Part shown: positions 1 through 64,000 of the stretch, piece after piece | Layout: each line of letters begins with the position of its first letter | Position numbering within the stretch: position 1 is the stretch's first letter | NCBI RefSeq assembly: GCF_013391085.1 | Contig: NZ_CP058334.1 | Coordinates: forward strand, 2,108,001 to 2,172,000 | Source of the DNA: Natronomonas halophila | GTDB taxonomy: Archaea; Halobacteriota; Halobacteria; Halobacteriales; Haloarculaceae | Direction: 5' to 3' | Length of the DNA stretch: 64,000 nucleotides | Made by a program: the position numbers and the translations under genes | Notes under the pieces: generated by a model | Seen by the model: only the letters and a program-made list of their open reading frames with translations | Database searches by the model: none | What the model was told of the DNA's origin: nothing

Positions 1-141
1 GTGACGCGCCAGCCGCATCTGCCGATACATCTCGATGAGGCTGTCGTCATCGAGGTCCGGTACCTCGGCGCCGTCGACGACACGACCGTCCTCGTCGAGT
101 ATCTGCACGCGGTCCCGCGGGTCTCGCTGCAGTATACTCAT
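1..141 (-). CDS. pdhA: Pyruvate/2-oxoacid dehydrogenase E1 component, alpha subunit (N-terminal fragment)
   Basis: Only the first 47 codons lie in the window; the gene runs off the left edge. The visible N-terminus (begins MSILQRDPRDRVQILDEDG and continues to IEMYRQMRLARH) matches the start of haloarchaeal thiamine-diphosphate-dependent 2-oxoacid dehydrogenase E1-alpha proteins, which decarboxylate a 2-oxo acid and pass the acyl group to lipoylated E2. The lipoyl synthase gene lies 455 bases away on the same strand, which fits a lipoate-dependent complex. The thiamine-binding motif is outside the window, so the exact 2-oxo acid cannot be read. Start chosen at the ATG ending at 141. Confidence 0.8.
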   Translation of the reverse strand, partial: MSILQRDPRDRVQILDEDGRVVDGAEVPDLDDDSLIEMYRQMRLARH

Positions 142-342
142 AGGTCCCTCCGTCGCATAGGGTGATTGTCCAAGGCCGACGGCATAGTGTTTACGTAAAT
201 TTTGCCACGTTTGAAAGGACACGCGAATAGTGGATGGATGGCCGATAACGACGGCAGTTATAGTCAAAACGTTATAATACAGTGGTTTAAAAATGTCCAA
301 ACCGAACAGGTGGGTATTCGCCCCGTTTCGTAACGGTTCGAT

Positions 343-537
343 ATGACGGTGATTCCGAAAACGATGGGACGATACTGTGACGCCTGTGGGACGCGAATCC
401 ACAGCCCGGAGAGTCAGAAGGTCTGCATGGAACCCCACGACCGAACCGAGACCTACGAATCCGTGGTGGTCCACATCGCCTGTCCCTGCCCAGACCACGG
501 CTGGGATGGTGACTTCGCGTATCCGGGCCAGGAGTGA
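343..537 (+). CDS. Small cysteine-rich (zinc-ribbon-like) protein
   Basis: A 64-residue protein of unknown function. It has CDAC near residue 13, one more cysteine near residue 28 and a C-x-C pair (ACPCPDHG) near residue 47, a spacing suggestive of a small metal-binding protein of the kind common in haloarchaea. A second in-frame ATG at 364 (MGRYCDACG) is an equally plausible start. It runs convergently towards lipA and is preceded by AT-rich DNA with TATA-like stretches around 268-295. A 17-codon upstream mini-ORF (293-346) ends in an ATGA overlap with this start. Assigned as a real gene on composition and the cysteine pattern only. Confidence 0.5.
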   Translation: MTVIPKTMGRYCDACGTRIHSPESQKVCMEPHDRTETYESVVVHIACPCPDHGWDGDFAYPGQE

Positions 538-595
538 GCGACTCCGTATACCGGCCGAAGCGGTCGGGGTCGTGTAGTCCGATGCCTCCGTGACC

Positions 596-1537
596 TCAAT
601 CAGCGGCTTCGCGTTGCTCGGCCATGCTACGTGCCTCTTCGACGCTTTTCCCATCCCGAAGCAGCGCCTCCACGAAGAACTCGCCGGCCTTGAACGACGA
701 CCGGACCATCGGCCCGGAGGCACAGTAGAGGAAGCCGAACTCCTCTTCGGCGACCCGCTTCCAGACGTCGAAGGCGTCAGGATGGACGTACTCGAAGACC
801 TCCAGATGCGACCGCGAGGGCTGGAGGTACTGGCCGAAGGTGACGATGTCGACGTCGTTTTCCCGCAAATCCGACAGCGTCTGATAGATTTCGTGGTCGT
901 ACTCGCCGACGCCGAGCATGAGGCTCGTCTTGGTGTAGATGTCCGACTCCTCGCTGACCTGCTTCAGCACCGACAGCGACTGCTCGTAGTCGGCCCGGCG
1001 GTCCCGGATCGGCCACTGGAGGCGCTCGACGGTCTCGACGTTGTGGGCGATGACGTCCGGCCCGGCGTCGATAATCTTCCGGACGTCCTCGGGGTCGCCC
1101 TGGAAGTCCGGAATCAGCGTCTCGACGAGAATCGAGGAATCGAGCCGTTTGATTTCCCGGATGGTTTCGGCGAAGTGGGCCGCGCCGCCGTCCTCGAGGT
1201 CGTCGCGGTCGACCGACGTGAGGACGACGTAATCGAGGCCGATTTCGGCGACGGCCTCGGCGACGTTCCGGGGTTCGTCGGGGTCCAGCGGCTCCATCCC
1301 GCCGGTTTCGACGTCACAGAAGTTACAGCCACGGGAACAGCGGTCGCCCATCAGCATGAACGTCGCCGTCCCGGGGCCGTTACGGCCGCTCCAACAGTCC
1401 CCGAGGTTCGGACAGTTGGCCTCCTCACAGACCGTATGGAGGTTCCGGTCCCGGAGCGTCTCCTTGATTTCGGCGAACCGCTCGCCGCTCGGGGGCCGGG
1501 TCTTGAGCCACTCTGGCTTGCGGCGCCGACTGCTCAT
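596..1537 (-). CDS. lipA: Lipoyl synthase
   Basis: 313 residues. A radical SAM enzyme that inserts two sulfur atoms into protein-bound octanoyl groups to make the lipoyl cofactor of 2-oxoacid dehydrogenases and the glycine cleavage system. The auxiliary cluster cysteines are at about 37, 42 and 48 (VCEEANCPNLGDC), the radical SAM CxxxCxxC at 67, 71 and 74 (RCSRGCNFC), and the C-terminal RSS motif that contacts the auxiliary cluster is present (PMVRSSFKAGE). Length is normal for the family. It lies on the same strand as the partial pdhA gene, consistent with maturation of that complex. Confidence 0.96.
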   Translation of the reverse strand: MSSRRRKPEWLKTRPPSGERFAEIKETLRDRNLHTVCEEANCPNLGDCWSGRNGPGTATFMLMGDRCSRGCNFCDVETGGMEPLDPDEPRNVAEAVAEIGLDYVVLTSVDRDDLEDGGAAHFAETIREIKRLDSSILVETLIPDFQGDPEDVRKIIDAGPDVIAHNVETVERLQWPIRDRRADYEQSLSVLKQVSEESDIYTKTSLMLGVGEYDHEIYQTLSDLRENDVDIVTFGQYLQPSRSHLEVFEYVHPDAFDVWKRVAEEEFGFLYCASGPMVRSSFKAGEFFVEALLRDGKSVEEARSMAEQREAAD

Positions 1538-1623
1538 ACCCTACCGTTCGACTCCGCCGCCAAAAGCATACGGTGTCTCCCGGACCCACGCGCCGCCCCG
1601 CCGAGTGCTGTCACCACCACCGA

Positions 1624-1651
1624 TTTATATTCAACTGTTATAGGTCCCCGT
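1624..1651 (+). promoter_or_regulatory. TATA box region of thiDN
   Basis: The TTTATAT box at 1624-1630 lies 28 bases before the ATG at 1652. This is the spacing expected for a leaderless or nearly leaderless haloarchaeal transcript and supports starting ThiDN at 1652 rather than at upstream in-frame ATGs that lie antisense inside lipA. Confidence 0.6.
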
Positions 1652-3040
1652 ATGACGAACACGCGCAGACCGGCCCCGACCGAGAAGCCGGTCGTGCTCA
1701 CCATCGCGGGCAGCGATTCGGGCGGTGGCGCCGGGATTCAGGCCGACCTCAAGACCATCGAGGCGACCGGCGGCTTCGGCACCTCGGCGGTCACCGCCGT
1801 AACCGCCCAGAACACGACGGGCGTCGAATCGAGCCATGTCCTCCCCATCGCGGAACTGGAGGCTCAACTCGACGCCGTGTTGTCGGATTTCGACGTTCGG
1901 GCGGCCAAGACCGGCATGCTCGCGACCGCCGAGGTAGTCGAGACGGTGGCCGACTACGCCGCCGACTTCGACTTTCCGCTGGTGGTCGACCCCGTGATGG
2001 TCGCCGCGACGGGCGACCGCCTGCTGACCGAGGCCGCCGAGGACGCCTACGAGGACCTCATCGCGGAGGCGACGCTCGTGACGCCGAACGCCGACGAGGC
2101 GGCCGTGTTGACCGATATCGATGTCGGTGGCAGCGGCCATCCTGACGAGGCGGGCGCCCGCCTCGCCGGCCAGCGCGTGCTGACGATGGGCGCCGACGCC
2201 GCGCTGGTGAAGGGTGGCCACATGCCCGGCGACGAAGTCCTCGACGTACTGGTCACCGAGGAGACCATCGAGACGGCCCGCCACCCGCGAGTCGACACCG
2301 ACGCCACCCACGGCTCGGGCTGTACGCTGTCGGCGGCTATCGCCACCCGACTGGCCCGCGGCGAATCGCTGGCCGACGCCGTCGGTCGGAGCGTCGACTT
2401 CATGGAGCGGGCCGTCCGCTACCACCACGACGTCGGGGCGGGTCCGGGTGCGGTCCACCACCTCGTCGATTTGCGGAACGACGCGGCCCGCGACGAAACT
2501 GCCGAACGCGTTTCCGACATCGTCGAGTGGTTCGTCGAGGAGAACGTCCGGCCGCTGGTGCCCGAGGTGGGGATGAACGTCGTCGCGGCGACGCCCTACG
2601 CCGAGGAACCGGGAGACGCGGCCGCTGTCGAGGGTCGAATCACGAAAACCATCGACGGCATCGCGCCGAACCGCGGCGTCCGGTTCGGGGCCTCCAGCCA
2701 CGTCGCACGGTTCCTTCTGGGCGCCCGCGAGTACCATCCGGAGTTCCGCTTTGCGGTCAACTGCCGGTTCGACGACGACGTCGAGGACGCGCTGTCGTCG
2801 CTCGACTGGAGCGTGGTCGAATACGACCGCAGCGAGGAACCGGACGGTGCCGACTCGACGATGGAGTGGGCCGCGGGCGAGGTCTTCGCGCCCGACGCGG
2901 AACCACCGGTTGCGGTCGTCGACCGCGGTGCGGTCGGTAAGGAGGCCATAACGAAACTCCTCGCCGCCGACGGCCGGACGGTCGCCGAGCGGGTCGTCGA
3001 ACTGCAGCGCGAACTCGACCGCCCCGACGAACACGTCTGA
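1652..3040 (+). CDS. thiDN: Bifunctional HMP/HMP-P kinase and thiamine-phosphate synthase (ThiD-ThiN fusion)
   Basis: 462 residues. The N-terminal part is a ribokinase-fold ThiD (LTIAGSDSGGGAGIQADLKT near residue 13; DTDATHGSGCT anion-hole motif near residue 215), which phosphorylates hydroxymethylpyrimidine and its phosphate. The C-terminal part, from about residue 285, matches the archaeal ThiN domain (PEVGMNVV, NRGVRFGASSHVAR) that couples HMP-PP with thiazole phosphate to thiamine phosphate in place of ThiE. The open frame extends upstream to 590 but that part is antisense to lipA. No THI-box riboswitch was recognised upstream. Confidence 0.93.
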   Translation: MTNTRRPAPTEKPVVLTIAGSDSGGGAGIQADLKTIEATGGFGTSAVTAVTAQNTTGVESSHVLPIAELEAQLDAVLSDFDVRAAKTGMLATAEVVETVADYAADFDFPLVVDPVMVAATGDRLLTEAAEDAYEDLIAEATLVTPNADEAAVLTDIDVGGSGHPDEAGARLAGQRVLTMGADAALVKGGHMPGDEVLDVLVTEETIETARHPRVDTDATHGSGCTLSAAIATRLARGESLADAVGRSVDFMERAVRYHHDVGAGPGAVHHLVDLRNDAARDETAERVSDIVEWFVEENVRPLVPEVGMNVVAATPYAEEPGDAAAVEGRITKTIDGIAPNRGVRFGASSHVARFLLGAREYHPEFRFAVNCRFDDDVEDALSSLDWSVVEYDRSEEPDGADSTMEWAAGEVFAPDAEPPVAVVDRGAVGKEAITKLLAADGRTVAERVVELQRELDRPDEHV

Positions 3041-3176
3041 CGTACCGCCGTCTGCGGGATTATATCCCCTTTACCGCGCGGGTGCTTTATATTGGAGCAA
3101 CGTTCAGAACGAACGAAATACCCCCTTGCTGTCGTGCGATTTAATAACACTCACACGGAGCGTATGGGTGTAATTA

Positions 3177-3205
3177 TTTATAGGACTCGGCAATAACTAC
3201 CTCCC
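3177..3205 (+). promoter_or_regulatory. TATA box region of the TAXI-TRAP operon
   Basis: TTTATA at 3177-3182 is 29 bases before the ATG at 3206, in an AT-rich stretch. It is the likely single promoter of the three-gene transporter operon that follows. Confidence 0.55.
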
Positions 3206-4228
3206 ATGGAAAATCTGTTGAATCACGACAGTATTGACCGCCGTACCGTTCTGAAAGGTGCTGGTGCGCTCGGAATCACATCGCTCGCCGGCTGTACCGG
3301 CGACAGTGGCAACGGGAACGGAAACGGCAACGGCAACGGAAATGGGAACGGAAACGGCAACGGTGACACCGAGGTCATTCGCTGGCACGCTGGCGGGACC
3401 GGCGGGACCTACTTCCCGCTTTCCGGCGAGTTCGAGACCGTCGTCGAGGAGAACACGGACTACGCGATGGAAGTCTCCGCGACGGGCGCCTCCGTCGAGA
3501 ACGTCGGCAGCCTCGCAAACGGCGACGCCGACTTCGCGCTCATCCAGAACGACATCGCCTACTTCGCCCGCAACGGGACGGGCATCGACGCCTTCGAGGA
3601 CAACGCCATCGATAACCTCCGCGGTGTCGCGACGCTGTACCCCGAGACCATCACCATCGTCCTCCGGCCCGGCGCTGGCATCGAATCCATCGCCGACATG
3701 GAAGGCATGCGCGTCAACACCGGCGACCTCGGCTCCGGGACGCAGGTCAACGCCCTCCAGATTCTGGAGGCCGCCGCGGGCCTGACGCCCGACGACTTCG
3801 AGGAGCAGAACACCGACTTCACGCAGGCCGCAAACCAGATTCAGGACGGCGACATCGACGCCGCCTTCGTCGTCGGTGGCTGGCCGGTCGGTGCCATCGA
3901 GGAACTGGCGACCACGACCGATATCGACCTCCTCAGTCTCAGCGACGAGGAACGCACCGCCGTCAAGGATGCCGCCTCCTGGTTCGCCGATGACACCATC
4001 CCCGCCGGCACCTACGAGGGCATCGAATCCGCGACCGAAACCGTCTCCGTGCAGGCGATGATCGCCACCCGAGCGGAGTACGATGCCGAAGTCGTCGAGA
4101 ACGTCACCGCGGCCATCTTCGACAACCTCGACGGTCTGAGTATCAAGACGGACTTCATCAGCGTCGACTCCGCCCAGGACGGCATGTCCATCGAACTCCA
4201 CGAGGGCGCGGCCCAGTACTTCGAATAA
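3206..4228 (+). CDS. TRAP transporter TAXI family substrate-binding lipoprotein
   Basis: 340 residues. Extracytoplasmic solute receptor of a tripartite ATP-independent periplasmic transporter of the TAXI type. The N-terminus carries a twin-arginine signal (RRTVLKGAGALG, residues 12-23) ending in a lipobox LAGC with the lipidated cysteine at 30, then a Gly-Asn linker, then the binding domain (RWHAGGTGGTYFPLSGEFE, typical TAXI start). It is thus probably Tat-exported and membrane-anchored. Two bases separate its stop from the DUF1850 gene, and the fused permease follows. Substrate not predictable; TAXI receptors in other organisms have been linked to dicarboxylates or glutamate. Confidence 0.92.
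   Translation: MENLLNHDSIDRRTVLKGAGALGITSLAGCTGDSGNGNGNGNGNGNGNGNGNGDTEVIRWHAGGTGGTYFPLSGEFETVVEENTDYAMEVSATGASVENVGSLANGDADFALIQNDIAYFARNGTGIDAFEDNAIDNLRGVATLYPETITIVLRPGAGIESIADMEGMRVNTGDLGSGTQVNALQILEAAAGLTPDDFEEQNTDFTQAANQIQDGDIDAAFVVGGWPVGAIEELATTTDIDLLSLSDEERTAVKDAASWFADDTIPAGTYEGIESATETVSVQAMIATRAEYDAEVVENVTAAIFDNLDGLSIKTDFISVDSAQDGMSIELHEGAAQYFE
3308..3364 (+). repeat. Hexanucleotide-type repeat encoding a Gly-Asn linker
   Basis: Nineteen codons alternate Gly and Asn. At DNA level this is a run of AACGGN-type hexamers with third-base variation. It forms a flexible hydrophilic spacer between the lipidated cysteine and the folded receptor. Such linkers are common in haloarchaeal lipoproteins and are likely to vary in length between strains. 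Confidence 0.9.
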
Positions 4229-4229
4229 C

Positions 4230-4706
4230 GTGAATCGACGAGCGTGGCTCCTTGTCGCCGTCACGCTCGCCTTCGTCTGTGTAGGCGCTGTAACCGCCAC
4301 CGGCGGGGCAACCGAAACCGTTCTCGTCGTCACCGACAGCGACGGCGAGGACATCCTCGTCACGCCGGTCGACGACGGGACCGAAGTCACCGTCGAATAC
4401 ACACACAGCGTCGAAAAGACACTCGTTAGCGACGTCTACGAGGTCCGCAACGGGACGCTCGTGATGACGCACATGAAATTCAGTTCGTATGGCGCCGGCC
4501 TTCCGTCGACCGTCCCCGTGACCGAAGTCGACGGAAGGTACGTCTATTACCCGCCGGAACGGAGCTACGACCCCCTTCGAATTACGACCGGATTCGTCGC
4601 CGAACACGACCTCATCGTCGGCGACAAGCGGTACGATATCGCCGAGCGTGCCGATGGCGGCACCGTCGAGATACACGTCGAGACACGACTCAAAAGACCA
4701 TGGTAG
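4230..4706 (+). CDS. DUF1850 family protein, TAXI-TRAP accessory
   Basis: 158 residues from a GTG start one base after the receptor stop. A hydrophobic N-terminal segment (residues 4-24) looks like a secretion signal or anchor. The body carries DUF1850 features: YTHSVEKTLVSDVYEV and FSSYGAGLPS. DUF1850 genes regularly sit between TAXI receptors and their fused permeases, so a role in the same transporter is inferred, but the biochemical function is unknown. It overlaps the permease gene by seven bases, implying translational coupling. Confidence 0.82.
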   Translation: MNRRAWLLVAVTLAFVCVGAVTATGGATETVLVVTDSDGEDILVTPVDDGTEVTVEYTHSVEKTLVSDVYEVRNGTLVMTHMKFSSYGAGLPSTVPVTEVDGRYVYYPPERSYDPLRITTGFVAEHDLIVGDKRYDIAERADGGTVEIHVETRLKRPW

Positions 4707-7423
4707 ACGATACATCGACTGACGAGGATCGGCCGGCCGACGAGGACAAGCCAACCGACGAGATGTCCGAGGCGGACGCCGAGAGCATCCTCGAAGAGAT
4801 AGAACGGAAACGCTCGCTTCGCGGTGCCGGCGTCGTCGTCGTCGCCACCGTTGGCATCATCTTCTCGCTGTTCCAGTTGTGGCTCGCCGCCCGTGGCTTC
4901 GTCTTCGATGCGACGCTGCCGTTCGTCGGCACCGTCCAACTCGCCGCCCTCCAGCAACTCCAGATTCGCGCGATTCACGTCAACTTCGCGCTCATCATGG
5001 CGTTTCTGTTATACCCGCTTTCCGACGGGACGGGTGGGGTCGCGCGACGACTCGGGCGGATACCGCCCGCGACTCGTGAGCAGTTCGGCGACTCGCCTGT
5101 GACGTCCGTCGTCGACCGGGTTGGGGCCGTAATCAGCTGGTTCTTCGTCGACGAGAACCGCGACCGCATCCTGCCGGCCGACATCGTCCTCATCGCCCTG
5201 TCGCTTCTGCCGACCATCTACTACGCTACCCAGTATCAGGAGGTCGTCGACGTCGTCCGCCTGTTCGGGCTCCGTCGGGCCGCGCCGGTCGGCGAACTCT
5301 ACCCGTTCCTCGACCCCATCGCCATCGGCCCGCTGGCGTCGTGGCCCGTCGCCTACATGATGGGCGTGCTGGCCATCCTGCTCGTGCTGGAGGCCACGCG
5401 CCGCGCGCTCGGTATCCTCCTGACGGGACTGGTCAGCGTCTTCATCCTCTATGGCCGCTACGGCTGGCTCATCCCCCGTGACGCGCCGGGTATCGGCCTG
5501 CTTGCGACCAGCCAACTCCGCTGGGACCAGGTCGTCCAGAACCTCTGGTACACCGTCGAGGGCATCCTCGGGGTCCCGGTCAGCGTCAGCGTCCGGTTCA
5601 TCTACATCTTCATCCTCTTCGGCGCCTTCCTGGAGATGTCCGGCGCCGGCAAGTGGTTCATCGACCTGGCCTACTCGCTGACCGGCACCCGGAAGGGCGG
5701 CCCCGCGAAGGCCAGCGTCGTCTCCTCCGGCTTCATGGGAATGCTCAGCGGCTCCTCCGTCGCCAACACGGTCACCACGGGCGCGTTGACGATTCCGCTG
5801 ATGAAGCGCTCGGGCTACTCGCCGGAGTTCTCCGGTGCCGTCGAATCCTCCGTCTCCTCGGGCGGCCAGATTCTCCCGCCCGTGATGGGTGCGGCGGCCT
5901 TCCTCATCGTCGAATTCACGGGCACGCCGTTCCGTGACGTCATCATCGCCGCGACCCTGCCCGCTATCGCCTTCTTCTTCGGGATGTGGATTATGGTCCA
6001 CTTCGAGGCGGTCAAACACGATATCGGCGGTCTCACCCGCGGGGAACTACTCGATATCGGACCGCACATGAAACACGGGTGGTTCTACCTCGTCCCGCTC
6101 GGCCTGCTGCTGTACTACATCGTCATCGCGCGGCTCTCCATCGGCCGCGCCGGCTGGTACACCATCGTCGCTACCGTCACGCTCACCGCGCTGGTGGCGG
6201 CCTACGACCGCGATATCGGCCCGGTGCTGCTCGGGAGCATCTTCGCGTTGGCGACCGCAACCGTCCTCTCGCAGTACTTCGCCGGGACGACGATTCTCGG
6301 TCTCGTCCTCGGTGAGGCTGGTGCCGGTCTGGGTCTCGCTGCGGCCATCCGGGCAGCGATTCCGTCGATGGCCGCCATCGTCCTCGTCGTGAGCGTCCTC
6401 GCGATGTTGGCCCGGCCGCTGACCGAGGCGCCGCTGCTCGAACTCGACGATGCGGTCTACGACGCCGCCAACGCCGTCGACGAGAAGGTCGGCTACAACG
6501 CCGCCTCGACGCGGGCGGGCGCCTTCGGCACCTTCGTCGTCAAGTCGCTGGACAACGGCGCCCGGACCGCGACGGTCGTCGTCGTCGCCGTCGCCGCGGC
6601 GGGCGTCATCCCCGGCATCATCAACCTGACCGGCCTCGGCGGGAGCCTCCGGTCGCTCATCCTCACCGTCTCCGGCGGGTCGTTCGTCGTGCTCCTGCTT
6701 CTGACCGGCATCTCGGCCATCATCGTCGGGATGGGGATGCCGACGACGGTCATGTACATCATCATCGTCGTCCTGCTCGGGCCGACGATGCAGGAGTTCG
6801 GCGTCGCCCTGCTGGGCGCACACCTGTTCGTCCTCTATTTCGGCCTGATGGCCGACGTGACGCCGCCGGTGGCCGTCGCCGCTTACGCCGCGGCGGGTAT
6901 CGCGAAATCCGACGCCTTCGAAACCGGCAAACAGGCGTTCCTGCTGTCGCTGAACAAGATTCTCGTCCCCTTCGCGTTCATCTTCGCGCCCGGTATCATG
7001 TTCCTCCGCCAGCGCGAGAGCGGCGAGTGGGTGACGCTGGCTGCCTCGGACCTCGCCGATATCGGCTTCCTCGTTCCCGAAGTCATCATCCCGGTGGTAG
7101 GGATGTTCGCTGGCGTCTACGCGCTGGCGCCGTCCATCATCGGCTACTACCGCACCGACGTCCGCCTGAATGCCCGCGTTGCCTTCGGTATCGCGTCGCT
7201 GCTGCTGTCGGCGCCCGGCCTGGTGCTGATGCCGGCCGGCACGGCGCTCGGCATGGTCGGCATCGACGTCGTCAGTTACACGGTTACGACCGATATCGTG
7301 CTCCGGGTAATCGGCGGCGTGCTGCTCGTCGTCCTCGTAGTCGCCAACCGCCGCCGCGCCGACGCGGAAGGCGAGGGCGAAGACGAACCCGAATCGACTG
7401 ACACGACGCCGACGGCGGCCTGA
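4700..7423 (+). CDS. TRAP transporter fused permease (DctQM-type, 4TM/12TM)
   Basis: 907 residues. After an acidic cytoplasmic N-terminus of about 45 residues come many hydrophobic helices. The small-subunit-like part precedes the DctM-like part, with signatures such as GFMGMLSGSSVANTVTTGA, QILPPVMGAAAFL and GLMADVTPPVAVAAYAAAG that mark the large TRAP permease. Fused permeases are the rule for TAXI systems. The protein would import the receptor-bound substrate using an ion gradient, plausibly sodium in this salt-loving host. An acidic charged tail ends the protein. Last gene of the three-gene operon. Confidence 0.92.
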   Translation: MVDDTSTDEDRPADEDKPTDEMSEADAESILEEIERKRSLRGAGVVVVATVGIIFSLFQLWLAARGFVFDATLPFVGTVQLAALQQLQIRAIHVNFALIMAFLLYPLSDGTGGVARRLGRIPPATREQFGDSPVTSVVDRVGAVISWFFVDENRDRILPADIVLIALSLLPTIYYATQYQEVVDVVRLFGLRRAAPVGELYPFLDPIAIGPLASWPVAYMMGVLAILLVLEATRRALGILLTGLVSVFILYGRYGWLIPRDAPGIGLLATSQLRWDQVVQNLWYTVEGILGVPVSVSVRFIYIFILFGAFLEMSGAGKWFIDLAYSLTGTRKGGPAKASVVSSGFMGMLSGSSVANTVTTGALTIPLMKRSGYSPEFSGAVESSVSSGGQILPPVMGAAAFLIVEFTGTPFRDVIIAATLPAIAFFFGMWIMVHFEAVKHDIGGLTRGELLDIGPHMKHGWFYLVPLGLLLYYIVIARLSIGRAGWYTIVATVTLTALVAAYDRDIGPVLLGSIFALATATVLSQYFAGTTILGLVLGEAGAGLGLAAAIRAAIPSMAAIVLVVSVLAMLARPLTEAPLLELDDAVYDAANAVDEKVGYNAASTRAGAFGTFVVKSLDNGARTATVVVVAVAAAGVIPGIINLTGLGGSLRSLILTVSGGSFVVLLLLTGISAIIVGMGMPTTVMYIIIVVLLGPTMQEFGVALLGAHLFVLYFGLMADVTPPVAVAAYAAAGIAKSDAFETGKQAFLLSLNKILVPFAFIFAPGIMFLRQRESGEWVTLAASDLADIGFLVPEVIIPVVGMFAGVYALAPSIIGYYRTDVRLNARVAFGIASLLLSAPGLVLMPAGTALGMVGIDVVSYTVTTDIVLRVIGGVLLVVLVVANRRRADAEGEGEDEPESTDTTPTAA

Positions 7424-7510
7424 CGATGGCCGCCTGACGGCCCCACCGGCCGTGCGTGTCCGGCCACGCTCCCCACCAGCCCTTTTGAATCGCCGCGCGA
7501 GGCTCTCGGT

Positions 7511-7894
7511 ATGGAGCCCGAACGGTTCTTCCACGTCGCCATCAAGACCGACGACCTCGAGGAGAGCGTCGCCTTCTACCGCGAGTTGTTCGGCGGGACC
7601 GTCGTCGACGAAAGCGCCCCTGACGAGGCGGTCCAGTACGTCGCCCTCGAAGTCGCCGACAAGCGGGTCTACGTCTTCGAGAAAGCGCCCTACGAGGCCG
7701 ACGGTGTCGTCGACGACTTGCCGACCGGGTTCCTCCATTTCGGCTTCGTCGTCCCGAGCGTCGACGCCGCCGTCGAGACGCTGACCGACGCGGGCGCCGA
7801 CCTGCTGATGGAACCGGCCACCTTCGGCGAGTTGCGAATCGCCTTCGTCTACGACCCAAGCGGCACGCGCGTGGAGTTGCTGGAGGAGCTGTAG
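7511..7894 (+). CDS. VOC superfamily (glyoxalase/bleomycin resistance-like) protein
   Basis: 127 residues with the paired beta-alpha-beta-beta-beta units of the vicinal oxygen chelate fold. Candidate metal ligands are His8 (FFHVAIKTDDLEESVAFY), Glu59 (VYVFEKAPY), His77 (FLHFGFVVPSVDAAV) and a C-terminal Glu (TRVELLEEL). The H/E/H/E pattern suits a metal-dependent lyase, isomerase or dioxygenase. Substrate cannot be inferred and no neighbour suggests one. Confidence 0.8.
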   Translation: MEPERFFHVAIKTDDLEESVAFYRELFGGTVVDESAPDEAVQYVALEVADKRVYVFEKAPYEADGVVDDLPTGFLHFGFVVPSVDAAVETLTDAGADLLMEPATFGELRIAFVYDPSGTRVELLEEL

Positions 7895-7996
7895 CCCGCC
7901 AGCGGCGACGTTCGCAGGGAACGACACGCATATCTGTCGTAGTGACGAGGTGCAGATAATGAGTGCCGCGATAGCCTCTCTTCTGCGGCTGATACC

Positions 7997-8776
7997 ATGT
8001 TGACCGAGGCCTCACTCGCCGCGACGGGTATCGACGCCGTCGCGTTGAAACCCGCCGAAGTCGACGTCGCCGACGCGCTGGACCTCGACGCCGAGGCCGC
8101 CGTCATCGACTACGAGGGCCGCGAGCGGTTGCCCGACGCCGAGACGCTGGCAGCGCTGGACGACGCCTACGACCTCTTCGTCACGACGCCCGTCCGCGCC
8201 GACGGCTTCGACCCGCTGGGCGACGACTCGCTTCTGGACCGCCTCCCCGAGACGGCCACGCGCGTCCTCGTCGCCGGCAACGGCGCCTACCTGACCGAAA
8301 GCGAGGCCCGTCGCGCCATCGCGCCGCGTCTGAAAGCCGCCCGCGAGGCCGCCCCCGACGCGTGGGTCGGCACCGAGGGCATCGAACGCGTCGCGCTGGC
8401 GACCGGCGGAACCCAGTTCGAACTCCTCTCCCGCGGCACCGACTCCGAGGTCCGCGCGATTCGGACGGCCGGCTTCGACGGCGATATCGTCCTCTACGCG
8501 CCGACCGTCCTCACCGACGACCCCGACGAGACGCTGGATGCCGTCGGCGGCTACGTCTCCCGCCGCGGCCCCGTCCGCAAGGCGCTTCCCGACGACGCCA
8601 CGACCGATGCCACCGCCGAGGGCCGCGCCCGTGAAATCCTCCTGCAGGCCGCGACCGACTACGCGCTCGTCGGCGACGCCGAGACGGTCGCCGACCGTGT
8701 GGCCGACCTCGAAGCCGCCGGCATCGACCGCGTCGTCGCCTATCCTGCTCGCGGCCTCGATGCCTTCCGTCCATGA
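7997..8776 (+). CDS. Conserved haloarchaeal protein, luciferase-like C-terminal motif
   Basis: 259 residues, no signal or membrane segment. The C-terminal part (YALVGDAETVADRVADLEAAG) resembles the end of F420-dependent luciferase-like monooxygenases, where a GDPETVAE-type segment closes the barrel, but the N-terminal half does not show the usual family motifs. I believe it belongs to a haloarchaea-specific DUF (DUF7388), with moderate certainty. Its stop overlaps the start of the FAD oxidoreductase gene (ATGA), so the two are translated together and probably act in one pathway. Confidence 0.6.
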   Translation: MLTEASLAATGIDAVALKPAEVDVADALDLDAEAAVIDYEGRERLPDAETLAALDDAYDLFVTTPVRADGFDPLGDDSLLDRLPETATRVLVAGNGAYLTESEARRAIAPRLKAAREAAPDAWVGTEGIERVALATGGTQFELLSRGTDSEVRAIRTAGFDGDIVLYAPTVLTDDPDETLDAVGGYVSRRGPVRKALPDDATTDATAEGRAREILLQAATDYALVGDAETVADRVADLEAAGIDRVVAYPARGLDAFRP

Positions 8777-9885
8777 GCCCCGCGCCGCCAGCCGAATCCA
8801 TGGAGGTCGCCGTCGTCGGGTGTGGCGTCGTCGGGGCGACGGCCGCCGTCGAACTCGCCGAGGCGGGCGCCGATGTGACCGTTTTCGAGGCCGGCGATGT
8901 CGCCAGCGGGGCCAGCGGCCGCGCCGCCGGCATCTGCTATGACGCCTTCGCCGACAGTCTCGACGCCGAAATCGCCGCGGAAGCACTCGAAACCTTCCGC
9001 GAACGGGACGCCATCACCGACTGCCCGTACGTCTGGCTGGCCCGCGCAGGCGACGACCGCAGCGCCGCGGCGATGGCCGAACACGTCCCGCGAATGCAGA
9101 AACAGGGCCGCGACGTCGAGTTCATCGCCCCTGCGGACCTCGACGCGCGCTGGCCGGCACTCCGAACCGACGACATCGAGCGGGCGGCCATCGCCCACGA
9201 CGCCGGATTCGTCGATACGGGCAACTACACCCGCGAGACGGCCCAGTTCGCGGTCGCCGCGGGCGCCGACCTCCGCGCGGAGACGCCCGCCCGGCTTGAC
9301 GAACGCGGCCGCGTCAACGGCGAGGCCTTCGATGCCGTCGTCGTCGCCGCTGGCGCCCAAACCCCGCGACTGGTGGCGGCGGCCGGCCTGCCGATTCCGG
9401 TGAAAGCCTACCGCGTGCAGGCATTTCTCTCCGCGGAGACGCCGCTTTCGGCGGCGGTACCGATGTGCTACGATGCAACCGGGAGCTACTACCTCCGGCC
9501 GCGAGGGGGCGGCCTCTTCGTCGGCGACGGCACGGTCCCCGAGGCGGCGGACCCGACCGACTGGAACCGGCGCGCCGACGAATGGTTCGTCGAGGAGTGT
9601 GCCGACTACCTTCAGCAGGCAATCGGTCAGACTGTTCCCGAACGCCGGTCGTGGGCTGGTCTCTGTACCGCGACGCCGGACGGCGACCCGCTGGTCGGCG
9701 AGCGGGCGCCCGGCATCTACGTCGCGACCGGCTTCCAGGGCCACGGCTTCATGCGCGGCCCGGCTATCGGCAAACGGCTCGCAAGGGCGGTGCTGGGCGA
9801 GTCGGCATCGCCGGCGTTCGACCCCAACCGCTTTGCTCCCGACGAGGACTTCGATATCGTCGAGGGGATGACCCTCGAAGAATAG
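8773..9885 (+). CDS. FAD-dependent oxidoreductase, D-amino acid oxidase family
   Basis: 370 residues. A Rossmann dinucleotide-binding motif is near the N-terminus (VAVVGCGVVGATAAVELAEA, followed by VTVFEAGDVASGASGR), then a DAO-type substrate domain and a C-terminal FAD segment (GIYVATGFQGHGFMRGPAIG). Family members oxidise amines or amino acids such as glycine, sarcosine or D-amino acids. ATGA overlap with the preceding gene indicates an operon. Substrate unknown. Confidence 0.85.
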   Translation: MSPAPPAESMEVAVVGCGVVGATAAVELAEAGADVTVFEAGDVASGASGRAAGICYDAFADSLDAEIAAEALETFRERDAITDCPYVWLARAGDDRSAAAMAEHVPRMQKQGRDVEFIAPADLDARWPALRTDDIERAAIAHDAGFVDTGNYTRETAQFAVAAGADLRAETPARLDERGRVNGEAFDAVVVAAGAQTPRLVAAAGLPIPVKAYRVQAFLSAETPLSAAVPMCYDATGSYYLRPRGGGLFVGDGTVPEAADPTDWNRRADEWFVEECADYLQQAIGQTVPERRSWAGLCTATPDGDPLVGERAPGIYVATGFQGHGFMRGPAIGKRLARAVLGESASPAFDPNRFAPDEDFDIVEGMTLEE

Positions 9886-9891
9886 GCTCGG

Positions 9892-10335
9892 TTAGGCGTC
9901 AGCGTCGCTCGCGTCGTCTTCGGCCGCCATTTCGACGGACTCGACCTCATCGGCTTTCTCCTCGCCGTCCTTCGGAATCAGCACTTCGAGCGTGCCGTTC
10001 TTCGTGACCGTCGCGTCAGCGGCTTTGGCATCGACATCGGCGTCCTCGGGCAGTTCGACCTCGCCGCGCAGTTTGAGGCCACGGCCGGGGAACCGCATAT
10101 CGTAGCCGTCGTGGAGGCCGCGGAACCGTTCGATATCGATTTCGAGCGTGCGGCCGACCAGTTCGACGTTCACGTCGCCCGCGCTCGCGCCAGGGGCGTC
10201 GAAGACGGCGAGATACGCGTCGTCGTTTTCCAGCAGGTCGACGGGCAGGTACTTTCGCTCTTGGACGCGACTGGAGGCGCGGCCGATGCCCTCCAGTACC
10301 GTCCGCCCGATGGATTCCCCCACCTCCCGAATCAT
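9892..10335 (-). CDS. Hsp20/alpha-crystallin family small heat shock protein
   Basis: 147 residues from the ATG at 10335. An alpha-crystallin-like domain spans roughly residues 30-125 (LPVDLLENDDAYLAVFDAPG; VNVELVGRTLEIDIERF; KLRGEVELPEDADVDAKAA; TVTKNGTLEVLIPK), followed by an acidic tail. The conserved G-x-L motif of sHSPs is seen as NGTLEVLIP. The start was chosen because its ATG overlaps the stop of the upstream small zinc protein, rather than the longer frame beginning at 10380. Holdase chaperone role inferred from family. Confidence 0.88.
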   Translation of the reverse strand: MIREVGESIGRTVLEGIGRASSRVQERKYLPVDLLENDDAYLAVFDAPGASAGDVNVELVGRTLEIDIERFRGLHDGYDMRFPGRGLKLRGEVELPEDADVDAKAADATVTKNGTLEVLIPKDGEEKADEVESVEMAAEDDASDADA

Positions 10336-10490
10336 ACGTGAATCTCTTCGAGCCCGTCGCTTTCCCCGCAGTAGGGGCAACTGAACGCCTCTACCCCGGT
10401 ATCGTCGGGCATCGAATACTCGTAATGCAGTTCGAACATGTCGAGGTGACAGTCGTCGCGAGTACAGGAAACCTCCAGCGTCTTTGGCAT
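10332..10490 (-). CDS. Small zinc-ribbon protein (DUF7559-like)
   Basis: 52 residues beginning MPKTLEVSCTRDDCHLDMFE. Two cysteine pairs (CTRDDC near residue 9 and CPYCG near 40) point to a single zinc ribbon. I associate this sequence with the haloarchaeal DUF7559 family, from memory. It is the first gene of a two-gene operon with the Hsp20 gene, with an ATGA overlap. Function unknown; it may be a regulator or a protein-binding adaptor. Confidence 0.7.
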   Translation of the reverse strand: MPKTLEVSCTRDDCHLDMFELHYEYSMPDDTGVEAFSCPYCGESDGLEEIHV

Positions 10491-10558
10491 GAACGGGTGT
10501 AGGAGCGAGACGCTAATCAATGCCCCGGCGTTTTGTCCCTGGCGTACCTGACCGACGT

Positions 10559-11374
10559 ATGGTCGTTCGGGGCATCGACTTCAGCGGCGCGGCCGAACCG
10601 GGCGAGGACATCTGGATTACCGAGGGTCGACTCGACGGCCGAACCCTCGAACTCACGGCCTGTCGGTCGGCCGCTGAGGCGTTCGAGACGCGGGGCCGCG
10701 AGGCGATTCTCTCGTCGCTTGTGGACCTGCTCCGGAGCAGCACCGGGACGACGGGTATTGACGTCTCCCTCGGACTGCCCGCAGCGTTGCTTCCCGACGG
10801 TGTGGCGGAGTGGCCGGATGCCGTCCGCTGGTTCGCCGAGACGTTCGCCGACGCAGACGCGTCCGAAATGCGCGAATATTTAAAAGAACGCGCCAGGGCG
10901 AGCGACGAATCCGGCGTCGAGTTGAAACGACAGGCCGACACGGCGGTCGGCGCGAACTCCCCGTACGGTTTCATCACCTACTACCAGACGCTCCACGGGA
11001 TTCGGGACGTGCTCGCGCCGCTGGTCGCCGAGGATGCCGTCCGCGTCCCGCCGATGCAGTCGGCTGGAAAACGAAATGTCATCGAGACGTATCCGGCGGG
11101 CACGCTCCGTCGGCTCCGGACGGTCGACACCCAATATAAGGAAAGCGGCGAGGAGACGGTCGACCGCCGTGCGGAAATCCTGCGCGTACTGAAATCAGAC
11201 CGCGGTGATATCGTACTTTCCCTCGACGAGGAGACACGAGAAATCGCCCTTCAGTCACCGGGGGCTGACGCCCTCGATAGCATTGTCGCTGCCGTCGCGA
11301 CGGCGCGGGCGGTTCGGAACGACTTCGCCACGGACTACGACTACCGGGACTGTGAGGGATATATCTACTCTTAA
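10559..11374 (+). CDS. DUF429 domain protein
   Basis: 271 residues. The start MVVRGIDFSGAA is typical for DUF429, a family with an RNase H-like fold and acidic residues that may bind metal. An in-frame ATG at 10520 would add 13 residues, but a TTTTG-containing TATA-like stretch at about 10528-10537 sits at leaderless spacing from 10559, so the shorter form is preferred. Later segments (GANSPYGFITYYQTLHGIRD, NVIETYPAGTLRRL) are also family-like. Biochemical role unknown; nuclease or phosphohydrolase activity is a guess. Confidence 0.72.
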   Translation: MVVRGIDFSGAAEPGEDIWITEGRLDGRTLELTACRSAAEAFETRGREAILSSLVDLLRSSTGTTGIDVSLGLPAALLPDGVAEWPDAVRWFAETFADADASEMREYLKERARASDESGVELKRQADTAVGANSPYGFITYYQTLHGIRDVLAPLVAEDAVRVPPMQSAGKRNVIETYPAGTLRRLRTVDTQYKESGEETVDRRAEILRVLKSDRGDIVLSLDEETREIALQSPGADALDSIVAAVATARAVRNDFATDYDYRDCEGYIYS

Positions 11375-11422
11375 ACAGTGTTTGGCGTGTGTTTTAAATC
11401 ACCAACTATCGTACACACTGGT

Positions 11423-11716
11423 ATGAGCACCACCCTCACGACACGGATTCCGGAGGACCTCGCGGCGGAAATCGAGCGTATCAGCGAGGAGGAGGGCCTC
11501 GACAAGAGCGCTGCTACCCGTCAGTTGCTTGCACAGGCAGTCGCCGAACGGCGGCGAAAACAGGCGTTCGAGCGTTACGAGGACGGTGAACTATCGCTCG
11601 GGCAACTGGCCGAGGCGGCGGATATGTCCGTCCGGCAGGCGCTTTCGGAACTCCGGGAACGCGGTATCCACTTCAACTACTCCGAACAGAGCCTTCACGA
11701 GGACTTCGATGCTTGA
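11423..11716 (+). CDS. UPF0175 family antitoxin-like protein
   Basis: 97 residues. The N-terminal 45 residues read as a ribbon-helix-helix DNA-binding region (TTRIPEDLAAEIERISEEEG, then DKSAATRQLLAQAV), followed by a UPF0175-type helical part with a predicted helix-turn-helix (GQLAEAADMSVRQALSELRE). The gene overlaps the DUF3368 PIN-like gene by eight bases. This arrangement is known for putative VapB-like antitoxins, which repress their own promoter and bind the toxin. The upstream 30 bases are AT-rich, suitable for an autoregulated promoter. Confidence 0.78.
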   Translation: MSTTLTTRIPEDLAAEIERISEEEGLDKSAATRQLLAQAVAERRRKQAFERYEDGELSLGQLAEAADMSVRQALSELRERGIHFNYSEQSLHEDFDA

Positions 11717-12224
11717 CGAGGGAGCGATCGCCGATGCGACGGTGCTGATCTTCCTCGGAAAGCTCGATAAACTTGACCGTCTTCGGGAACGCTACGATAC
11801 TGTATATATACCCGAAACGGTCCACGAGGAAGTCGTCGTTGCCGGCAAGGAGATCGGCGCGCGTGACGCCGCACTCGCCGAAGAGGCGATCGAGGACGGC
11901 TGGCTCGTCGTTGAACCGACCGATGTCAACCCGGCAGTCGAGCGATTCGACCTCGAAGCCGGCGAAACCGCCGTACTCTCGCTGGCTCTCGACCGGGATG
12001 CGGACTGCCTGCTTGCCGACGAGGAGGCCGTCCGCGAAGTCGCCCGCCTGCTCGACCTCAATCCCCGCGGGACGCTGTCCGTACTGTTCGACGAACTCCG
12101 GTCGGGTGACGCCACCTTCGACGATTTCGTCGAGTCGCTGGAACGCCTCATCGACGAAGGGTTCTACCTCGATGAGTCGGTCTACCTGCAGGCGGTTCGG
12201 AAGGCACGAGAACTCGCTGAGTAA
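11709..12224 (+). CDS. DUF3368 PIN-like domain protein, putative VapC-like toxin
   Basis: 171 residues. PIN-like acidic positions include an Asp near the start (ADATVLIFLGKLDKLDRL), Glu in IPETVHEEVV, Glu in LEAGETAVLSLAL and Asp in DADCLLADEEAVREVA. The LNPRGTLSVL segment is characteristic of DUF3368. PIN proteins are metal-dependent RNases. Start at the ATG overlapping the antitoxin stop; the longer open frame from 11529 lies inside the antitoxin. A GTG or TTG start was not needed. Confidence 0.78.
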   Translation: MLDEGAIADATVLIFLGKLDKLDRLRERYDTVYIPETVHEEVVVAGKEIGARDAALAEEAIEDGWLVVEPTDVNPAVERFDLEAGETAVLSLALDRDADCLLADEEAVREVARLLDLNPRGTLSVLFDELRSGDATFDDFVESLERLIDEGFYLDESVYLQAVRKARELAE

Positions 12225-12266
12225 CCATCCGCATTCGTTTTACGCGTCGATGCCCTCCGGCCGAGT

Positions 12267-13985
12267 ATGAAGGACCCGGCGGACCTGGACGTAACCCTCG
12301 TCGACGGCTACGTCGACGAGCCGGCGCATTTCGGCGTGCCACCCTATATCTCGACGTATCCGCGCTTCGCCGCCGGTGCTGCCGTCGACGCAGGCGTTTC
12401 GCCCGACAACATCACGTATCACACCATCGACGAACTCCGTGAGGACCGCTCGAAGAAGCGGGACGTCGCGGCGGCCGACCTCTTCATTTACGTCGGCGGG
12501 ATGACCGTCCCCGGCAAGTACGTCGGCGGCACGCCCGCCGAACCCGACGAGGTGAAGGAACTCGCCTGGATGGCCGAGGGCACGAGCGTCATGGGCGGGC
12601 CAGTCCGCTTCGGCGTCGGCGAGGCCAACGAGGGCGCCACCGAGACTGAACGGCAGAACCTCGATTACGACTTCCTCGCGATGGCCGACATCGAGGCCGC
12701 GGTCTACGACCTCGTCCACGGCGGCTTGGAGGGCTTCGAGGACCGCTACCGCGACAACGAGGAACTCGATAGATGGGCCTCGAAGGGCGCCTTTATCATC
12801 GAGCAGCATCCGGACCACCCCGAATACCTCATCTGCGAGATGGAGACCTCGCGTGGCTGTCCGTACCGCTGTTCGTTCTGTACGGAACCGATGTACGGCG
12901 ACCCGGACTTCCGGGCGCCCCGCTCGGTCGTCGAGGAAGTCGACCGCCTCTCGGACCACGGCGCCCGCCACTTCCGACTCGGCCGGCAGGCGGACATCCT
13001 CGCCTACGGCGGCGACGGCGAAGCGCCGAACCCCGACGCCCTCCGTGAACTCTACGGGGGGATTCGCGAGGCCGTCCCCGACCTCGGGACGCTGCATCTC
13101 GACAACATGAACCCCGTGACGATTACGGACTATCCCGAGAAATCGAGGGAGGGAATCCGCATCATCGCCGAGAACAACACGCCCGGCGACACCGCGGCGT
13201 TCGGCCTCGAATCCGCCGACCCGCTCGTTCAGGAGGAGAACAACCTCCTTGTCACCGCCGAGGAGTGTCTCGAAGCGGTCCGCATCGTCAACGAGGAAGG
13301 TGGCTGGCGTCCCGGCGAGGAACCGGGAAGCGGCCCCTCCGTCGACCCGAACGCCGACCGCCTGCCGAAACTCCTGCCGGGCATCAACCTCGTCCACGGC
13401 CTGAAGGGCGAGCGCTCGGAGACCTTCGAGCACAACAAGCAGTTCCTGCAGGATGTCTACGACGAGGGCCTGATGGTCCGCCGTATCAACATCCGGCAGG
13501 TGATGGCTTTCGAGGGCACCGAGATGGCCGAGACGGGCGCCGACATCGCCAAGGACCACAAACAGCAGTTCAAGACGTACAAGCAGGAGGTCCGCGAGGA
13601 GATCGACAACCCGATGCTCCAGCGCGTCGCCCCGCCGGGGACCGTCCTGCCGAACGTCTACCTCGAATACCATCAGGACGGCAAGACCTTCGGCCGGCAG
13701 TTGGGCACCTACGCGCTTCTCGTGGGTATCCCGGGCGAGCACGAACTCGGACAGGCCATCGACGTGGCCGTCACCGACCACGGTTTCCGCTCGGTTTCGG
13801 GCGTGCCCTATCCGCTTGATATCAACAGCGCCTCGATGGATGAACTCCGGATGCTCCCCGAAATCGGCAAACAGCGCGCCGGCAACATCGTCGTCAACCG
13901 CCCTTACGAGTCACCCAAGGACGCTACCGACGAAATCGACCTGACGCGATTCTGCGAGACGGGCCGCACGGAGCGCGCGGACTGA
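12267..13985 (+). CDS. Radical SAM protein with C-terminal helix-hairpin-helix domain
   Basis: 572 residues. The N-terminal 190 residues resemble the cobalamin-binding-type domain that precedes the barrel in B12-type radical SAM proteins (TLVDGYVDEPAHFGVPPYIS, then a Rossmann-like pattern), without an obvious DxHxxG motif. The radical SAM cluster motif SRGCPYRCSFC gives Cys198, 202 and 205. The C-terminus (about 515-555: INSASMDELRMLPEIGKQRA) is a helix-hairpin-helix repeat like those that bind DNA or RNA. Reaction and substrate unknown; a nucleic acid target is possible from the HhH domain. Confidence 0.8.
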   Translation: MKDPADLDVTLVDGYVDEPAHFGVPPYISTYPRFAAGAAVDAGVSPDNITYHTIDELREDRSKKRDVAAADLFIYVGGMTVPGKYVGGTPAEPDEVKELAWMAEGTSVMGGPVRFGVGEANEGATETERQNLDYDFLAMADIEAAVYDLVHGGLEGFEDRYRDNEELDRWASKGAFIIEQHPDHPEYLICEMETSRGCPYRCSFCTEPMYGDPDFRAPRSVVEEVDRLSDHGARHFRLGRQADILAYGGDGEAPNPDALRELYGGIREAVPDLGTLHLDNMNPVTITDYPEKSREGIRIIAENNTPGDTAAFGLESADPLVQEENNLLVTAEECLEAVRIVNEEGGWRPGEEPGSGPSVDPNADRLPKLLPGINLVHGLKGERSETFEHNKQFLQDVYDEGLMVRRINIRQVMAFEGTEMAETGADIAKDHKQQFKTYKQEVREEIDNPMLQRVAPPGTVLPNVYLEYHQDGKTFGRQLGTYALLVGIPGEHELGQAIDVAVTDHGFRSVSGVPYPLDINSASMDELRMLPEIGKQRAGNIVVNRPYESPKDATDEIDLTRFCETGRTERAD

Positions 13986-14031
13986 CAGCCTCGGCGATAG
14001 GCCTTTGCTTGCGGCTTCCTGAGTTCTATGC

Positions 14032-14349
14032 ATGCCACAGGATAGCACAGCCGACCGACTCCGCATCTCGTATCCTGCGGACCTCAGCGAGTGGGGGCGA
14101 TTTCAGGTCGAAAAGCCGTCGTTCCGGGCGTATCTGCGGAAGACCACTGAGATGGCGAGTCAGGGTGACGTTTTCGAGGAGTTCGTCGGCGTCGGTTGCT
14201 GTGGGAACACGCTGGACGTGCCGCTTCGGGTCGAGGCCGTCGAAGGCGGCAACAGGGTCGGCGAGGACACCGAAATCGAATACGAGGTGCGGGAGGCCTG
14301 CGATATCGAGGGCGGGTGGCTGGTCCAGAGCGAAGCGGGGCCGTCCTAA
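14032..14349 (+). CDS. Conserved haloarchaeal hypothetical protein
   Basis: 105 residues, soluble and acidic, with a central vicinal cysteine pair (VGVGCCGNTLDVPLRV near residue 54) and a third cysteine near residue 89 (REACDIEGGW). I do not recognise a characterised family. The CC pair could be a redox or metal site. It converges on the membrane protein gene at 14346, overlapping it by four bases tail to tail. Confidence 0.6.
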   Translation: MPQDSTADRLRISYPADLSEWGRFQVEKPSFRAYLRKTTEMASQGDVFEEFVGVGCCGNTLDVPLRVEAVEGGNRVGEDTEIEYEVREACDIEGGWLVQSEAGPS

Positions 14350-14714
14350 AGCCGGTGTAGACCGTCCTCGTCTTCGAGGAAGAGCGGGTTCTCTGGGCCG
14401 AAGGCGGTGCCCGTTAGGGCGACGGTTCGGTCCTCGACTTGTACCTCCCAGCGCGGGACGAACCCTCCCTCGTCGAGTTCGACGTCGTCGACGGCATCGT
14501 CCCACCGGGTCAGCAGGCGGGCGACGTCGCTCCGAAGGCGGTGTTGGCCCCAGAGCATGCCGCCGCCCAGAGCGAGAGCGATGCCGGCCGCCGCGGCGGG
14601 CGCGAGTGCGGGCCGACCGACGGCGACGAGTGACAGGGCGCCGAGAACCATCAGGGTGCAGACGGCTGTCAGCGGGCGTGTACCGAACCCTAACGGCACT
14701 TGGTAGTCACTCAT
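14346..14714 (-). CDS. Small membrane protein of unknown function
   Basis: 122 residues. Two hydrophobic segments at about 15-32 and 34-54 (TAVCTLMVLGALSLVAVG; LAPAAAAGIALALGGGML) form a hairpin in the membrane. An acidic soluble domain of about 65 residues follows. No recognisable motif. Convergent overlap with the preceding plus-strand gene. Confidence 0.6.
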   Translation of the reverse strand: MSDYQVPLGFGTRPLTAVCTLMVLGALSLVAVGRPALAPAAAAGIALALGGGMLWGQHRLRSDVARLLTRWDDAVDDVELDEGGFVPRWEVQVEDRTVALTGTAFGPENPLFLEDEDGLHRL

Positions 14715-14759
14715 TCGGACAGTGCTTCACGCCGGCGTCTATAATCCCTCGGTCCCGTT

Positions 14760-15482
14760 TCACTCGGTGAGTTCTGCTTCCTGAAGGACCTCGTTGAGGT
14801 CGTCGCGGACGTGTTCGCCGAGTTCGCGGTCGCCGGCCGTCGTGACGACGCGGTTCTCCTGGACGCTGGAGCCGTCACGGATGAGCAGGCGGACGTTGCC
14901 GTTGTCGTCGGCGCGGGTCACCTTCGCGCGGACGCCCGTGCGGGAACCGGAGCCGCCGGCGTCGATGGGGCCCGGAATCAGTTTCTTGACGTGGGGATGA
15001 CTGGCGACGGTCTGGAGGACCTGCCGGCCGTCGCGGCCGCCGATGACCGTCGAGTGGCTGCCGCCCAGTTTCTCCTGAAAGGAGGCTTCGATGACTTCGA
15101 GGGCGGTGTCACCGCGCTTGCGGCGGACGGCCTCGATGGGGTCGTCGTCCTCGACGCGGTAGAAGGGATAGTGAAGTTCCGCGCGCGTGGCGCGGACGAT
15201 GTCGCGCTCGCCGGTGGCGTAGACCTCCTCGGGCCGTTTGCGTCGGACTTCGTCGGCGATGCGGCCGGCGTAGTTGCGACGTTCGGCCGGTGCCCAGCGG
15301 TCGTCGGTTTCGATGCTGGTCGTGACGGTTCGCTGGGCGACGATCTCGTCGTCGAGCAGGCAGGTGACGGTCGCTCGCTCGCGCTCGCAGTCGATGACGA
15401 CGGTGTCGGTGTTGGCGCTGCGACAGACCAGGCAGTAATCGCCCGGCCGTTCCAGCGACGACGCGCACTGCCGACACTCCAT
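14760..15482 (-). CDS. DUF2103 family predicted metal-binding protein
   Basis: 240 residues. The N-terminus has a zinc-ribbon pattern (MECRQCASSLERPGDYCLVC: cysteines at 3, 6, 17 and 20). The C-terminal half, from about residue 145, matches DUF2103 (KLGGSHSTVIGGRDGRQVLQ; HPHVKKLIPGPIDAGG), a family of unknown function found widely in archaea. A nucleic-acid-related role is often supposed but unproven. The 306 bases upstream contain no other gene and are highly structured (see 15483-15788). Confidence 0.75.
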   Translation of the reverse strand: MECRQCASSLERPGDYCLVCRSANTDTVVIDCERERATVTCLLDDEIVAQRTVTTSIETDDRWAPAERRNYAGRIADEVRRKRPEEVYATGERDIVRATRAELHYPFYRVEDDDPIEAVRRKRGDTALEVIEASFQEKLGGSHSTVIGGRDGRQVLQTVASHPHVKKLIPGPIDAGGSGSRTGVRAKVTRADDNGNVRLLIRDGSSVQENRVVTTAGDRELGEHVRDDLNEVLQEAELTE

Positions 15483-15788
15483 GTCCGTTCGAAGTCGTCC
15501 GAGCCCGATAAGCGGGGCGGTTCACCCCCACTTTTTGCACGGGGCGCCTGTAGCGCCCCGGCAAAAACATGGGGAAAATATGCGCGAGAGCCGACTAACG
15601 CACTCGGAGGGCGTGGCTGGAAGCTCTCGCTACGGTGACTCGGCGACTTCGCCGCCTCGTTGCCGCGAACCGCCTCGGGGGCGCTTTTCAAGCGCCCCAC
15701 TCGGCGGATGCTACCCCCTCAGTCGGTTGATTCTTTTAAATAGCGGCTTCTAACTCTACCCTTTCTCACATCTGGGGGAACTTCCCTG
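15483..15788. other. Gene-free structured intergenic stretch
   Basis: No credible coding sequence. It contains a near-perfect long inverted repeat (15526-15574), a second hairpin with a nine-base stem (15678-15686 with 15690-15698, nested inside a further CCGCC/GGCGG pairing at about 15672-15707), and a short palindrome around 15629-15642. A TTTAAA on the minus strand near 15735-15742 could start a transcript reading left through the structures into the DUF2103 gene, giving a leader of about 230 bases or a separate small RNA. It also lies just downstream of truD, so part may be its terminator. See findings. Confidence 0.5.
15526..15574. repeat. Long imperfect inverted repeat
   Basis: Left arm CCCC, then CTTTTTGC and CGGGGCGC; loop CTGTA (15548-15552); right arm GCGCCCCG, GCAAAAA, GGGG. 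About 22 of 24 positions can pair with one bulge and a small internal mismatch. The inner eight-base stem is perfect. Either a strong transcript-terminating hairpin (with U-rich parts) or a dispersed palindromic element. Confidence 0.7.
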
Positions 15789-17117
15789 TCACGACAGATC
15801 GTCAGGGTCGGCCTTCAGGAACTCACGGGCCACGACCGTCGCGTAACTGCCTTTCGGCAACGAGAACGAGAGCGTAAGCGGGTCGCGGTCGATATCGAGG
15901 TCGGTCGTCACGCGAATCGCGCGTCGGGTACCCGTCGAATCGAACTCGCCGGGTAGCGAGAAGTCGGCGGGTTCGATGCCCAACTCGTCGAGCACTTCGT
16001 GGGCGATTTCGGCGGGTTCGCCGGCCCCGAACTCGGTGTCGGTGCCGACAAGCGGCGCGGTGACGAACGCGCGGCCGCGCTCGCAATGGCGGCCGACCGT
16101 ATCGACCCGGCCCTCGTCGACGGTCTGGGCGCGGTCGGGGTCCGGCAGGCCGGCGTCGTCGGTAAAACAGACCACGTCGCCGGGGACGGGACGGCCGAAG
16201 GGCAGGCCCCGTTCCAATCGCTCCGAGAGGATGCGGTTGAAGGCATACGACTGGGCGGCGTTGACGAACATCCGCTGGAGGTTCGTCGGCAGGCGCTCCA
16301 GCGCCTCGCGGTAGTCCTCGTCGGTTTCGGCGCCCTCCGCGAGGCGGGCGGCGATGGCGCGCTCGAAGCGCAAGCGCCCCGGCAGTGTATCGAGGGCGGC
16401 CTGCCAGTCCCGCGTTTCGCCGATTTCTTCCCGGACCTCGCGCGTCGATTCGGGTTCGCGCTCGCTGGACTCACAGACGTACCGGACGGCCGCCGACTTC
16501 CAGTCGCCGCGGACGATATCGAGGCCGACGCGGTGGGTGATGGGTCGTTTCGACCCGAAACGCTGCTGGCCGAAGTAGTTCGGAACGGCCACCTCGTCGG
16601 CGCTTCCGTCGAAATCGGCGGCGAACTCGCGGAGTTCGTCTGCGACGGTCTCGGCGTTTTCGGGGTGGTCGGCATCGCGAACGACGAGTTCGAACTCGTT
16701 GCCCGCGAGGTCGCCGAAGAGGACGGGTCGGCCCGCCCGCCCCAGAATCTCGACGTCGGCGTTACCAAGCTCCGGCAGTTCCGTACGGTCGGGCAGTTTC
16801 ACCGAGAACAGCTGTGTCGTAATCGCGTGCTTGTCCTTCGTTCCGGCCCACGAGACGCGCTCGCGGCTGATTTCGAGTTTGTTCGACAGCGCCGAGGCGA
16901 AATCGTTGGTGTCCCATCCCGAGAGCTTCGCCCGGAAGACGAGATGCGGGTACGACCCGCTGTCGGCGTCGACGGGGTGGACGTCGACGTCGAAGGACTC
17001 TCGCTCGCGGACCCGGAAATCCTCCGGGCGGGCGCGCAGGCGGCCGCCGGTGCCATCGGCCTCGCTGACGTAATACTCGATGCCGACGGCCTGCTCGACG
17101 GGATGGGACTCGCGCAT
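15789..17117 (-). CDS. truD: tRNA pseudouridine(13) synthase
   Basis: 442 residues. TruD converts U13 of certain tRNAs to pseudouridine. The catalytic motif [13 protein letters not shown] places the nucleophilic aspartate at residue 95. [10 protein letters not shown] near residue 175 is the second strongly conserved TruD motif, and the insert domain follows before a C-terminal segment ([20 protein letters not shown]). Length fits the archaeal form. A 45-residue gene lies 48 bases upstream on the same strand. Confidence 0.95.
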
Positions 17118-17165
17118 ACCCTCGGCTGGACGCCGCTGCGCAAAGCGTCTTACGAGACGGGAGGC

Positions 17166-17303
17166 TTAGAAGGAGGGGACGAGGGGTGCCGTTACCTCGT
17201 CAGCGTCGTAGCGTTTCGGCTGGCCGCCGTCGGCGCGGACCGTTTCGGTGGACGTTTGTCGAGGCATTCGCGGCACCATCGGTTCGATTTCGTCGGACGT
17301 CAT
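17166..17303 (-). CDS. Predicted 45-residue protein upstream of truD
   Basis: A short open frame from the ATG at 17303 to TAA at 17166. The product starts MTSDEIEPMVPRMPRQTSTE and ends APLVPSF, is hydrophilic, and contains RADGGQPKRYDADEV. A TTTAAG box about 35 bases before the ATG is a plausible promoter, and truD begins 48 bases downstream, so the two may be co-transcribed. The family is not recognised. Supported by promoter position and by codon use like its neighbours. Confidence 0.5.
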   Translation of the reverse strand: MTSDEIEPMVPRMPRQTSTETVRADGGQPKRYDADEVTAPLVPSF

Positions 17304-17387
17304 CTATTCACCCGTACCGACTCATCATCCTTAAACCTCATGATTGTTAGTGCAGTTCCGGCAATTGCTGCCGGTCGGCGGCGAGGA

Positions 17388-17417
17388 TTTATAAACGATA
17401 ACGTGGCCAGCCCCGGT
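17388..17417 (+). promoter_or_regulatory. Promoter of the pilus-like operon, shared 30-base block (copy C)
   Basis: TTTATA at 17388-17393 followed by 24 bases to the ATG at 17418. The segment ACGTGGCCA at 17401-17409 matches ACGCGGCCA at the same distance from the TATA box and start codon in the promoters at 21646 and 49665. It drives the first gene of the operon. Confidence 0.6.
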
Positions 17418-17762
17418 ATGTCGCCGCCCGACGCCGACCGCGAGTCGCTCGAACGTCGTCTCGATGCCGTCGAACGGGCGCTTTCTGCGGACGAACCAGT
17501 CGACCGAACCGACGAACTCGCCGAACTCGAAGGCCGGATTGCGGAACTGGAAGCCGCCGTCGAGGCGCTTCGGGGCTACGTCGGGTCGGTGCGCTCGGTC
17601 AACGAGGACGTCGAACGGCGGGCCGACCGCGCGCTCCGGAAGGCCGAGGCACTGGAGCGAACGGTCGCGGCGGGCCAGCGGGAGCGGGAGGAGCCGACGC
17701 AAGCCGCCGGACCGACCGATGATGGGGCCCAAATCCCTCTCCTCGAACGCCTGCGGCCGTGA
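17418..17762 (+). CDS. Coiled-coil protein, first gene of pilus-like operon (DUF7310-like)
   Basis: 114 residues, almost entirely heptad-like: ESLERRLDAVERALS, ELAELEGRIAELEAAVEAL, ERRADRALRKAEALERTV. No signal or membrane segment, so probably cytoplasmic, perhaps a regulator or adaptor of the ATPase. I associate it with the haloarchaeal family DUF7310, from memory. It overlaps the next gene by four bases (GTGA). Start fixed by the TATA box 30 bases upstream. Confidence 0.7.
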   Translation: MSPPDADRESLERRLDAVERALSADEPVDRTDELAELEGRIAELEAAVEALRGYVGSVRSVNEDVERRADRALRKAEALERTVAAGQREREEPTQAAGPTDDGAQIPLLERLRP

Positions 17763-18217
17763 TTCGCGTCGTATTGGCGGTCGTGCTCGGAACGGCTCTC
17801 GTGGGCGCCAGCCTGCCGGCCGCCGAGCGGGCCGAACGGGACCGCAACGCCGCGCTCGCGACGGACGAACTGAACGTGCTCGCGACCGACGCCGAGCGAC
17901 TCGCGGCCCGAAACGACCCGGTCGACGCGAACGCTTCGCCGGCCACGACCACCGTCACACTCCGCCCACCGGAGCCGTCGTTCACGGACGGCGGGCGGTT
18001 TCACGTCGCCGACGGGCGATTAGTCTGGGTCCCCGCGCGCGGCCCGAACGTCTCCGTCCGAAGCGAGGTGCCGATTCGGGTCGACGGCTCCCTCCGCATC
18101 GAGAGTCGGACCGAACTCCGGTTGTCGCTGTCCCGAACCGACGGCCAGGCGGTCGTCCGCGTTCGGCGAGCGGGGATTCAAAAGGAAAGCCGCGACCAAC
18201 CGCCCTATGCTGGATAG
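17759..18217 (+). CDS. Membrane-anchored protein of pilus-like operon (DUF7311-like)
   Basis: 152 residues from a GTG start overlapping the preceding stop. One hydrophobic N-terminal helix (VVLAVVLGTALVGASLPAA) looks like a signal anchor or pilin-like helix. The rest (DELNVLATDAERLAARNDPV; ATTTVTLRPPEPSFTDGGRF) is likely extracytoplasmic beta-rich sequence. It overlaps the ATPase gene by eleven bases. No characterised homologue recognised; possibly a minor pilin or assembly factor. Confidence 0.68.
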   Translation: MIRVVLAVVLGTALVGASLPAAERAERDRNAALATDELNVLATDAERLAARNDPVDANASPATTTVTLRPPEPSFTDGGRFHVADGRLVWVPARGPNVSVRSEVPIRVDGSLRIESRTELRLSLSRTDGQAVVRVRRAGIQKESRDQPPYAG

Positions 18218-19982
18218 ACTGCTCGATACCGCGGCCGACTGCGGCTGTGTGCCGTCCGTCGAGGCCGACCGGCTCCACGTCGACAGCGACGACTGCGCGG
18301 GAGAGGGCCGGCTCGCCGAGGAACCGGCCTGTCGCGGGACCGTCGTCGAAGCGCTGGAGGACCGAGACGTGACGGCCGTCCGCACCCGCGCGTCGGGCTT
18401 CGAGCGCGCCTACGAGGACGACGCCGCGGCCCTGCTCGTTGCGGCGGGTCGCTTCGCCGAGGCCGCCGCCTTTCACGATGCGGACCTCGCGGCCCGCGCC
18501 CGGAGGGACCCGCTGGGTGCGGCCCGCGTCGCCTCGGGTCGGGGCGACCCGCTGGCGCGTATCGCCGCCGAAACCGGCCTCGCGACGTTTCTCGGCGCCG
18601 ACTACGAGACGGCGCTCCGGCCGAGCGTCGGGCCGACGGTCGCCCGCTCCCGGGTGGCGACCCGACCGCCCGCGGACGCGACGCTGACCGAGCGCTACGA
18701 ACTCGATACCGGTGCCGTCGTCCGGCACTATACCGGCGACGACCTCTCCACGTACCACCTTACGCCTGCGGAACACCGGCTGGACGCCGACGCGACGGCG
18801 ACGCTGGCGGCAGCCTACGACCGTCTCGCCGAAGGGGGCGTCACCGGTGGCCAGCGGGCGCCGGGACGGGCCGTTCGCGCCGTCGCCGATACCGGCCAGC
18901 CAGTCGAAACGCTCGCGACAGCGCTCGAAAAGCACACGCGCGGCCTCGGCGCGCTGGAGGACTGTTTCGCCGACCCCGAGGTGACCGACGCCTTCGTCAC
19001 CGCACCGGTCGAGAACAACCGCATTCGGGTCCGCCGGGACGGCGAGACGATGCGAACCAACGTCCGGTTGACAACCGACGGCGCCGCGGCGCTTGCCTCC
19101 CGGTTCCGGCGGGCCAGCGGCCGCGCGTTCTCGAAGGCCAGCCCCACGCTGGCTGCGACCGTCGACGCGGGCGGCCGCCGAGTGCGGGTCGCGGGCGTCA
19201 CCGACCCCGTCAGCGACGGCGTCGGCTTCACGTTCCGCGCCCACGACGAGTCGGCGTTCCGGCTGGCCGACCTCGTCGAAAACGGGACGCTCGACCCCGA
19301 GGGGGCGGCCCTGCTATCGGTCGCCGTCGAGCGCGGCGCGGCCGTCCTGCTTGCGGGCGCCCGCGGCGCTGGCAAGACGACGCTGCTCGGCGCGCTGCTG
19401 TGGGAACTGCCGCCGTCGGTCAGGACCGTCGTCATCGAGGACACGCCCGAACTTCCCGTCGAGGAACTCCAGTCGACGGGCCGGGACGTCCAGCCGCTTC
19501 GTGTAGCGACCGGCGACGGGGCCTCCATCGAACCGACCGACGCCCTTCGGACGGCCCTCCGACTCGGCGACGGCGCACTCGTCGTCGGGGAGGTGCGCGG
19601 CGAGGAGGCACAGGTGCTCTACGAGGCGATGCGGGTCGGCGCCGCCGACGGCGCGGTCCTCGGGACGATTCACGGCGGTGGCGGCGAATCGGTCCGCGAG
19701 CGGGTCGTCACCGACCTCGGTGTGCCGGAAACCGCCTTCGCGGACACGGATTTCGTCGTCACGGTCGAAGCCTACGACGACGGCGACGGCCGGACGCGCC
19801 GGCTCCGAGCCGTCGAGGCCGTTCGTCGTACCGCCAACGGCGTCGGCTTCGAGACGGTAGCGGACGACGAAGGCCTTTGCCTCGCTGACAGTCCCGCCAT
19901 TGCCGACCTCGCGGCGCCGAACGAGACGGCCGCCGATGTCCGGGCGGACATCGAGAGCCGAGCGAACCACCTCGGCGAATGA
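18207..19982 (+). CDS. VirB11/TadA/FlaI-type secretion ATPase
   Basis: 591 residues. A type II/IV secretion superfamily ATPase that would power pilin-like subunit assembly from the cytoplasmic face. The Walker A motif GARGAGKTT is at residues 384-392, the Asp-box region VVIEDTPELPVEE follows, Walker B LVVGEVRGEE is at about 458-464, and the His-box is VLGTIHGGG. The N-terminal 170 residues are family-specific and contain several cysteines near the start (CGCVPSVEAD, DDCAGEG, PACRG). Overlaps both neighbours (eleven and four bases). Only one ATPase is encoded, so retraction by a second one is not indicated. Confidence 0.92.
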   Translation: MLDRLLDTAADCGCVPSVEADRLHVDSDDCAGEGRLAEEPACRGTVVEALEDRDVTAVRTRASGFERAYEDDAAALLVAAGRFAEAAAFHDADLAARARRDPLGAARVASGRGDPLARIAAETGLATFLGADYETALRPSVGPTVARSRVATRPPADATLTERYELDTGAVVRHYTGDDLSTYHLTPAEHRLDADATATLAAAYDRLAEGGVTGGQRAPGRAVRAVADTGQPVETLATALEKHTRGLGALEDCFADPEVTDAFVTAPVENNRIRVRRDGETMRTNVRLTTDGAAALASRFRRASGRAFSKASPTLAATVDAGGRRVRVAGVTDPVSDGVGFTFRAHDESAFRLADLVENGTLDPEGAALLSVAVERGAAVLLAGARGAGKTTLLGALLWELPPSVRTVVIEDTPELPVEELQSTGRDVQPLRVATGDGASIEPTDALRTALRLGDGALVVGEVRGEEAQVLYEAMRVGAADGAVLGTIHGGGGESVRERVVTDLGVPETAFADTDFVVTVEAYDDGDGRTRRLRAVEAVRRTANGVGFETVADDEGLCLADSPAIADLAAPNETAADVRADIESRANHLGE

Positions 19983-21652
19983 CGGCAATCGAACGCCTCG
20001 CGCGGCTCTCACCGCGGGAGACGGCCCCCGACTCGTTGGCCGAAGTCGCACCGTTCCTCGACGAGGAACCGTCGATACTGGCCGCCGGCGCGGACGTCGT
20101 CGGCGCCATCGCGACGGTTCCAGTTGTCCTCATCGCGCTCGTGCTTGGACGGGCGGAACTCTTGCTGGTCGCTTTCGGCGTCGGCCTCGGTGCCGCCGTC
20201 GCCGTCCGTGGCGTACTCCTCGCCGTCGCCAACCTCCGCGAAAGCCGGGCGCTCGGTGCGGCGCCGACCCTCGTCGGGCGGGCGGTCCTCCGGTTGCGCA
20301 TCGCCCCGACGGCGGAGGGGGCGGCCGCATTTGCGGCGAGGACCGATGGCCTGCTCGGCGACCGTCTGGCCGAACACGTCAGACGGGCGCGGGGGACGCC
20401 CCGTTCCGGACTCGGCGCCTTCGCCGACGGCTGGCGTGACACCTTCCCGGCGCTCTATCGGGCCGTGACGCTGCTGGAGGCGGCCGCGAACGCCCCCGAC
20501 GACGAGCGCGACCGGGCACTCGACCGCGCGATGGAGACGGTCCTTGATGGGGCCGAGACTCGTGCTGCTGAAGCAGCCGATTCGCTTCAGGGACCGACGA
20601 CGGCGGTCTACGCGTTCGGCGTGCTCCTGCCGCTGGCGCTCGTGGCCGTCCTGCCGGCGGCCGGCGCGGCCGGCGTCGAGGCCGCCCTTCCCGCGGTCGT
20701 CGTGGTCTACGACGTGGTGTTGCCCGCCGGGCTCTGCTGTGCGGCCGGCTGGCTGCTGGCGGCCCGCCCGGTCGCCTTCCCGCCGGTCCCCGTCGGCCGC
20801 GACCATCCCGACGTCCCGGACCGTCGGTGGCCGCCGGTCGTCGTGGGTTTGGCTGTCGCCGTCGGTAGTTGGCTCGTCGTCGGCACTCTCCTCCCGGCGT
20901 GGACTCGACCGCTGGCGGCCGTCGGATTCGGAGGCGGGGCGGCCCTCATCTGCTGGTTTCGCCCCATCGTTTCGGTTCGACGGCGTGCGAGTCGGTTCGA
21001 CGCCGGCCTCCCGGACGCGCTATATCTCGTCGGCCGGCGCGTGGCCGACGGCGTGGCCGTCGAGCGCGCCGTTGCCGACGCCGCAGATGACCTCGATGGC
21101 GTCGTCGGCGAGACGTTCACCGCAGCCGAGCGGCGGGGCCGCCAACTCCGGGTCGGCGTCGAGACGGCTTTCGATGGCGCCCTCGACGGCGTGCCGAGCA
21201 AACGGGGCGAAAGCGCCGCGCGCTTGCTCGGTTTGGCGGCCCGCGAGGGCCCGCCGGCCGGCCGCGCGCTCGTCGAAACCGCCGACCACCTCGATGCGCT
21301 CGCCCGCGTGGAGGCGGAGGCCCGCCGCGACCTCGGCCGGGTCACCGCGACGCTCGGCAACACCGCGGCTTTCTTCGGCCCGCTCGTCGGTGGCGCGACG
21401 GTCGCCCTTGCCGATAGCATCGACGCCAGCACTGTCATCGATGGCAGCTCCCCGGATGCCGCCGCGCTCGGCCCCGCTATCGGCGCGTATGTCCTCCTGA
21501 CGGCAGTGGTTCTGACGGCACTGGCGACGGGCCTTTCGCGGGGACTCGACCGGGCGACGGTGGGCTACCGAATCGGTATCGCCCTCCCTCTGGCGACGTC
21601 GACGTATCTCGCCGGCTTCGCCGCCGCCTCGGTCGCGGCCGGGGGTTTATAA
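19979..21652 (+). CDS. TadC/FlaJ-like membrane platform protein (T2SSF-type)
   Basis: 557 residues. Two copies of a T2SSF-like cytoplasmic helical bundle, one at about 95-190 and one at about 340-460 (FDAGLPDALYLVGRRVADGV, AARLLGLAAREGPPAGRALV), alternate with clusters of membrane helices near 35-75, 200-265, 280-320 and 475-555. This is the two-module layout of archaeal pilus and archaellum platform proteins. It pairs with the ATPase encoded just upstream (ATGA overlap). Its stop codon lies inside the TATA box of the next promoter. Confidence 0.88.
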   Translation: MTAIERLARLSPRETAPDSLAEVAPFLDEEPSILAAGADVVGAIATVPVVLIALVLGRAELLLVAFGVGLGAAVAVRGVLLAVANLRESRALGAAPTLVGRAVLRLRIAPTAEGAAAFAARTDGLLGDRLAEHVRRARGTPRSGLGAFADGWRDTFPALYRAVTLLEAAANAPDDERDRALDRAMETVLDGAETRAAEAADSLQGPTTAVYAFGVLLPLALVAVLPAAGAAGVEAALPAVVVVYDVVLPAGLCCAAGWLLAARPVAFPPVPVGRDHPDVPDRRWPPVVVGLAVAVGSWLVVGTLLPAWTRPLAAVGFGGGAALICWFRPIVSVRRRASRFDAGLPDALYLVGRRVADGVAVERAVADAADDLDGVVGETFTAAERRGRQLRVGVETAFDGALDGVPSKRGESAARLLGLAAREGPPAGRALVETADHLDALARVEAEARRDLGRVTATLGNTAAFFGPLVGGATVALADSIDASTVIDGSSPDAAALGPAIGAYVLLTAVVLTALATGLSRGLDRATVGYRIGIALPLATSTYLAGFAAASVAAGGL

Positions 21653-21675
21653 CTGAACACGCGGCCAGCGGCCCC
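21646..21675 (+). promoter_or_regulatory. Internal promoter of pilus-like operon, shared 30-base block (copy A)
   Basis: TTTATA at 21646-21651 overlaps the stop codon of the platform gene; 24 bases follow to the ATG at 21676. The core GAACACGCGGCCA (21654-21666) is identical to that at 49673-49685. It probably allows the pilin-like genes to be expressed above the level of the ATPase and platform genes. Confidence 0.62.
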
Positions 21676-22143
21676 ATGTTCGACGTTCCCGTCGACGCCT
21701 GGTACGTCTATCTCGGTCTCGCCGTCGCCAGCGGGGCGACCGTCACGCTCGCGGGTGCGATGCCCGCCGCAGCGCCGCCGGACGCGACTGGTGCCGCTCG
21801 AACCGTCGATAGCGTCGCCGCCAGCCAGCACGCATCCGTCGGCAGCCACCCGCTCGCTGACGCCGACGCCGTTCGGGTGGGCGCCGATACCCTCTCGCTT
21901 CGCGGGCCGGGTGGGACGACCCATGCCGGCCTCGGCTACGGGCCGGTCGTCCTCGCTCCCGAAGGGACGCCGCTCGGGGGCGTCCTCCGCGGGGAACCGC
22001 CCGAGCAGGTCTTCACATCGCCGGCGCGGTTCGAGCGGGCGGTCGCCGACCGGCGGGCGACGGACCCGACGTGGTACCGCACCGACCGACTGCTCGTCAG
22101 GCGGGTCACGTGGGAGGGAACCGATGTCGTCCTCGTCGGCTAG
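21676..22143 (+). CDS. Secreted/membrane-anchored protein of pilus-like operon (DUF7283-like)
   Basis: 155 residues. One N-terminal hydrophobic helix (WYVYLGLAVASGATVTLAGA, residues 9-28) anchors a probable extracytoplasmic domain (DAVRVGADTLSLRGPGG, YGPVVLAPEGTPLGGVL). I associate it with DUF7283, from memory. It has its own promoter, then overlaps the next gene by twenty bases. Candidate minor pilin or membrane component; no enzyme motif. Confidence 0.68.
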   Translation: MFDVPVDAWYVYLGLAVASGATVTLAGAMPAAAPPDATGAARTVDSVAASQHASVGSHPLADADAVRVGADTLSLRGPGGTTHAGLGYGPVVLAPEGTPLGGVLRGEPPEQVFTSPARFERAVADRRATDPTWYRTDRLLVRRVTWEGTDVVLVG

Positions 22144-22522
22144 GGCACAGGTCGAACCGCTGGCCGCGCTGGCTGCGGTTTTCGCCGTCGGTGTCGGCCT
22201 GACGCTCTACGTCGGCGCGCTCGACGGGGCGCTTGCGGCGCTCGACGACGACCGCGAGATGGCGCCGACGGCGGCCGACGCGCTCGTCGCCGAAGCATCC
22301 TCCTTCGGCGCCGTCGACCCGCCGTTATCGGCGGCCGCGAAGCGTGCTCGCCCGACGGGCTATCGGCTGAACGCGACGCTCGCGGCCGGCGGAAAGCGGT
22401 GGCAGGCAGGTTCGCCCCGTTCACGCCGCGTCGATTGCGTCGAGCGACGGGTGAGCGCTCGCACCGCACCGGGGACGGTCCACCCCGGGCGTCTGGAGGT
22501 GTGCGTGTGGCCCGCGGCGTGA
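22124..22522 (+). CDS. Pilin-like protein of pilus-like operon (DUF7285-like)
   Basis: 132 residues. The N-terminus (ARAQVEPLAALAAVFAVGVG) resembles an archaeal class III (type IV pilin) signal: basic residue plus small residue, then Q at the likely +1 position, then a hydrophobic helix to about residue 31. The remainder has two cysteines (VDCVERRVS; LEVCVWPAA) that could form a disulfide. It overlaps both neighbours. If the signal is cleaved by a PibD-like peptidase, that enzyme is encoded elsewhere. Confidence 0.68.
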   Translation: MSSSSARAQVEPLAALAAVFAVGVGLTLYVGALDGALAALDDDREMAPTAADALVAEASSFGAVDPPLSAAAKRARPTGYRLNATLAAGGKRWQAGSPRSRRVDCVERRVSARTAPGTVHPGRLEVCVWPAA

Positions 22523-23310
22523 GCACCGTCCTCGACGTAGCGGTCTGTCTCCTGCTGGTCGGCGCGGCGATGACGACGCTGACTGTCGGGATTCCGAACG
22601 GAGGACGCCACACGGTCGGCGACTCGACGACTCCCGACGCGGACGTGCCCGCCCGAACGCTCGCGACTGTGACGGCTGACGTCTCCGCCCCTCGAAATCG
22701 AACGGTTCACGGCACGCTAGCGGACCATCTCGGACGAGCCGCTGTGGCGAATACCTCGCTCGATGGCGACTCGCTGTCGGACGGGGAGTATGCCGGCGCG
22801 GTCGCGACGGAAACGGCCGAAACGACCGGACGACGGGTCGCAGTCACGGCACGCTGGGAACCGTATCCCGGGGCACCGCTTCGGGGAACGGTGACGGCAG
22901 GACGAATGCCGCCGACGGACGCCGACGTCGCAGTCACGAGACACGTCGTCGCCACCGGTATCGACGCTTCCATGGCGGACCCGGATTCCTTCGGCACGCT
23001 GGCACGAGCGCTCGCGACGGCGTATGTCGAGTGGCGTTTTCCGCCGGAGCGAACGCGTGCCGCGCTGGTCGACGAGCGGACCGCACCGGCAACCGCCGAT
23101 CGCTATCGGACGGCGGCAGCGCCGCTCGGCGCGGATATCGAGGGCGCACTCGCTGAGGCGGACACCCGACGAACAAACGAGTTGCTCGCGAACGCGCTGG
23201 CCAACCGTCTCGAAGCCGACCTCCGAGAGCGGTACGATACGCCCGCGGCCGCCGCCGAGGCGAGCGCTCCCGACCGAACGGTACTCGTCGTCCGGCGGTG
23301 GGACAGATGA
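22501..23310 (+). CDS. Pilin-like protein of pilus-like operon (DUF7284-like)
   Basis: 269 residues from a GTG at 22501 (GTG at 22507 is also possible; the upstream ATG at 22399 lies deep in the previous gene). The N-terminus RVARGVSTVLDVAVCLLLVG is a short basic leader with a single hydrophobic helix, again pilin-like. The rest is an extracytoplasmic domain with conserved-looking blocks (GGRHTVGDSTT; GRRVAVTARWEPYPGAPLRG). ATGA overlap with the next gene. Confidence 0.65.
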   Translation: MRVARGVSTVLDVAVCLLLVGAAMTTLTVGIPNGGRHTVGDSTTPDADVPARTLATVTADVSAPRNRTVHGTLADHLGRAAVANTSLDGDSLSDGEYAGAVATETAETTGRRVAVTARWEPYPGAPLRGTVTAGRMPPTDADVAVTRHVVATGIDASMADPDSFGTLARALATAYVEWRFPPERTRAALVDERTAPATADRYRTAAAPLGADIEGALAEADTRRTNELLANALANRLEADLRERYDTPAAAAEASAPDRTVLVVRRWDR

Positions 23311-26198
23311 ACGACCGTGCGCGCGTCCCGTTCGCGCTCGTCGGCGTGCTCCTGTTGGTCTCCAGTACGACGCTGACCGCGACCATCGGCACGGAGGCGC
23401 CCGCCGACCGGCCGTCGGTCGACCGGGCGATGGATGGCGCGACCGCCGAATCAGTGACCGCGCTCCGGGCGGCGGCCGACGAGGCAGCGACCGAGGCGGC
23501 GGCCGCTCCGGTGACGCGCCCGGCGAACACGACGGCCGGCCGAGCGCTGAACGACACTCAGCCGTTCCGGGACGCGCTCCGATTACGGCTGTATCTGGCC
23601 GCCCGCGAGCGCCTCACTCCGGTCGCCGTCGAACGCGGTGGTGTCACCGCGACGGCGTCGCTGCCGGCCGTCGAGTCGACGACTCGCGGCTACCGCGAGG
23701 CCATCGACCACGTCACGGTCGAACGGGCCGGCGAGGACAGGGCGGCCCTTCGGGTGACCATCGAGAACGTCACACTGACCGCGACTCGCGGTGAGCGGCA
23801 GGTCGCCGAAACCGAACGGTCGCCGACCTTCGTCGTTGCCAATCCCGCGCTGTTGCTCCACGACCGAACGGAACGCTTCGAACGCCGGGCGACCGCGCCA
23901 GTGACCGAAACGGGTATCTCGCGTCGCCTGACAGCGCGGCTCTATCCGATTGCATGGACCCGCGGGTATGCCCAGCACGGTGGCGCGCCGATAGCCAACG
24001 TCGTCGGCACGCGACACGTCGAACTGGCGACTAACGACGCGCTCGTCGCCGAACAGCAGGCCGTCTTCGGCGCCACCGACCCCGACGGCCACCGGGGCGT
24101 CGCCGCTGCGGGTCGGCGTGTCGCGACCACGGACGCCCTGCTCGGTGCCGGTGGTGACGAGAAATGGGTCGACGCGGTCCTCGGTGGTGCCAACGAGGTC
24201 GGCCAGTCCGACTCCGGCAGCCAACCGGTCGGCGCCTGGCGCTCCGAACCGCCGGCCGCCGAGGTGTCAGTGGGCGTCAACCGCTCGGCGGACCACGCCT
24301 ACGCCGAGGTGGTCGGCATCCGCGGCGAGGACCAGATCGCTCGGCACATCGACCGGGCACACACCGTCGAGGCCCGCGTCGACGCCTCGGTCGAGAACCG
24401 GGGCAGCTACTCGACCGGCGAGCGCTCGCCCGGCGGCGACTGGACGCTCGTCGACGTGCGGCGCGAAACGAGCGTCTCGCTCGATGACGCCGAAGCGGCG
24501 GCAGACGACGAATCGGACTGGACGACACGACGAGCGAGGGCTTTCGAGGCGGTGGAGACGGCAACCACGACGCGGACGTGGCGGCAAGGAAACCGGACGA
24601 CAACAACGGTACGGACGAGCAAGCGTCGCTATCGGGTTTCCGTCACCCTTCGCGCTCGAACGGCACCCATCGACGGGGTTCCGAGCGGCCGCCTCGACGG
24701 CGCACTGGCCCCTGCGACCGACCGGGCGACCGACGAGGCGCTTCGCGAGGCGGGCGGCTTCCGGACGGCCGCCCGAAGCGTCGTCTCCGGCGGATGGTCC
24801 CCGACGACGGCGACGGCGACCGCCGACCGGACCGTCTCACGGGCTGACGTTCTGCACACCGTTCGACCGCTACGCGAAACGACGCGCAACCACACCGTTC
24901 GACTGCCCGCGCCGGCGGTCGGTGCCGGCCGAGCGAACCCGCCGGCCCGACTGCGCGAGAGCCTCGCGGACCGCCGTGAGGAACTGCTCGGCCCGCCCGA
25001 CCGGTCGGCCGAGCCGCGGGCGAAACGCGCCGGCCGGGCCGCGTATCTCGACGCGCTGGGCGCGGAACTCGACGGCCGGGCGGATACCCACGCCGAGACC
25101 AACACCGGTATTGAGGCAGCACTCGGCGAGCACCTCCCTGCCGACCGGCTCGACGGCGCGCTCGCGGCCCATCGGGCGGCCCGTCGTCCCGACCCGCCGC
25201 GAACCGCCGACCCGGCGGGGAACCTCTCGTTTGCGGTCGAAACCGGGCCGTCCTATCTCACGACGGGGTCGGTGGCCCGCGACCGAATCGGCGCTCGCGG
25301 CGAGGGTCGTATCACGCCGCTTGCGACCCGGAACGTGAACGTCTTCACCTCGCCGCACGACGGGGTCGCACAGTCGATCGTCGACCGGATTCCCTATCTC
25401 GGGGCGGACCGGATCGCCCTTTCGACGGCCGCCTCGACGCTCCTCGCGGCCGAGCGGTCGGATACTGACGCCCCGGACCTCGAGCGGGAAGTCGGATCGG
25501 CCAACGCCCACGTCCGTGGTGCGCTCGTCGCGGTCATGGTCGACGAGGGAATTTCCGAGCGGGACGCGAGGGCGGCGCTTGAAACCGATGCGGGGACCGC
25601 CGAGGCCGCCTTGGCGCTGGCGAACGGCACGACCGCCGACCGCGCGGCCGCGACCGTCGCCGACAGTGAGGCCGAACGGGACCGGCTTCGGGTCCGTCTG
25701 CGAAGGAGGCTCGATGCGACGCTCGCCGAGAAGGGCGCCCGCCCGCCACGAAGCGCCACGACGCCGATTCCCGAGGCGCTTCGCGCGGAATACAGCAGGG
25801 AACTCCGACGGGTGGCTGCCGATGGCATCGAGGCCGAAATCGCGGACAAACGGAAGCGGCTTCTCGGCAAGCGCCTCGGCGCGCTTCCGGCCGGCCTGCC
25901 GATTGCGCCGGTTCCGGGCTACTGGTATGCGACGGCCAACGTCTGGTACGTCGAGGCGGCCGGCGAGTACGAACGGTTCGTGGTCCGGGCCGACCGCGGT
26001 GGCCCGTCCGGCGCGGTGACCTACATCCGCGACGGGCGGGCGGCCCGAATCGATTCGCGAGACGCCCGCCTCGGCACTGCCGAGCGCGTTCCAGTCCGGC
26101 TCTCGACGGCCGTCGTGGTCGTCGTTCCGCCGGGTCCCCGCGGCGTCGGTGACACCGACGGCGTCGCCGACGAACGGTCTCAGGGGTGGCCGCCGTGA
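23307..26198 (+). CDS. Large secreted/anchored protein of pilus-like operon (DUF7286-like)
   Basis: 963 residues, by far the largest product of the operon. One N-terminal membrane helix (FALVGVLLLVSSTTLTATIG) and no other. The rest is alanine- and arginine-rich with conserved-looking blocks: NPALLLHDRTERFERRAT, an internal RNVNVFTSPHDGVAQSIVDR, PVPGYWYATANVWYVEAAGE and a proline/glycine end (VVVVVPPGPRGVGD). No enzyme motif seen. It could be a surface subunit, tip protein or secreted substrate. Start is the ATG overlapping the previous stop, not the GTG at 23298. Confidence 0.7.
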   Translation: MNDRARVPFALVGVLLLVSSTTLTATIGTEAPADRPSVDRAMDGATAESVTALRAAADEAATEAAAAPVTRPANTTAGRALNDTQPFRDALRLRLYLAARERLTPVAVERGGVTATASLPAVESTTRGYREAIDHVTVERAGEDRAALRVTIENVTLTATRGERQVAETERSPTFVVANPALLLHDRTERFERRATAPVTETGISRRLTARLYPIAWTRGYAQHGGAPIANVVGTRHVELATNDALVAEQQAVFGATDPDGHRGVAAAGRRVATTDALLGAGGDEKWVDAVLGGANEVGQSDSGSQPVGAWRSEPPAAEVSVGVNRSADHAYAEVVGIRGEDQIARHIDRAHTVEARVDASVENRGSYSTGERSPGGDWTLVDVRRETSVSLDDAEAAADDESDWTTRRARAFEAVETATTTRTWRQGNRTTTTVRTSKRRYRVSVTLRARTAPIDGVPSGRLDGALAPATDRATDEALREAGGFRTAARSVVSGGWSPTTATATADRTVSRADVLHTVRPLRETTRNHTVRLPAPAVGAGRANPPARLRESLADRREELLGPPDRSAEPRAKRAGRAAYLDALGAELDGRADTHAETNTGIEAALGEHLPADRLDGALAAHRAARRPDPPRTADPAGNLSFAVETGPSYLTTGSVARDRIGARGEGRITPLATRNVNVFTSPHDGVAQSIVDRIPYLGADRIALSTAASTLLAAERSDTDAPDLEREVGSANAHVRGALVAVMVDEGISERDARAALETDAGTAEAALALANGTTADRAAATVADSEAERDRLRVRLRRRLDATLAEKGARPPRSATTPIPEALRAEYSRELRRVAADGIEAEIADKRKRLLGKRLGALPAGLPIAPVPGYWYATANVWYVEAAGEYERFVVRADRGGPSGAVTYIRDGRAARIDSRDARLGTAERVPVRLSTAVVVVVPPGPRGVGDTDGVADERSQGWPP

Positions 26199-26238
26199 CA
26201 GCCGAGGCTTCTTGCGGGCGGCGGTGGAAACGGGGGGT

Positions 26239-27750
26239 ATGGACGCCGCTACTGCCCTCAAGTCGGCCGCTGCGGTCCTCCAGCGGCCGTCGAACATCCT
26301 CCCCGCGTACTTCCTGACGCCGGCCGTCTCGGCGGTCACACGAACGGTCTCGCTTTTCGGTATCGCCGTCGTCTACCTGTATCTCGAAACGACCGGACGG
26401 CTCGCGCGGTTCCGCGAAGAACTCGCCGCGCGCGATATCGAGTCGCCGCCCTCGGCGGAGACCAACCCCGATGCCTTCGACACATGGGTCCGGGAAATTA
26501 CGCCACTGGTCGAGACGGTCGTCACGCCCACGACCGTCGCCATCGTCGCGGCGACGATACTGGCCACGATAGTCGTCTCCGTCATCCTCGTCGCCGTCGC
26601 ATCGGCTGCCCAACTGTCCGCCAGCCACGCGCGATTGTGTTCGGAACGCGGGACGACGGCCGCGCTTCGGGGCGGCCGCCGCTTCTGGGGACCGATACTC
26701 GTGCTCCGCCTGCTGGAACTCGCCCTCTGGGCGGGGATACTCGCCGCCGTCGGAATCGTTATCGCCGTCGTGTCGCTGCTCTCGCCGATAGTGGCCGCGC
26801 TGGTGGCTCTCGCAGCCTTCCCGGTGACCGTCGGACTGCTCGTCGGCATCCGTCTCGTGTTCATCTTCGCGCCGGTCGCCGTCATCGTCGACGAGGGAAC
26901 CGTCGGCCCGAGCCTCAGACGGTCGGTTGGGTTTCTTACCGATAACCCGGTCGCTGCGGGCGCGTACGTCCTCATCGCGCTGGGCGGCTTTCTGACGGTC
27001 GGGTCCCTCGGCGGGGCCTTCGCCACACAGGGCAGCGGCGTCCTCTTCGGCCTGCTCGGCTTTACCCTGCTGTCGCCGGGACTGGACCTCGTGAAAACCG
27101 CCTTCTACGGGGATTACAGGGGGGAAGTCGACCCGCCAGGGGCTCCCGAGGGGCCACTCGGAGGCCGGTTCCGAGCCGGCCTCTCCCGCGGTATCGGCGA
27201 GCTATTCGCCTTCGTCCGGGGCCACCCTCTGCTGCATGTCGCCTCGCTTGCGGTCGGCGTCGCCGGGTTCGCGCTCGGGTGGGTCGCCATCGAGCCGTTC
27301 CTCGGGGGCGTCTCGACGTCCATTGCCGACCGACTGGCCGGCCACAACCCGCTCGTGGCGGCCGTCGAGTTCGGCGCGAACAACTGGACGGTCGCGGTGA
27401 GTTCGGCTTTCGCCGGCCTCGTGTTGGCGGTGCCGGCCGCGGGCGCGCTACTGTTCAACGGCTTCGTGTTCGGCGTCATCGCCCGCACCGAGGAGACGCT
27501 ACTCGAACTGTTGGCCTTCGTCGTGCCGCACGGAATCCTCGAAATCCCGGCCTTCATCGTCGCGGGCGCGCTCGGCTTCTGGCTGGGCGGTGCCGGCTGG
27601 CGGACCCTCCGGGGGCAGGCCTCCGCCGAGGCGCTGGCCGATGCCATCGACCGCGCCTTCTGGGTCGCCATCGGTCTGGGGGTCCTGCTCGCTATCGCCG
27701 CCGTCATCGAGGGGTTCGTCAGCCCCTACTACTATCGACCGTTCCTGTAG
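26239..27750 (+). CDS. Multi-pass membrane protein with SpoIIM-like C-terminal region
   Basis: 503 residues. The N-terminal half has about six hydrophobic segments in a DUF4013-like arrangement. The C-terminal half (about 300-503) carries features of the stage II sporulation protein M family (AVEFGANNWTVAVSSAFAGL, LLFNGFVFGVIAR, VPHGILEIPAFIVAGALGF). Archaea do not sporulate; the function of these proteins is unknown. Forty bases separate it from the pilus-like operon, so read-through is possible, but it has its own short leader. Start at 26239; the frame extends upstream without support. Confidence 0.75.
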   Translation: MDAATALKSAAAVLQRPSNILPAYFLTPAVSAVTRTVSLFGIAVVYLYLETTGRLARFREELAARDIESPPSAETNPDAFDTWVREITPLVETVVTPTTVAIVAATILATIVVSVILVAVASAAQLSASHARLCSERGTTAALRGGRRFWGPILVLRLLELALWAGILAAVGIVIAVVSLLSPIVAALVALAAFPVTVGLLVGIRLVFIFAPVAVIVDEGTVGPSLRRSVGFLTDNPVAAGAYVLIALGGFLTVGSLGGAFATQGSGVLFGLLGFTLLSPGLDLVKTAFYGDYRGEVDPPGAPEGPLGGRFRAGLSRGIGELFAFVRGHPLLHVASLAVGVAGFALGWVAIEPFLGGVSTSIADRLAGHNPLVAAVEFGANNWTVAVSSAFAGLVLAVPAAGALLFNGFVFGVIARTEETLLELLAFVVPHGILEIPAFIVAGALGFWLGGAGWRTLRGQASAEALADAIDRAFWVAIGLGVLLAIAAVIEGFVSPYYYRPFL

Positions 27751-27795
27751 CCCGACCCCGAACGCTACTTGAGGCCGGGGACCCGAAGGGCGGAT

Positions 27796-28224
27796 ATGCT
27801 CCACGAAGTCGCCGACGACCCCGGGTCCCATACCCCGGAGGAACTTCACGAACGGTACGAGGCCGAACTGGCGGGCGCCGTCGAGTCCCACGGCGTCGAG
27901 GAAGTCGCCGAGGAATCCGGCGTCGATGCCGAACGGCTCCGCGCGCTGTTGGACGGCGAAACGCCCGAATTTACACTCGAAGAGGCCGCGGCCATCCTCT
28001 CGGTGCTCGCGGAGGCGCCCGAGGCCGAGACCATCGCCATGCTCGTTCGCGACGACCTGATGATGGGGATGTCGATGGCCGTCCTCGACGTCGAGGCCAT
28101 CGAGTCCGGTATCGGCGGCCAACTCGAAGCGAAGGAAATCCAGTCGAAACTCGAAGGCCGCTTCCCGATGAACCTCCGGGAACTCGCCTTGCTCCATCAG
28201 TTCATCGAGAGCAAAAAGCGATGA
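27796..28224 (+). CDS. Conserved haloarchaeal protein (DUF5791-like)
   Basis: 142 residues, acidic and helical. Begins MLHEVADDPGSHTPEELHER. The middle (EEVAEESGVDAERLRALLDG; FTLEEAAAILSVL) resembles a helix-turn-helix-like repeat. I associate it with DUF5791, from memory. Its stop overlaps the start of the epimerase gene (ATGA). Function unknown. Confidence 0.68.
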   Translation: MLHEVADDPGSHTPEELHERYEAELAGAVESHGVEEVAEESGVDAERLRALLDGETPEFTLEEAAAILSVLAEAPEAETIAMLVRDDLMMGMSMAVLDVEAIESGIGGQLEAKEIQSKLEGRFPMNLRELALLHQFIESKKR

Positions 28225-29102
28225 AGGTGGGCATTCTCGGCTGTGGCTACGTCGGCCTGGAGTTGGCCCGCCAGCTACAGGACGACCACGACGTCGTCGG
28301 CGTTCGCCGCTCGGAGGCGGGGCTGGCGGCCGTCGAGGAGACGGGCGCCGAGGCCGTACAGGCCGACGTCACGGACGCCGAGGCGCTCGAAGCGGTTCCC
28401 GACGTGGACGCGCTGGTGTTCGCGGCCTCCTCGGGCGGCCGCGGCGCCGAGGCCGCCCGCCGTGTCTACGTCGAGGGGCTTCGGACCGCCATCGAATCCT
28501 TCGGCGCTCGCGCAGATTCGCCGGACAGACTCGTCTACACGTCGAGTACGGGCGTCTATGGCGACCACGATGGCAACTGGGTCGACGAGGAGACCCCGCT
28601 AGAGCCGACCACGGAGAAGACGAAAGTGCTGGCGGAGGCCGAACGAATCGCCCGCGAGGTTGCTCCCGACTACGGCATCGACGGCGCAGTTGCGCGGTTT
28701 GCGGGCCTCTACGGCCCGGACCGCTATCGGCTCGAACGGTATCTGGAAGGGCCGGTTACCGAAGGGTATCTGAACATGATTCATCAGGAAGACGCCGCGG
28801 GCGTCGTCCGCTTTATGCTGACCGACACCGATGCGGACCTGCTTTTGGCCGTCGACGACGAACCGGTCAACAAGTGGGCCTTCGCCGACTGGCTGGCCGA
28901 CGAATGCGGCGTCGAGCAGCCACCCAAGCGGACGAAAGCCGAGCGACTCGACGACGATATCTCCGAGGCGGCCCGTCGTCGTATCCTGACGAGCAAGCGC
29001 TGCTTGAACGACCGGCTTCGCGAGTCGGGCTACGAGTTCCGCTATCCGACCTATCGAGAGGGGTATCGGGACGCCATCGACGCCTACCGAAACCGGCAAT
29101 AA
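28221..29102 (+). CDS. NAD-dependent epimerase/dehydratase family protein (extended SDR-like)
   Basis: 293 residues. Rossmann motif VGILGCGYVGLELARQL at the N-terminus; the catalytic Tyr region reads YTSSTGVYGDHDGNWV rather than a clean YxxxK, with a Lys near TEKTKVLAEAERIA. A sugar-nucleotide epimerase-like reductase is most likely; substrate unknown. Similar proteins are annotated as YeeZ-like. Translationally coupled to the preceding DUF5791-like gene. Confidence 0.78.
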   Translation: MKVGILGCGYVGLELARQLQDDHDVVGVRRSEAGLAAVEETGAEAVQADVTDAEALEAVPDVDALVFAASSGGRGAEAARRVYVEGLRTAIESFGARADSPDRLVYTSSTGVYGDHDGNWVDEETPLEPTTEKTKVLAEAERIAREVAPDYGIDGAVARFAGLYGPDRYRLERYLEGPVTEGYLNMIHQEDAAGVVRFMLTDTDADLLLAVDDEPVNKWAFADWLADECGVEQPPKRTKAERLDDDISEAARRRILTSKRCLNDRLRESGYEFRYPTYREGYRDAIDAYRNRQ

Positions 29103-29151
29103 CCGGCTTTCGCGGCGAAGTACTTACCTCGGTGCCGGGCTATCTCGGGCT

Positions 29152-30300
29152 ATGCAGCAGACCGCGGCCGAGGACGCGTTCGCGGTCGGCCAGCAGCTTT
29201 TCGAGGCAATCACTGGGAATCCCGAGCGGGTGCTCGTCGTCGCCGCCGTCGCGCTCGCGCTCGTGCTGTTCGGCGTCGTGCTGTGGTCCCGATTCGGCCG
29301 GACGCCCGGCGACCGGTTTCTGGACGCCCTCGCCGTCTCCGACGGCATCGCGGTGCTGATGCACCCGAACCCGGACCCCGACGCGATGGGGTCGGCGCTG
29401 GCCGTCGCGACGATGGCTGACGCCGTGGGCACGCCCGCGACGATACAGTACCCCGGCGAGATACGCCATCCGGAGAACCGGGCCTTCGAGACGGTTCTGG
29501 ACTGTTCCTTCGAGCGAATCGATGCGGCCTCGGAGTTACACGGCGAGGACGTGGTGCTCGTCGACCACAACGAACCCCGCGGCTTCGGCGGCGCCGATTT
29601 CATCGAACCGTACGCCATCGTCGACCACCATCCCGGAAACGGGGAGGGGGAGGCCTTCACCGACGTCCGCCCCGACCGGGGGTCGTGTGCGAGCATTCTC
29701 ACCGAATACCTCCAGCAGCGTGGCTGGAGCAACGACCCGGAGGCCAGCGGACAGGTGGTCTCACCGCGGGTCGCGACCGGCCTGCTCTACGGCATCCAGT
29801 CGGATACGACGGCGTTCACCCGCGGCTGTACGCCCGCGGAGTTCGAGGCGGCGGCCTTCCTCTTTCCCGCAGCCAACGGGGATTCGCTGGACCGCATCGC
29901 CAACCCCGAGGTCGACGGCGAGACCCTCGACGTGAAGGCCAAGGCAATCCGTGACCGGAAGAAGGACGGGTCGTTCCTCGTCAGCGACGTCGAGACGCTG
30001 TCGAACCTCGATGCGCTACCGACCGCGGCCGAGGAACTCGTCCGTCTGGAGGGCGTCTCCGTCTCGGTCATCATGGGCGAGGCCGACGGCGCGATTCACC
30101 TCTCGGGGCGCTCCCGTGACGACCGGGTTCACATGGGTAAGGCCCTCCAGCGGGCGACGGGAGAGCTTTCGGATGCCAGCGCGGGTGGTCACGCGCGGAT
30201 GGGCGGCGGACGTATCGAACTCCCGCTGTCGGACAGCGAGTCCGGGGAGTCGGTCGACCTCGAATCGCGGCTCTTCGCGGCGATGAAAGGCGAGTTGTAA
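29152..30300 (+). CDS. DHH/DHHA1 phosphoesterase with N-terminal membrane helix
   Basis: 382 residues. A single transmembrane helix at about 27-47 is followed by a DHH domain (LMHPNPDPDAMGSALA near residue 69; VLVDHNEPRG; AIVDHHPGN near residue 159) and a DHHA1 domain ending in GGHARMGGGRIEL. The metal-binding aspartates and histidines of the DHH family are present. Relatives cleave cyclic dinucleotides, nanoRNA or PAP. The membrane anchor places activity at the inner face. Substrate not decided by the sequence. Confidence 0.88.
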   Translation: MQQTAAEDAFAVGQQLFEAITGNPERVLVVAAVALALVLFGVVLWSRFGRTPGDRFLDALAVSDGIAVLMHPNPDPDAMGSALAVATMADAVGTPATIQYPGEIRHPENRAFETVLDCSFERIDAASELHGEDVVLVDHNEPRGFGGADFIEPYAIVDHHPGNGEGEAFTDVRPDRGSCASILTEYLQQRGWSNDPEASGQVVSPRVATGLLYGIQSDTTAFTRGCTPAEFEAAAFLFPAANGDSLDRIANPEVDGETLDVKAKAIRDRKKDGSFLVSDVETLSNLDALPTAAEELVRLEGVSVSVIMGEADGAIHLSGRSRDDRVHMGKALQRATGELSDASAGGHARMGGGRIELPLSDSESGESVDLESRLFAAMKGEL

Positions 30301-30347
30301 CGCTCGCCTGCCAGCGTGCTTTTGTGTCCGACCCGCTTATCACGGGT

Positions 30348-31439
30348 ATGGCGACGAAATCGGCGACGTGGGCCTATCGTGACCGCTTCCACGAGTCCTT
30401 CGCTCGCACCTATTTCCGGCGCTTTGCTGATTGTCTGGTCTCCTCGGTCGGCGTCGGCACGTATCTCGGCGATGCGACCGACGCCGCCGACGAGGCCTAC
30501 CACGAGGCCATCATCGAGGCGCTCGAAAGCGGCATCAACGTCGTCGACACCGCGGTGAACTACCGCCATCAGCGCGCCGAGCGGGTGGTCGGCGAGGCCG
30601 TTCGGGACAGCGATATCGACCGCGACGCGGTCATGGTCTCGACGAAAGGCGGCTTCGTCCCCTTCGATGAGGAACGGCCCGCCGACGCCTCCGCGTACAT
30701 CGAATCGGAGTTCCTCGATACCGGCCTCATCGACCGCGAGGACCTCGTGATGGGCAACTGTCTCACGCCCGCGTTCCTCGATTGGAGTCTCGACCGCTCG
30801 CTTGAGAACCTCGGCTTCGACTCAGTCGACCTCTACTACGTCCACAACCCCGAGGCACAACTCGCCCAGTTCGACCGCGAGACGGTCTACGACAAACTCG
30901 AAGACGCCTTCGTCCGACTGGAAGAACGCGCCGCCGCGGGCGACATCAACCACTACGGCGTGGCGACGTGGGAGGCCTTCCGCGTCCCGCAGGACCACGA
31001 CAAATACCTCTCGTTGCCCGAAGTCGTCTCGCGGGCCCGCACGGCCTCCGACCGCGCGGGGACGACGGCCACGCACTTCCGGGCCGTGCAGTTGCCCTTC
31101 AACGTCCATATGGCCGATGCCTTCACCCTCGAAGCCCACGAGGGCGCCGACGGCGAACAGAGCGCGCTGTGGTTCGCCAGCGAGGCCGGCCTCGACGTCT
31201 TCACCTCGGCGTCGCTGCTGCAGGGCGACCTCGCGGAATCGGGCGGTATCCCCGAGGCCGTCGACGAACGCCTCGCCGGGGACACCGCTGCCCAGCGCGC
31301 GCTCAACTTCGCTCGGAGCGCCCCCGGCGTCACCTCGGCGCTGGTCGGCACCGGGTCGCCGGAACACGTCGCCGAGAACGTCGGTGCCGGCACCTTCGCG
31401 CCGATGGGCGCCGACGCCTTCGACAGCGTCTTCCAGTAA
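30348..31439 (+). CDS. Aldo/keto reductase family protein
   Basis: 363 residues. AKR barrel signatures are VGTYLGDATDAADEAYHEAI, GINVVDTAVNYRHQRAERVV (with the Asp and Tyr of the active site), and SLENLGFDSVDLYYVHNPEA. The ATG at 30348 is preferred over the GTG at 30324, because a TTTTG stretch at 30319-30323 has the right spacing for a leaderless transcript. NADPH-dependent carbonyl reduction is expected; substrate unknown. Confidence 0.85.
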   Translation: MATKSATWAYRDRFHESFARTYFRRFADCLVSSVGVGTYLGDATDAADEAYHEAIIEALESGINVVDTAVNYRHQRAERVVGEAVRDSDIDRDAVMVSTKGGFVPFDEERPADASAYIESEFLDTGLIDREDLVMGNCLTPAFLDWSLDRSLENLGFDSVDLYYVHNPEAQLAQFDRETVYDKLEDAFVRLEERAAAGDINHYGVATWEAFRVPQDHDKYLSLPEVVSRARTASDRAGTTATHFRAVQLPFNVHMADAFTLEAHEGADGEQSALWFASEAGLDVFTSASLLQGDLAESGGIPEAVDERLAGDTAAQRALNFARSAPGVTSALVGTGSPEHVAENVGAGTFAPMGADAFDSVFQ

Positions 31440-31470
31440 ACTGATACGGGCCCGTCGGATACCGGGCGGT

Positions 31471-31938
31471 ATGCGCCGTCGCCGCTATCTCGCCTTGCTT
31501 GGAACCGCCGCCAGCGCCGCGGTCGCCGGGTGTAGCGACGGCGGGTCGTCGACCGAAACGCCCACGCCGACGCCATCCCCGACGCCGACCCGCGAGGACC
31601 TCATCGAGCGGTATCGCTCGGAACTGGACGGACGGGACATCAACGTCCAGCGAATCCAGGAAGACGGGCCCACGCTCCTGCTGGACTATTACAGCGACGC
31701 CGGCAGCAGGTCGGGGTTCCGCGAGGAAGTCCAGCGGGTCGCCGCCGCGGCCGCCAGCGCCTACGGCCAGTATCTGAACGTCGAGGTCGACCGCTTCGAG
31801 GTGACCGGCTACGCCTACAACGACGACGTCCTCGGGGAGTTCCACATCGAGGCCGCGTGGGTCGAACAGTTGATGAGAAGGGAACTCAGCGAGGCGGAGT
31901 ACCTCCAGCGGGTTCAGAACACCGTCTCCGCGGCATAG
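31471..31938 (+). CDS. Predicted lipoprotein of unknown function
   Basis: 155 residues. An RRRRY signal start with hydrophobic core and lipobox VAGC (lipidated Cys21), compatible with Tat export. A Thr-Pro linker (TETPTPTPSPTPT) leads to a small domain (ERYRSELDGRDINVQRIQED; DRFEVTGYAYNDDVLGEFH). Similar haloarchaeal lipoproteins are common and uncharacterised. No operon partner: the neighbours have separate spacing. Confidence 0.75.
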   Translation: MRRRRYLALLGTAASAAVAGCSDGGSSTETPTPTPSPTPTREDLIERYRSELDGRDINVQRIQEDGPTLLLDYYSDAGSRSGFREEVQRVAAAAASAYGQYLNVEVDRFEVTGYAYNDDVLGEFHIEAAWVEQLMRRELSEAEYLQRVQNTVSAA

Positions 31939-32035
31939 CGTCGGCGGCACCGGGTTCGAATCGAACCTCACGATATCAACTCTCACATCGCCCCCGGTCC
32001 GAGTCTTTCAAACCGGCCCCAACCGAAGGGCGGGT

Positions 32036-33256
32036 GTGTCCCGTCGGGAACTGTTCGGGTCGCTCTGTGCGATGGTGTTTCTGGTCAACCTCGCGCGGGT
32101 GGTCTTCGCACCTATCGTCCAGCCAGCGGCCGCCGATTTCGACGTGTCGGCGGCCTCGCTCGGTATCGTCACCAGCGCCGCGTGGATGGGCAGTGCGGCC
32201 CCGCGCCTGCCGACCGGCTACCTGTTGACCCGCTTCCCCCGACATCACGTCGTCGCCGCGACGGGGACGATGCTCGTCGGGACGGCTGCCTTTACCGCAC
32301 TGTCGCCGTCGGTGACCCACCTGACGGTCGGTGCCTTCCTGATGGGTCTCTCCAGCGGGATGTATTTCATCGCGGGTAACCCGCTGGTGAGCGAGTTGTT
32401 CCCCGACCGGGTCGGCCGCGCCATCGGGATTCACGGCATGTCGAGTCAGGTCGCCGCCGTCGTCGCGCCGCTTGCGGTCAGCGCCATCCTGCTGGTCGGC
32501 AACTGGCGGACGTCGTTCCTCCTTATCTCGGGGATTGCAGCCGTCGTGACTGCCTTTCTGGTGTTTGCGGCCTCCCGCGCGGAACTGCCGGAGGCCGGGA
32601 CGGCCGACCGGAGCCTCCTCGCTGCCGGCCGCGCCCAGTGGCCCATCATCCTCACGGGCGTCGCCTTCCTCGGGGCCGCCGGCTTCCTCTGGAACGGCCT
32701 GTTCAACCTCTATGGCGACTATCTGGAGGTCGTCAAGAACATCGACCCGGCGACGGGCCGGACGCTGCTGTCGCTGATGTTCGCCGCGGGCGTGCCGGCG
32801 TTCCTCATCACGGGTCGACTCGCCGACCGGGTGCCGAACGTCCCGCTGCTTTTGAGCATCGTCGGCGGCTTCATCGTCTGTGTCCTCCTGTTGACGCTGG
32901 CAGAGGGCGTCTACGCCGTCGCCGCAATCAGCCTCGTGTTGGGCTACGTCGTCCACTCGCTGTTTCCCGCGGTCGACACCTACATGCTGGCGTCGCTGCC
33001 GGACCGCCACCGGGCCAGCGCCTACGCGCTGTATTCCTCGATTATGATGTTCGTGCAGGCGCTCGGCTCCGGCAGCGTCGGCATCGCCGTCTCCCGCGGC
33101 GTCAGCTACACCGTCGTCTTCCGGACGCTGTCGGGGGTGCTCGTGGTCGTTCTCGGCTGCCTGTTCGTGCTCTATCGGGCCGGCTGGCTGCCGGCGGGCG
33201 GGGCGGCCCACAGGGCGGCCGGCGAAGCCGGGGCGGCACAGCAGCCGGAACGTTAA
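32036..33256 (+). CDS. Major facilitator superfamily transporter
   Basis: 406 residues from a GTG start. Twelve hydrophobic helices, with an MFS-like loop between helices 2 and 3 (WMGSAAPRLPTGYLLTRFPR) and one between helices 8 and 9 (FLITGRLADRVPNVPLLL). The glycine-rich C-terminus is short. Substrate unknown. No regulator or enzyme is adjacent to suggest one. Confidence 0.85.
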   Translation: MSRRELFGSLCAMVFLVNLARVVFAPIVQPAAADFDVSAASLGIVTSAAWMGSAAPRLPTGYLLTRFPRHHVVAATGTMLVGTAAFTALSPSVTHLTVGAFLMGLSSGMYFIAGNPLVSELFPDRVGRAIGIHGMSSQVAAVVAPLAVSAILLVGNWRTSFLLISGIAAVVTAFLVFAASRAELPEAGTADRSLLAAGRAQWPIILTGVAFLGAAGFLWNGLFNLYGDYLEVVKNIDPATGRTLLSLMFAAGVPAFLITGRLADRVPNVPLLLSIVGGFIVCVLLLTLAEGVYAVAAISLVLGYVVHSLFPAVDTYMLASLPDRHRASAYALYSSIMMFVQALGSGSVGIAVSRGVSYTVVFRTLSGVLVVVLGCLFVLYRAGWLPAGGAAHRAAGEAGAAQQPER

Positions 33257-33282
33257 CGGCACACGCAAGCGGAGGCCCGGAT

Positions 33283-33747
33283 ATGTTTACCCCCGACGAG
33301 CTGGCCGGCATCGTCGACCTCTTCGGGGCGTTGACCCGCGAGGAACTCGGCTCGGCCTGCTCGGAGTTGGCCTACCGGCGGGGCGAGGACCCGCCCGAAG
33401 ACGCCGTCGAGACGGCGCTTTCGGAGTTCGCACTCGTGCGGTTCGACGCCGACGGCGACACGGACGAACTGCTCGCGCCCGGGCCGGCGGCGTTTCCGAC
33501 GCTCCCGGAGGGCGCCGAGGACCTGCCGCACATCCTCGACGTCGAGACGCGGTCGGTCGACCGGGCGACGGTGGCGCGGGCGGCCGAAGAACGCCTGCGA
33601 ACCGAGGCCGCGCAGGCGGTCAGCGCCGGCGATACCGAGCGGGCCGACGAACTGCTCGATATCAGCTACGATATCGAGGCGTGGGGCGGCGTCGACCTCT
33701 CGGGGGTTCGGGACCGCCTCGACGACGCGGACAACAAGACAAACTAA
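33283..33747 (+). CDS. Conserved haloarchaeal protein (DUF7109-like)
   Basis: 154 residues, acidic, mainly helical. MFTPDELAGIVDLFGALTRE and a middle ending FPTLPEGAEDLPHILDVETR are the clearest blocks. I associate it with DUF7109, from memory. It lies 16 bases upstream of the CoA pyrophosphatase-like NUDIX gene and is probably co-transcribed with it. Function unknown. Confidence 0.65.
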   Translation: MFTPDELAGIVDLFGALTREELGSACSELAYRRGEDPPEDAVETALSEFALVRFDADGDTDELLAPGPAAFPTLPEGAEDLPHILDVETRSVDRATVARAAEERLRTEAAQAVSAGDTERADELLDISYDIEAWGGVDLSGVRDRLDDADNKTN

Positions 33748-33763
33748 GAGCGCCCGGCCCGAC

Positions 33764-34372
33764 ATGCCCGACATGGACTGGGAGCGGGTGATGGCACACG
33801 AGCCGGCTGCCCTCGACGGCGAGGAACGTGATGCGGCCGTCCTCGTGCCGATTATCACCCGCGGCGACGACCATCACCTCGTGTTCACCAAGCGCGCCGA
33901 CCACCTCGGTGAGCATCCGGGTCAGATGAGTTTCCCGGGCGGCGGCCGCGAACCCAGCGACGCCGACCTCGAGGCGACGGCCAAACGCGAAGCCGACGAG
34001 GAAATCGGCCTCCGGCCCGAGGAGGTGGAGGTGGTCGGCCGCCTCGACGACATTCCGACGGTCACCGACTACCGCGTCCGGCCGTTCGTCGCGCGGGTGC
34101 CGGACCGCGAATACACACCCGACGAGCGGGAGGTGGCCGAAATCGCAGTGCTGTCCCTCGATGACCTGACGGACCTCGACAACTACGAATCCGAGCGGCG
34201 GGACCACCAGCACCACGGCGCGATTCGCATCCACTTCTTCCGGGTCGACGGCTACACCGTCTGGGGCGCGACCGGCCGGATGCTCGTGCAGTTCCTCGAA
34301 CTGGCGACCGACTGGGAGATGCCCGAGGAGGTCGACCGGGTGGTCGACCCCGACGCCGAGTTTCCGGTGTGA
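33764..34372 (+). CDS. NUDIX hydrolase, CoA pyrophosphatase-like
   Basis: 202 residues. The CoA-hydrolase upstream motif TKRADHLGEHPGQMSFPGG (about 42-60) runs into a NUDIX box GGGREPSDADL...READEEIGL (59-83) with the REaxEE metal ligands intact. Such enzymes cleave CoA or related nucleoside diphosphates to 3',5'-ADP and phosphopantetheine. A start at the ATG 33773 is also possible. Substrate is inferred from the CoA motif. Confidence 0.88.
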   Translation: MPDMDWERVMAHEPAALDGEERDAAVLVPIITRGDDHHLVFTKRADHLGEHPGQMSFPGGGREPSDADLEATAKREADEEIGLRPEEVEVVGRLDDIPTVTDYRVRPFVARVPDREYTPDEREVAEIAVLSLDDLTDLDNYESERRDHQHHGAIRIHFFRVDGYTVWGATGRMLVQFLELATDWEMPEEVDRVVDPDAEFPV

Positions 34373-34386
34373 GGCGGTGTCGGCGG

Positions 34387-34614
34387 TTATTCGGCCGGTC
34401 CGTCCGCGCTCCCGTCGGGGGTCCCCGCGAGCAGGACCACGAGCGCCCCGACCGCGGTTAGCCCGCCGCCGACCCTGCCGACGGAGACGGCGAACGTCTC
34501 GTATCCTCGAACCGCGTTCGCGATATCGGCGAGCAGGAACACACAGAGGCCCAGTTGCATCACGATGACGAGCCGCAACACGCGTGCTGAACGGTCGAAC
34601 TGTATGGAGGGCAT
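34387..34614 (-). CDS. Small two-helix membrane protein
   Basis: 75 residues from the ATG at 34614 (MPSIQFDRSARVLRLV). Two predicted membrane helices, about 15-37 and 45-66 (VIVMQLGLCVFLLADIANAV; VGGGLTAVGALVVLLAG), and a short acidic tail. The longer frame to 34689 lacks support. Divergent from rpl37ae. Function unknown. Confidence 0.6.
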   Translation of the reverse strand: MPSIQFDRSARVLRLVIVMQLGLCVFLLADIANAVRGYETFAVSVGRVGGGLTAVGALVVLLAGTPDGSADGPAE

Positions 34615-34733
34615 GGCTGACGGTTCCGCGAAAACGTAGGAATCTCTTGTGGTTCCGTTAACGCGGCGACCGCGTCCGCTGACGCCCACAAAACGTGGGG
34701 TTTATCCGTTCGCTTGGTGGAATATATGATACT

Positions 34734-34997
34734 ATGGCCAAACGAGGAAAGACCGGGAGCGCCGGCCGATTCGGCGCACGATACGGGCGTGTTGCCCGCC
34801 GCCGCGTCGCTGAAATCGAAGAGGACATGGAAGACGCGACGGTCGACGGCGACAACGTCAAGCGCGTCGGCACGGGCATCTGGGTCAACGAGGAGACCGG
34901 TGAGAAGTTCACCGGTGGCGCCTACCGACCCCAGACGCCGGCCGGCGAGACCGTCACGCGCTCCATCCGCGCGGCGCTCGGCGAAGACGAGGAATAA
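34734..34997 (+). CDS. rpl37ae: Large ribosomal subunit protein L37Ae (eL43)
   Basis: 87 residues. The family N-terminus [20 protein letters not shown] and the central [21 protein letters not shown] identify L37Ae. The four zinc-ribbon cysteines found in most archaeal and eukaryotic versions are absent: the region usually CPxCG reads TVDGDNVKR and the second pair reads VNEETGEK. The protein must fold without zinc. TTTATC at 34701 is a suitable TATA box 33 bases upstream. First gene of a cluster with rpoP, pcc1, pfdB and a DUF3194 gene. Confidence 0.93.
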
Positions 34998-35006
34998 CGA
35001 CTCCCC

Positions 35007-35141
35007 ATGAGCTACAAGTGTTCCCGCTGTAAGCGCGACGTCGAACTCGACGAGTACGGCGGCGTGCGCTGTCCGTACTGCGGCCACCGCGTCCTCCTGA
35101 AGGAGCGGAGCCGCGACATCAAGGAAGTCGACGTTCAGTAG
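35007..35141 (+). CDS. rpoP: DNA-directed RNA polymerase subunit P (Rpo12)
   Basis: 44 residues. The zinc ribbon of archaeal RNA polymerase subunit [13 protein letters not shown] near the start and [17 protein letters not shown] after it, giving cysteines at 5, 8, 22 and 25. It lies nine bases after rpl37ae and one base before the GTG of pcc1. The short length is normal for this RPB12-like subunit. Confidence 0.95.
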
Positions 35142-35142
35142 C

Positions 35143-35394
35143 GTGCACACCGCCGAGTTCGTTTTCCGCTACGATACGCCCCGAGCGGCCGCGCTGGTCG
35201 CCGACGCCATCGCACAGGAGGCGGGCGAAATCGACGGCGGCCGCTCGTCGGCGACGGTCCGCCGGGAGGGCGAGGAAGTGTTCGTCGACGTCGACGCCGA
35301 CGACCTCGTGGCGTTGCGGGCCGGCATGAACACCTGGAGCACGCTCGTTGAGGTGGCCGAGCGGGCCGCATCGGCCGGCGGCGCGCGGGTCTGA
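35143..35394 (+). CDS. pcc1: KEOPS complex subunit Pcc1
   Basis: 83 residues from a GTG start directly after rpoP. Matches the small dimeric Pcc1 subunit of KEOPS (FRYDTPRAAALVADAIAQE; DLVALRAGMNTWSTLVEVAE), which with Kae1, Bud32 and Cgi121 makes the t6A modification of tRNAs reading ANN codons. Gene position next to rpl37ae-rpoP and prefoldin is a conserved archaeal arrangement. Confidence 0.9.
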   Translation: MHTAEFVFRYDTPRAAALVADAIAQEAGEIDGGRSSATVRREGEEVFVDVDADDLVALRAGMNTWSTLVEVAERAASAGGARV

Positions 35395-35457
35395 CGGGCG
35401 TGCGGCCGCTGGCGCCGAAAGCATGGCTTTTTCAGTATTCATCCCGACGCGTAGAGT

Positions 35458-35856
35458 ATGCAGGGTAACCTACCGCCTGAGGCCCAGGAGAAAATCGAAG
35501 AGCTCCAGGACCTTCAGGAGACGGCACAGCAGGTCGCACAGCAGAAACAGCAGGCCGAAACGCAGCTGCAGGAGTCCCGCAACGCGCTGGACACCCTCGA
35601 CGACATCGAGGGCGACACCCAGATGTACCGCGAAGTCGGCGAACTCCTCATCGAGACCGGCTACGACGAGGCCTACGAGGACCTCGAAGAGAAGGTCGAC
35701 AGCCTCGAAGTCCGCACCGAGACCCTCGAAAAGCAGGAAGAGCGCGTCCAAGAGCAGTTCGAGAGCCTGCAGGAAGAGCTCCAGCAGATGCTGCAGGGCG
35801 GCGCGGGCGGCGGCGGTCCGATGGGCCCCGGCGGCCCGGGCGCCGGCGGCGACTAA
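35458..35856 (+). CDS. pfdB: Prefoldin subunit beta
   Basis: 132 residues. Two long coiled-coil helices (about 8-50 and 75-110) flank the short beta-hairpin segment ([20 protein letters not shown]), the standard beta-prefoldin layout. The Gly-rich C-terminal tail is typical of haloarchaeal versions. Prefoldin hands unfolded proteins to the thermosome. Overlaps none, but the next gene starts three bases after its stop. Confidence 0.95.
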
Positions 35857-35859
35857 GCC

Positions 35860-36108
35860 GTGACTGACGCGGAACCGACCGACGAGGAAATCGTCGAGGC
35901 CGCCTCGGACGCCGCCGAAGGCGTCATCCTCGACCGCTACAAGCAGTCCGATGTCGAGGACATGGACGTGACCGTCCGATTCGAGGACGGCACCCTCGAC
36001 GTGGACGTCTACCTCAACGCTCCCGAAGAGCCGGACCCCGCCGTCGTGGCACAAGAGGCCGTCGAGGCCGCCGAAGCCGCGGTCGACGAACTCTTCGAGG
36101 AGGCCTGA
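35860..36108 (+). CDS. DUF3194 family protein
   Basis: 82 residues from a GTG start. Acidic, with the family-like block DMDVTVRFEDGTLDVDVYLN. DUF3194 genes are regularly found directly behind prefoldin beta in euryarchaea, so a link to protein folding is plausible but untested. Last gene of the rpl37ae cluster. Confidence 0.85.
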   Translation: MTDAEPTDEEIVEAASDAAEGVILDRYKQSDVEDMDVTVRFEDGTLDVDVYLNAPEEPDPAVVAQEAVEAAEAAVDELFEEA

Positions 36109-36155
36109 GGCCCCTTTCTTTCTATCGACGCCCGCGCCGATAGCGGCCACTGTCC

Positions 36156-38012
36156 TCAGCCGGCCAGCAGGAACACGAGCAGGCTAATCGCCATCGCCGC
36201 GCCGACGACGACGAGCAGGAAGGCGCCGCCGATCTGGACCATCGCGTTGGCCGTCGAGGCCAGCGTCTCGGTGCGGTCGTTGCCGAAGACGGTCACGTCG
36301 GCGTGTTCGACGGCCATCCCGGCTTCGACGGGTTCGAGGTCGTCTTTCGCCTCGTCGATGAGGTCTTCGACCAGTCCGACGAGTTCGTCGACATCGATGG
36401 CTTCGCCGACCTGATTGGTGGCGTCCATCGTGTTGACGACGTGGTTGTCGGTGGTCATCACCTCGGCCTCGTCGGCGTCGATGGCGGCCAGTAGTTCCTC
36501 GCGAAGGCCGGGTTCCATGTTGTTGCCGTCGACCAGGACGTAGGCCGTCCGCTGATCGTCGACCTCGGTAATGGCGGCCCGGACGCCGAGCGGACCGATG
36601 CCGTCTTCGGGGTCCCAGTCGGTGGGGTCCCACGCGACGCCGACCCGAAGCCGGCCGCTGTCGGCGTCGACGAGTTCCTCGCCGAGGCGGTCGGCGGCGG
36701 CCATCATGTCGAAAGAGCGCTGGGAACCGGGGACGACGTGGCCGAGGTCCTCGCCCTCCAGCCCGTTGTTGCAGTTGTGGGCGTCGACGAGCATGACGTC
36801 CCCCAGCCCCGACCCGCGGGCCTCCGAGGCCGTCGAGAGGCCGACGGCGAAATCCACGTCGTCGGCGAAGCCGGGCGCGTGGGTGGCGACGACCAGCGCG
36901 TCGTCGCCGACGGCCTGACCCAGCAGTTTCGATTCGCCCTCCTGTTCGCGGAGCGCGTGGGTCGCGTCCTCGGTGTAGTCGATGCGGTCGTGGGCTTCTT
37001 CGGCGGCGTCGACGAGCGTGTCGACTTCGCGTTCGGTGACGAGGTTGAAGTCGTGGCCGGCGGTGGCGTGTGGCGGGAAAGCCAGCCCCTCGGCGCTTCG
37101 GGCGATGCGCTCGGGGAGGTTGCCGCCGCCGATTTCGCCCATCGGGCCGGGATGAATCATCGGGAGGACGAACCGGGCCTTCTCGGTGCCGTCCTCGCCG
37201 CGGATACCCATGACGGTGACCGGGACGACGGCGTCCTCGCCCAACTGCTCGAAGAACTGTTCGAGTTCGTCGGAGCCCTCGGCGATGTGGCCGATGAAGC
37301 CGCGGATGAAATCCAGCACGGAGACGCCGAGGCTCTGTCGCCACGGGCGGTCGATTGTGATGAGAAAGACGTGGACGGCGGAGGCATAGAGGACGCAGAT
37401 GGCCGCGAGGACGAGGAAGTCCTCCGGGCGGATGATGAGCAGTTCCGGCGGGGCCTCTTCCGGTTGGGCGAGATAGGCGTTCAAAAGCGGGCCGCCGACC
37501 TCCAGATACCGGAGGGTGCCGCTGTAGACGAACAGGAGCGCGGCGGTGACGACGGTCTGGATGCTCGCGGGCAGCGCCGCCACGAGCAGCGAGCGCCGGG
37601 AGATGGCCATGATGACGAACAGGCGGAACGCGAAGATGGAGGCCAGCGCGACCAACAGCGCGTCGAAGACGAACGTCTGGCCGAGGTCGGCGACCAGCGC
37701 GACGACCGCCGCCACGACGAGGAAGACGACGACGATGACCTCACAGAGCAGCGCCAAGAGCGCCGAGCGGTTGTGCGTCATCCGGCCGCCGAGCAACTGG
37801 TCGACCCACGGGGTGAGGAAGGTCGCGGCGACGGTCGGGATGCCGATATACACCAGTCCCTGATAGGCGTCGTCGAGGACGAACTGGTAATCGAAGGCGG
37901 CGACCCCGACGACCGCCGCGAGCAACAGGGCGAAAAACAGGCTGGCCGACCAGTCGGGCGCCCGGAAGACGAACCGGGACAGCGCGGCGAGGTCGCCCTG
38001 CGTCTGCGTCAT
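36156..38012 (-). CDS. DUF2070 family membrane protein
   Basis: 618 residues. Six or seven membrane helices occupy about residues 22-235, then a large soluble domain (ILPMIHPGPMGEIGGGNLPE; DVMLVDAHNCNNGLEG; VLVDGNNMEPGLREEL), and one or two helices at the very C-terminus. Conserved His and Asp residues in the soluble domain (HPGPMGEIGG, VDAHNC) look catalytic. Found widely in archaea; function unknown. Convergent with the DUF3194 gene. Confidence 0.85.
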   Translation of the reverse strand: MTQTQGDLAALSRFVFRAPDWSASLFFALLLAAVVGVAAFDYQFVLDDAYQGLVYIGIPTVAATFLTPWVDQLLGGRMTHNRSALLALLCEVIVVVFLVVAAVVALVADLGQTFVFDALLVALASIFAFRLFVIMAISRRSLLVAALPASIQTVVTAALLFVYSGTLRYLEVGGPLLNAYLAQPEEAPPELLIIRPEDFLVLAAICVLYASAVHVFLITIDRPWRQSLGVSVLDFIRGFIGHIAEGSDELEQFFEQLGEDAVVPVTVMGIRGEDGTEKARFVLPMIHPGPMGEIGGGNLPERIARSAEGLAFPPHATAGHDFNLVTEREVDTLVDAAEEAHDRIDYTEDATHALREQEGESKLLGQAVGDDALVVATHAPGFADDVDFAVGLSTASEARGSGLGDVMLVDAHNCNNGLEGEDLGHVVPGSQRSFDMMAAADRLGEELVDADSGRLRVGVAWDPTDWDPEDGIGPLGVRAAITEVDDQRTAYVLVDGNNMEPGLREELLAAIDADEAEVMTTDNHVVNTMDATNQVGEAIDVDELVGLVEDLIDEAKDDLEPVEAGMAVEHADVTVFGNDRTETLASTANAMVQIGGAFLLVVVGAAMAISLLVFLLAG

Positions 38013-38132
38013 TAGGCGAATGAGGGGTATGGATGCGGTTAAAAGGCTCGGGAGCGGATTCGCCGCCCGCTCCCGTCGTCCGGCGAAAGCGGATGGCGGT
38101 CAGTATTTCCGTCCGAACCACCACGATTCGGT

Positions 38133-38756
38133 ATGGACTTCGACGTCGACGCGTGGCGCGAGGAACTGCAGTCCTACCGCGCCCAGAAGGACGACCAGTT
38201 CGCGTCCTCGCGGCAGTCGCCGCTGCCGCCCGAGGAGCGCGAGGACTTCGACGGCCTCGATTACTTCGACCCCGACCCCGACTACCGGGTCGAGGCGACC
38301 GTCGAACTCGTCGACAGCGACGAGACGGTGACGATGGAGACGACCGCCGACGGCGAACAGCTCTACGAGCGCGCCGCGCGCCTCCACTTCGAACTGGCGG
38401 ACGCCAGCGGCGAAACTGACGAGCACACGCTCGTGGCCTACCAGCGCGTCGACCACGAGGGCGGGTCGCTGTTCGTCCCGTTCCGCGACAAGACGACGGG
38501 CCAGCAGACCTACCCCGGCGGTCGGTACATGGAACTGCACACGGAGGGCGCGTCGCGAAGCGACGCGAATTCGTCGAGCGGGGAGCAAAGCGACCCGCGA
38601 GACGGCGAACTGGAAGACGGCGCGACGGTCCCGCTGGATTTCAACCTCGCGTACAGCCCCTTCTGTGCCTACAGCGAGGCCTACGAGTGCCCGCTGCCGC
38701 CGCAGGAGAACTGGCTGGAGGTCGCGGTGGCCGCCGGCGAGCGCTACGAGGACTAA
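38133..38756 (+). CDS. DUF1684 family protein with internal insertion
   Basis: 207 residues. DUF1684 features: RYMEL and then DFNLAYSPFCAYSEAYECPL and PPQENWLEVAVAAGER at the C-terminus, which form a conserved cysteine- and proline-rich end. Between the two, about residues 139-160, lies a serine- and arginine-rich piece (GASRSDANSSSGEQSDPRDG) that the family does not normally have; its DNA is palindromic (see 38549-38598). The family is uncharacterised. Soluble, cytoplasmic. Confidence 0.85.
   Translation: MDFDVDAWREELQSYRAQKDDQFASSRQSPLPPEEREDFDGLDYFDPDPDYRVEATVELVDSDETVTMETTADGEQLYERAARLHFELADASGETDEHTLVAYQRVDHEGGSLFVPFRDKTTGQQTYPGGRYMELHTEGASRSDANSSSGEQSDPRDGELEDGATVPLDFNLAYSPFCAYSEAYECPLPPQENWLEVAVAAGERYED
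38549..38598 (+). repeat. Palindromic in-frame insertion inside the DUF1684 gene
   Basis: A perfect inverted repeat CGCGTCGC-GAA-GCGACGCG (38549-38567) is followed by GCGGG (38578-38582) paired with CCCGC (38594-38598). The segment keeps the reading frame and adds about 21 hydrophilic residues at a loop position. It resembles the in-frame palindromic elements known in Rickettsia, but no such class is established for this locus. Confidence 0.55.
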
Positions 38757-38785
38757 CTTTAGTTCGCGCATCGCGTAGCGGGCGT

Positions 38786-39217
38786 ATGCTACCCGATACG
38801 GCGTGGGAGCGGCATTCGAACCCGAAAAGCGGGTGGACGCGCCTGCTCGCGTATCCGGCGCTGATACTCGGTATTTATACCCGGAAGTGGGTCGCACTCG
38901 GAGCGACGCTGCTGTTTATAGCGATTAACCCGGTGCTGTTCTCGGCGCCCGACGAGGAGCCGGACGACTGGATGTATCGCGGCGTGCTCGCCGAACGACA
39001 GTGGAGCGAGCGCGGCAAGCCCTTCGCCGGCTTGGGGTTTCCGCAGGTGTTGAGCCTCGTCCAGAGCGTCGCCTTCCTCGCCAACATCTACGCGGCTTAT
39101 AAACGAAAGCCGCTGGCGACGGCCGCGTCGACGGTGGCGACGATGGCGCTGAAACTCTGGTTCGTGAACGAACTGATACAGCGGTACGACCCGGAACTGG
39201 CGGCCGAAAGTGCGTAG
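38786..39217 (+). CDS. Small membrane protein (DUF6653-like)
   Basis: 143 residues. Two or three hydrophobic segments: LLAYPALILGIYTRKWVALG running into ATLLFIAINPVLFSAP, and TAASTVATMALKLWFVN. The block HSNPKSGWTRLLAYPALILG together with WERHSNP is the likely family signature; I believe this is DUF6653. Start at 38786 rather than 38687. Ends directly against the convergent methyltransferase gene. Confidence 0.65.
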   Translation: MLPDTAWERHSNPKSGWTRLLAYPALILGIYTRKWVALGATLLFIAINPVLFSAPDEEPDDWMYRGVLAERQWSERGKPFAGLGFPQVLSLVQSVAFLANIYAAYKRKPLATAASTVATMALKLWFVNELIQRYDPELAAESA

Positions 39218-39898
39218 TTACGGGACGACGCCGACCGTCAGTAGCGTCCCGTACTCCCGATACCGTTCGACCATGTCCTCGCGGGTCTCCCAGTCGTCGG
39301 TCGGGAACGCCTCGGCGGGCGGAATCTCGGTTTCGCGGTCCGGGATGGTGTCCTGTTCGGCGACGTGGAACCCCGCCTCGCGGAACGCCTCGCGGTACTG
39401 CTCGTAGTTCCACAGGGTCATGTCGATGGAAATCGACTCCTGCCACTCGTGGGTGTGCTCGCTTTCCTCGAAGTAGTTGACCGCACAGTAGAAGGTGCCG
39501 CCGGGGCGGATGACCCGCCGGAGTTCCTCGAGGGCGCCGACGGGGTCGGGCGCGTAGTAAAAGGCCTCCATCGAAAAGGCGTGGTCGATGCTGTCGTCGT
39601 CGAAGGGCAGCGACTGGAAATCCCCGACGACGTAGGCCACGTTGGGGTCGTCGGTGTAGGTGCGGGCGTTTCGGACCATCTCGGGGGCGCCGTCGAGGCC
39701 GTAGGCGCGGCCGGCGTTTTTCGCCTCCCGGAGGGCGCGGGCGGCGTAGCCGCTGCCACAGCCCAAATCGAGGACGGTGTCGCCTTCCTCGACGGGCATC
39801 CGCCCCAGCGCGTGCTTGGCGGTGTGCCAGTGCCGTTCTTCCATCCCCCGGTCTCGGCCCTCTGCGGCCCACGAATCGAACTCGGCGCGAACGCTCAT
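39218..39898 (-). CDS. Class I SAM-dependent methyltransferase
   Basis: 226 residues from the ATG at 39898. Motif I VLDLGCGSGYAARAL, the acidic loop residue in YGLDGAPEMV, and the post-motif region LPFDDDSIDHAFSMEAFYYA are those of UbiE/Methyltransf_11 enzymes. No substrate-specific feature is visible. The upstream extension to 40024 crosses the divergent promoter and is rejected. Confidence 0.87.
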   Translation of the reverse strand: MSVRAEFDSWAAEGRDRGMEERHWHTAKHALGRMPVEEGDTVLDLGCGSGYAARALREAKNAGRAYGLDGAPEMVRNARTYTDDPNVAYVVGDFQSLPFDDDSIDHAFSMEAFYYAPDPVGALEELRRVIRPGGTFYCAVNYFEESEHTHEWQESISIDMTLWNYEQYREAFREAGFHVAEQDTIPDRETEIPPAEAFPTDDWETREDMVERYREYGTLLTVGVVP

Positions 39899-39988
39899 AC
39901 CGGGCGTGGGGTCGCCGCGACCAAAACCGCCACGGCTTGCCGGCCGTGCCGCGCCGAACGGTCCGCCGTCGGCCCGCGGACGGCGGCG

Positions 39989-40017
39989 TTTATATTCGCC
40001 GGGCGACTGGATGGGAT
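39989..40017 (+). promoter_or_regulatory. TATA box region of the DUF2391-like gene
   Basis: TTTATAT at 39989-39995 lies 29 bases before the ATG at 40018, typical leaderless spacing. It fixes the start of the membrane protein gene. Confidence 0.55.
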
Positions 40018-40452
40018 ATGGCACGGCTTCGCCGCCCGAAAGCGAACTTCCGGCTGGCCGACTCCGCCCAGCAGGTCGTCGGCGGGTTCCTGCTTGCGGG
40101 CCCGTTCGTCGTCACCGAGGAGGTGTGGGTCCTCGCGGAGGACATGACGCTCGTCCAGTCGCTGTCGACGGCGGCCATCGTCTTCGCTATCGGCTACGCC
40201 GCGCTTTATAAGGCGGCCGGCCGCGACCCCGATGACGAATCGGATATCGCCGTCGGGATTCCGACGCGCTTTGCCTCGCTGATGGTCGTCTCCTACGGGT
40301 CGGTACTGGTGCTCGCGCTCTCGTTCGGTGCGCCCGGGACGTTTCTCGAGGGGATGCCGTGGCCCGAAATCGCCTTCGTCACGGCGCGTGCGGTCGGCGT
40401 CGGCGCGGTATTCAGCGTCGTCGGCGCCGCGACCGCTGACTCGGTGTTCTGA
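40018..40452 (+). CDS. Four-helix membrane protein (DUF2391-like)
   Basis: 144 residues with about four membrane helices: QVVGGFLLAGPFVVTEEVWV, AAIVFAIGYAALY, MVVSYGSVLVLALSFG and AVGVGAVFSVVGAATADSVF. The N-terminus RRPKANFRLADSAQQ is basic and cytoplasmic. It resembles DUF2391/TIGR02587-type proteins. Function unknown. Confidence 0.72.
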   Translation: MARLRRPKANFRLADSAQQVVGGFLLAGPFVVTEEVWVLAEDMTLVQSLSTAAIVFAIGYAALYKAAGRDPDDESDIAVGIPTRFASLMVVSYGSVLVLALSFGAPGTFLEGMPWPEIAFVTARAVGVGAVFSVVGAATADSVF

Positions 40453-40478
40453 GTTCGCCGATTTCGGCCCCGCCACAA

Positions 40479-40507
40479 TTTAAGACCACCGCGGTCCCGT
40501 ATCCGGC
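40479..40507 (+). promoter_or_regulatory. TATA box region of the DUF7090-like gene
   Basis: TTTAAG at 40479-40484, 29 bases before the ATG at 40508, matches the haloarchaeal TATA spacing seen at other genes in this window. Confidence 0.5.
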
Positions 40508-41086
40508 ATGGACTACGAACTCGCCATCGAGAACGCGCCCGATTCGGTTCCGGGCGGCACCGGCATCCTTCTCATCCACCCGAGCACCGGCGAGACGGAC
40601 CGGATCGACACGGAGTTTCTCAACACTGACACCGACCGGTTCCTCGTCATCTCCACGCGGACGACCGCCCGCGAGGTCCAGCAGAAACTCGAATACTACG
40701 GCGTCGACGAGGAGAAGGCCGACATCCTCGATACCCTCTCCGTAGAGCGGGGCTACTCGCGGCGCTCGTCGGACCGCGTCCACTACGTCTCCTCGCCGGA
40801 CGATTTGGCGGGCATCGTCGATATCACACGCGAGTTCCTGGCGGACCACGAGGGCAAGCGGCGCATCAGCCTCGATTCCGTGACGGAGATGGCCTACTAC
40901 GCCGACGAGGACCGCGCCCTCGAAGCCGTCGAGGAACTGCTGGAACTGCTCGAAACCCACGACGCCGTCGGCCTGTTCCACCTCTCCGAGGAGGTCCACG
41001 ACGCCGAGGACGTCGCCCGGTTCAAGGACCGCTTCGACGCCATCATCTACCTCGACGAGGACGGCACCATCGAGACCGACTTCTAA
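40508..41086 (+). CDS. RecA/KaiC-fold-like protein with degenerate P-loop (DUF7090-like)
   Basis: 192 residues. The order of strands and helices (ENAPDSVPGGTGILLIHPS; FLVISTRTTAREVQQKL; YYADEDRALEAVEELLELLE) follows a RecA/KaiC-like ATPase domain, but the Walker A position has GGTGILLIHP with no GKT/S. It therefore probably does not hydrolyse ATP. A few residues overlap at the 3' end with the convergent aldolase gene. I associate it with DUF7090, from memory. Possibly a partner or regulator of an active KaiC-like protein. Confidence 0.68.
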   Translation: MDYELAIENAPDSVPGGTGILLIHPSTGETDRIDTEFLNTDTDRFLVISTRTTAREVQQKLEYYGVDEEKADILDTLSVERGYSRRSSDRVHYVSSPDDLAGIVDITREFLADHEGKRRISLDSVTEMAYYADEDRALEAVEELLELLETHDAVGLFHLSEEVHDAEDVARFKDRFDAIIYLDEDGTIETDF

Positions 41087-41826
41087 TCCGAGAGGACGTC
41101 TTCGGCCGCCGCAAGGGCGCGCCGCTGCCCCTCGACGAGATGTGTGAAGTCGGCGCCCGCGACCATGTAATCGAAGCCGAGCGAGCCGAGGGCTTCGATT
41201 TGCTCGGGCGTCGTCCCCAGCGTCCCGACGGGGACGCCGGCATCCTCGGCGGCGTCGACGGTCGCCTCGATGGCCGCGAGGAACTCCGCGTCGGTCCACT
41301 CGGCAAACCGACCGAGGGAAGCCGAGAGGTCCGCGGGCCCGACGAAGAGGGCGTCGACACCCTCGACCGCCGCGATGTCAGCGGCGTTGTCGACGGCCTC
41401 GCCGGATTCTATCTGGACGATAACCGAGAGGCTGCGGTGGCCTTCGCGGACGTAGTTCTCGAAGGTGCGGCCGTAATCGGCGGCGCGAGCGGCGGCGACG
41501 CCGCGGCCTCCCTCGGGCGGATAGCGGGTCGCCTCGACGGCCGCCTGTGCCTCCTCGGCGGTGTCGACCATCGGCACGAGCAGGCCATCGGCGCCGACGT
41601 CCAGCAGGCGCTTGATGCGTACCGGGTCGTTCGACGGCACCCGAACGACGGCGTTACCGTCGGCGGCCTCGACGCCGCGAACGCAGTCGGCGACCGATTC
41701 GAGGCCGAGCGGCGTGTGTTCGGTGTCAACGACGACGAAATCGAAGCCGCCACCCGCGGCGATTTCCGCGACGGCGGGGTCCGAAAGCGAGGTCCACGTT
41801 CCGACGGTTCCGAAGAGGTCGTCCAT
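41083..41826 (-). CDS. HpcH/HpaI family aldolase/citrate lyase
   Basis: 247 residues. (beta/alpha)8 metal-dependent class II aldolase family: FVVVDTEHTPLGLESVADCV, NDPVRIKRLLDVGADGLLVP, VIVQIESGEAVDNAADI (metal-binding Glu) and FVGPADLSASLG (metal-binding Asp). Relatives cleave 2-keto-3-deoxy sugar acids or 4-hydroxy-2-oxo acids to pyruvate and an aldehyde. No pathway neighbour. Start at 41826; the frame runs much further upstream but only across the antisense of another gene. Confidence 0.9.
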   Translation of the reverse strand: MDDLFGTVGTWTSLSDPAVAEIAAGGGFDFVVVDTEHTPLGLESVADCVRGVEAADGNAVVRVPSNDPVRIKRLLDVGADGLLVPMVDTAEEAQAAVEATRYPPEGGRGVAAARAADYGRTFENYVREGHRSLSVIVQIESGEAVDNAADIAAVEGVDALFVGPADLSASLGRFAEWTDAEFLAAIEATVDAAEDAGVPVGTLGTTPEQIEALGSLGFDYMVAGADFTHLVEGQRRALAAAEDVLSD

Positions 41827-41919
41827 GCGCGGGAACGCGTCTGCCAGCGACAAAACCCTGCGGGATTGGGAAACGCCCCGAGCGCAGTCCTTTTGCCGCG
41901 GAAACGCGTGGTTTCGTGT

Positions 41920-42642
41920 ATGAGCGATTTCGACCGCGAAGCCGAACGCGAGAAGCTTCGCGAGAAATACGAGGAAGACAAGGAGAAACGGCAGGCCTCC
42001 GAGCGGATGAGCGAACTCCTCCTGCAGGGGGCGACGATGACGAACCGTCACTGCAAGGAGTGTCACTCGCCGGTCTTCCGCTACGAAGGCGACGAGTTCT
42101 GCCCGACCTGCCAGCAGGTCGTCGACGAGAACGGCAACTTCGTCGGTCCCGCGGCCGACCAAGGTCAGGCCCAGACCGAAGACCAACAGCAGGCCGCCGC
42201 CAACGGCCAGCAGCCGACCGCCGAGGAAGCCGGCACGGAGCCGGTCGAACAGGCCGAACGGACCCCGGCGGAGACGACCGAGACAGCGGAACCGACGGAA
42301 CGCGCCGTGTCCGACCAACGCGCCGACGAGCGGGCGACCGAGACCAAATCTCAGGAGACACAGCAGCCCGCAGACTCCACCGAGAACCGACCCGCTCCGG
42401 CTCGGGACCGCCGACCCGCCCGCGTCGACCCGCCGGCGCGTCGGGAGGCGCCCGCCGACGAGTCGGCCGGCCGCGAAGCGCGTGCTGGCGGCGACCTCGG
42501 CGAAGCCGAAGCCGCGCTCGTCCGCGAGATTACGGCACTGACCCGGCAGGCCGAGGAGACGCGGGACATCGGGCGCAAACGCGACCTCTTTGCGGCCGCT
42601 CGCGAGGCGGCCGACACCCTCCAGACCGTCCGACGGCTCTGA
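41920..42642 (+). CDS. Sjogren's syndrome/scleroderma autoantigen 1 (SSSCA1) family zinc-ribbon protein
   Basis: 240 residues. N-terminal helical charged region, then a zinc ribbon HCKECHSPVFRYEGDEFCPT (cysteines near 45, 48, 62 and 65) of the autoantigen p27 family, then a long Gln/Glu/Ala/Thr/Arg-rich disordered linker (about 75-195), and a C-terminal helical region (EAALVREITALTRQAEETRD). Archaeal members are of unknown function. The disordered segment is longer than in most family members. Confidence 0.83.
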   Translation: MSDFDREAEREKLREKYEEDKEKRQASERMSELLLQGATMTNRHCKECHSPVFRYEGDEFCPTCQQVVDENGNFVGPAADQGQAQTEDQQQAAANGQQPTAEEAGTEPVEQAERTPAETTETAEPTERAVSDQRADERATETKSQETQQPADSTENRPAPARDRRPARVDPPARREAPADESAGREARAGGDLGEAEAALVREITALTRQAEETRDIGRKRDLFAAAREAADTLQTVRRL

Positions 42643-42715
42643 ACTGCGGGCCTTTTCCCCGCCGGAAAGGCGTCGAATCACAACGCTATTGAAGGGCCTT
42701 GACTAACGCACGCAT

Positions 42716-43297
42716 ATGGTTACGACAGTGGGTATCGTCGGCGGGGCGGTGCTGACGCTCGTCGCGGTCGTCCTGCATCTCTCGGAGGGGTCCGAGTGGC
42801 AGCCCCGCGAGGACATCTCACAGGACGTCCTCGAAAAGCGGGCCGAGACGGTCCCCGAGACGGAGTTCCCCGAACCCAGCAACCGCACCATCGGCGGTGG
42901 CGGCGCTGCGGCCGCGGCGGTCGGCGCCGGTGACGGCGAGGCCGAAGGCGAACTCGCCGAGGAAGAAGAGGACGCCGGCCCGGCGGCTATCCCCGACGAC
43001 GAAGCCGAAACCTACGAAATCGAGTACGTCAAGGAAGGCGCGACCATCGAGGTCAAGGAAAACGAGACGCTTCTGGAAGCCGGCGAAGAGGAAGGCTGGG
43101 ACCTGCCCTACGCCTGCCGTGAAGGCCAGTGTATCTCCTGTGCCGGCCACATCGCCGACGGCGGCAACAGCGAGGACTACGTCGAACACCACACCAACCA
43201 GATGCTCGGCGAGCCCGAACTCGACGACGGCTACACGCTGACCTGCGTCGCCTATCCGACCGACAGCTTCTCGCTGGAAACCGGCGAATCGCCGTAA
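42716..43297 (+). CDS. Membrane-tethered [2Fe-2S] ferredoxin
   Basis: 193 residues. An N-terminal hydrophobic helix (VGIVGGAVLTLVAVVLHL, residues 5-22) is followed by an acidic linker and a plant-type ferredoxin domain (about 99-190) whose cluster cysteines are 134, 139, 142 and 177 (ACREGQCISCAGH; LTCVAYP). The fold lies at the C-terminus of an otherwise acidic, Ala/Gly-rich spacer. It would donate electrons close to the membrane; partner enzymes are not adjacent. Confidence 0.9.
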   Translation: MVTTVGIVGGAVLTLVAVVLHLSEGSEWQPREDISQDVLEKRAETVPETEFPEPSNRTIGGGGAAAAAVGAGDGEAEGELAEEEEDAGPAAIPDDEAETYEIEYVKEGATIEVKENETLLEAGEEEGWDLPYACREGQCISCAGHIADGGNSEDYVEHHTNQMLGEPELDDGYTLTCVAYPTDSFSLETGESP

Positions 43298-43340
43298 CGA
43301 TTCGGCCGTTTCTTCTCTCGGTTCTCTTTCGTTTCGGACG

Positions 43341-43579
43341 CTATTCGACGAGCGGCACCGACGGGTCTTCGACGTCTACTTCTTCGGTCAGATCCTCGAA
43401 GTCGTCGACCGGTCCCCTGACGAACATCGCATGGCCCATGAACACGAGCGAAACCGCTCCGAGCGAGACGATAGCAGCGGCATCGCGACGCTGGTCAGCG
43501 CTCCCACGGCACCGCCAACGGCCAGCGAGAGGATGGTGGCGGCCAACACCAACTCGTAGTACTGTAACGTGTAGCCCAT
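43341..43579 (-). pseudogene. Small membrane protein gene interrupted by a -1 frameshift
   Basis: From the ATG at 43579 the frame reads MGYTLQYYELVLAATILSLA then VGGAVGALTSVAMPL, a clean two-helix start. After about residue 36 this frame becomes basic and serine-rich (SSRSERFRSCSWAMRCSS) and stops at an in-frame TGA. One base lost near 43470 restores a sensible continuation (AIVSLGAVSLVFMGHAMFVR, then GPVDDFEDLTEEVDVEDP and a stop at 43341), a total of about 79 residues. Either a real pseudogene, a programmed shift, or a sequencing error. Confidence 0.7.
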
Positions 43580-43660
43580 GCCCGGAATTGGTCGCCGTCT
43601 TGGATTACCTCCGGGGTGTGTCGCAACCGTTAAACGGCCGTCCGGGCTATCGGTCGATAG

Positions 43661-43733
43661 GAGCCCGTAGCTCAGTGGACAGAGTGCTTGGTTCCGGACC
43701 AAGATGTCGCGGGTTCAAATCCCGTCGGGCTCG
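43661..43733 (+). tRNA. tRNA-Arg (anticodon CCG)
   Basis: 73 bases folding as a cloverleaf: acceptor GAGCCCG (43661-43667) with CGGGCTC (43726-43732) and discriminator G; D stem GCTC/GAGT; anticodon stem CTTGG/CCAAG with loop TTCCGGA, anticodon CCG at 43694-43696 reading CGG; T stem GCGGG/CCCGT with loop TTCAAAT. CCA is not encoded and no intron is present. Lies between the frameshifted gene and a small membrane protein gene. Confidence 0.95.
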
Positions 43734-43805
43734 TTTCATTCCGGAACGAACTAGAACCAACAGCTGACAGAGCGGCGTCTCTACTCTCGATTCGAAGCGG
43801 TAAAC

Positions 43806-44063
43806 TCAGGAGTCTTCACCACTCAACGCGTCTTCCGTTTCGATTTCATCGATGCGGTCCTGCAGTTCTTCGACGGCCTGTTCGTCGACGGTTCCCCAGT
43901 AGGCGACGATGACGATGGAGATGAGAAACACGATTCCCCAGCCCAGCGTTTCGTAGGCATTCCGTTCGGATGGGGTACGCCCTTCCGTTTGTGCTGAGAA
44001 GGGGACCCTGATGGTTGGACTACTGGGGTCGCTCGTTCTCGTGGTCGTCGCGACCCTCGTCAT
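43806..44063 (-). CDS. Small single-helix membrane protein, start uncertain
   Basis: The C-terminal part reads as a genuine short protein: ERNAYETLGWGIVFLISIVI, then VAYWGTVDEQAVEELQDRID and an acidic end, i.e. one membrane helix and a short amphipathic tail. No ATG, GTG or TTG lies where a start would be expected before it. The only upstream ATG (44063) falls inside the divergent exchanger gene and gives a basic, unlikely N-terminus; an internal GTG (GIVFL) would begin mid-helix. Start unknown, or the 5' end is damaged. Confidence 0.4.
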   Translation of the reverse strand: MTRVATTTRTSDPSSPTIRVPFSAQTEGRTPSERNAYETLGWGIVFLISIVIVAYWGTVDEQAVEELQDRIDEIETEDALSGEDS

Positions 44064-45018
44064 CTGGAAAGGAAGCGAACACTTCGCGCGGGCGGCGCAG
44101 CGACTCAGCAAGTACTACGGCCTGCCGGTCGCCGTCCACGGCGCGGTCGTCGTCGCTGTCGGGTCCAGTTTCCCCGAAATCAGTTCTATCGTCATCAGTA
44201 CCGTCGTCCACGGCGAGTTCTCCCTCGGCGTCGGGGCCATCGTCGGCAGCGCAATCTTCAATCTGCTCGTGATTCCGGCCCTCTCGGCGCTTTCCAGCGA
44301 GAAGTTGGGGGCGACCCGCAATCTCGTCCACAAGGACGCCCAGTTTTACATCATCAGCGTGCTCGTCCTGTTCATCGTCTTCGCGCTCGGGGCGACGTAC
44401 GTCCCGGGGGGCACGAACAGCGCCGCCATCCTGACGCCACCGCTGGCCATCCTGCCGCTTGCCACGTACGGCATCTACATCTTCCTCCACCAGCAGGACG
44501 CCAGCGACCATGTCGCCGCCGAGTCGGTCGACGTTTCGCCCCTCCGGGAGTTCGGCACCCTGTCGGTGGCGCTGCTGGTCATCGCCGTCGGCGTGGAGGG
44601 TATCGTTCGGGCCGCCCTCTCGCTCGGCGGAATATTCGGCATCGAGAGCTTCCTGTTGGGTCTCACCGTCATCGCGGCGGGGACGAGCCTTCCCGATGCG
44701 TTCGTCAGCGTCCGGGCCGCCCAGAACGATGACAGCGTAACCAGCCTCACGAACGTCCTCGGGAGCAATATCTTCAACCTCCTGGTCGCCATCCCCGTCG
44801 GCGTCCTCCTGGCGGGGTCGGCGACCATCAACTTCCTCGTGGCGATTCCGACGATGGGCTTTCTCGCCTTCGCCACGCTCGTTTTCGTCATCTTCACCCG
44901 CACCGACCTCGAATTGACCGACCTCGAGGCCTACGGCTTTCTGGGGCTGTACGTCCTGTTTCTCGTCTGGATGGTGCTCGAATCGTTCGGCCTCATAGAT
45001 ACCGTCAGAGGGATTTAG
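44011..45018 (+). CDS. Sodium/calcium exchanger (CaCA) family protein
   Basis: 335 residues with ten membrane helices and the two family repeats: alpha-1 GSSFPEISSIVISTVV near residue 50 followed by GAIVGSAIFNLLVIPAL, and alpha-2 AAGTSLPDAFVSVRAA near residue 226 followed by NVLGSNIFNLLVAIP. The acidic residues that bind cations (PE, PD) and the GSxxFN motifs are intact. Expels Ca2+ or other cations in exchange for Na+ or H+. Confidence 0.92.
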   Translation: MVGLLGSLVLVVVATLVIWKGSEHFARAAQRLSKYYGLPVAVHGAVVVAVGSSFPEISSIVISTVVHGEFSLGVGAIVGSAIFNLLVIPALSALSSEKLGATRNLVHKDAQFYIISVLVLFIVFALGATYVPGGTNSAAILTPPLAILPLATYGIYIFLHQQDASDHVAAESVDVSPLREFGTLSVALLVIAVGVEGIVRAALSLGGIFGIESFLLGLTVIAAGTSLPDAFVSVRAAQNDDSVTSLTNVLGSNIFNLLVAIPVGVLLAGSATINFLVAIPTMGFLAFATLVFVIFTRTDLELTDLEAYGFLGLYVLFLVWMVLESFGLIDTVRGI

Positions 45019-45033
45019 GCACCTGCCACTCGT

Positions 45034-46281
45034 CTAACGCCGTTCCAGTGGCTCTTTCAGCGCCCACACGTCCTCGTTCGGGTCCAGATTACTCGGCTCC
45101 GAGCCCCGTTCGGTCAGAATGCCGGCGTGATAGAGCATGGCCTTGAGCTGGAAGACGGCCGGCGAGTGGTAGACGCTTCCGTCGTCGAGTTCGGTCCGCT
45201 GGAGGTTGCCGTCGGCGTCCAGCACTCGTGAGCGGGCGTCGTCGGTTCCGCGAACGAACAACTCGACGGTGAATGTGGGATGCTGGACGTGGAGCCACTC
45301 GACGAACTCCGGAAGCGTTGGTTCGGCGATGCCGTCCTCGTGCATCGTCTGGAGTTCGTTCACCAGTAGTTTCGTCGCGGGATACGCCCAGACGACGCGT
45401 CTGGCAAGCAGGCCCCACTCGGGGGCGATATCGACGAAGCGTTTCCGCGACCGTTGCCAGTCCTCGAAGCCGGCCAGCGCGGCTTCGACGGAGCCGTAGC
45501 GGTCCAGCGCGAACCGGACGACTTCCTCGCCGAGCGGTGTCAGTTCGTTGCGGGCCGGCCCCTGTTCGATGAGGCCGAGGAAGGCGGCGCCGCGTCGAGC
45601 GTCCTCGACCGCACGAACGACGTGTTCGGCGAGGACGGCGTCGGTGTCGTCGGGATGGTAACACGCGAGGGGATAGGCGAGGTAGTTCTTCGGGTGGTTG
45701 AGGCCGAACGACTTGTCGGCGACGCCCTGTGCGGTCGCCTGAAACCGGATGGCGCTGGCGTCGTCGGAGGTGTTGGTGCCGACGATGCGGGGGACTTCGT
45801 AGGGGTCGACGGTCCCGGACGGGTCGACGCCGAGGACGCCGACGTTCAACTCGCAGGCGAGCGTGCGGTCGGTCTCGGAGATGGCGTCGGCGGGCGCGGC
45901 GACGTAGGCGGCGTTGGCCTCGTGGAGGCGGTCGTAGGCCTGTAACACGCCGCGTTCGACGTCGGCGGTACCCTCGCCGGTGTGGCCCTTCGCTTCGATG
46001 GCGACCAGCGGCGGATGGTCGCCGAACCGCTCGACCGCGAGGAGGTCCGAATCGAGGCTGCGAACGCCGACGAGGTCGGGGTAGCCGGAGCCGAGTCGGA
46101 CGTGGTTGAACGGCGCGAGGCGGTCCCGGACCGCCTCGGGAATCCGGCGGCCCCGAAGCCACTCGTCGGTCGCGAACTGGGTGTCACAGACGGCGTAGGC
46201 CGCCCGGTCGTCGGAATCGGGAAAGAGCCGCCCCTTCGCGTGGGCGAGGACCTGCGGTTCCGTGAGTGCGGCGCTGGCCAT
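45034..46281 (-). CDS. PD-(D/E)XK nuclease-like protein of unknown function
   Basis: 415 residues from the ATG at 46281. The N-terminal 120 residues show a restriction-nuclease-like core: GYPDLVGV (PD at 68-69) and PLVAIEAKGH (E96, K98), the classical D...ExK spacing with an upstream YPDL. The rest (about 190-415) is helical with a winged-helix-like portion (LTPLGEEVVRFALDRYGSVE; TERGSEPSNLDPNEDVWALK). No methyltransferase or second subunit is near, so it is not an ordinary restriction system. Similar haloarchaeal proteins are uncharacterised. Confidence 0.72.
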   Translation of the reverse strand: MASAALTEPQVLAHAKGRLFPDSDDRAAYAVCDTQFATDEWLRGRRIPEAVRDRLAPFNHVRLGSGYPDLVGVRSLDSDLLAVERFGDHPPLVAIEAKGHTGEGTADVERGVLQAYDRLHEANAAYVAAPADAISETDRTLACELNVGVLGVDPSGTVDPYEVPRIVGTNTSDDASAIRFQATAQGVADKSFGLNHPKNYLAYPLACYHPDDTDAVLAEHVVRAVEDARRGAAFLGLIEQGPARNELTPLGEEVVRFALDRYGSVEAALAGFEDWQRSRKRFVDIAPEWGLLARRVVWAYPATKLLVNELQTMHEDGIAEPTLPEFVEWLHVQHPTFTVELFVRGTDDARSRVLDADGNLQRTELDDGSVYHSPAVFQLKAMLYHAGILTERGSEPSNLDPNEDVWALKEPLERR

Positions 46282-46458
46282 GCGCTGTCCTCCGCGCCCG
46301 GGCTCATGAACCTTCGGCGAGCGCCGACACGTCGGTCGCCATGTATGACCGGGCATGGGCGCCCGCTTTTCGACGAGGGCGGTCGATGCTCGATGGGTCG
46401 GTGTTTCGAGCAGGGATAAACGATTGGGCTTTTCAGCCTCCGAAACCGGCCGAACGAC

Positions 46459-46498
46459 TATTTGTATACAGGCAGTAGGCGTGTCAACGGGGACGCAT
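46459..46498 (+). promoter_or_regulatory. Promoter region of HalX response regulator gene
   Basis: TATTTGTATAC at 46459-46469, about 30-40 bases before the ATG at 46499, in a 217-base gap that otherwise holds nothing recognisable. Suitable TATA/BRE region for the regulator. Confidence 0.45.
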
Positions 46499-47077
46499 AT
46501 GACGAACGATACACCAACCGTGCTGGTCGTCGACGACGAGCGGGACCTCGCCGACCTGTACGCGGCGTGGCTGTCCGAACGGTACGACGTTCGGACGGCC
46601 TACGGGGGTGAGGACGCCATCGACGTCGTCTCCGAGGACGTCGACGTGGCGCTGATCGACCGCCTGATGCCGCGGGTCTCGGGAGACGAGGTGCTCGACC
46701 ACATCCGCTCGAAGAGCTACGATTGTCGCGTCTCGATGGTGACGGCCGTCGAGCCGGATTTCGATATCATCGAACTCGGCTTCGACGAGTACATCGTCAA
46801 GCCGATTCGGCAGGACGACCTGATCGATATCGTCGAGTCGCTGCAATCCCGCTCGGAGTACGACCGCCAGTTGCAGGAGTTCTTCGCGCTGGCGTCGAAG
46901 CGGGCGGCCCTCCAGACGCAGAAAAACGCCCACGAACTCTCCGAAAGCGAGGCCTACGCCGACCTTTCCGAGCAGATCGAGGAGATGCGTTCGGAACTGG
47001 ATGCGACGACCGACGAACTCTCCGAGCGTGACTTCGAGGTCGAACTGCGGCGGTTGAGCGTCGATAACTCGACTTAG
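46499..47077 (+). CDS. HalX-type response regulator
   Basis: 192 residues. A CheY-like receiver (about 1-120) has the acidic pair VVDDERD (Asp12, Asp13), phosphoacceptor Asp54 (ALIDRLMP) and the switch Lys101 (YIVKPI). The C-terminal 65 residues are the HalX domain (ALASKRAALQTQKNAHELSE; YADLSEQIEEMRSELDATTD), a coiled-coil output found only in haloarchaea and relatives. No histidine kinase lies nearby, so its input is unknown. Confidence 0.92.
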   Translation: MTNDTPTVLVVDDERDLADLYAAWLSERYDVRTAYGGEDAIDVVSEDVDVALIDRLMPRVSGDEVLDHIRSKSYDCRVSMVTAVEPDFDIIELGFDEYIVKPIRQDDLIDIVESLQSRSEYDRQLQEFFALASKRAALQTQKNAHELSESEAYADLSEQIEEMRSELDATTDELSERDFEVELRRLSVDNST

Positions 47078-48036
47078 CGAATCGTATTCTCCAGCGTCCC
47101 GAGTCCGTCGACGGTCAAGCGGACGGTGTCACCCGAATCGAGGAAGCGTCCCAACTCGAGCCCACAGCCTTCGCCGACGGTGCCGCTTCCCAACACGTCG
47201 CCCGGATGGAGCGGTTCACTCTGTGAGACGCGTTCGATGATGTCCGCGAAGGAGTGGTACATCTCGCCAGCGGTGCCTTCCGACCACGTCTCGCCGTTGA
47301 CCTCGGCGGTCATCTCGGCGGTTTCGAGGTCGAACTCGTCGGGCGTGACGAGATACGGCCCCAGCGCGCTGGCGAAGTCCTTGCCCTTGGCGGGGCCGAG
47401 CCGACCCTGCATCTCCTCTAACTGGATGTCGCGGGCGCTGAAATCGTCGAGAATGGTGTAGCCGGCGATGTAGTCGTCGGCCTTGTCGGCGTCGATGTTC
47501 TCGCCGTGTTTGCCGATGACGGCGGCGATTTCTAACTCGTAGTCGGCCTGCTCGGAGTAGTCGGGCCACGGTACCTCGTCGCCGGGGCCGACGACCGTGT
47601 CGGCGTTGCCCTTGTAGTAGACGGGCATCTCGTACCAGACGTCCGGCGGGTCGCCGCCGAGGCTGTTGCGGACGTGTTCCTCGAAGGCCATGAAATCCCG
47701 CAGGGAGTTGGGCCGCGGCAGCGGCGAACGGAGTCGAACGTCCTCGCGCTCGAAGCGGAGGCGGCCTCCGGTCGGCCCCCGCTCGTCGTCGGTCCGCCGG
47801 GCGTACTCGAGGGCGTCCTTTGCGGCGTTCATCGCCCGCTCGCCACGCGAGAGGAAGGCGTTCATCTCCGGCGGCGCGTGGGCCTCGGCGACCGGCACCG
47901 GGTCGGCCTCGCCGTTGGCCTCCAGCATCCCCGCATAGGCCGTCGTTACGTCCACCAGCGCGCCGTGTTCGTCTCGGACGCCGACCCGGCGCTTCGGGCC
48001 GACCGGCGTCTCGACTTCGAAGGTGGCAAGTTTCAT
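47074..48036 (-). CDS. Fumarylacetoacetate hydrolase family protein
   Basis: 320 residues. FAH fold metal-dependent hydrolase or isomerase: NSLRDFMAFEEHVRNS, the metal-binding YELEIAAVIGKHGENI, DDYIAGYTILDDFSARDIQL and VLGSGTVGEGCGLELGRFLD. These acidic residues match the FAH metal site. Enzymes of this family act late in aromatic ring catabolism. Its start overlaps the stop of the cyclase gene (ATGA), so the two form one operon. Convergent with the HalX gene. Confidence 0.9.
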   Translation of the reverse strand: MKLATFEVETPVGPKRRVGVRDEHGALVDVTTAYAGMLEANGEADPVPVAEAHAPPEMNAFLSRGERAMNAAKDALEYARRTDDERGPTGGRLRFEREDVRLRSPLPRPNSLRDFMAFEEHVRNSLGGDPPDVWYEMPVYYKGNADTVVGPGDEVPWPDYSEQADYELEIAAVIGKHGENIDADKADDYIAGYTILDDFSARDIQLEEMQGRLGPAKGKDFASALGPYLVTPDEFDLETAEMTAEVNGETWSEGTAGEMYHSFADIIERVSQSEPLHPGDVLGSGTVGEGCGLELGRFLDSGDTVRLTVDGLGTLENTIR

Positions 48037-48854
48037 GTCGCACCCCCCTCCGCGTCGTCGGCCGCATCGTCTTCGATAACGGCGACCGGTCGGACCCACC
48101 CGGCGCTGCCGTCTTCCACAACGATGGGGAAGGCGACGAGGGGAATGTTCGTCTTCCGCGGCAACGCATCGAGGTTCGCCATCTTCTCGATCTGGCAGTA
48201 CTCCTTCTCGCGGCCCGCGAGGTGGGCCGGCCACAGTTCCTCGCTGTCGCCCGTCTCCTCGAAGCGAGCGCCCATCTCGAGGAACGGCTTGTCGAAGCCG
48301 TAGGCGTCGGTGCCGATGACCTTGATGCCCTGCTCGACGAGCCATGTCGTCGCCTCGCTTCCCATCCCCGGGAAGTCGGTCAGATACGCCGCCTCTCCCC
48401 ACAACTCGTCGGCGCCGGTCTGGATGAGGACGATTTCGCCCTCCGAGAGGTCGTGATTCAGGTCGTCGAGGGCCTCCTGCAAATCGTCGACGCCGATTTC
48501 GGCGCCGGCATCGAGGTGGCGCATATCGAGCACGACGGCCTCGCCGAGGCCCCACTCCAGCGGCACCTCGTCGATGGTGCGGGCGGGCTCCCCCTCGCTT
48601 TCGGCGCCGTAGTGATACGGCGCGTCCATGTGGGTCGCGGTGTGGGTGATGGCGGTGATTTCCTCCCAGGCCAGCGCGGTGCCGTCCGGGAAGTCGTCGG
48701 CTTCGACGTCCTTGCCCATCGCCTGCAGGTTCTGAGCGAGCCATTCGGCGCCCTCGCGGTGGTCCATCCGGTCGATGCTCGCGGGGTCCGGTTCGCTCGC
48801 GGCCCCGTCCTCGATGCCGACCGAGAGGTCGATGAGTGTGGCATCCTGGAACAT
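48033..48854 (-). CDS. Cyclase family protein (kynurenine formamidase-like)
   Basis: 273 residues. The metal-binding HTATHMDAPYHYG (about 81-93) is the HxxxHxDxPxH-type motif of the cyclase/KynB family, which hydrolyses N-formylkynurenine or related amides and lactones. Next come a GADELWG and other family blocks. First gene of a two-gene operon with the FAA hydrolase, implying a shared aromatic or hydroxy-acid catabolic route. The tryptophan catabolism genes kynU/TDO are not in the window. Confidence 0.88.
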   Translation of the reverse strand: MFQDATLIDLSVGIEDGAASEPDPASIDRMDHREGAEWLAQNLQAMGKDVEADDFPDGTALAWEEITAITHTATHMDAPYHYGAESEGEPARTIDEVPLEWGLGEAVVLDMRHLDAGAEIGVDDLQEALDDLNHDLSEGEIVLIQTGADELWGEAAYLTDFPGMGSEATTWLVEQGIKVIGTDAYGFDKPFLEMGARFEETGDSEELWPAHLAGREKEYCQIEKMANLDALPRKTNIPLVAFPIVVEDGSAGWVRPVAVIEDDAADDAEGGAT

Positions 48855-48904
48855 ACCACCTTACGGGGCGGCTTGGAACTTATAGATGGGCCTGCCGGCG
48901 GCCA

Positions 48905-49255
48905 CTACATGAGGCCGCCGAGGAGCGTGCCGGCCAGCACTGCGAATAGGGCCAAAAGCAGCGTTCCGGCCGCGTTGGCCACCGCAGCGACGCCCTCACC
49001 GTCTTCGGCCAGCCGAACCGTCTCGACGGCGAACGACGAGAAGGTCGTGAAGGCGCCACAGAAGCCGACAGCGGCGGCAAGCAGGGCCGTCTCGCTTAAC
49101 CCTGCCGCCAGCAGAACGCCGATGGCGAAACTGCCGAGGACGTTGACGACGAGCGTACCTCGGCCCCGTCCCTCGATTGCTTGCCCGACGGCGTAGCGCG
49201 CCAAGGCGCCACCGGCGCCGCCGAGACCGACCGCAAGCGCGCTCACGAGCGCCAT
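48905..49255 (-). CDS. crcB: Fluoride channel subunit CrcB/Fluc (second copy)
   Basis: 116 residues, four membrane helices. GGAGGALARYAVGQAI at the start, VVNVLGSFAIGVLLAAGL with the conserved Asn, and GFCGAFTTFSSFAVETVRL are CrcB signatures. Starts inside the 3' end of the other crcB gene (13-base overlap). Two unequal crcB genes in tandem imply a heterodimeric channel that expels fluoride. Confidence 0.92.
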   Translation of the reverse strand: MALVSALAVGLGGAGGALARYAVGQAIEGRGRGTLVVNVLGSFAIGVLLAAGLSETALLAAAVGFCGAFTTFSSFAVETVRLAEDGEGVAAVANAAGTLLLALFAVLAGTLLGGLM

Positions 49256-49602
49256 CCGACCACCTCCCGTGCGAGCAGGACGGCGAGAAAGCCGAGCGCG
49301 TAGTTGGCGACGACGTTCAGCGCCGCCAGCCGCGGTGACAGCGCGACGGTTTCGGAGGCAAAGGTGCTGTAGGTGGTAAACGAGGAGAGAAAGCCCGTCG
49401 AAAGGAGGAGCCGCGCGCCGTCCGAAAGCCGCCCGCTCGCCGCAGTCTCGTAGACGACCACGCCGAGCAGGAACGCGCCGACGACGTTGACGGCGAGGGT
49501 GCCCCACGGGAACGCCTCGGGCAACGATACGCTGACGGCGTGCCGAGAGAGCGCGCCAGTGAAGCCGCCAGCCGCGACGAGGGCCGCGTTCCGGGGTCGC
49601 AT
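49243..49602 (-). CDS. crcB: Fluoride channel subunit CrcB/Fluc (first copy)
   Basis: 119 residues, four membrane helices. GGFTGALSRHAVSVSLP at the start, AVNVVGAFLLGVVVYETA, and GFLSSFTTYSTFASETVAL carry the phenylalanine-box region and the conserved Asn. Overlaps the second crcB by 13 bases and is translated first. The upstream 90 bases hold a TATATAAA box shared with the divergent pilin-like gene; I saw no fluoride riboswitch consensus. Confidence 0.92.
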   Translation of the reverse strand: MRPRNAALVAAGGFTGALSRHAVSVSLPEAFPWGTLAVNVVGAFLLGVVVYETAASGRLSDGARLLLSTGFLSSFTTYSTFASETVALSPRLAALNVVANYALGFLAVLLAREVVGWRS

Positions 49603-49664
49603 GAACTCGACTCCACGGGGCGGATACAGGGGTTTTGCGGTTCACCACTCGCCCGTGCCGTCCA

Positions 49665-49694
49665 TTTATATACGAACACGCGGCCACCGACCCC
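49665..49694 (+). promoter_or_regulatory. Promoter of pilin-like gene, shared 30-base block (copy B); bidirectional TATA
   Basis: TTTATA at 49665-49670 with 24 bases to the ATG at 49695. The core GAACACGCGGCCA (49673-49685) is identical to that at 21654-21666 at the same distance from the start. Read on the other strand the same AT-rich block (TATATAAATGG) may serve crcB, 70 bases away. Confidence 0.6.
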
Positions 49695-50144
49695 ATGCGT
49701 CACAGCGAAGGCTTCCGCGCGGACGAACGCGCAATCGAGGGGTTGCCCGTCCGACTCGTCATCGCGATGGTCGTCGGCGTCGCCAGCCTCTCGGTCATGA
49801 TGAGCATGCTCTCCGGAATCTCCGGCCTCGCGGTCACCGAACTCGACACGCAGCCGACGCCCGAGGTAGTCGCCCCCGGCAACGAGACGGTCGAGGTGCG
49901 GGTCGTCGACCCCGACGGCAATGGGGTGAGCGACGCCACCGTCGTCGCCCGTGGTGGGTCAGCGCGGCTGAATGGCGTCGAAACGGCGAAAACGGGGGAG
50001 AACGGCACTGCGGAACTCCAGTTGGCGCCTGACCTCGGCCCGAACCAGCGGGACGGCACTGTCGAATTCGACGTCAAGCCACCGGCTGGCAGTGAGTACG
50101 CCGACAAGCGGGAGAACACGGCGCTGCTGGTGGTGGAGGATTAG
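49695..50144 (+). CDS. Pilin-like secreted protein with beta-rich domain (DUF7382-like)
   Basis: 149 residues. A short N-terminal charged leader (RADERAIEGLP) precedes one hydrophobic helix (VRLVIAMVVGVASLSVMMSM, about 19-38), like haloarchaeal type IV pilins. The remainder has a carboxypeptidase-regulatory/Ig-like pattern (VEVRVVDPDGNGVSDATVVA; NGTAELQLAPDLGPNQ). It shares its promoter block with the pilus-like operon at 17-26 kb, so it may be a surface subunit of the same machine. I recall the family as DUF7382. Confidence 0.72.
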   Translation: MRHSEGFRADERAIEGLPVRLVIAMVVGVASLSVMMSMLSGISGLAVTELDTQPTPEVVAPGNETVEVRVVDPDGNGVSDATVVARGGSARLNGVETAKTGENGTAELQLAPDLGPNQRDGTVEFDVKPPAGSEYADKRENTALLVVED

Positions 50145-50887
50145 AGCTGCTCGTCCCAGTTAATCCAGGATTGCTCCCAACCCTTCCGGCGCTGGGCATC
50201 CCGTTGGGCGTGTTCGCGGTCCTCGCGGCGGGTCCGGTTCCGTTCGATAGTGTCGGCCTGCTCGCCCTCGACGAGCATCGGCTGGAAGGCGACGGTGCCG
50301 AACTCGGCGGTCGGCTCATCACCGTCGGCGTCGACGGCGACGAGTTCCTGTGCGCCGACGCCGAGCGGCATGACGAGATGTCCGTCGTCGGCGAGTTGGT
50401 CCAACAGTGCCTGGGGCGGGTTGGCGGCGGCGGCCTCCAGCAGAATCCGGTCGTAGGGCGCGTAATCCGGCAGGCCGCGGGCGCCGTCCCGGCAGTCGAC
50501 GAGGACGCCGGGATAGCCCGCGCTGGCGAGGTTCGAGCGGGCGTCGTAGACGAGACGACGCGTGATATCGATGGCGTGGACGGAGGCTTCGCCGACGATT
50601 TCGGCGATGACGGCGGCCGTGTAGCCGACGCCGGCACCGACGACGAGCACGTCGTGGTCCGGTTCGACGTCGAGGGCCTCCAGCAGCCGGCCGGCCGCGC
50701 TCGGCGAGAGGACACGGGTACCGAAGCGCTCGAAGGAGCGGTCGGCGTAGGCGGCCGATTCGTCGTCGACGAACGGCTCGCGGGGCACCTCCCGCATCGC
50801 GACGCTGACGTGCTCGGAGCTCACGACGGCCTTGGCCTCGTGTTCGAGGCTATCGACCATATCGTCCCGCAGCACGTCGGGGTCCAT
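50141..50887 (-). CDS. pcm: Protein-L-isoaspartate O-methyltransferase-like protein (copy 1)
   Basis: 248 residues from the ATG at 50887. PCMT fold: MREVPREPFV near residue 32, SPSAAGRLLEALDVEPDH, motif I altered to VVGAGVGYTAAVIAEIVG, then LEAAAANPPQALLDQLADDG and a C-terminal basic helix (ERNRTRREDREHAQRDAQRR). The canonical GxGxGY of motif I is present. Repairs L-isoaspartate in damaged proteins if active. Three methyltransferase genes stand in a row here. Confidence 0.82.
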   Translation of the reverse strand: MDPDVLRDDMVDSLEHEAKAVVSSEHVSVAMREVPREPFVDDESAAYADRSFERFGTRVLSPSAAGRLLEALDVEPDHDVLVVGAGVGYTAAVIAEIVGEASVHAIDITRRLVYDARSNLASAGYPGVLVDCRDGARGLPDYAPYDRILLEAAAANPPQALLDQLADDGHLVMPLGVGAQELVAVDADGDEPTAEFGTVAFQPMLVEGEQADTIERNRTRREDREHAQRDAQRRKGWEQSWINWDEQL

Positions 50888-50909
50888 ATCGACGCCTCGG
50901 TGCCGGAGC

Positions 50910-51824
50910 CTATTCAACTCCGCGCCCGACGGCCGCCGAGTAGGGACTCGATGGAACGGCCTCGATGTGGACGTCCCCGTAGCCGTCGGCGAGCCACGAC
51001 CGGACCGCCGCCGCGTCGTGGGCGCCGCCGCGGCCCGCGGCGAGGCGGTCGATATCCGCCAGCGCTGCGGCGTCGGTCACGCCCTGAAAGGCGTCGATAA
51101 AAACGGCCGCCGGGGCGGCGTCGCTGGCCACGGCGACGATGTTTCGGGCGTCCGCGGCGTCGTATCGCTGGAGGACGCCGATGCCGACGACGAGGTCACA
51201 CGGCGGGAGGGCGGCGTCGGTCGGGTCGCCCGCTTGCAGTTCCACCGACTCGCGGGAAAGCAACGGTTCGACGGCGTCGATACGCTCCGGCGTGTCGTAG
51301 AGCGTGACGGACCAGCCGCGGTCCGCGAACTCGACGGCCCGGGAGCCGCCGCCGTCGCCCAGTACGACGACGCGGTCACCGTCGGGGGCGGCGTGGACAG
51401 CCGTCGTCACTTCCGAACGGACGCGTGCTGTGTCGGCGGCGCGTTCGCGGCCGAGTTCGTTGCGGAGGGCGTCGGCGGGTTCGGGCGGGTCGGCGCCGGC
51501 CAGCGTCTCTGGGAGGGCGACCCAGCGGTCGAAGGCGTCGAGTTCGGCGGGCAGGCGGCCGATAGACCGGAGGTCGGTCTTCGTGAGAAAGCCGAGCAAA
51601 CGGTTGGTCGGTTCGTACTCGCCATCGACGTGGGCCAGAAATCCCTGCGCTTCGAGTGCAGCGACGAGTCGTTCGGCGGATTGGGGGTCGATGTCAGCCT
51701 CATCGGCGACGGTGTCGGCGGTTCCGGCGGTGGTCGCCAGCGCGTCGAGGGCGCCACAGCGGCGGGCGGCCCACAGCAGGGCGAGTTCGCGCCACTCGGC
51801 GGCCGCGCGGTCCTGTGTCGGCAC
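50910..51824 (-). CDS. SAM-dependent methyltransferase with N-terminal winged-helix domain
   Basis: 304 residues. The N-terminal 85 residues resemble the dimerisation/winged-helix domain of O-methyltransferases (LALLWAARRCGALDALATTA; LVAALEAQGFLAHVDGEYEP). The C-terminal Rossmann domain has a weak motif I (VVVLGDGGGSRAVEFADRGW) and FIDAFQGVTDAAALADID. It sits between the two PCMT paralogues with three-base and 22-base gaps, so is probably co-transcribed. Substrate unknown. Confidence 0.75.
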   Translation of the reverse strand: MPTQDRAAAEWRELALLWAARRCGALDALATTAGTADTVADEADIDPQSAERLVAALEAQGFLAHVDGEYEPTNRLLGFLTKTDLRSIGRLPAELDAFDRWVALPETLAGADPPEPADALRNELGRERAADTARVRSEVTTAVHAAPDGDRVVVLGDGGGSRAVEFADRGWSVTLYDTPERIDAVEPLLSRESVELQAGDPTDAALPPCDLVVGIGVLQRYDAADARNIVAVASDAAPAAVFIDAFQGVTDAAALADIDRLAAGRGGAHDAAAVRSWLADGYGDVHIEAVPSSPYSAAVGRGVE

Positions 51825-51827
51825 GGG

Positions 51828-52481
51828 TTAGTCCCCCTGCATTCGGACGAACCGGACGCCGCCGTGGTCCTCGCGGTCGAGGCCCGTCTCGGTCTTGGTC
51901 GCCTTGATGAGGCGCTGTTCGGCCGTGCCGATGGGGCCGACGAAGATGCCCCCCCCGCGCAACTGGTCGACGATTCCCTCGGGTATCTCGGCGGCCGCGC
52001 AGGTGAGATAGGCCGCATCGTAGGGCGCGTGTTCGGACCAGCCCTCGTGGCCGTCGCCGACGCGTATCTCGATGTCGTAGCCGAGTTCGGAGAGGGTTTC
52101 GCGAGCGTCCTCGGCCAACTCGTCGAGGTACTCGACGCTGTAGACGTTCTCATCGCCGACGATTTCGGCGGTGACGGCGGCGTGATAGCCACAGCCGGTG
52201 CCGATTTCGAGCACCTCGTCGCCGTCCTCCAGTTCCAGCAACTCGGACATGATGCCGACGATGTGGGGCGCCGAGACGGTCTGGTCCGACCCGATGGGAA
52301 GCGGGCGGTCGATGTAGGCGCGGTCGCGGCGCGCTTCGGGGACGAACTCGTGGCGGGGGACTGCTTTCAGCGCCTCGATGACCGTCTCGTCGTCGAGGCG
52401 GCCGGCCCCGACGAGTGCGTCGACCATTTTCTCCCGCTGTTCGTCGAAGTCGTCACCGTCGGGCGGGTCGGCGCGGAACAT
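51828..52481 (-). CDS. pcm: Protein-L-isoaspartate O-methyltransferase (copy 2)
   Basis: 217 residues from the ATG at 52481. A canonical PCMT: KAVPRHEFVPEARRDRAYID, the signature DQTVSAPHIVGIMSELLE, and motif I VLEIGTGCGYHAAVTAEIVG; the active-site region ends with IPEGIVDQLRGGGIFVGPIG. This copy is the closer to bona fide archaeal Pcm. Starts five bases from the downstream end of the HVO_0476-family gene and shares its transcription direction. Confidence 0.9.
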   Translation of the reverse strand: MFRADPPDGDDFDEQREKMVDALVGAGRLDDETVIEALKAVPRHEFVPEARRDRAYIDRPLPIGSDQTVSAPHIVGIMSELLELEDGDEVLEIGTGCGYHAAVTAEIVGDENVYSVEYLDELAEDARETLSELGYDIEIRVGDGHEGWSEHAPYDAAYLTCAAAEIPEGIVDQLRGGGIFVGPIGTAEQRLIKATKTETGLDREDHGGVRFVRMQGD

Positions 52482-52485
52482 GGGC

Positions 52486-53136
52486 CTACCAGCCGGACCA
52501 GGCCCGCTGGCGGGAGTTCTCGTTGCGGGCGTAGACCCGTTTGAGGTCCTTCGCGAAGGCATAATCGCCGTCGTGGTCGTAGCCCTCGCGGTCGTAGTTG
52601 GTCGCGTCCTCGCGGACGAGCAGGCGTTCGACGGTGAACTCCTCGTCGCCGTATTCGGTGGTCTCGCCGACGACGAACTTCTCGTCGCCCGGCACCTGAA
52701 TTTTCGTGCTGCGGCTCTCGTCGTGGCCCCCGTCCTTCGGGTGCAGCGTCAGGTTGACCTGAACGTTCCCCACGGCGCGGGTCCAGACGGTCTTGATGTC
52801 CTTGGCTTCGGCCTCGTCGGCCCGGGCGTCGGTGGTCAGTTCCATCGACGTGATGCGGGCCCGATAGAGGGCGGCGTCGGTCTCGACGAGCAGTTCGTCG
52901 CCGACTTCGAGTTCCTCCTCGGGTTCGAGTTCGATTTGGCCTTCCTCGCTTTCGCCGTCCTGCGAGACGATAACCCGGCGGTCGATGGTCGATTCCTCTT
53001 CGATAGTCGTCTTGTGAACGTGGCCGCACTCGCTGCATCGGACGGTCGCCTGACCACCCTGTTTAAGTACCTCGTGGGCCGTTTCGGCGCCCTGCGAACA
53101 GGACGGACAGCGGACCGCAACGCGTTGTTGACTCAT
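52486..53136 (-). CDS. HVO_0476 family zinc finger protein
   Basis: 216 residues. An N-terminal zinc ribbon (VRCPSCSQGAETAHE and VRCSECGHVHKT, cysteines near 10, 13, 34 and 37) is followed by an acidic domain with KPDxxx-like beta segments (DELLVETDAALYRARITSME; EKFVVGETTEYGDEEFTVER). Named after a Haloferax volcanii member; function not established. It directly precedes a pcm gene (four-base gap) as in other haloarchaea. Confidence 0.85.
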   Translation of the reverse strand: MSQQRVAVRCPSCSQGAETAHEVLKQGGQATVRCSECGHVHKTTIEEESTIDRRVIVSQDGESEEGQIELEPEEELEVGDELLVETDAALYRARITSMELTTDARADEAEAKDIKTVWTRAVGNVQVNLTLHPKDGGHDESRSTKIQVPGDEKFVVGETTEYGDEEFTVERLLVREDATNYDREGYDHDGDYAFAKDLKRVYARNENSRQRAWSGW

Positions 53137-53190
53137 TATACGACATTTCTCGCGGGAACGTATAAGCGCGTGGCTCCGACGGGCGGGGGC

Positions 53191-54291
53191 TCACTCGGGG
53201 TCGGCCGCCGCGCCGCCCGCAGTCCCCGAGTCCGGCCCGTGTTCGCCGTCCGGTTGGGATTTCTCGGTTTTCGCGCCGTCCGGGTCGCCGTCGTCCTCGC
53301 CTTCTTCGTCACCCTCGCTCGGTTTGGCCGCGACGAGGCCTCGGCCTTCGGTGAACTCGTAGGTCGCCCAGCGGCGAATCGAGCGGACGCCGCTCATCTT
53401 CCGGACGCGGATGCGTTTCATGAGCGTATCCTCGACGAGGCTATCGTCGAGGACGAGGTCGATGACACCGTCGGCGATGTAGCCGAGGTCGTGGGGGAAG
53501 TCGTCGCCGTTGCCGATGCGGCTGGCGCCGACGAAGACCGGAACGGTTCGGGCCTTGCAGACGCTCGCTCGGAGGTCCTTGACGAAGTCGTAGGCCTGAA
53601 CCGGCTGGACGAGCGAGCCGAACTCCGTCAGCGAGTCGATGACGACGACGCCCTCGTCGTCGTCCATCCCGTCGAGGCAGTTCTCCAGTCCGTTGAGGAC
53701 CGCCTGTGGGTTCGTCGGGTCCCGGACGGTGTCCGTCGAGGCCATCGCCACGTCGTGGAGGTGGTGGGTCCAGTCGCTCATCCCGCGGACCATTTCGTCG
53801 GCGTCGTCCAGCCGGTAGGTAAAGCAATCGAGAATGCGCAACTGGCCGGAATCGAGGTAGGGAAGGACGTTCCAGCCCAGCCCGATGAACTCCTGGACGA
53901 TGGCGACGGGCGTATCGAGGAACGCCACGATGACCGCGGGTTCCCCGCGCTGGAGCGCGCGCCATATCAACTCGCCGTGGAGGGCTTTGTCGCGGGTTCC
54001 CGGTTCGCCGGAGACGAGCACCAGCGAGTTGCGGGGAATCCCCTGTGGGAGACCGGCCCGGAGCGCTGAGACGCCGGGGTCGAACTGCCGAAACCCATGA
54101 TATTCGGTGAACACGCGGTCCTCGGTGGTCATCATCTCCCGACACGGGGACGAACAGAAGTGGTAGGTTTCGCCGTTCCGCTCGGCGGTCACCGGCGCTT
54201 CCGGAATCGGTAGCCGACAGTAATCACATCGCTCGTCGGGCGCATCGGCTCCCTCGTCGCGCTCGGCGGCTGGCGGCTCCTCGGGTTCCAT
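53191..54291 (-). CDS. HTR-like protein: N-terminal zinc knuckle plus RecA/RAD55-type domain with altered Walker A
   Basis: 366 residues. Cysteines 22, 25, 46 and 50 (CDYCRLPIP; HFCSSPCREM) form a YHS/TRASH-like zinc site. The following RecA/KaiC-like domain has a Walker A reading SGEPGTRDKAL (94-104), where GxGKT/S is expected, but a good Walker B (GVVVIDSLTEFGSLV). The C-terminal 50 residues are acidic and disordered. Called HTR-like in haloarchaea because of its place near transducer genes. Signalling or gene-regulation role is inferred, and ATP hydrolysis is doubtful. Confidence 0.8.
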   Translation of the reverse strand: MEPEEPPAAERDEGADAPDERCDYCRLPIPEAPVTAERNGETYHFCSSPCREMMTTEDRVFTEYHGFRQFDPGVSALRAGLPQGIPRNSLVLVSGEPGTRDKALHGELIWRALQRGEPAVIVAFLDTPVAIVQEFIGLGWNVLPYLDSGQLRILDCFTYRLDDADEMVRGMSDWTHHLHDVAMASTDTVRDPTNPQAVLNGLENCLDGMDDDEGVVVIDSLTEFGSLVQPVQAYDFVKDLRASVCKARTVPVFVGASRIGNGDDFPHDLGYIADGVIDLVLDDSLVEDTLMKRIRVRKMSGVRSIRRWATYEFTEGRGLVAAKPSEGDEEGEDDGDPDGAKTEKSQPDGEHGPDSGTAGGAAADPE

Positions 54292-54334
54292 ATGCCGCGC
54301 TATCGGGCCACACGATTAAAAGGGTCCTCCGCGC

Positions 54335-54802
54335 TTAGAGGCCTTCCAGCGAGCGCAGGCGTTGTTCGACCTCCGGCGGGGCGGCGCTGGGCCCGTCACG
54401 AACGCGGTGGTCCGGAACGAGAAGCGGCGCCGGGTTCTCCGAAAGCGCCGTCCGCACGAGTTGGATGTCCTCCGGTTCCTCGGGGTCCAGCGCCGGCGCC
54501 AGCGCCGCGAGTTTCTCGACGCCGACCTGCGACCCGTAGGGGACGCCGCGGACGGCCTCCAGAACCTCACGCTGGTCAGTAGCCATCGTCAGCGCCACGT
54601 TGACGTCGTTGAAATCGTCCTCCGACCTCTCCAGATACGCCTGAATCCGGTCGAGGAGTTCCAGTTCCTCCTCGGCGTCCTCGTCCGGCAGGTCCGGGAA
54701 CGATACCGACAGTACTCGACCGCTCGCATAGCCGACCTGAACGTAACACTCCAGATATTCGGACTCCCGAGCGTAGATGCCCGCCTCGGACTCGGTGCTC
54801 AT
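54335..54802 (-). CDS. MGMT (O6-alkylguanine alkyltransferase) family protein without the catalytic cysteine
   Basis: 155 residues. The C-terminal half follows the alkyltransferase fold: VLEAVRGVPYGSQVGVEKLA (79-98), LVRTALSENPAPLLVPDHRV (115-134), then a basic helix ending RLRSLEGL. At the active site the family PCHRV motif reads PDHRV, with Asp131 replacing the cysteine that accepts the alkyl group. It therefore cannot repair DNA by the normal suicide mechanism and may act like the alkyltransferase-like proteins, which bind lesions. Start at the ATG ending at 54802. Confidence 0.8.
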   Translation of the reverse strand: MSTESEAGIYARESEYLECYVQVGYASGRVLSVSFPDLPDEDAEEELELLDRIQAYLERSEDDFNDVNVALTMATDQREVLEAVRGVPYGSQVGVEKLAALAPALDPEEPEDIQLVRTALSENPAPLLVPDHRVRDGPSAAPPEVEQRLRSLEGL

Positions 54803-54854
54803 ACTCCCGACTGTCGGGGGTCTAGGGTTTGTAACTTGAGGTGTATGACCGCTT

Positions 54855-56627
54855 CTATTTAAAAGAATCCGAGCAGTCGGGCGTTTTTGAGAAGTATCGG
54901 TCCACGATTTTCTCCGCGGTCCGGGCGGCCAGCGCCTGCCCGGTATTGGTCGGATTCGGGCCGCCGACGCCGTTGGCCAGTGCCGAGTGGTCGGCGACGA
55001 AGAGGCGGTCGACGTCGTAGGCCTCGCAGGCGGTGTCGACGACCTTGCCCATCGCCATCGTCGAGTGGATGTGCAGGGCCGTCGCCGGCGAGTCCGAACG
55101 GTGGACGTGGTCGGCGCCGGCCTCCTTGAGGATGTCCGTGGCGATTTCGGCGAGTTCGTCGCGGCGCTTGACGTCGCCCTCGCTGGGGACGTAGTTGACC
55201 TGTGGGACGGGACCGTGTTCGTCCTCGAGGCCGGGGGCGACGCTGACGCCGTTGCGCTGGTGGGGGCGGTCGTCGGTGACGACGAGGATGGGCAGGGCCT
55301 GCCGATAGCGTGAGAGGAACTCCTTGAGGTCGGTGCCGGCGATGCGGCCCTGTGAGTCCCACGGGGCATCCGAGACGTCGTTAGTGAACGTAAAGCCGGA
55401 GGCGGAGGCGCCGAACCCGAGGACGGCGGCGATGCCGGGGCCCGAACCGGTGGTCTGGAGCATGCCGACGCCCGGGTAGTCGAAGCGGGCGGCGATGGTC
55501 TGTCCTTCCTGGGGGTCGACGGCGGGTTTGCCGACGCGCTCTTCGAGGACCTCCTCCTCCCAGAAGCCCATGACGTTGTCGCCGAAGTGAATGGTCATGC
55601 CCTTGCCGACCCAGCCGTTGTTCGGGAGGCCCGAGTTGAGCCACAGGCGCGGCGTTTCGATGGCGCCGGCGGCGAGAACGACGGCGTCAGCCGAAACCTG
55701 TCGGGTGTCGCCGGACCACGTATCGCGGAACTCGATGCCGGTGGCTTCCGGGTTGCCGCAGAGCGAGCGGTCCACGAGGACGTCCGTGGCGAAGGCGTTC
55801 GGCCGGACGGTGACGTTGCCCGTCTCCAGCGCGGGTGGGACGAAGCCGACGTTGGAGGCCTTCTTGGCCTTCTCCTCGAAGGGCGCGCCGCGGGGGACGG
55901 GGTTGCCGACGATTTCGTGGGCGGCGAGGGTGTGGCCCTCCACGGGGTCCTCGGGATTATCCGCGTCCGGATGTCGGAAGTTGCCGTCGTAGTCGTTGTC
56001 GACGTGGAGTTTCTCGTCGGGACGCATGAGCGCGTTGGGCTGTGGGCGGTAGCCAGCGGAATCGACGTTCTTGTCGTCGATGAGGTCCCAACCGGCCGAT
56101 TCGGCCCCCTGGAAGAACAGTTCCTCCTTGGCGGTGACGGGGGCGGGCTGGACGTCGAGCATCCCCTCGACCTCGCGGTAGTACGGCAGGAGGTCCTCGT
56201 AACTGATGTCGTTCGGCCAGTGGCCCTGTTCGTCGATTGCGGCCGGGTACGCGCGCGGATGATTACCCGTATAGAGGAGCGTCGTCCCGCCGACGCCGGC
56301 GGCCTGCAGGGTGGCGCCCGCGCCGGGGAACTTCCGGAACCAGTAGCCGCGCTCGTGGTCGGCCGGCCCGAACAGGAGCTTCTGGGTCATCTCCAGTTCG
56401 CGCGTGGTGAACTGCTCGTCGAGCAGGTCACCGGAGAGGTCGTCGATGCTGTCGGAGGCCTTCGCCTTGCCCGGTCCCTCGTGGGGGTTCGGCCAGTTCT
56501 CGTTGCCGTGGAAGGGGCCGGCTTCGAGGACGAGCACGTCGAGGCCCGCTTTCCCGAGTTTCCACGCCGCGACGGGGCCGTCCCCGCCGGCGCCGACGAT
56601 GACGACGTCGTATTCGTCTTGCACCAT
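54855..56627 (-). CDS. GMC family FAD-dependent oxidoreductase
   Basis: 590 residues. FAD-binding VVIVGAGGDGPVAAWKLGKA at the N-terminus, then LVLEAG, GVGGTTLLYTG and the C-terminal GMC end (LHIHSTMAMGKVVDT; NPTNTGQALAARTAEKIVDR). The catalytic histidine region (HIHS) and Asn are present. It has no signal peptide. ATG start at 56627 overlaps the stop of the Tat-signal-bearing subunit gene by one base. Probably a sugar or alcohol dehydrogenase whose small partner supplies export. No cytochrome c subunit is in the window. Confidence 0.9.
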   Translation of the reverse strand: MVQDEYDVVIVGAGGDGPVAAWKLGKAGLDVLVLEAGPFHGNENWPNPHEGPGKAKASDSIDDLSGDLLDEQFTTRELEMTQKLLFGPADHERGYWFRKFPGAGATLQAAGVGGTTLLYTGNHPRAYPAAIDEQGHWPNDISYEDLLPYYREVEGMLDVQPAPVTAKEELFFQGAESAGWDLIDDKNVDSAGYRPQPNALMRPDEKLHVDNDYDGNFRHPDADNPEDPVEGHTLAAHEIVGNPVPRGAPFEEKAKKASNVGFVPPALETGNVTVRPNAFATDVLVDRSLCGNPEATGIEFRDTWSGDTRQVSADAVVLAAGAIETPRLWLNSGLPNNGWVGKGMTIHFGDNVMGFWEEEVLEERVGKPAVDPQEGQTIAARFDYPGVGMLQTTGSGPGIAAVLGFGASASGFTFTNDVSDAPWDSQGRIAGTDLKEFLSRYRQALPILVVTDDRPHQRNGVSVAPGLEDEHGPVPQVNYVPSEGDVKRRDELAEIATDILKEAGADHVHRSDSPATALHIHSTMAMGKVVDTACEAYDVDRLFVADHSALANGVGGPNPTNTGQALAARTAEKIVDRYFSKTPDCSDSFK

Positions 56628-57742
56628 CACCGGTCACCTCCCCGACCGAAGAACTGTGATTTCACCCGGGCGAGCAGGTCGTCGTCGAGACTCTCGCGAG
56701 CCTCGTCGACGGCGTCGTCCGGCTTTTTGACGTCCATCGCGTTCTCGAAGCCGCTGGCCGGCTCGCCGCTGGTGTCGAAGGGCTCCTCGTAGTCGCCGGT
56801 GTCGTAGTCGCCGTCGGTGAACTCGCCGGGTTGCATGTAGATTTTGGGCGCCGACCCGTCCTCCTGTTCGGCTTCCTCGTCGTTTCGGGGACTCTCGATG
56901 ACCGACTCGTCGGGGAGCGTTTCGGGTGGACCGCCGCGGCGTTCGTCATCGCTGTCGAAGGCTTTCCAGACGGCGCCCTCGCCGAGGGAGGAATTGTCGT
57001 TGCCCCAGAAGCCGCGGAAGGCGGCGGCGCCGTCGATGATTCCGGGGAAGTCGGTCTGTCGCCAGCTCTGGAGTTTCTCGCCGTCGACGGTCTCGGAGAA
57101 CTCGCGCTCGCTCGGCGGTGCGGAGACGTCCTCGTAGCCCTGCCACTCGCTGTAGTAGATTACCTGCGTGAACGCGACGACGAGTTGGGGGACGAGGCCG
57201 GCGGTGCCCTCCAGAACGGGCAGCGGAACGCCGACGTCCGCGGCGGCCGACGACAGGGCGGCGGTGTCGACTTCCTTCTCGTCCAGCAGGGCGAGCGCGC
57301 GGAGGCGGTCCGTTCGCGCCAGCGAGGCGAAGGGGCCGCCGGCGTCGTATCGGGTCGGGTCCGGCGTGGCCTCGTTTTCGCCGCGGGCGATGAGTTCCAC
57401 CGCGGCGACGTCACAGACCTTGGCGACGGCCTCGGCGAGTCGGAGGTTCTCCTCGGTTCGGACCGGTATCCCGGCCGAAAACAGCGTGTTCACGTACTCG
57501 ATGAGGTAGGCGTCGAGGCCGATGTTCAGGCCGCCGGGTTTGTCCTCGGGGCCGAGCCCCTCCGGAACCTCGTCGATTTCGGGGATGACGGCGTCCACGA
57601 CGGCGGTGTACGCCGCCTGCGTGGTCGGGTCGGTTTCGCGGGCGCTCTGGGCGGCCGCCTCGGCGGACGGCAGCGCCATCGCGGCGCCCGCCCCCACGAC
57701 GCCGCGAAGCACCGTCCGCCGACCGATGCTAAACTCCTCCAT
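56627..57742 (-). CDS. Gluconate 2-dehydrogenase subunit 3-like protein with Tat signal
   Basis: 371 residues from the ATG at 57742. Twin-arginine signal GRRTVLRGVVGAGAAMALPS, cleaved about residue 30. The body resembles subunit 3 of gluconate 2-dehydrogenase and related small subunits (AAYTAVVDAVIPEIDEVPEG; LAEAVAKVCDVAAVELIARG; VYYSEW-like VIYYSEWQGYEDV). It lies upstream of, and is translationally coupled to, the GMC enzyme gene. The C-terminal 100 residues are acidic and low-complexity. Subunit 3 normally assists FAD subunit export or folding. Confidence 0.82.
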   Translation of the reverse strand: MEEFSIGRRTVLRGVVGAGAAMALPSAEAAAQSARETDPTTQAAYTAVVDAVIPEIDEVPEGLGPEDKPGGLNIGLDAYLIEYVNTLFSAGIPVRTEENLRLAEAVAKVCDVAAVELIARGENEATPDPTRYDAGGPFASLARTDRLRALALLDEKEVDTAALSSAAADVGVPLPVLEGTAGLVPQLVVAFTQVIYYSEWQGYEDVSAPPSEREFSETVDGEKLQSWRQTDFPGIIDGAAAFRGFWGNDNSSLGEGAVWKAFDSDDERRGGPPETLPDESVIESPRNDEEAEQEDGSAPKIYMQPGEFTDGDYDTGDYEEPFDTSGEPASGFENAMDVKKPDDAVDEARESLDDDLLARVKSQFFGRGGDR

Positions 57743-57811
57743 AGTTGTCCACGAATACATCTACATACGTATAGGACTTGTAGTGGACATTTCAGGCGTT
57801 TTATTACCAAT

Positions 57812-57931
57812 ATGGTGGGTAAAACGGCGAAATACGATGACGATGGGCTGCCTCAAATCGGACATCGGAAAACAACGTTCGAACAGTTCTATTCTCTGTA
57901 TCCGCGGTACGTCGTGAGAGACGCTGGGTGA
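57812..57931 (+). CDS. Possible 39-residue protein
   Basis: An open frame MVGKTAKYDDDGLPQIGHRK and then TTFEQFYSLYPRYVVRDAG lies in the divergent gap between the GMC pair and trpC. It is less GC-rich than its neighbours and has a TTTTATTA ten bases before the ATG, rather close for a promoter. The content is not a shadow of another gene. I cannot name it; may be spurious. Confidence 0.3.
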   Translation: MVGKTAKYDDDGLPQIGHRKTTFEQFYSLYPRYVVRDAG

Positions 57932-57995
57932 TTCGGCCCTCGCGTACGTCCGAGGCGCAACCCTTTTGTACAGATAAGTCCGTTAGCGTACAGTA

Positions 57996-58752
57996 ATGGA
58001 CACAACCAACGAGTTGGCGCCGGCGGTCCGCTCGATTCTGGAGGCGGCCGCCGAGCGGCCCGGCGGTGACGAGCGCGTCGCCGTCGACCCGCGGTCGCTG
58101 CCCGAAGCCTTCGCCGCCGCGGAGGCCGACGGTCGCGTCCCCCTCATCGCGGAGGTGAAACCGACCAGTCCGACGACCGAGGGCGAACGAACCGACGACC
58201 CGGTCGCGCTCGCCGAGGCCATGGTCGACGGCGGCGCCGCGGCGCTGTCGGTGCTGACCGAACCCGAACACTTCGGCGGGTCGCCCGAGACCCTGCGTCG
58301 GGTTCGGGAAGCCGTCGACGTGCCGGTGCTTCGGAAGGACTTCATCGTCCGCGAGGAGCAACTCGATACCGTCGAAGCGGACGTCGTCCTGCTCATCGTC
58401 CGCTTCGTCGACGACCTCGAAGGTCTGCTCGAAGCGGCCCGCGAGCGCGGCTTCCAGGTGCTCGTGGAGGCCCACACCGCCGAAGAGGTGGAGGCGGCGC
58501 TCGACGCCGGCGCGGATATCATCGGCATCAACAACCGCGACCTCGCGGAACTGGAGGTCGATTTAGGGACGTTCGAGCGGGTCGCCGACTCGATTCCGGC
58601 AGCAACTCGCGAGAGCGTCACCCTGATTGCGGAAAGTGGCATAGAGTCACGGGAAGACGTCTCGCGAATGCGCCGTGCGGGGGCCGACGGCCTGCTCGTC
58701 GGGTCGGCCATCATGGACGGCGACGTTCGCGAGAACACACAGGGACTCACCA

Positions 58753-58760
<8 letters not shown>
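57996..58760 (+). CDS. trpC: Indole-3-glycerol phosphate synthase
   Basis: 254 residues. (beta/alpha)8 enzyme that closes the indole ring in tryptophan synthesis. Seen: [55 protein letters not shown] (KDFI catalytic Lys), [13 protein letters not shown] and [13 protein letters not shown]. Overlaps trpB by eight bases. First gene of the trpCBA-ADH synthase operon; trpDEFG lies elsewhere. A weak TATA (TTTTGTAC) sits about 30 bases upstream. Confidence 0.95.
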
Positions 58761-60005
<1,245 letters not shown>

Positions 60006-60006
<1 letters not shown>

Positions 60007-60839
60007 TGGGACTTGAGGATTCTTTCGACGAACCGGCCTTCGTCCCCTACCTCGCGGCCGGCGACCCCGATTTCGACTCGTCTATCGAGTACGTCGAGGC
60101 CCTCGAACGCGGCGGCGCCGATATCATCGAACTCGGCCTGCCCTTCTCCGAACCCATCGCCGAGGGGCCGACCATCCAGCAGGCCGTCGTCCGGTCGCTG
60201 GAGGGCGGGATGACCCCCGAGCGGTTCTTCGAGTTCGTCGAGGAACTGGATGTCGACGTGCCGCTGGTCTGTATGACCTACTACAATCTGATTTATCAGT
60301 ACGGTCCCGAGGACGCGGAACCCGTCCTCCCCTTTGTCAAACGCGCCGCCGAGGTCGGTCTTGAGGGCTTCGTCGTCCCCGACCTGCCCGCCGAGGAAGC
60401 CGACCTGCTTCGGGAGGCCTGCGACGACCACGGTCTCGACCTCGTGTTCATCGTCGCGCCGACGACGAAAGGCGAACGCCTCGACCGCATCATGGAACAG
60501 GTTTCGGGCTACGTCTACGTGCAGGCCCGCCTCGGCGTCACGGGCGCCCGTGCGGACGTCTCCGACCAGACCGAGGAGAGCCTCGCACGCCTCGAACAGT
60601 ACGACGTCCCGAAGGCGGTCGGCTTCGGCATCTCCAGCGGCGAGCAGGCCGCCGACGTCGTTGCGGCGGGCGCCGACGGCGTCATCGTCGGCTCGGCGCT
60701 CGTGGATATCGTCGCCGAGGGCCACGAAGAGGACGAACCGACCGAGGAGACGGCCGCGAAACTGGAATCGCTCGCTCGCGAACTGAAGGAGGGCGCCCTC
60801 GCCGGCGCGCAACGTCGGCCGCGACCGGAAGGAACATGA
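60006..60839 (+). CDS. trpA: Tryptophan synthase alpha subunit
   Basis: 277 residues. Cleaves indole-3-glycerol phosphate to indole, which passes through a tunnel to TrpB. The catalytic glutamate is in [19 protein letters not shown]; the aspartate that is Asp60 in Salmonella TrpA appears as Glu in AEGPTIQ, a conservative change I believe is found in other haloarchaea. Y(I/V)[13 protein letters not shown] loop present. Its stop overlaps the start of the next gene. Confidence 0.95.
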
Positions 60840-61657
60840 CCGAACCTACCACACCCACACATATGACAACAGGGACCGCTGCACGCCTCGACCGCATCGG
60901 CACGGACGGCCGCTACGTCACCGTGCCGATGGACCACGGCATCACACTCGGGCCCGTCAAAGGCCTGAAAGACGTCGAATCGACCATCGACGCCGTCACC
61001 CGCGGCGGCGCCGACTCCGTACTGACCCAGAAGGGCATCGCCGACCGCGTCCACGGCAACACGAACGGCGCGGGCTATATCGTCCATCTCAACGGCTCGA
61101 CGGTTATCGGCCCGGACTCCAACGACAAACGGACGACCGGCTCGGTAAAGTCGGCCATCCGCGCCGGCGCCGACGCCGTCTCCTTCCACTTCAACGTCGG
61201 CTCCGATTACGAACCCGAACAGATGTCGGAACTCGCCGAAGTGACCGAGGAGGCCGCCGAATACGGCATTCCCGTGCTGGCGATGACCTACGCCCGCGGC
61301 CCCGGCATCGAGGGCGACGACCCCGAAGCCCTCGGCCACGCCGTCCGCCTCGGCGAGGAACTGGGCGCTGACCTCATCAAGACGGGCTACAGCGGCGATG
61401 CCGAGTCCTTCGAGCACGTCTGTGAATCGACCTCGCTGCCCGTCCTCATCGCCGGTGGGTCGCCGGACGGCGACCTCGCGGCCCTGCAGGACGTCCGCGG
61501 CGCGATGGACGCCGGCGGCGCTGGCGTCTCGATGGGGCGGACGATTTTCCAGCACGACGACCCAGAAAAGATGGCGCGCGCCGTTTCGCTCGTCGTCCAC
61601 GACGACCTGTCGGCCGAGGACGCCCTCGAACGGTCCGGCCTCGCGGTCGAGGCCTGA
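60836..61657 (+). CDS. 2-amino-3,7-dideoxy-D-threo-hept-6-ulosonate synthase (ADH synthase)
   Basis: 273 residues from the ATG overlapping the trpA stop; [13 protein letters not shown] at 60863 is an alternative start. Class I aldolase of the archaeal 3-dehydroquinate route: [20 protein letters not shown], the Schiff-base Lys in LIKTGYSGD, and [16 protein letters not shown]. Makes the precursor replacing DAHP. A fructose-bisphosphate aldolase-like activity cannot be excluded. Operon partners are the tryptophan genes; the 3-dehydroquinate synthase II gene that often follows is not next here. Confidence 0.9.
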
Positions 61658-63301
61658 TTAGTCGGTTTCCCGCTCGCGGAGGTCCGTCCGCCTGATTTTT
61701 CCGGTCGTCGTCGTCGGCAGTTCGTCGACGAACTCGATTTCGCGCGGGTATTCGTGTTTCGCGAGGTTCTCCTTGACGAGCGTGCGGACCGCCTCCTTGA
61801 GGCCATCGTCCGCCTCGACGCCGGCGACGGGTTGGCAGAAGGCCTTGATGACCTCGCCGCGCGTATCGTCCGGAATCCCCACCACTCCGGCCTGTTCGAT
61901 TTTCGGGTGTTCGAGGATGGCTTCCTCGACTTCGCCGGGACCGACGCGGTAGCCGCTGGTGATGATGAGGTCGTCGTCGCGTGATTTGAACCAGATGTAG
62001 CCCTCCTCGTCCTGTTCGGCGAGGTCACCCGTGAGGTGCCACTCGGCGACGCGGACGCTGTCGGTCTTTTCGGGCTGGTTCCAGTACTCCTCGAAGAGGA
62101 CGGGGTCGCCCTCGCGTTTGACGGCGATTTCGCCGACCTCGCCGCGCGGTTGTTCCTCGCCGGTCTCCGAATCGACGATGCCGACGTCGTGGCCCGGCAC
62201 CGGCTTGCCCATGCTGCCCGGTTTCGCGGTGAACCACGACTGGCAGTTCGACACCAGCAGGTTCGCCTCCGTCTGGCCGTAGAGTTCGTTCATCGCGACG
62301 CCTTCCAGTTCCGAATCGGCCCACTCCATAATCTCGGGCGTCAGCGGTTCGCCGCCGGAACAGACCGCTTCGAGGGCGAGGTCGTAGTCGTCGGCGTCGA
62401 CGTTCATCATCATCCGGATGGCCGTCGGCGGCAGGAACGCCGAGGTAATTCGGAACTCCTCCATGAGGTCGAAGGCGGTTTCGGCGTCGAACTCGCCCAT
62501 CGGGTAGCCGACGACGGGTCGGCCGTAGTGCCACGCCGGAAACAGCAAGTCCCCGAGGGCGCCGATCCACGCCCAGTCCGCGGGCGTCCAGCAGACCGTC
62601 CCCGCGAGGTCGAGTTCGAAGTACATCTTGAAGGCCGGACAGTGGCCGAGCCAGACGTCGTGGCTGTGGAGGGCGCCCTTCGGCGGGCCGGTCGATCCGC
62701 TGGTGTACATGATGATGGCCGGCGTCTCCGGGCCAGTGTCGACGGCCTCGAACGACGGCGAGGCCTCCGTCAACATGTTGCTGAAGGAGTTCGGCGCCTC
62801 GTGGCCCCCGTCGTGTTTCCAGTCGACTTCGATGACCTCCTCGAGGTCCGGGCAGTTCTCGCTGGCGGCGTCGACGGCCTCGTAGCGGTCGGTATCGACG
62901 AGGACGGCCGTTGCAGCGCTGTCTTCGAGGCGGTATTCGAGCGCGTCGGGGCCGAACAGCACCGACAGCGGCATCGAGATGGCGCCGAGTTTCCAGCAGG
63001 CCAGATGCGTTATCGGGTTGGCCGGAACCTGTGGGAGGACGACACCGACCCGGTCGCCGCGTTCGATGCCCGCATCCGCGAGCGCGTTCGCAAAGCGGTC
63101 CGAGAGGCGGTCGAGGTCCGCGAAGGTGTATGTCTCCCGGCGGCCGTCCGGATAGGCCTGAAAGAGGGCGACTCTCGCCTCGGGGTCCTCGTGCTTGCCG
63201 ACGAGATCGTGGGCCGCGTTGTAGTCGGCCGGCACGTCCCAGTTGAACTCCTCGCGGGCCGTCTCGTAACTGCCGGTCGGAAGCGTGATGTTCCAGGTCA
63301 T
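61658..63301 (-). CDS. AMP-forming acyl-CoA synthetase
   Basis: 547 residues. ANL family: P-loop-like IIMYTSGSTGPPKGALHSHD (about 190-209), NELYGQTEANLLVSN, GDLAEQDEEGYIWFKSRDDD, and the C-terminal catalytic Lys in PTTTTGKIRRTDLR. Best resembles medium-chain or acetyl-type acyl-CoA synthetases that activate carboxylic acids. Lies 34 bases downstream of the LivF-like ABC ATPase gene on the same strand, suggesting the ABC system imports an organic acid that this enzyme activates. Confidence 0.92.
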   Translation of the reverse strand: MTWNITLPTGSYETAREEFNWDVPADYNAAHDLVGKHEDPEARVALFQAYPDGRRETYTFADLDRLSDRFANALADAGIERGDRVGVVLPQVPANPITHLACWKLGAISMPLSVLFGPDALEYRLEDSAATAVLVDTDRYEAVDAASENCPDLEEVIEVDWKHDGGHEAPNSFSNMLTEASPSFEAVDTGPETPAIIMYTSGSTGPPKGALHSHDVWLGHCPAFKMYFELDLAGTVCWTPADWAWIGALGDLLFPAWHYGRPVVGYPMGEFDAETAFDLMEEFRITSAFLPPTAIRMMMNVDADDYDLALEAVCSGGEPLTPEIMEWADSELEGVAMNELYGQTEANLLVSNCQSWFTAKPGSMGKPVPGHDVGIVDSETGEEQPRGEVGEIAVKREGDPVLFEEYWNQPEKTDSVRVAEWHLTGDLAEQDEEGYIWFKSRDDDLIITSGYRVGPGEVEEAILEHPKIEQAGVVGIPDDTRGEVIKAFCQPVAGVEADDGLKEAVRTLVKENLAKHEYPREIEFVDELPTTTTGKIRRTDLRERETD

Positions 63302-63335
63302 GGCTATGTCGGTGAGTATCGTATATTCGGGGTGC

Positions 63336-64000
63336 TTACTCCGCCTCGCCGCCCCCGACGGAGAGGTACTCGTCCAGCAGGTCCTCGCGTTTCCGGAGGT
63401 TGGAGACGGGGCCCTCCCAGACGTTCGACCCCTTGTCGATGATGTAGGCGGTCTCGCCGAGGTCGAGCGCGAAATCGACGTTCTGTTCGGTCATCAGGAC
63501 GGTCACGTCCCGGTCGACGACGTCCCCGAGGACCTCCCGGAGGTCCTCGACGATGACCGGTGCGAGGCCCTCTGTCGGTTCGTCGAGCAACAGGAGGTCG
63601 GGGTTCTGGACCAGCGCCCGGGCCACCGACAGCATCTGCTGTTCGCCGCCCGAGAGGTTCTCGCCCTGATTTTTCCGGAGGTCGTCCAGCACGGGGAATA
63701 TCTCGAACATCTCCTCGATTTCCCGGGGGTCTTTGGCGAGTTCGTGGGCCAGTTGGATGTTCTCGACGACGGTTAGCGTCGGGAAGACCCGACGTTCCTC
63801 CGGGACGAGTTTGATGCCGCGCTTGCTGATCCCCTCGACGGACATGTCACTGATGTCGTCGCCGCGGAACTCGATTCGGCCCTCCCGGCGCGGGACCGTC
63901 CCCGTAATCGAACGGAGGGTCGTCGTTTTGCCGGCGCCGTTCCGTCCCAGCAGCGTCACGACGTCGTTTTCCTCGATGGCCATCTCCAGGTCGAACAGCA
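63336..64000 (-). CDS. livF: ABC transporter ATP-binding protein, LivF type (cut by window end)
   Basis: 221 codons are visible (to 63336); the 5' end lies beyond the window, where only the last part of the N-terminus (LLFDLEMAIEENDVVTLLG) is seen. Walker A GRNGAGKTTT, ABC signature LSGGEQQML, Walker B LLLDEPTEGLAP, and H-loop region TEQNVDFAL are all present. LivF is the second ATPase of branched-chain amino acid and related importers; in this position, next to an acyl-CoA ligase, the substrate may be an organic acid rather than an amino acid. Confidence 0.9.
   Translation of the reverse strand, partial: LFDLEMAIEENDVVTLLGRNGAGKTTTLRSITGTVPRREGRIEFRGDDISDMSVEGISKRGIKLVPEERRVFPTLTVVENIQLAHELAKDPREIEEMFEIFPVLDDLRKNQGENLSGGEQQMLSVARALVQNPDLLLLDEPTEGLAPVIVEDLREVLGDVVDRDVTVLMTEQNVDFALDLGETAYIIDKGSNVWEGPVSNLRKREDLLDEYLSVGGGEAE

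Follow-up and report, generated by a model that had tools for sequence, protein, structure and literature searches.

We analysed a stretch of 64,000 nucleotides from Natronomonas halophila (contig NZ_CP058334.1, positions 2,108,001 to 2,172,000 of the forward strand), hereafter the window. The host genome consists of a single contig of 3.21 Mb and encodes eight ATPases of the superfamily of gene 3 below. Between positions 17418 and 26198, eight open reading frames lie collinear and densely packed on the + strand, and neighbouring genes overlap at every junction except that between genes 4 and 5. This is the compact cluster, with overlaps nearly throughout, that a first-pass annotation had described. 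The genes are as follows:

17418..17762, + strand: gene 1, cytoplasmic coiled-coil protein, 114 aa; DUF7310 (Pfam, 7.3e-20); membrane segment absent
17759..18217, + strand: gene 2, protein with a single N-terminal helix (4-22), 152 aa; DUF7311 (Pfam, 2.1e-29)
18207..19982, + strand: gene 3, secretion/pilus ATPase of the PilB2/TadA type, 591 aa; T2SSE (4.1e-19)
19979..21652, + strand: gene 4, TadC/PilC-like membrane platform, 557 aa; four strongly hydrophobic segments
21676..22143, + strand: gene 5, small anchored protein, leader motif absent, 155 aa; DUF7283 (Pfam, 7.6e-47)
22124..22522, + strand: gene 6, pilin-like protein with leader ...RA|QVEPLAALAAVFAV, 132 aa; DUF7285 (Pfam, 8.9e-30)
22501..23310, + strand: gene 7, anchored protein with leader ...RG|VSTVLDVAVCLLLV in this lineage, 269 aa; DUF7284 (Pfam, 1.6e-65)
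23307..26198, + strand: gene 8, large secreted protein with pilin-like N-terminus DRA|RVPFALVGVLLLVSS, 963 aa; DUF7286 (Pfam, 1.7e-289)

All of these Pfam matches exceed the cut-off. Genes 1 to 4 had been read as a coiled-coil protein, a single-helix protein, a TadA-like ATPase with intact motifs and a two-module TadC-like platform, and both Pfam and the orthologues bear this out. The nucleotide-binding motifs of gene 3 are kept: its P-loop (GxRxAGKTT) is intact and invariant among 21 orthologues, as are Cys12, Cys14, Cys30 and Cys42 of an N-terminal four-cysteine domain, and its profile matches the CpaF and FlaI structures. A comparable cysteine cluster is present in methanogen relatives of gene 3 and absent from the non-orthologous best matches. 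Gene 4 itself has no Pfam match, and its platform profile matched no PDB sequence; T2SSF is matched by 12 of 20 orthologues (best 2.8e-7). As the genome also encodes a prepilin peptidase homologue, the homologies of ATPase, platform and peptidase agree with the earlier proposal of an assembly machine built from an ATPase, a platform and pilin-like proteins.

Prepilin-like leaders are well kept in gene 6 (68/74 orthologues) and gene 8 (69/77), whereas that of gene 7 is only partly kept (40/65) and has been lost in many lineages; gene 5 has one in 1 of 79 orthologues, and shuffled N-termini, used as a control, score 1-3%. Of the two pilin-like leaders first proposed (RAQ... and RVARGVS...), that of gene 6 thus stands, and that of gene 7 holds for only part of the family. 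The 963-residue product of gene 8 had been called anchored, which it is, but its leader had been overlooked. AlphaFold models of genes 7 and 8 reached pLDDT values of 91 and 83, respectively, and the gene 8 model has an N-terminal helix followed by a long secreted multi-domain part. Neither model had a PDB match with Foldseek E < 0.001, and the best VIA Z scores, 5.8 (SecB, residues 357-496) and 6.1 (ribosomal protein), lie in the range of common arrangements; the gene 8 profile likewise matched no PDB sequence. The structure prediction suggested for the large protein therefore gave a good model, but no clear PDB relative. With the models of genes 7 and 8 matching nothing well, a convincing pilin fold was found in no gene of the cluster.

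Scanning named genomes with the large protein (DUF7286) yielded 80 loci. Synteny across haloarchaeal genomes had been proposed as a check, and the order 1-8 was found again in about 70 named haloarchaeal loci (Natronomonas, Haloarcula, Haloferax, Halorubrum, Haloquadratum, Halobacterium and others), which places the cluster far beyond chance. In the relatives, genes 5 and 6 overlap in 66/71 cases, genes 6 and 7 in 53/62 and genes 7 and 8 in 55/60, while genes 4 and 5 overlap in none of 67; DUF5791, epimerase-family and DHH-family genes usually follow the cluster. Four loci have genes 5-8 but no genes 1-4 close by; three of these genomes were searchable, and in all three the motor block lies elsewhere. 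The locus therefore comprises two modules, a motor (genes 1-4) and a membrane/extracellular module (genes 5-8), and the breaks in synteny fall between them, at the sole non-overlapping junction.

The two modules are inherited together even where they are separate. DUF7286 is present in 225 of 292 near-complete genomes of the haloarchaeal class. Among 24 haloarchaeal genomes, the orthologous ATPase was found in 9/9 with DUF7286 and 0/15 without it (one weak match, 112 bits). Outside the haloarchaea, all ten genomes with DUF7286 have one gene 3-type ATPase (360-416 bits), and the best ATPase score in seven genomes without it was 146 bits. Over the 41 genomes, which include methanogens with the genes apart, co-occurrence is thus 19/19 versus 0/22; the associated p = 4e-12 assumes independent genomes, which these are not fully. 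These distant ATPases from outside the haloarchaea have N-termini rich in cysteine, and in most cases the next gene encodes a platform like that of gene 4. It could be argued that chance alone placed the ATPase and platform genes next to the downstream genes, as the two blocks lie apart in some lineages, but the co-occurrence, the conserved gene overlaps and a promoter element common to both blocks (see below) make this extremely improbable, and the link between ATPase, platform and downstream genes that the first-pass annotation had assumed holds across genomes. Its description of the machine as haloarchaeal does not: Methanosarcinales-type genomes also hold this ATPase type together with the large protein, which rules out a system restricted to haloarchaea. 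Judging from these sequences, the machine is older than the haloarchaea.

Genes 1, 3 and 5 are each preceded by a conserved 22-base element whose TATA-like box lies 30 nt ahead of the start codon. Upstream of gene 5, 79 genomes share the TATA-like box, about 30 nt from the start codon, and the motif GGRCCA, about 15 nt from it. A matrix built from other genomes and run on both strands of the window returned four matches only, the fifth best position scoring 8.6. Three of them belong to the cluster and the fourth to a separate gene:

17388..17409, + strand: promoter-like element of gene 1; exact match to TTTATAAMYGAWMACGYGGCCA; matrix score 32.4, the best in the window
18177..18198, + strand: promoter-like element of gene 3, 30 nt before the start; matrix score 24.8, the fourth best in the window
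21646..21667, + strand: promoter-like element of gene 5, 30 nt before the start; exact match; matrix score 29.8
49665..49686, + strand: promoter-like element of the DUF7382 gene, 30 nt before the start; one mismatch; matrix score 29.4
49695..50144, + strand: candidate in-trans filament subunit, 149 aa; one helix and an Ig-like domain; DUF7382 (Pfam, 2.1e-27), weak Big_1

In a leave-one-out scan of 61 named loci (1.38 Mb), the element preceded gene 1 in 40, gene 3 in 41 and gene 5 in 57, with eight matches elsewhere; judged by their sequence, two of these eight are gene starts that had been assigned wrongly (genes 3 and 1), and another is a small RNA from a pseudoknotted family. The six other pilus-type ATPase regions of the genome lack the element, with nothing scoring above 15. 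We dropped the idea that it is exclusive to this pilus, because about eleven copies precede pseudoknotted small RNA genes in this genome. The shared element appears to mark common control of the cluster and the DUF7382 gene.

The DUF7382 gene lies 23 kb from the cluster, and since this pilin-like gene has the same promoter element, the cluster is probably not self-contained. Its homologues adjoin related clusters in five loci (L027, L036, L038, L039 and L040), and relatives directly adjoin a gene 1 homologue in two genomes. DUF7382 exceeded the cut-off in 19 of 20 genomes with DUF7286 and in 2 of 15 without it. From this pattern, the DUF7382 protein is likely a filament subunit; as its leader is non-canonical, that it is a pilin is something we infer. 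We found no papers naming DUF7286 or DUF7382. What appears to be new here is thus a conserved promoter element together with a separate pilus-subunit-like gene, both seemingly belonging to this machine.

Putting these parts together, we propose that the products of genes 6 and 8, in this lineage also that of gene 7, would have their leaders removed by the prepilin peptidase. Docked below the gene 4 platform, the gene 3 ATPase would then use ATP hydrolysis to extract subunits from the membrane, so that a filament or short pseudopilus could grow from gene 6 and/or the DUF7382 protein. Gene 8, with genes 5 and 7, may cap this filament as a large tip or adhesin-like minor pilin, and genes 1 and 2 may regulate the motor. 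Such a thin surface filament or pseudopilus would serve surface or cell contact, i.e. attachment; adhesion is perhaps the specific role of the machine, a suggestion that we make tentatively. No filament of this system has been seen yet.

The same parts could instead form a pseudopilus secretion machine, in which a short filament pushes out gene 8 or other exoproteins in the manner of a type II secretion piston. This would fit the lack of a typical abundant pilin in the cluster, the fact that its largest product is the secreted one, and an ATPase and platform superfamily common to secretion systems. We nevertheless consider it unlikely: the hydrophobic leader of gene 8 is retained across haloarchaea and methanogens, a trait to be expected if the protein is part of a filament but not if it is released as cargo; the cell lacks an outer membrane that an exoprotein would have to pass; and a separate Ig-like pilin-like gene is co-controlled with the cluster.

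Another reading is that the pilus conducts DNA, for which the Ups pili and the Ced system of Sulfolobales offer a comparison. The regulon of relatives contains a HerA/TrwB-like ATPase: a gene for a 340-aa DUF87/TrwB-like protein is divergent from the DUF7382 gene and has the same promoter element, and such an ATPase is encoded some 2 kb away from the cognate ATPase in two genomes of the methanogen type, and close to a related cluster in a further genome (G081). However, the genome of the window and its genus-mates give only weak HerA matches, so that this part is missing here and we dropped it as a component of the system for the genus; HerA-like proteins also have other roles. A machine for DNA exchange is therefore rather improbable in our view. 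We are similarly doubtful of a broader version, in which a dispersed regulon with a dedicated element (motor, pseudopilins, giant tip protein, in-trans Ig-domain pilin and, in most haloarchaea, the HerA/TrwB-like ATPase) would form a euryarchaeal DNA- or cargo-conducting pilus, with the pseudoknotted RNAs under the same promoter type.

For the surface filament or pseudopilus proposed above, the element and the candidate in-trans pilin name the genes to target by deletion and proteomics, and show which of them must be removed jointly for a phenotype to be seen. The machine is present in most sampled haloarchaeal genomes and in methanogen relatives, yet our literature search gave no described function, in agreement with the earlier label of a product of unknown role.

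Among known systems, the archaellum shares a homologous ATPase and platform. The locus is nevertheless distinct from it, as had been proposed: the gene 3 ATPase scores 103 bits against NF058587, where the FlaI cut-off is 550, and the cluster has no archaellin or FlaH-like gene. The bacterial Tad/Flp pilus shares a TadA/CpaF-like ATPase and a TadC-like platform, but matches to the Flp, TadE/F and secretin families are absent among the eight proteins in Pfam. As a class, by contrast, the locus is not undescribed, contrary to the first-pass annotation, since pil-2 (PMC4292770), subclade 4F (PMC4858521) and the pilB2/C2-cetZ2 regulon (PMC9856176) have all been published. In Halobacterium salinarum, pil-2 (OE1347R-OE1332R) comprises seven co-transcribed genes, including pilB2, pilC2, three predicted prepilins and one further gene; pilB2 is 8.5-fold up in adherent cells, at low level, pilC2 of strain R1 has an in-frame stop so that pil-2 may be inactive, and additional deletion of pilB1, not of pilB2, already abolished thin pili (PMC4292770). 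The same study reports pilB2 regions in Natronomonas pharaonis and Hfx. volcanii and restricts pil-2 to haloarchaea, whereas we find related parts co-occurring in methanogens; our link to the Hbt. salinarum locus is drawn from gene order and the papers.

In the published description of subclade 4F, the N-terminus of the ATPase is rich in cysteines and the major pilin is encoded separately; the halobacterial system alone has a coiled-coil protein, and an FtsZ-like gene lies in the halobacterial neighbourhood (Makarova et al. 2016, PMC4858521). Here, the invariant cysteines of gene 3, the TadC-like platform adjoining the ATPase and the DUF7310 coiled-coil gene that heads the cluster (likened by description to arCOG07564 of 4F) correspond, and DUF7382 is a candidate for the counterpart of the published major pilin, arCOG02981/arCOG10216. 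An FtsZ-like CetZ gene, absent from the window, is nearby in 42 of the 80 named loci, mostly divergent from gene 1, and the adjacent CetZ of Haloferax gibbonsii is CetZ2 (677 bits to 4b45 versus 319 to CetZ1 4b46). As in the pilB2/C2-cetZ2 regulon, whose role is stated as unknown (PMC9856176), relatives have cetZ2 directly upstream; the epimerase-family and small DUF5791 genes directly downstream in relatives may correspond to the arCOG03095 epimerase and arCOG04674 near that regulon. In the window, TruD stands where cetZ2 would be; N. pharaonis is also reported to lack CetZ2 (PMC9856176). We therefore consider it quite probable that this locus represents subclade 4F of the archaeal type IV pili (pil-2/pilB2-C2) in its Natronomonas-type copy, sharing its general assembly mechanism. 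The class is already catalogued and functionally uncharacterised, and its parts are now better defined by two modules, ancient co-inheritance, a promoter element and an in-trans candidate subunit.

The gene for the Ig-like DUF7382 protein has a divergent neighbour coding for a HerA/TrwB-like ATPase of about 340 residues, and in most cases the conserved promoter element is also present at this ATPase gene. Strong matches to the ATPase were found in 17 of the 24 genomes with DUF7286 versus one of the 15 without it, and there was no strong match in Natronomonas, the genus of the window.

HerA/TrwB-like ATPase genes (L-handles denote loci)
L209:1914-2921, ATPase gene
L028:8802-9872, ATPase gene
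L202:253-1299, minus strand, ATPase gene
L222:1885-2985, ATPase gene

The same element is common to all members of a family of RNA genes of about 85 nt, each beginning 30 nt downstream of it. About eleven lie in the window's genome, with one further member in another Natronomonas. The family contains an H-type pseudoknot built from two covarying helices, with 85% of cells paired and 32 two-sided changes (slid controls, ≤44% and ≤7, respectively). An Rfam search gave no match.

RNA genes of about 85 nt (L189-L240, partial list; further members exist)
L189:1531-1618, RNA gene
L191:1531-1616, RNA gene
L194:1408-1492, minus strand, RNA gene
L200:1409-1492, minus strand, RNA gene
L230:1408-1492, minus strand, RNA gene
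L231:1531-1614, RNA gene
L239:1531-1614, RNA gene
L240:1411-1492, minus strand, RNA gene
L046:20006-20090, RNA gene

The eighth ATPase match in the window's genome (G000:C1:1789954-1793325, L137) appears to be a fusion between a PIN-domain protein and a P-loop part rather than an ATPase of the pilus kind.

Close behind gene 8, a SpoIIM-domain membrane protein gene is located at window positions 26239-27750; among the loci compared, only a few of Natronomonas type have it. In some genomes the cluster has a paralogous second copy (L036, L038, L040), whose DUF7286 protein is sometimes larger (up to 1400 residues). The C-terminal part of DUF7286 is found detached in genomes of methanogen type (L138:12088-15925; L141:84-4384; L145), as tandem ORFs of 230-310 residues that alternate with proteins of about 200 residues, which look secreted.
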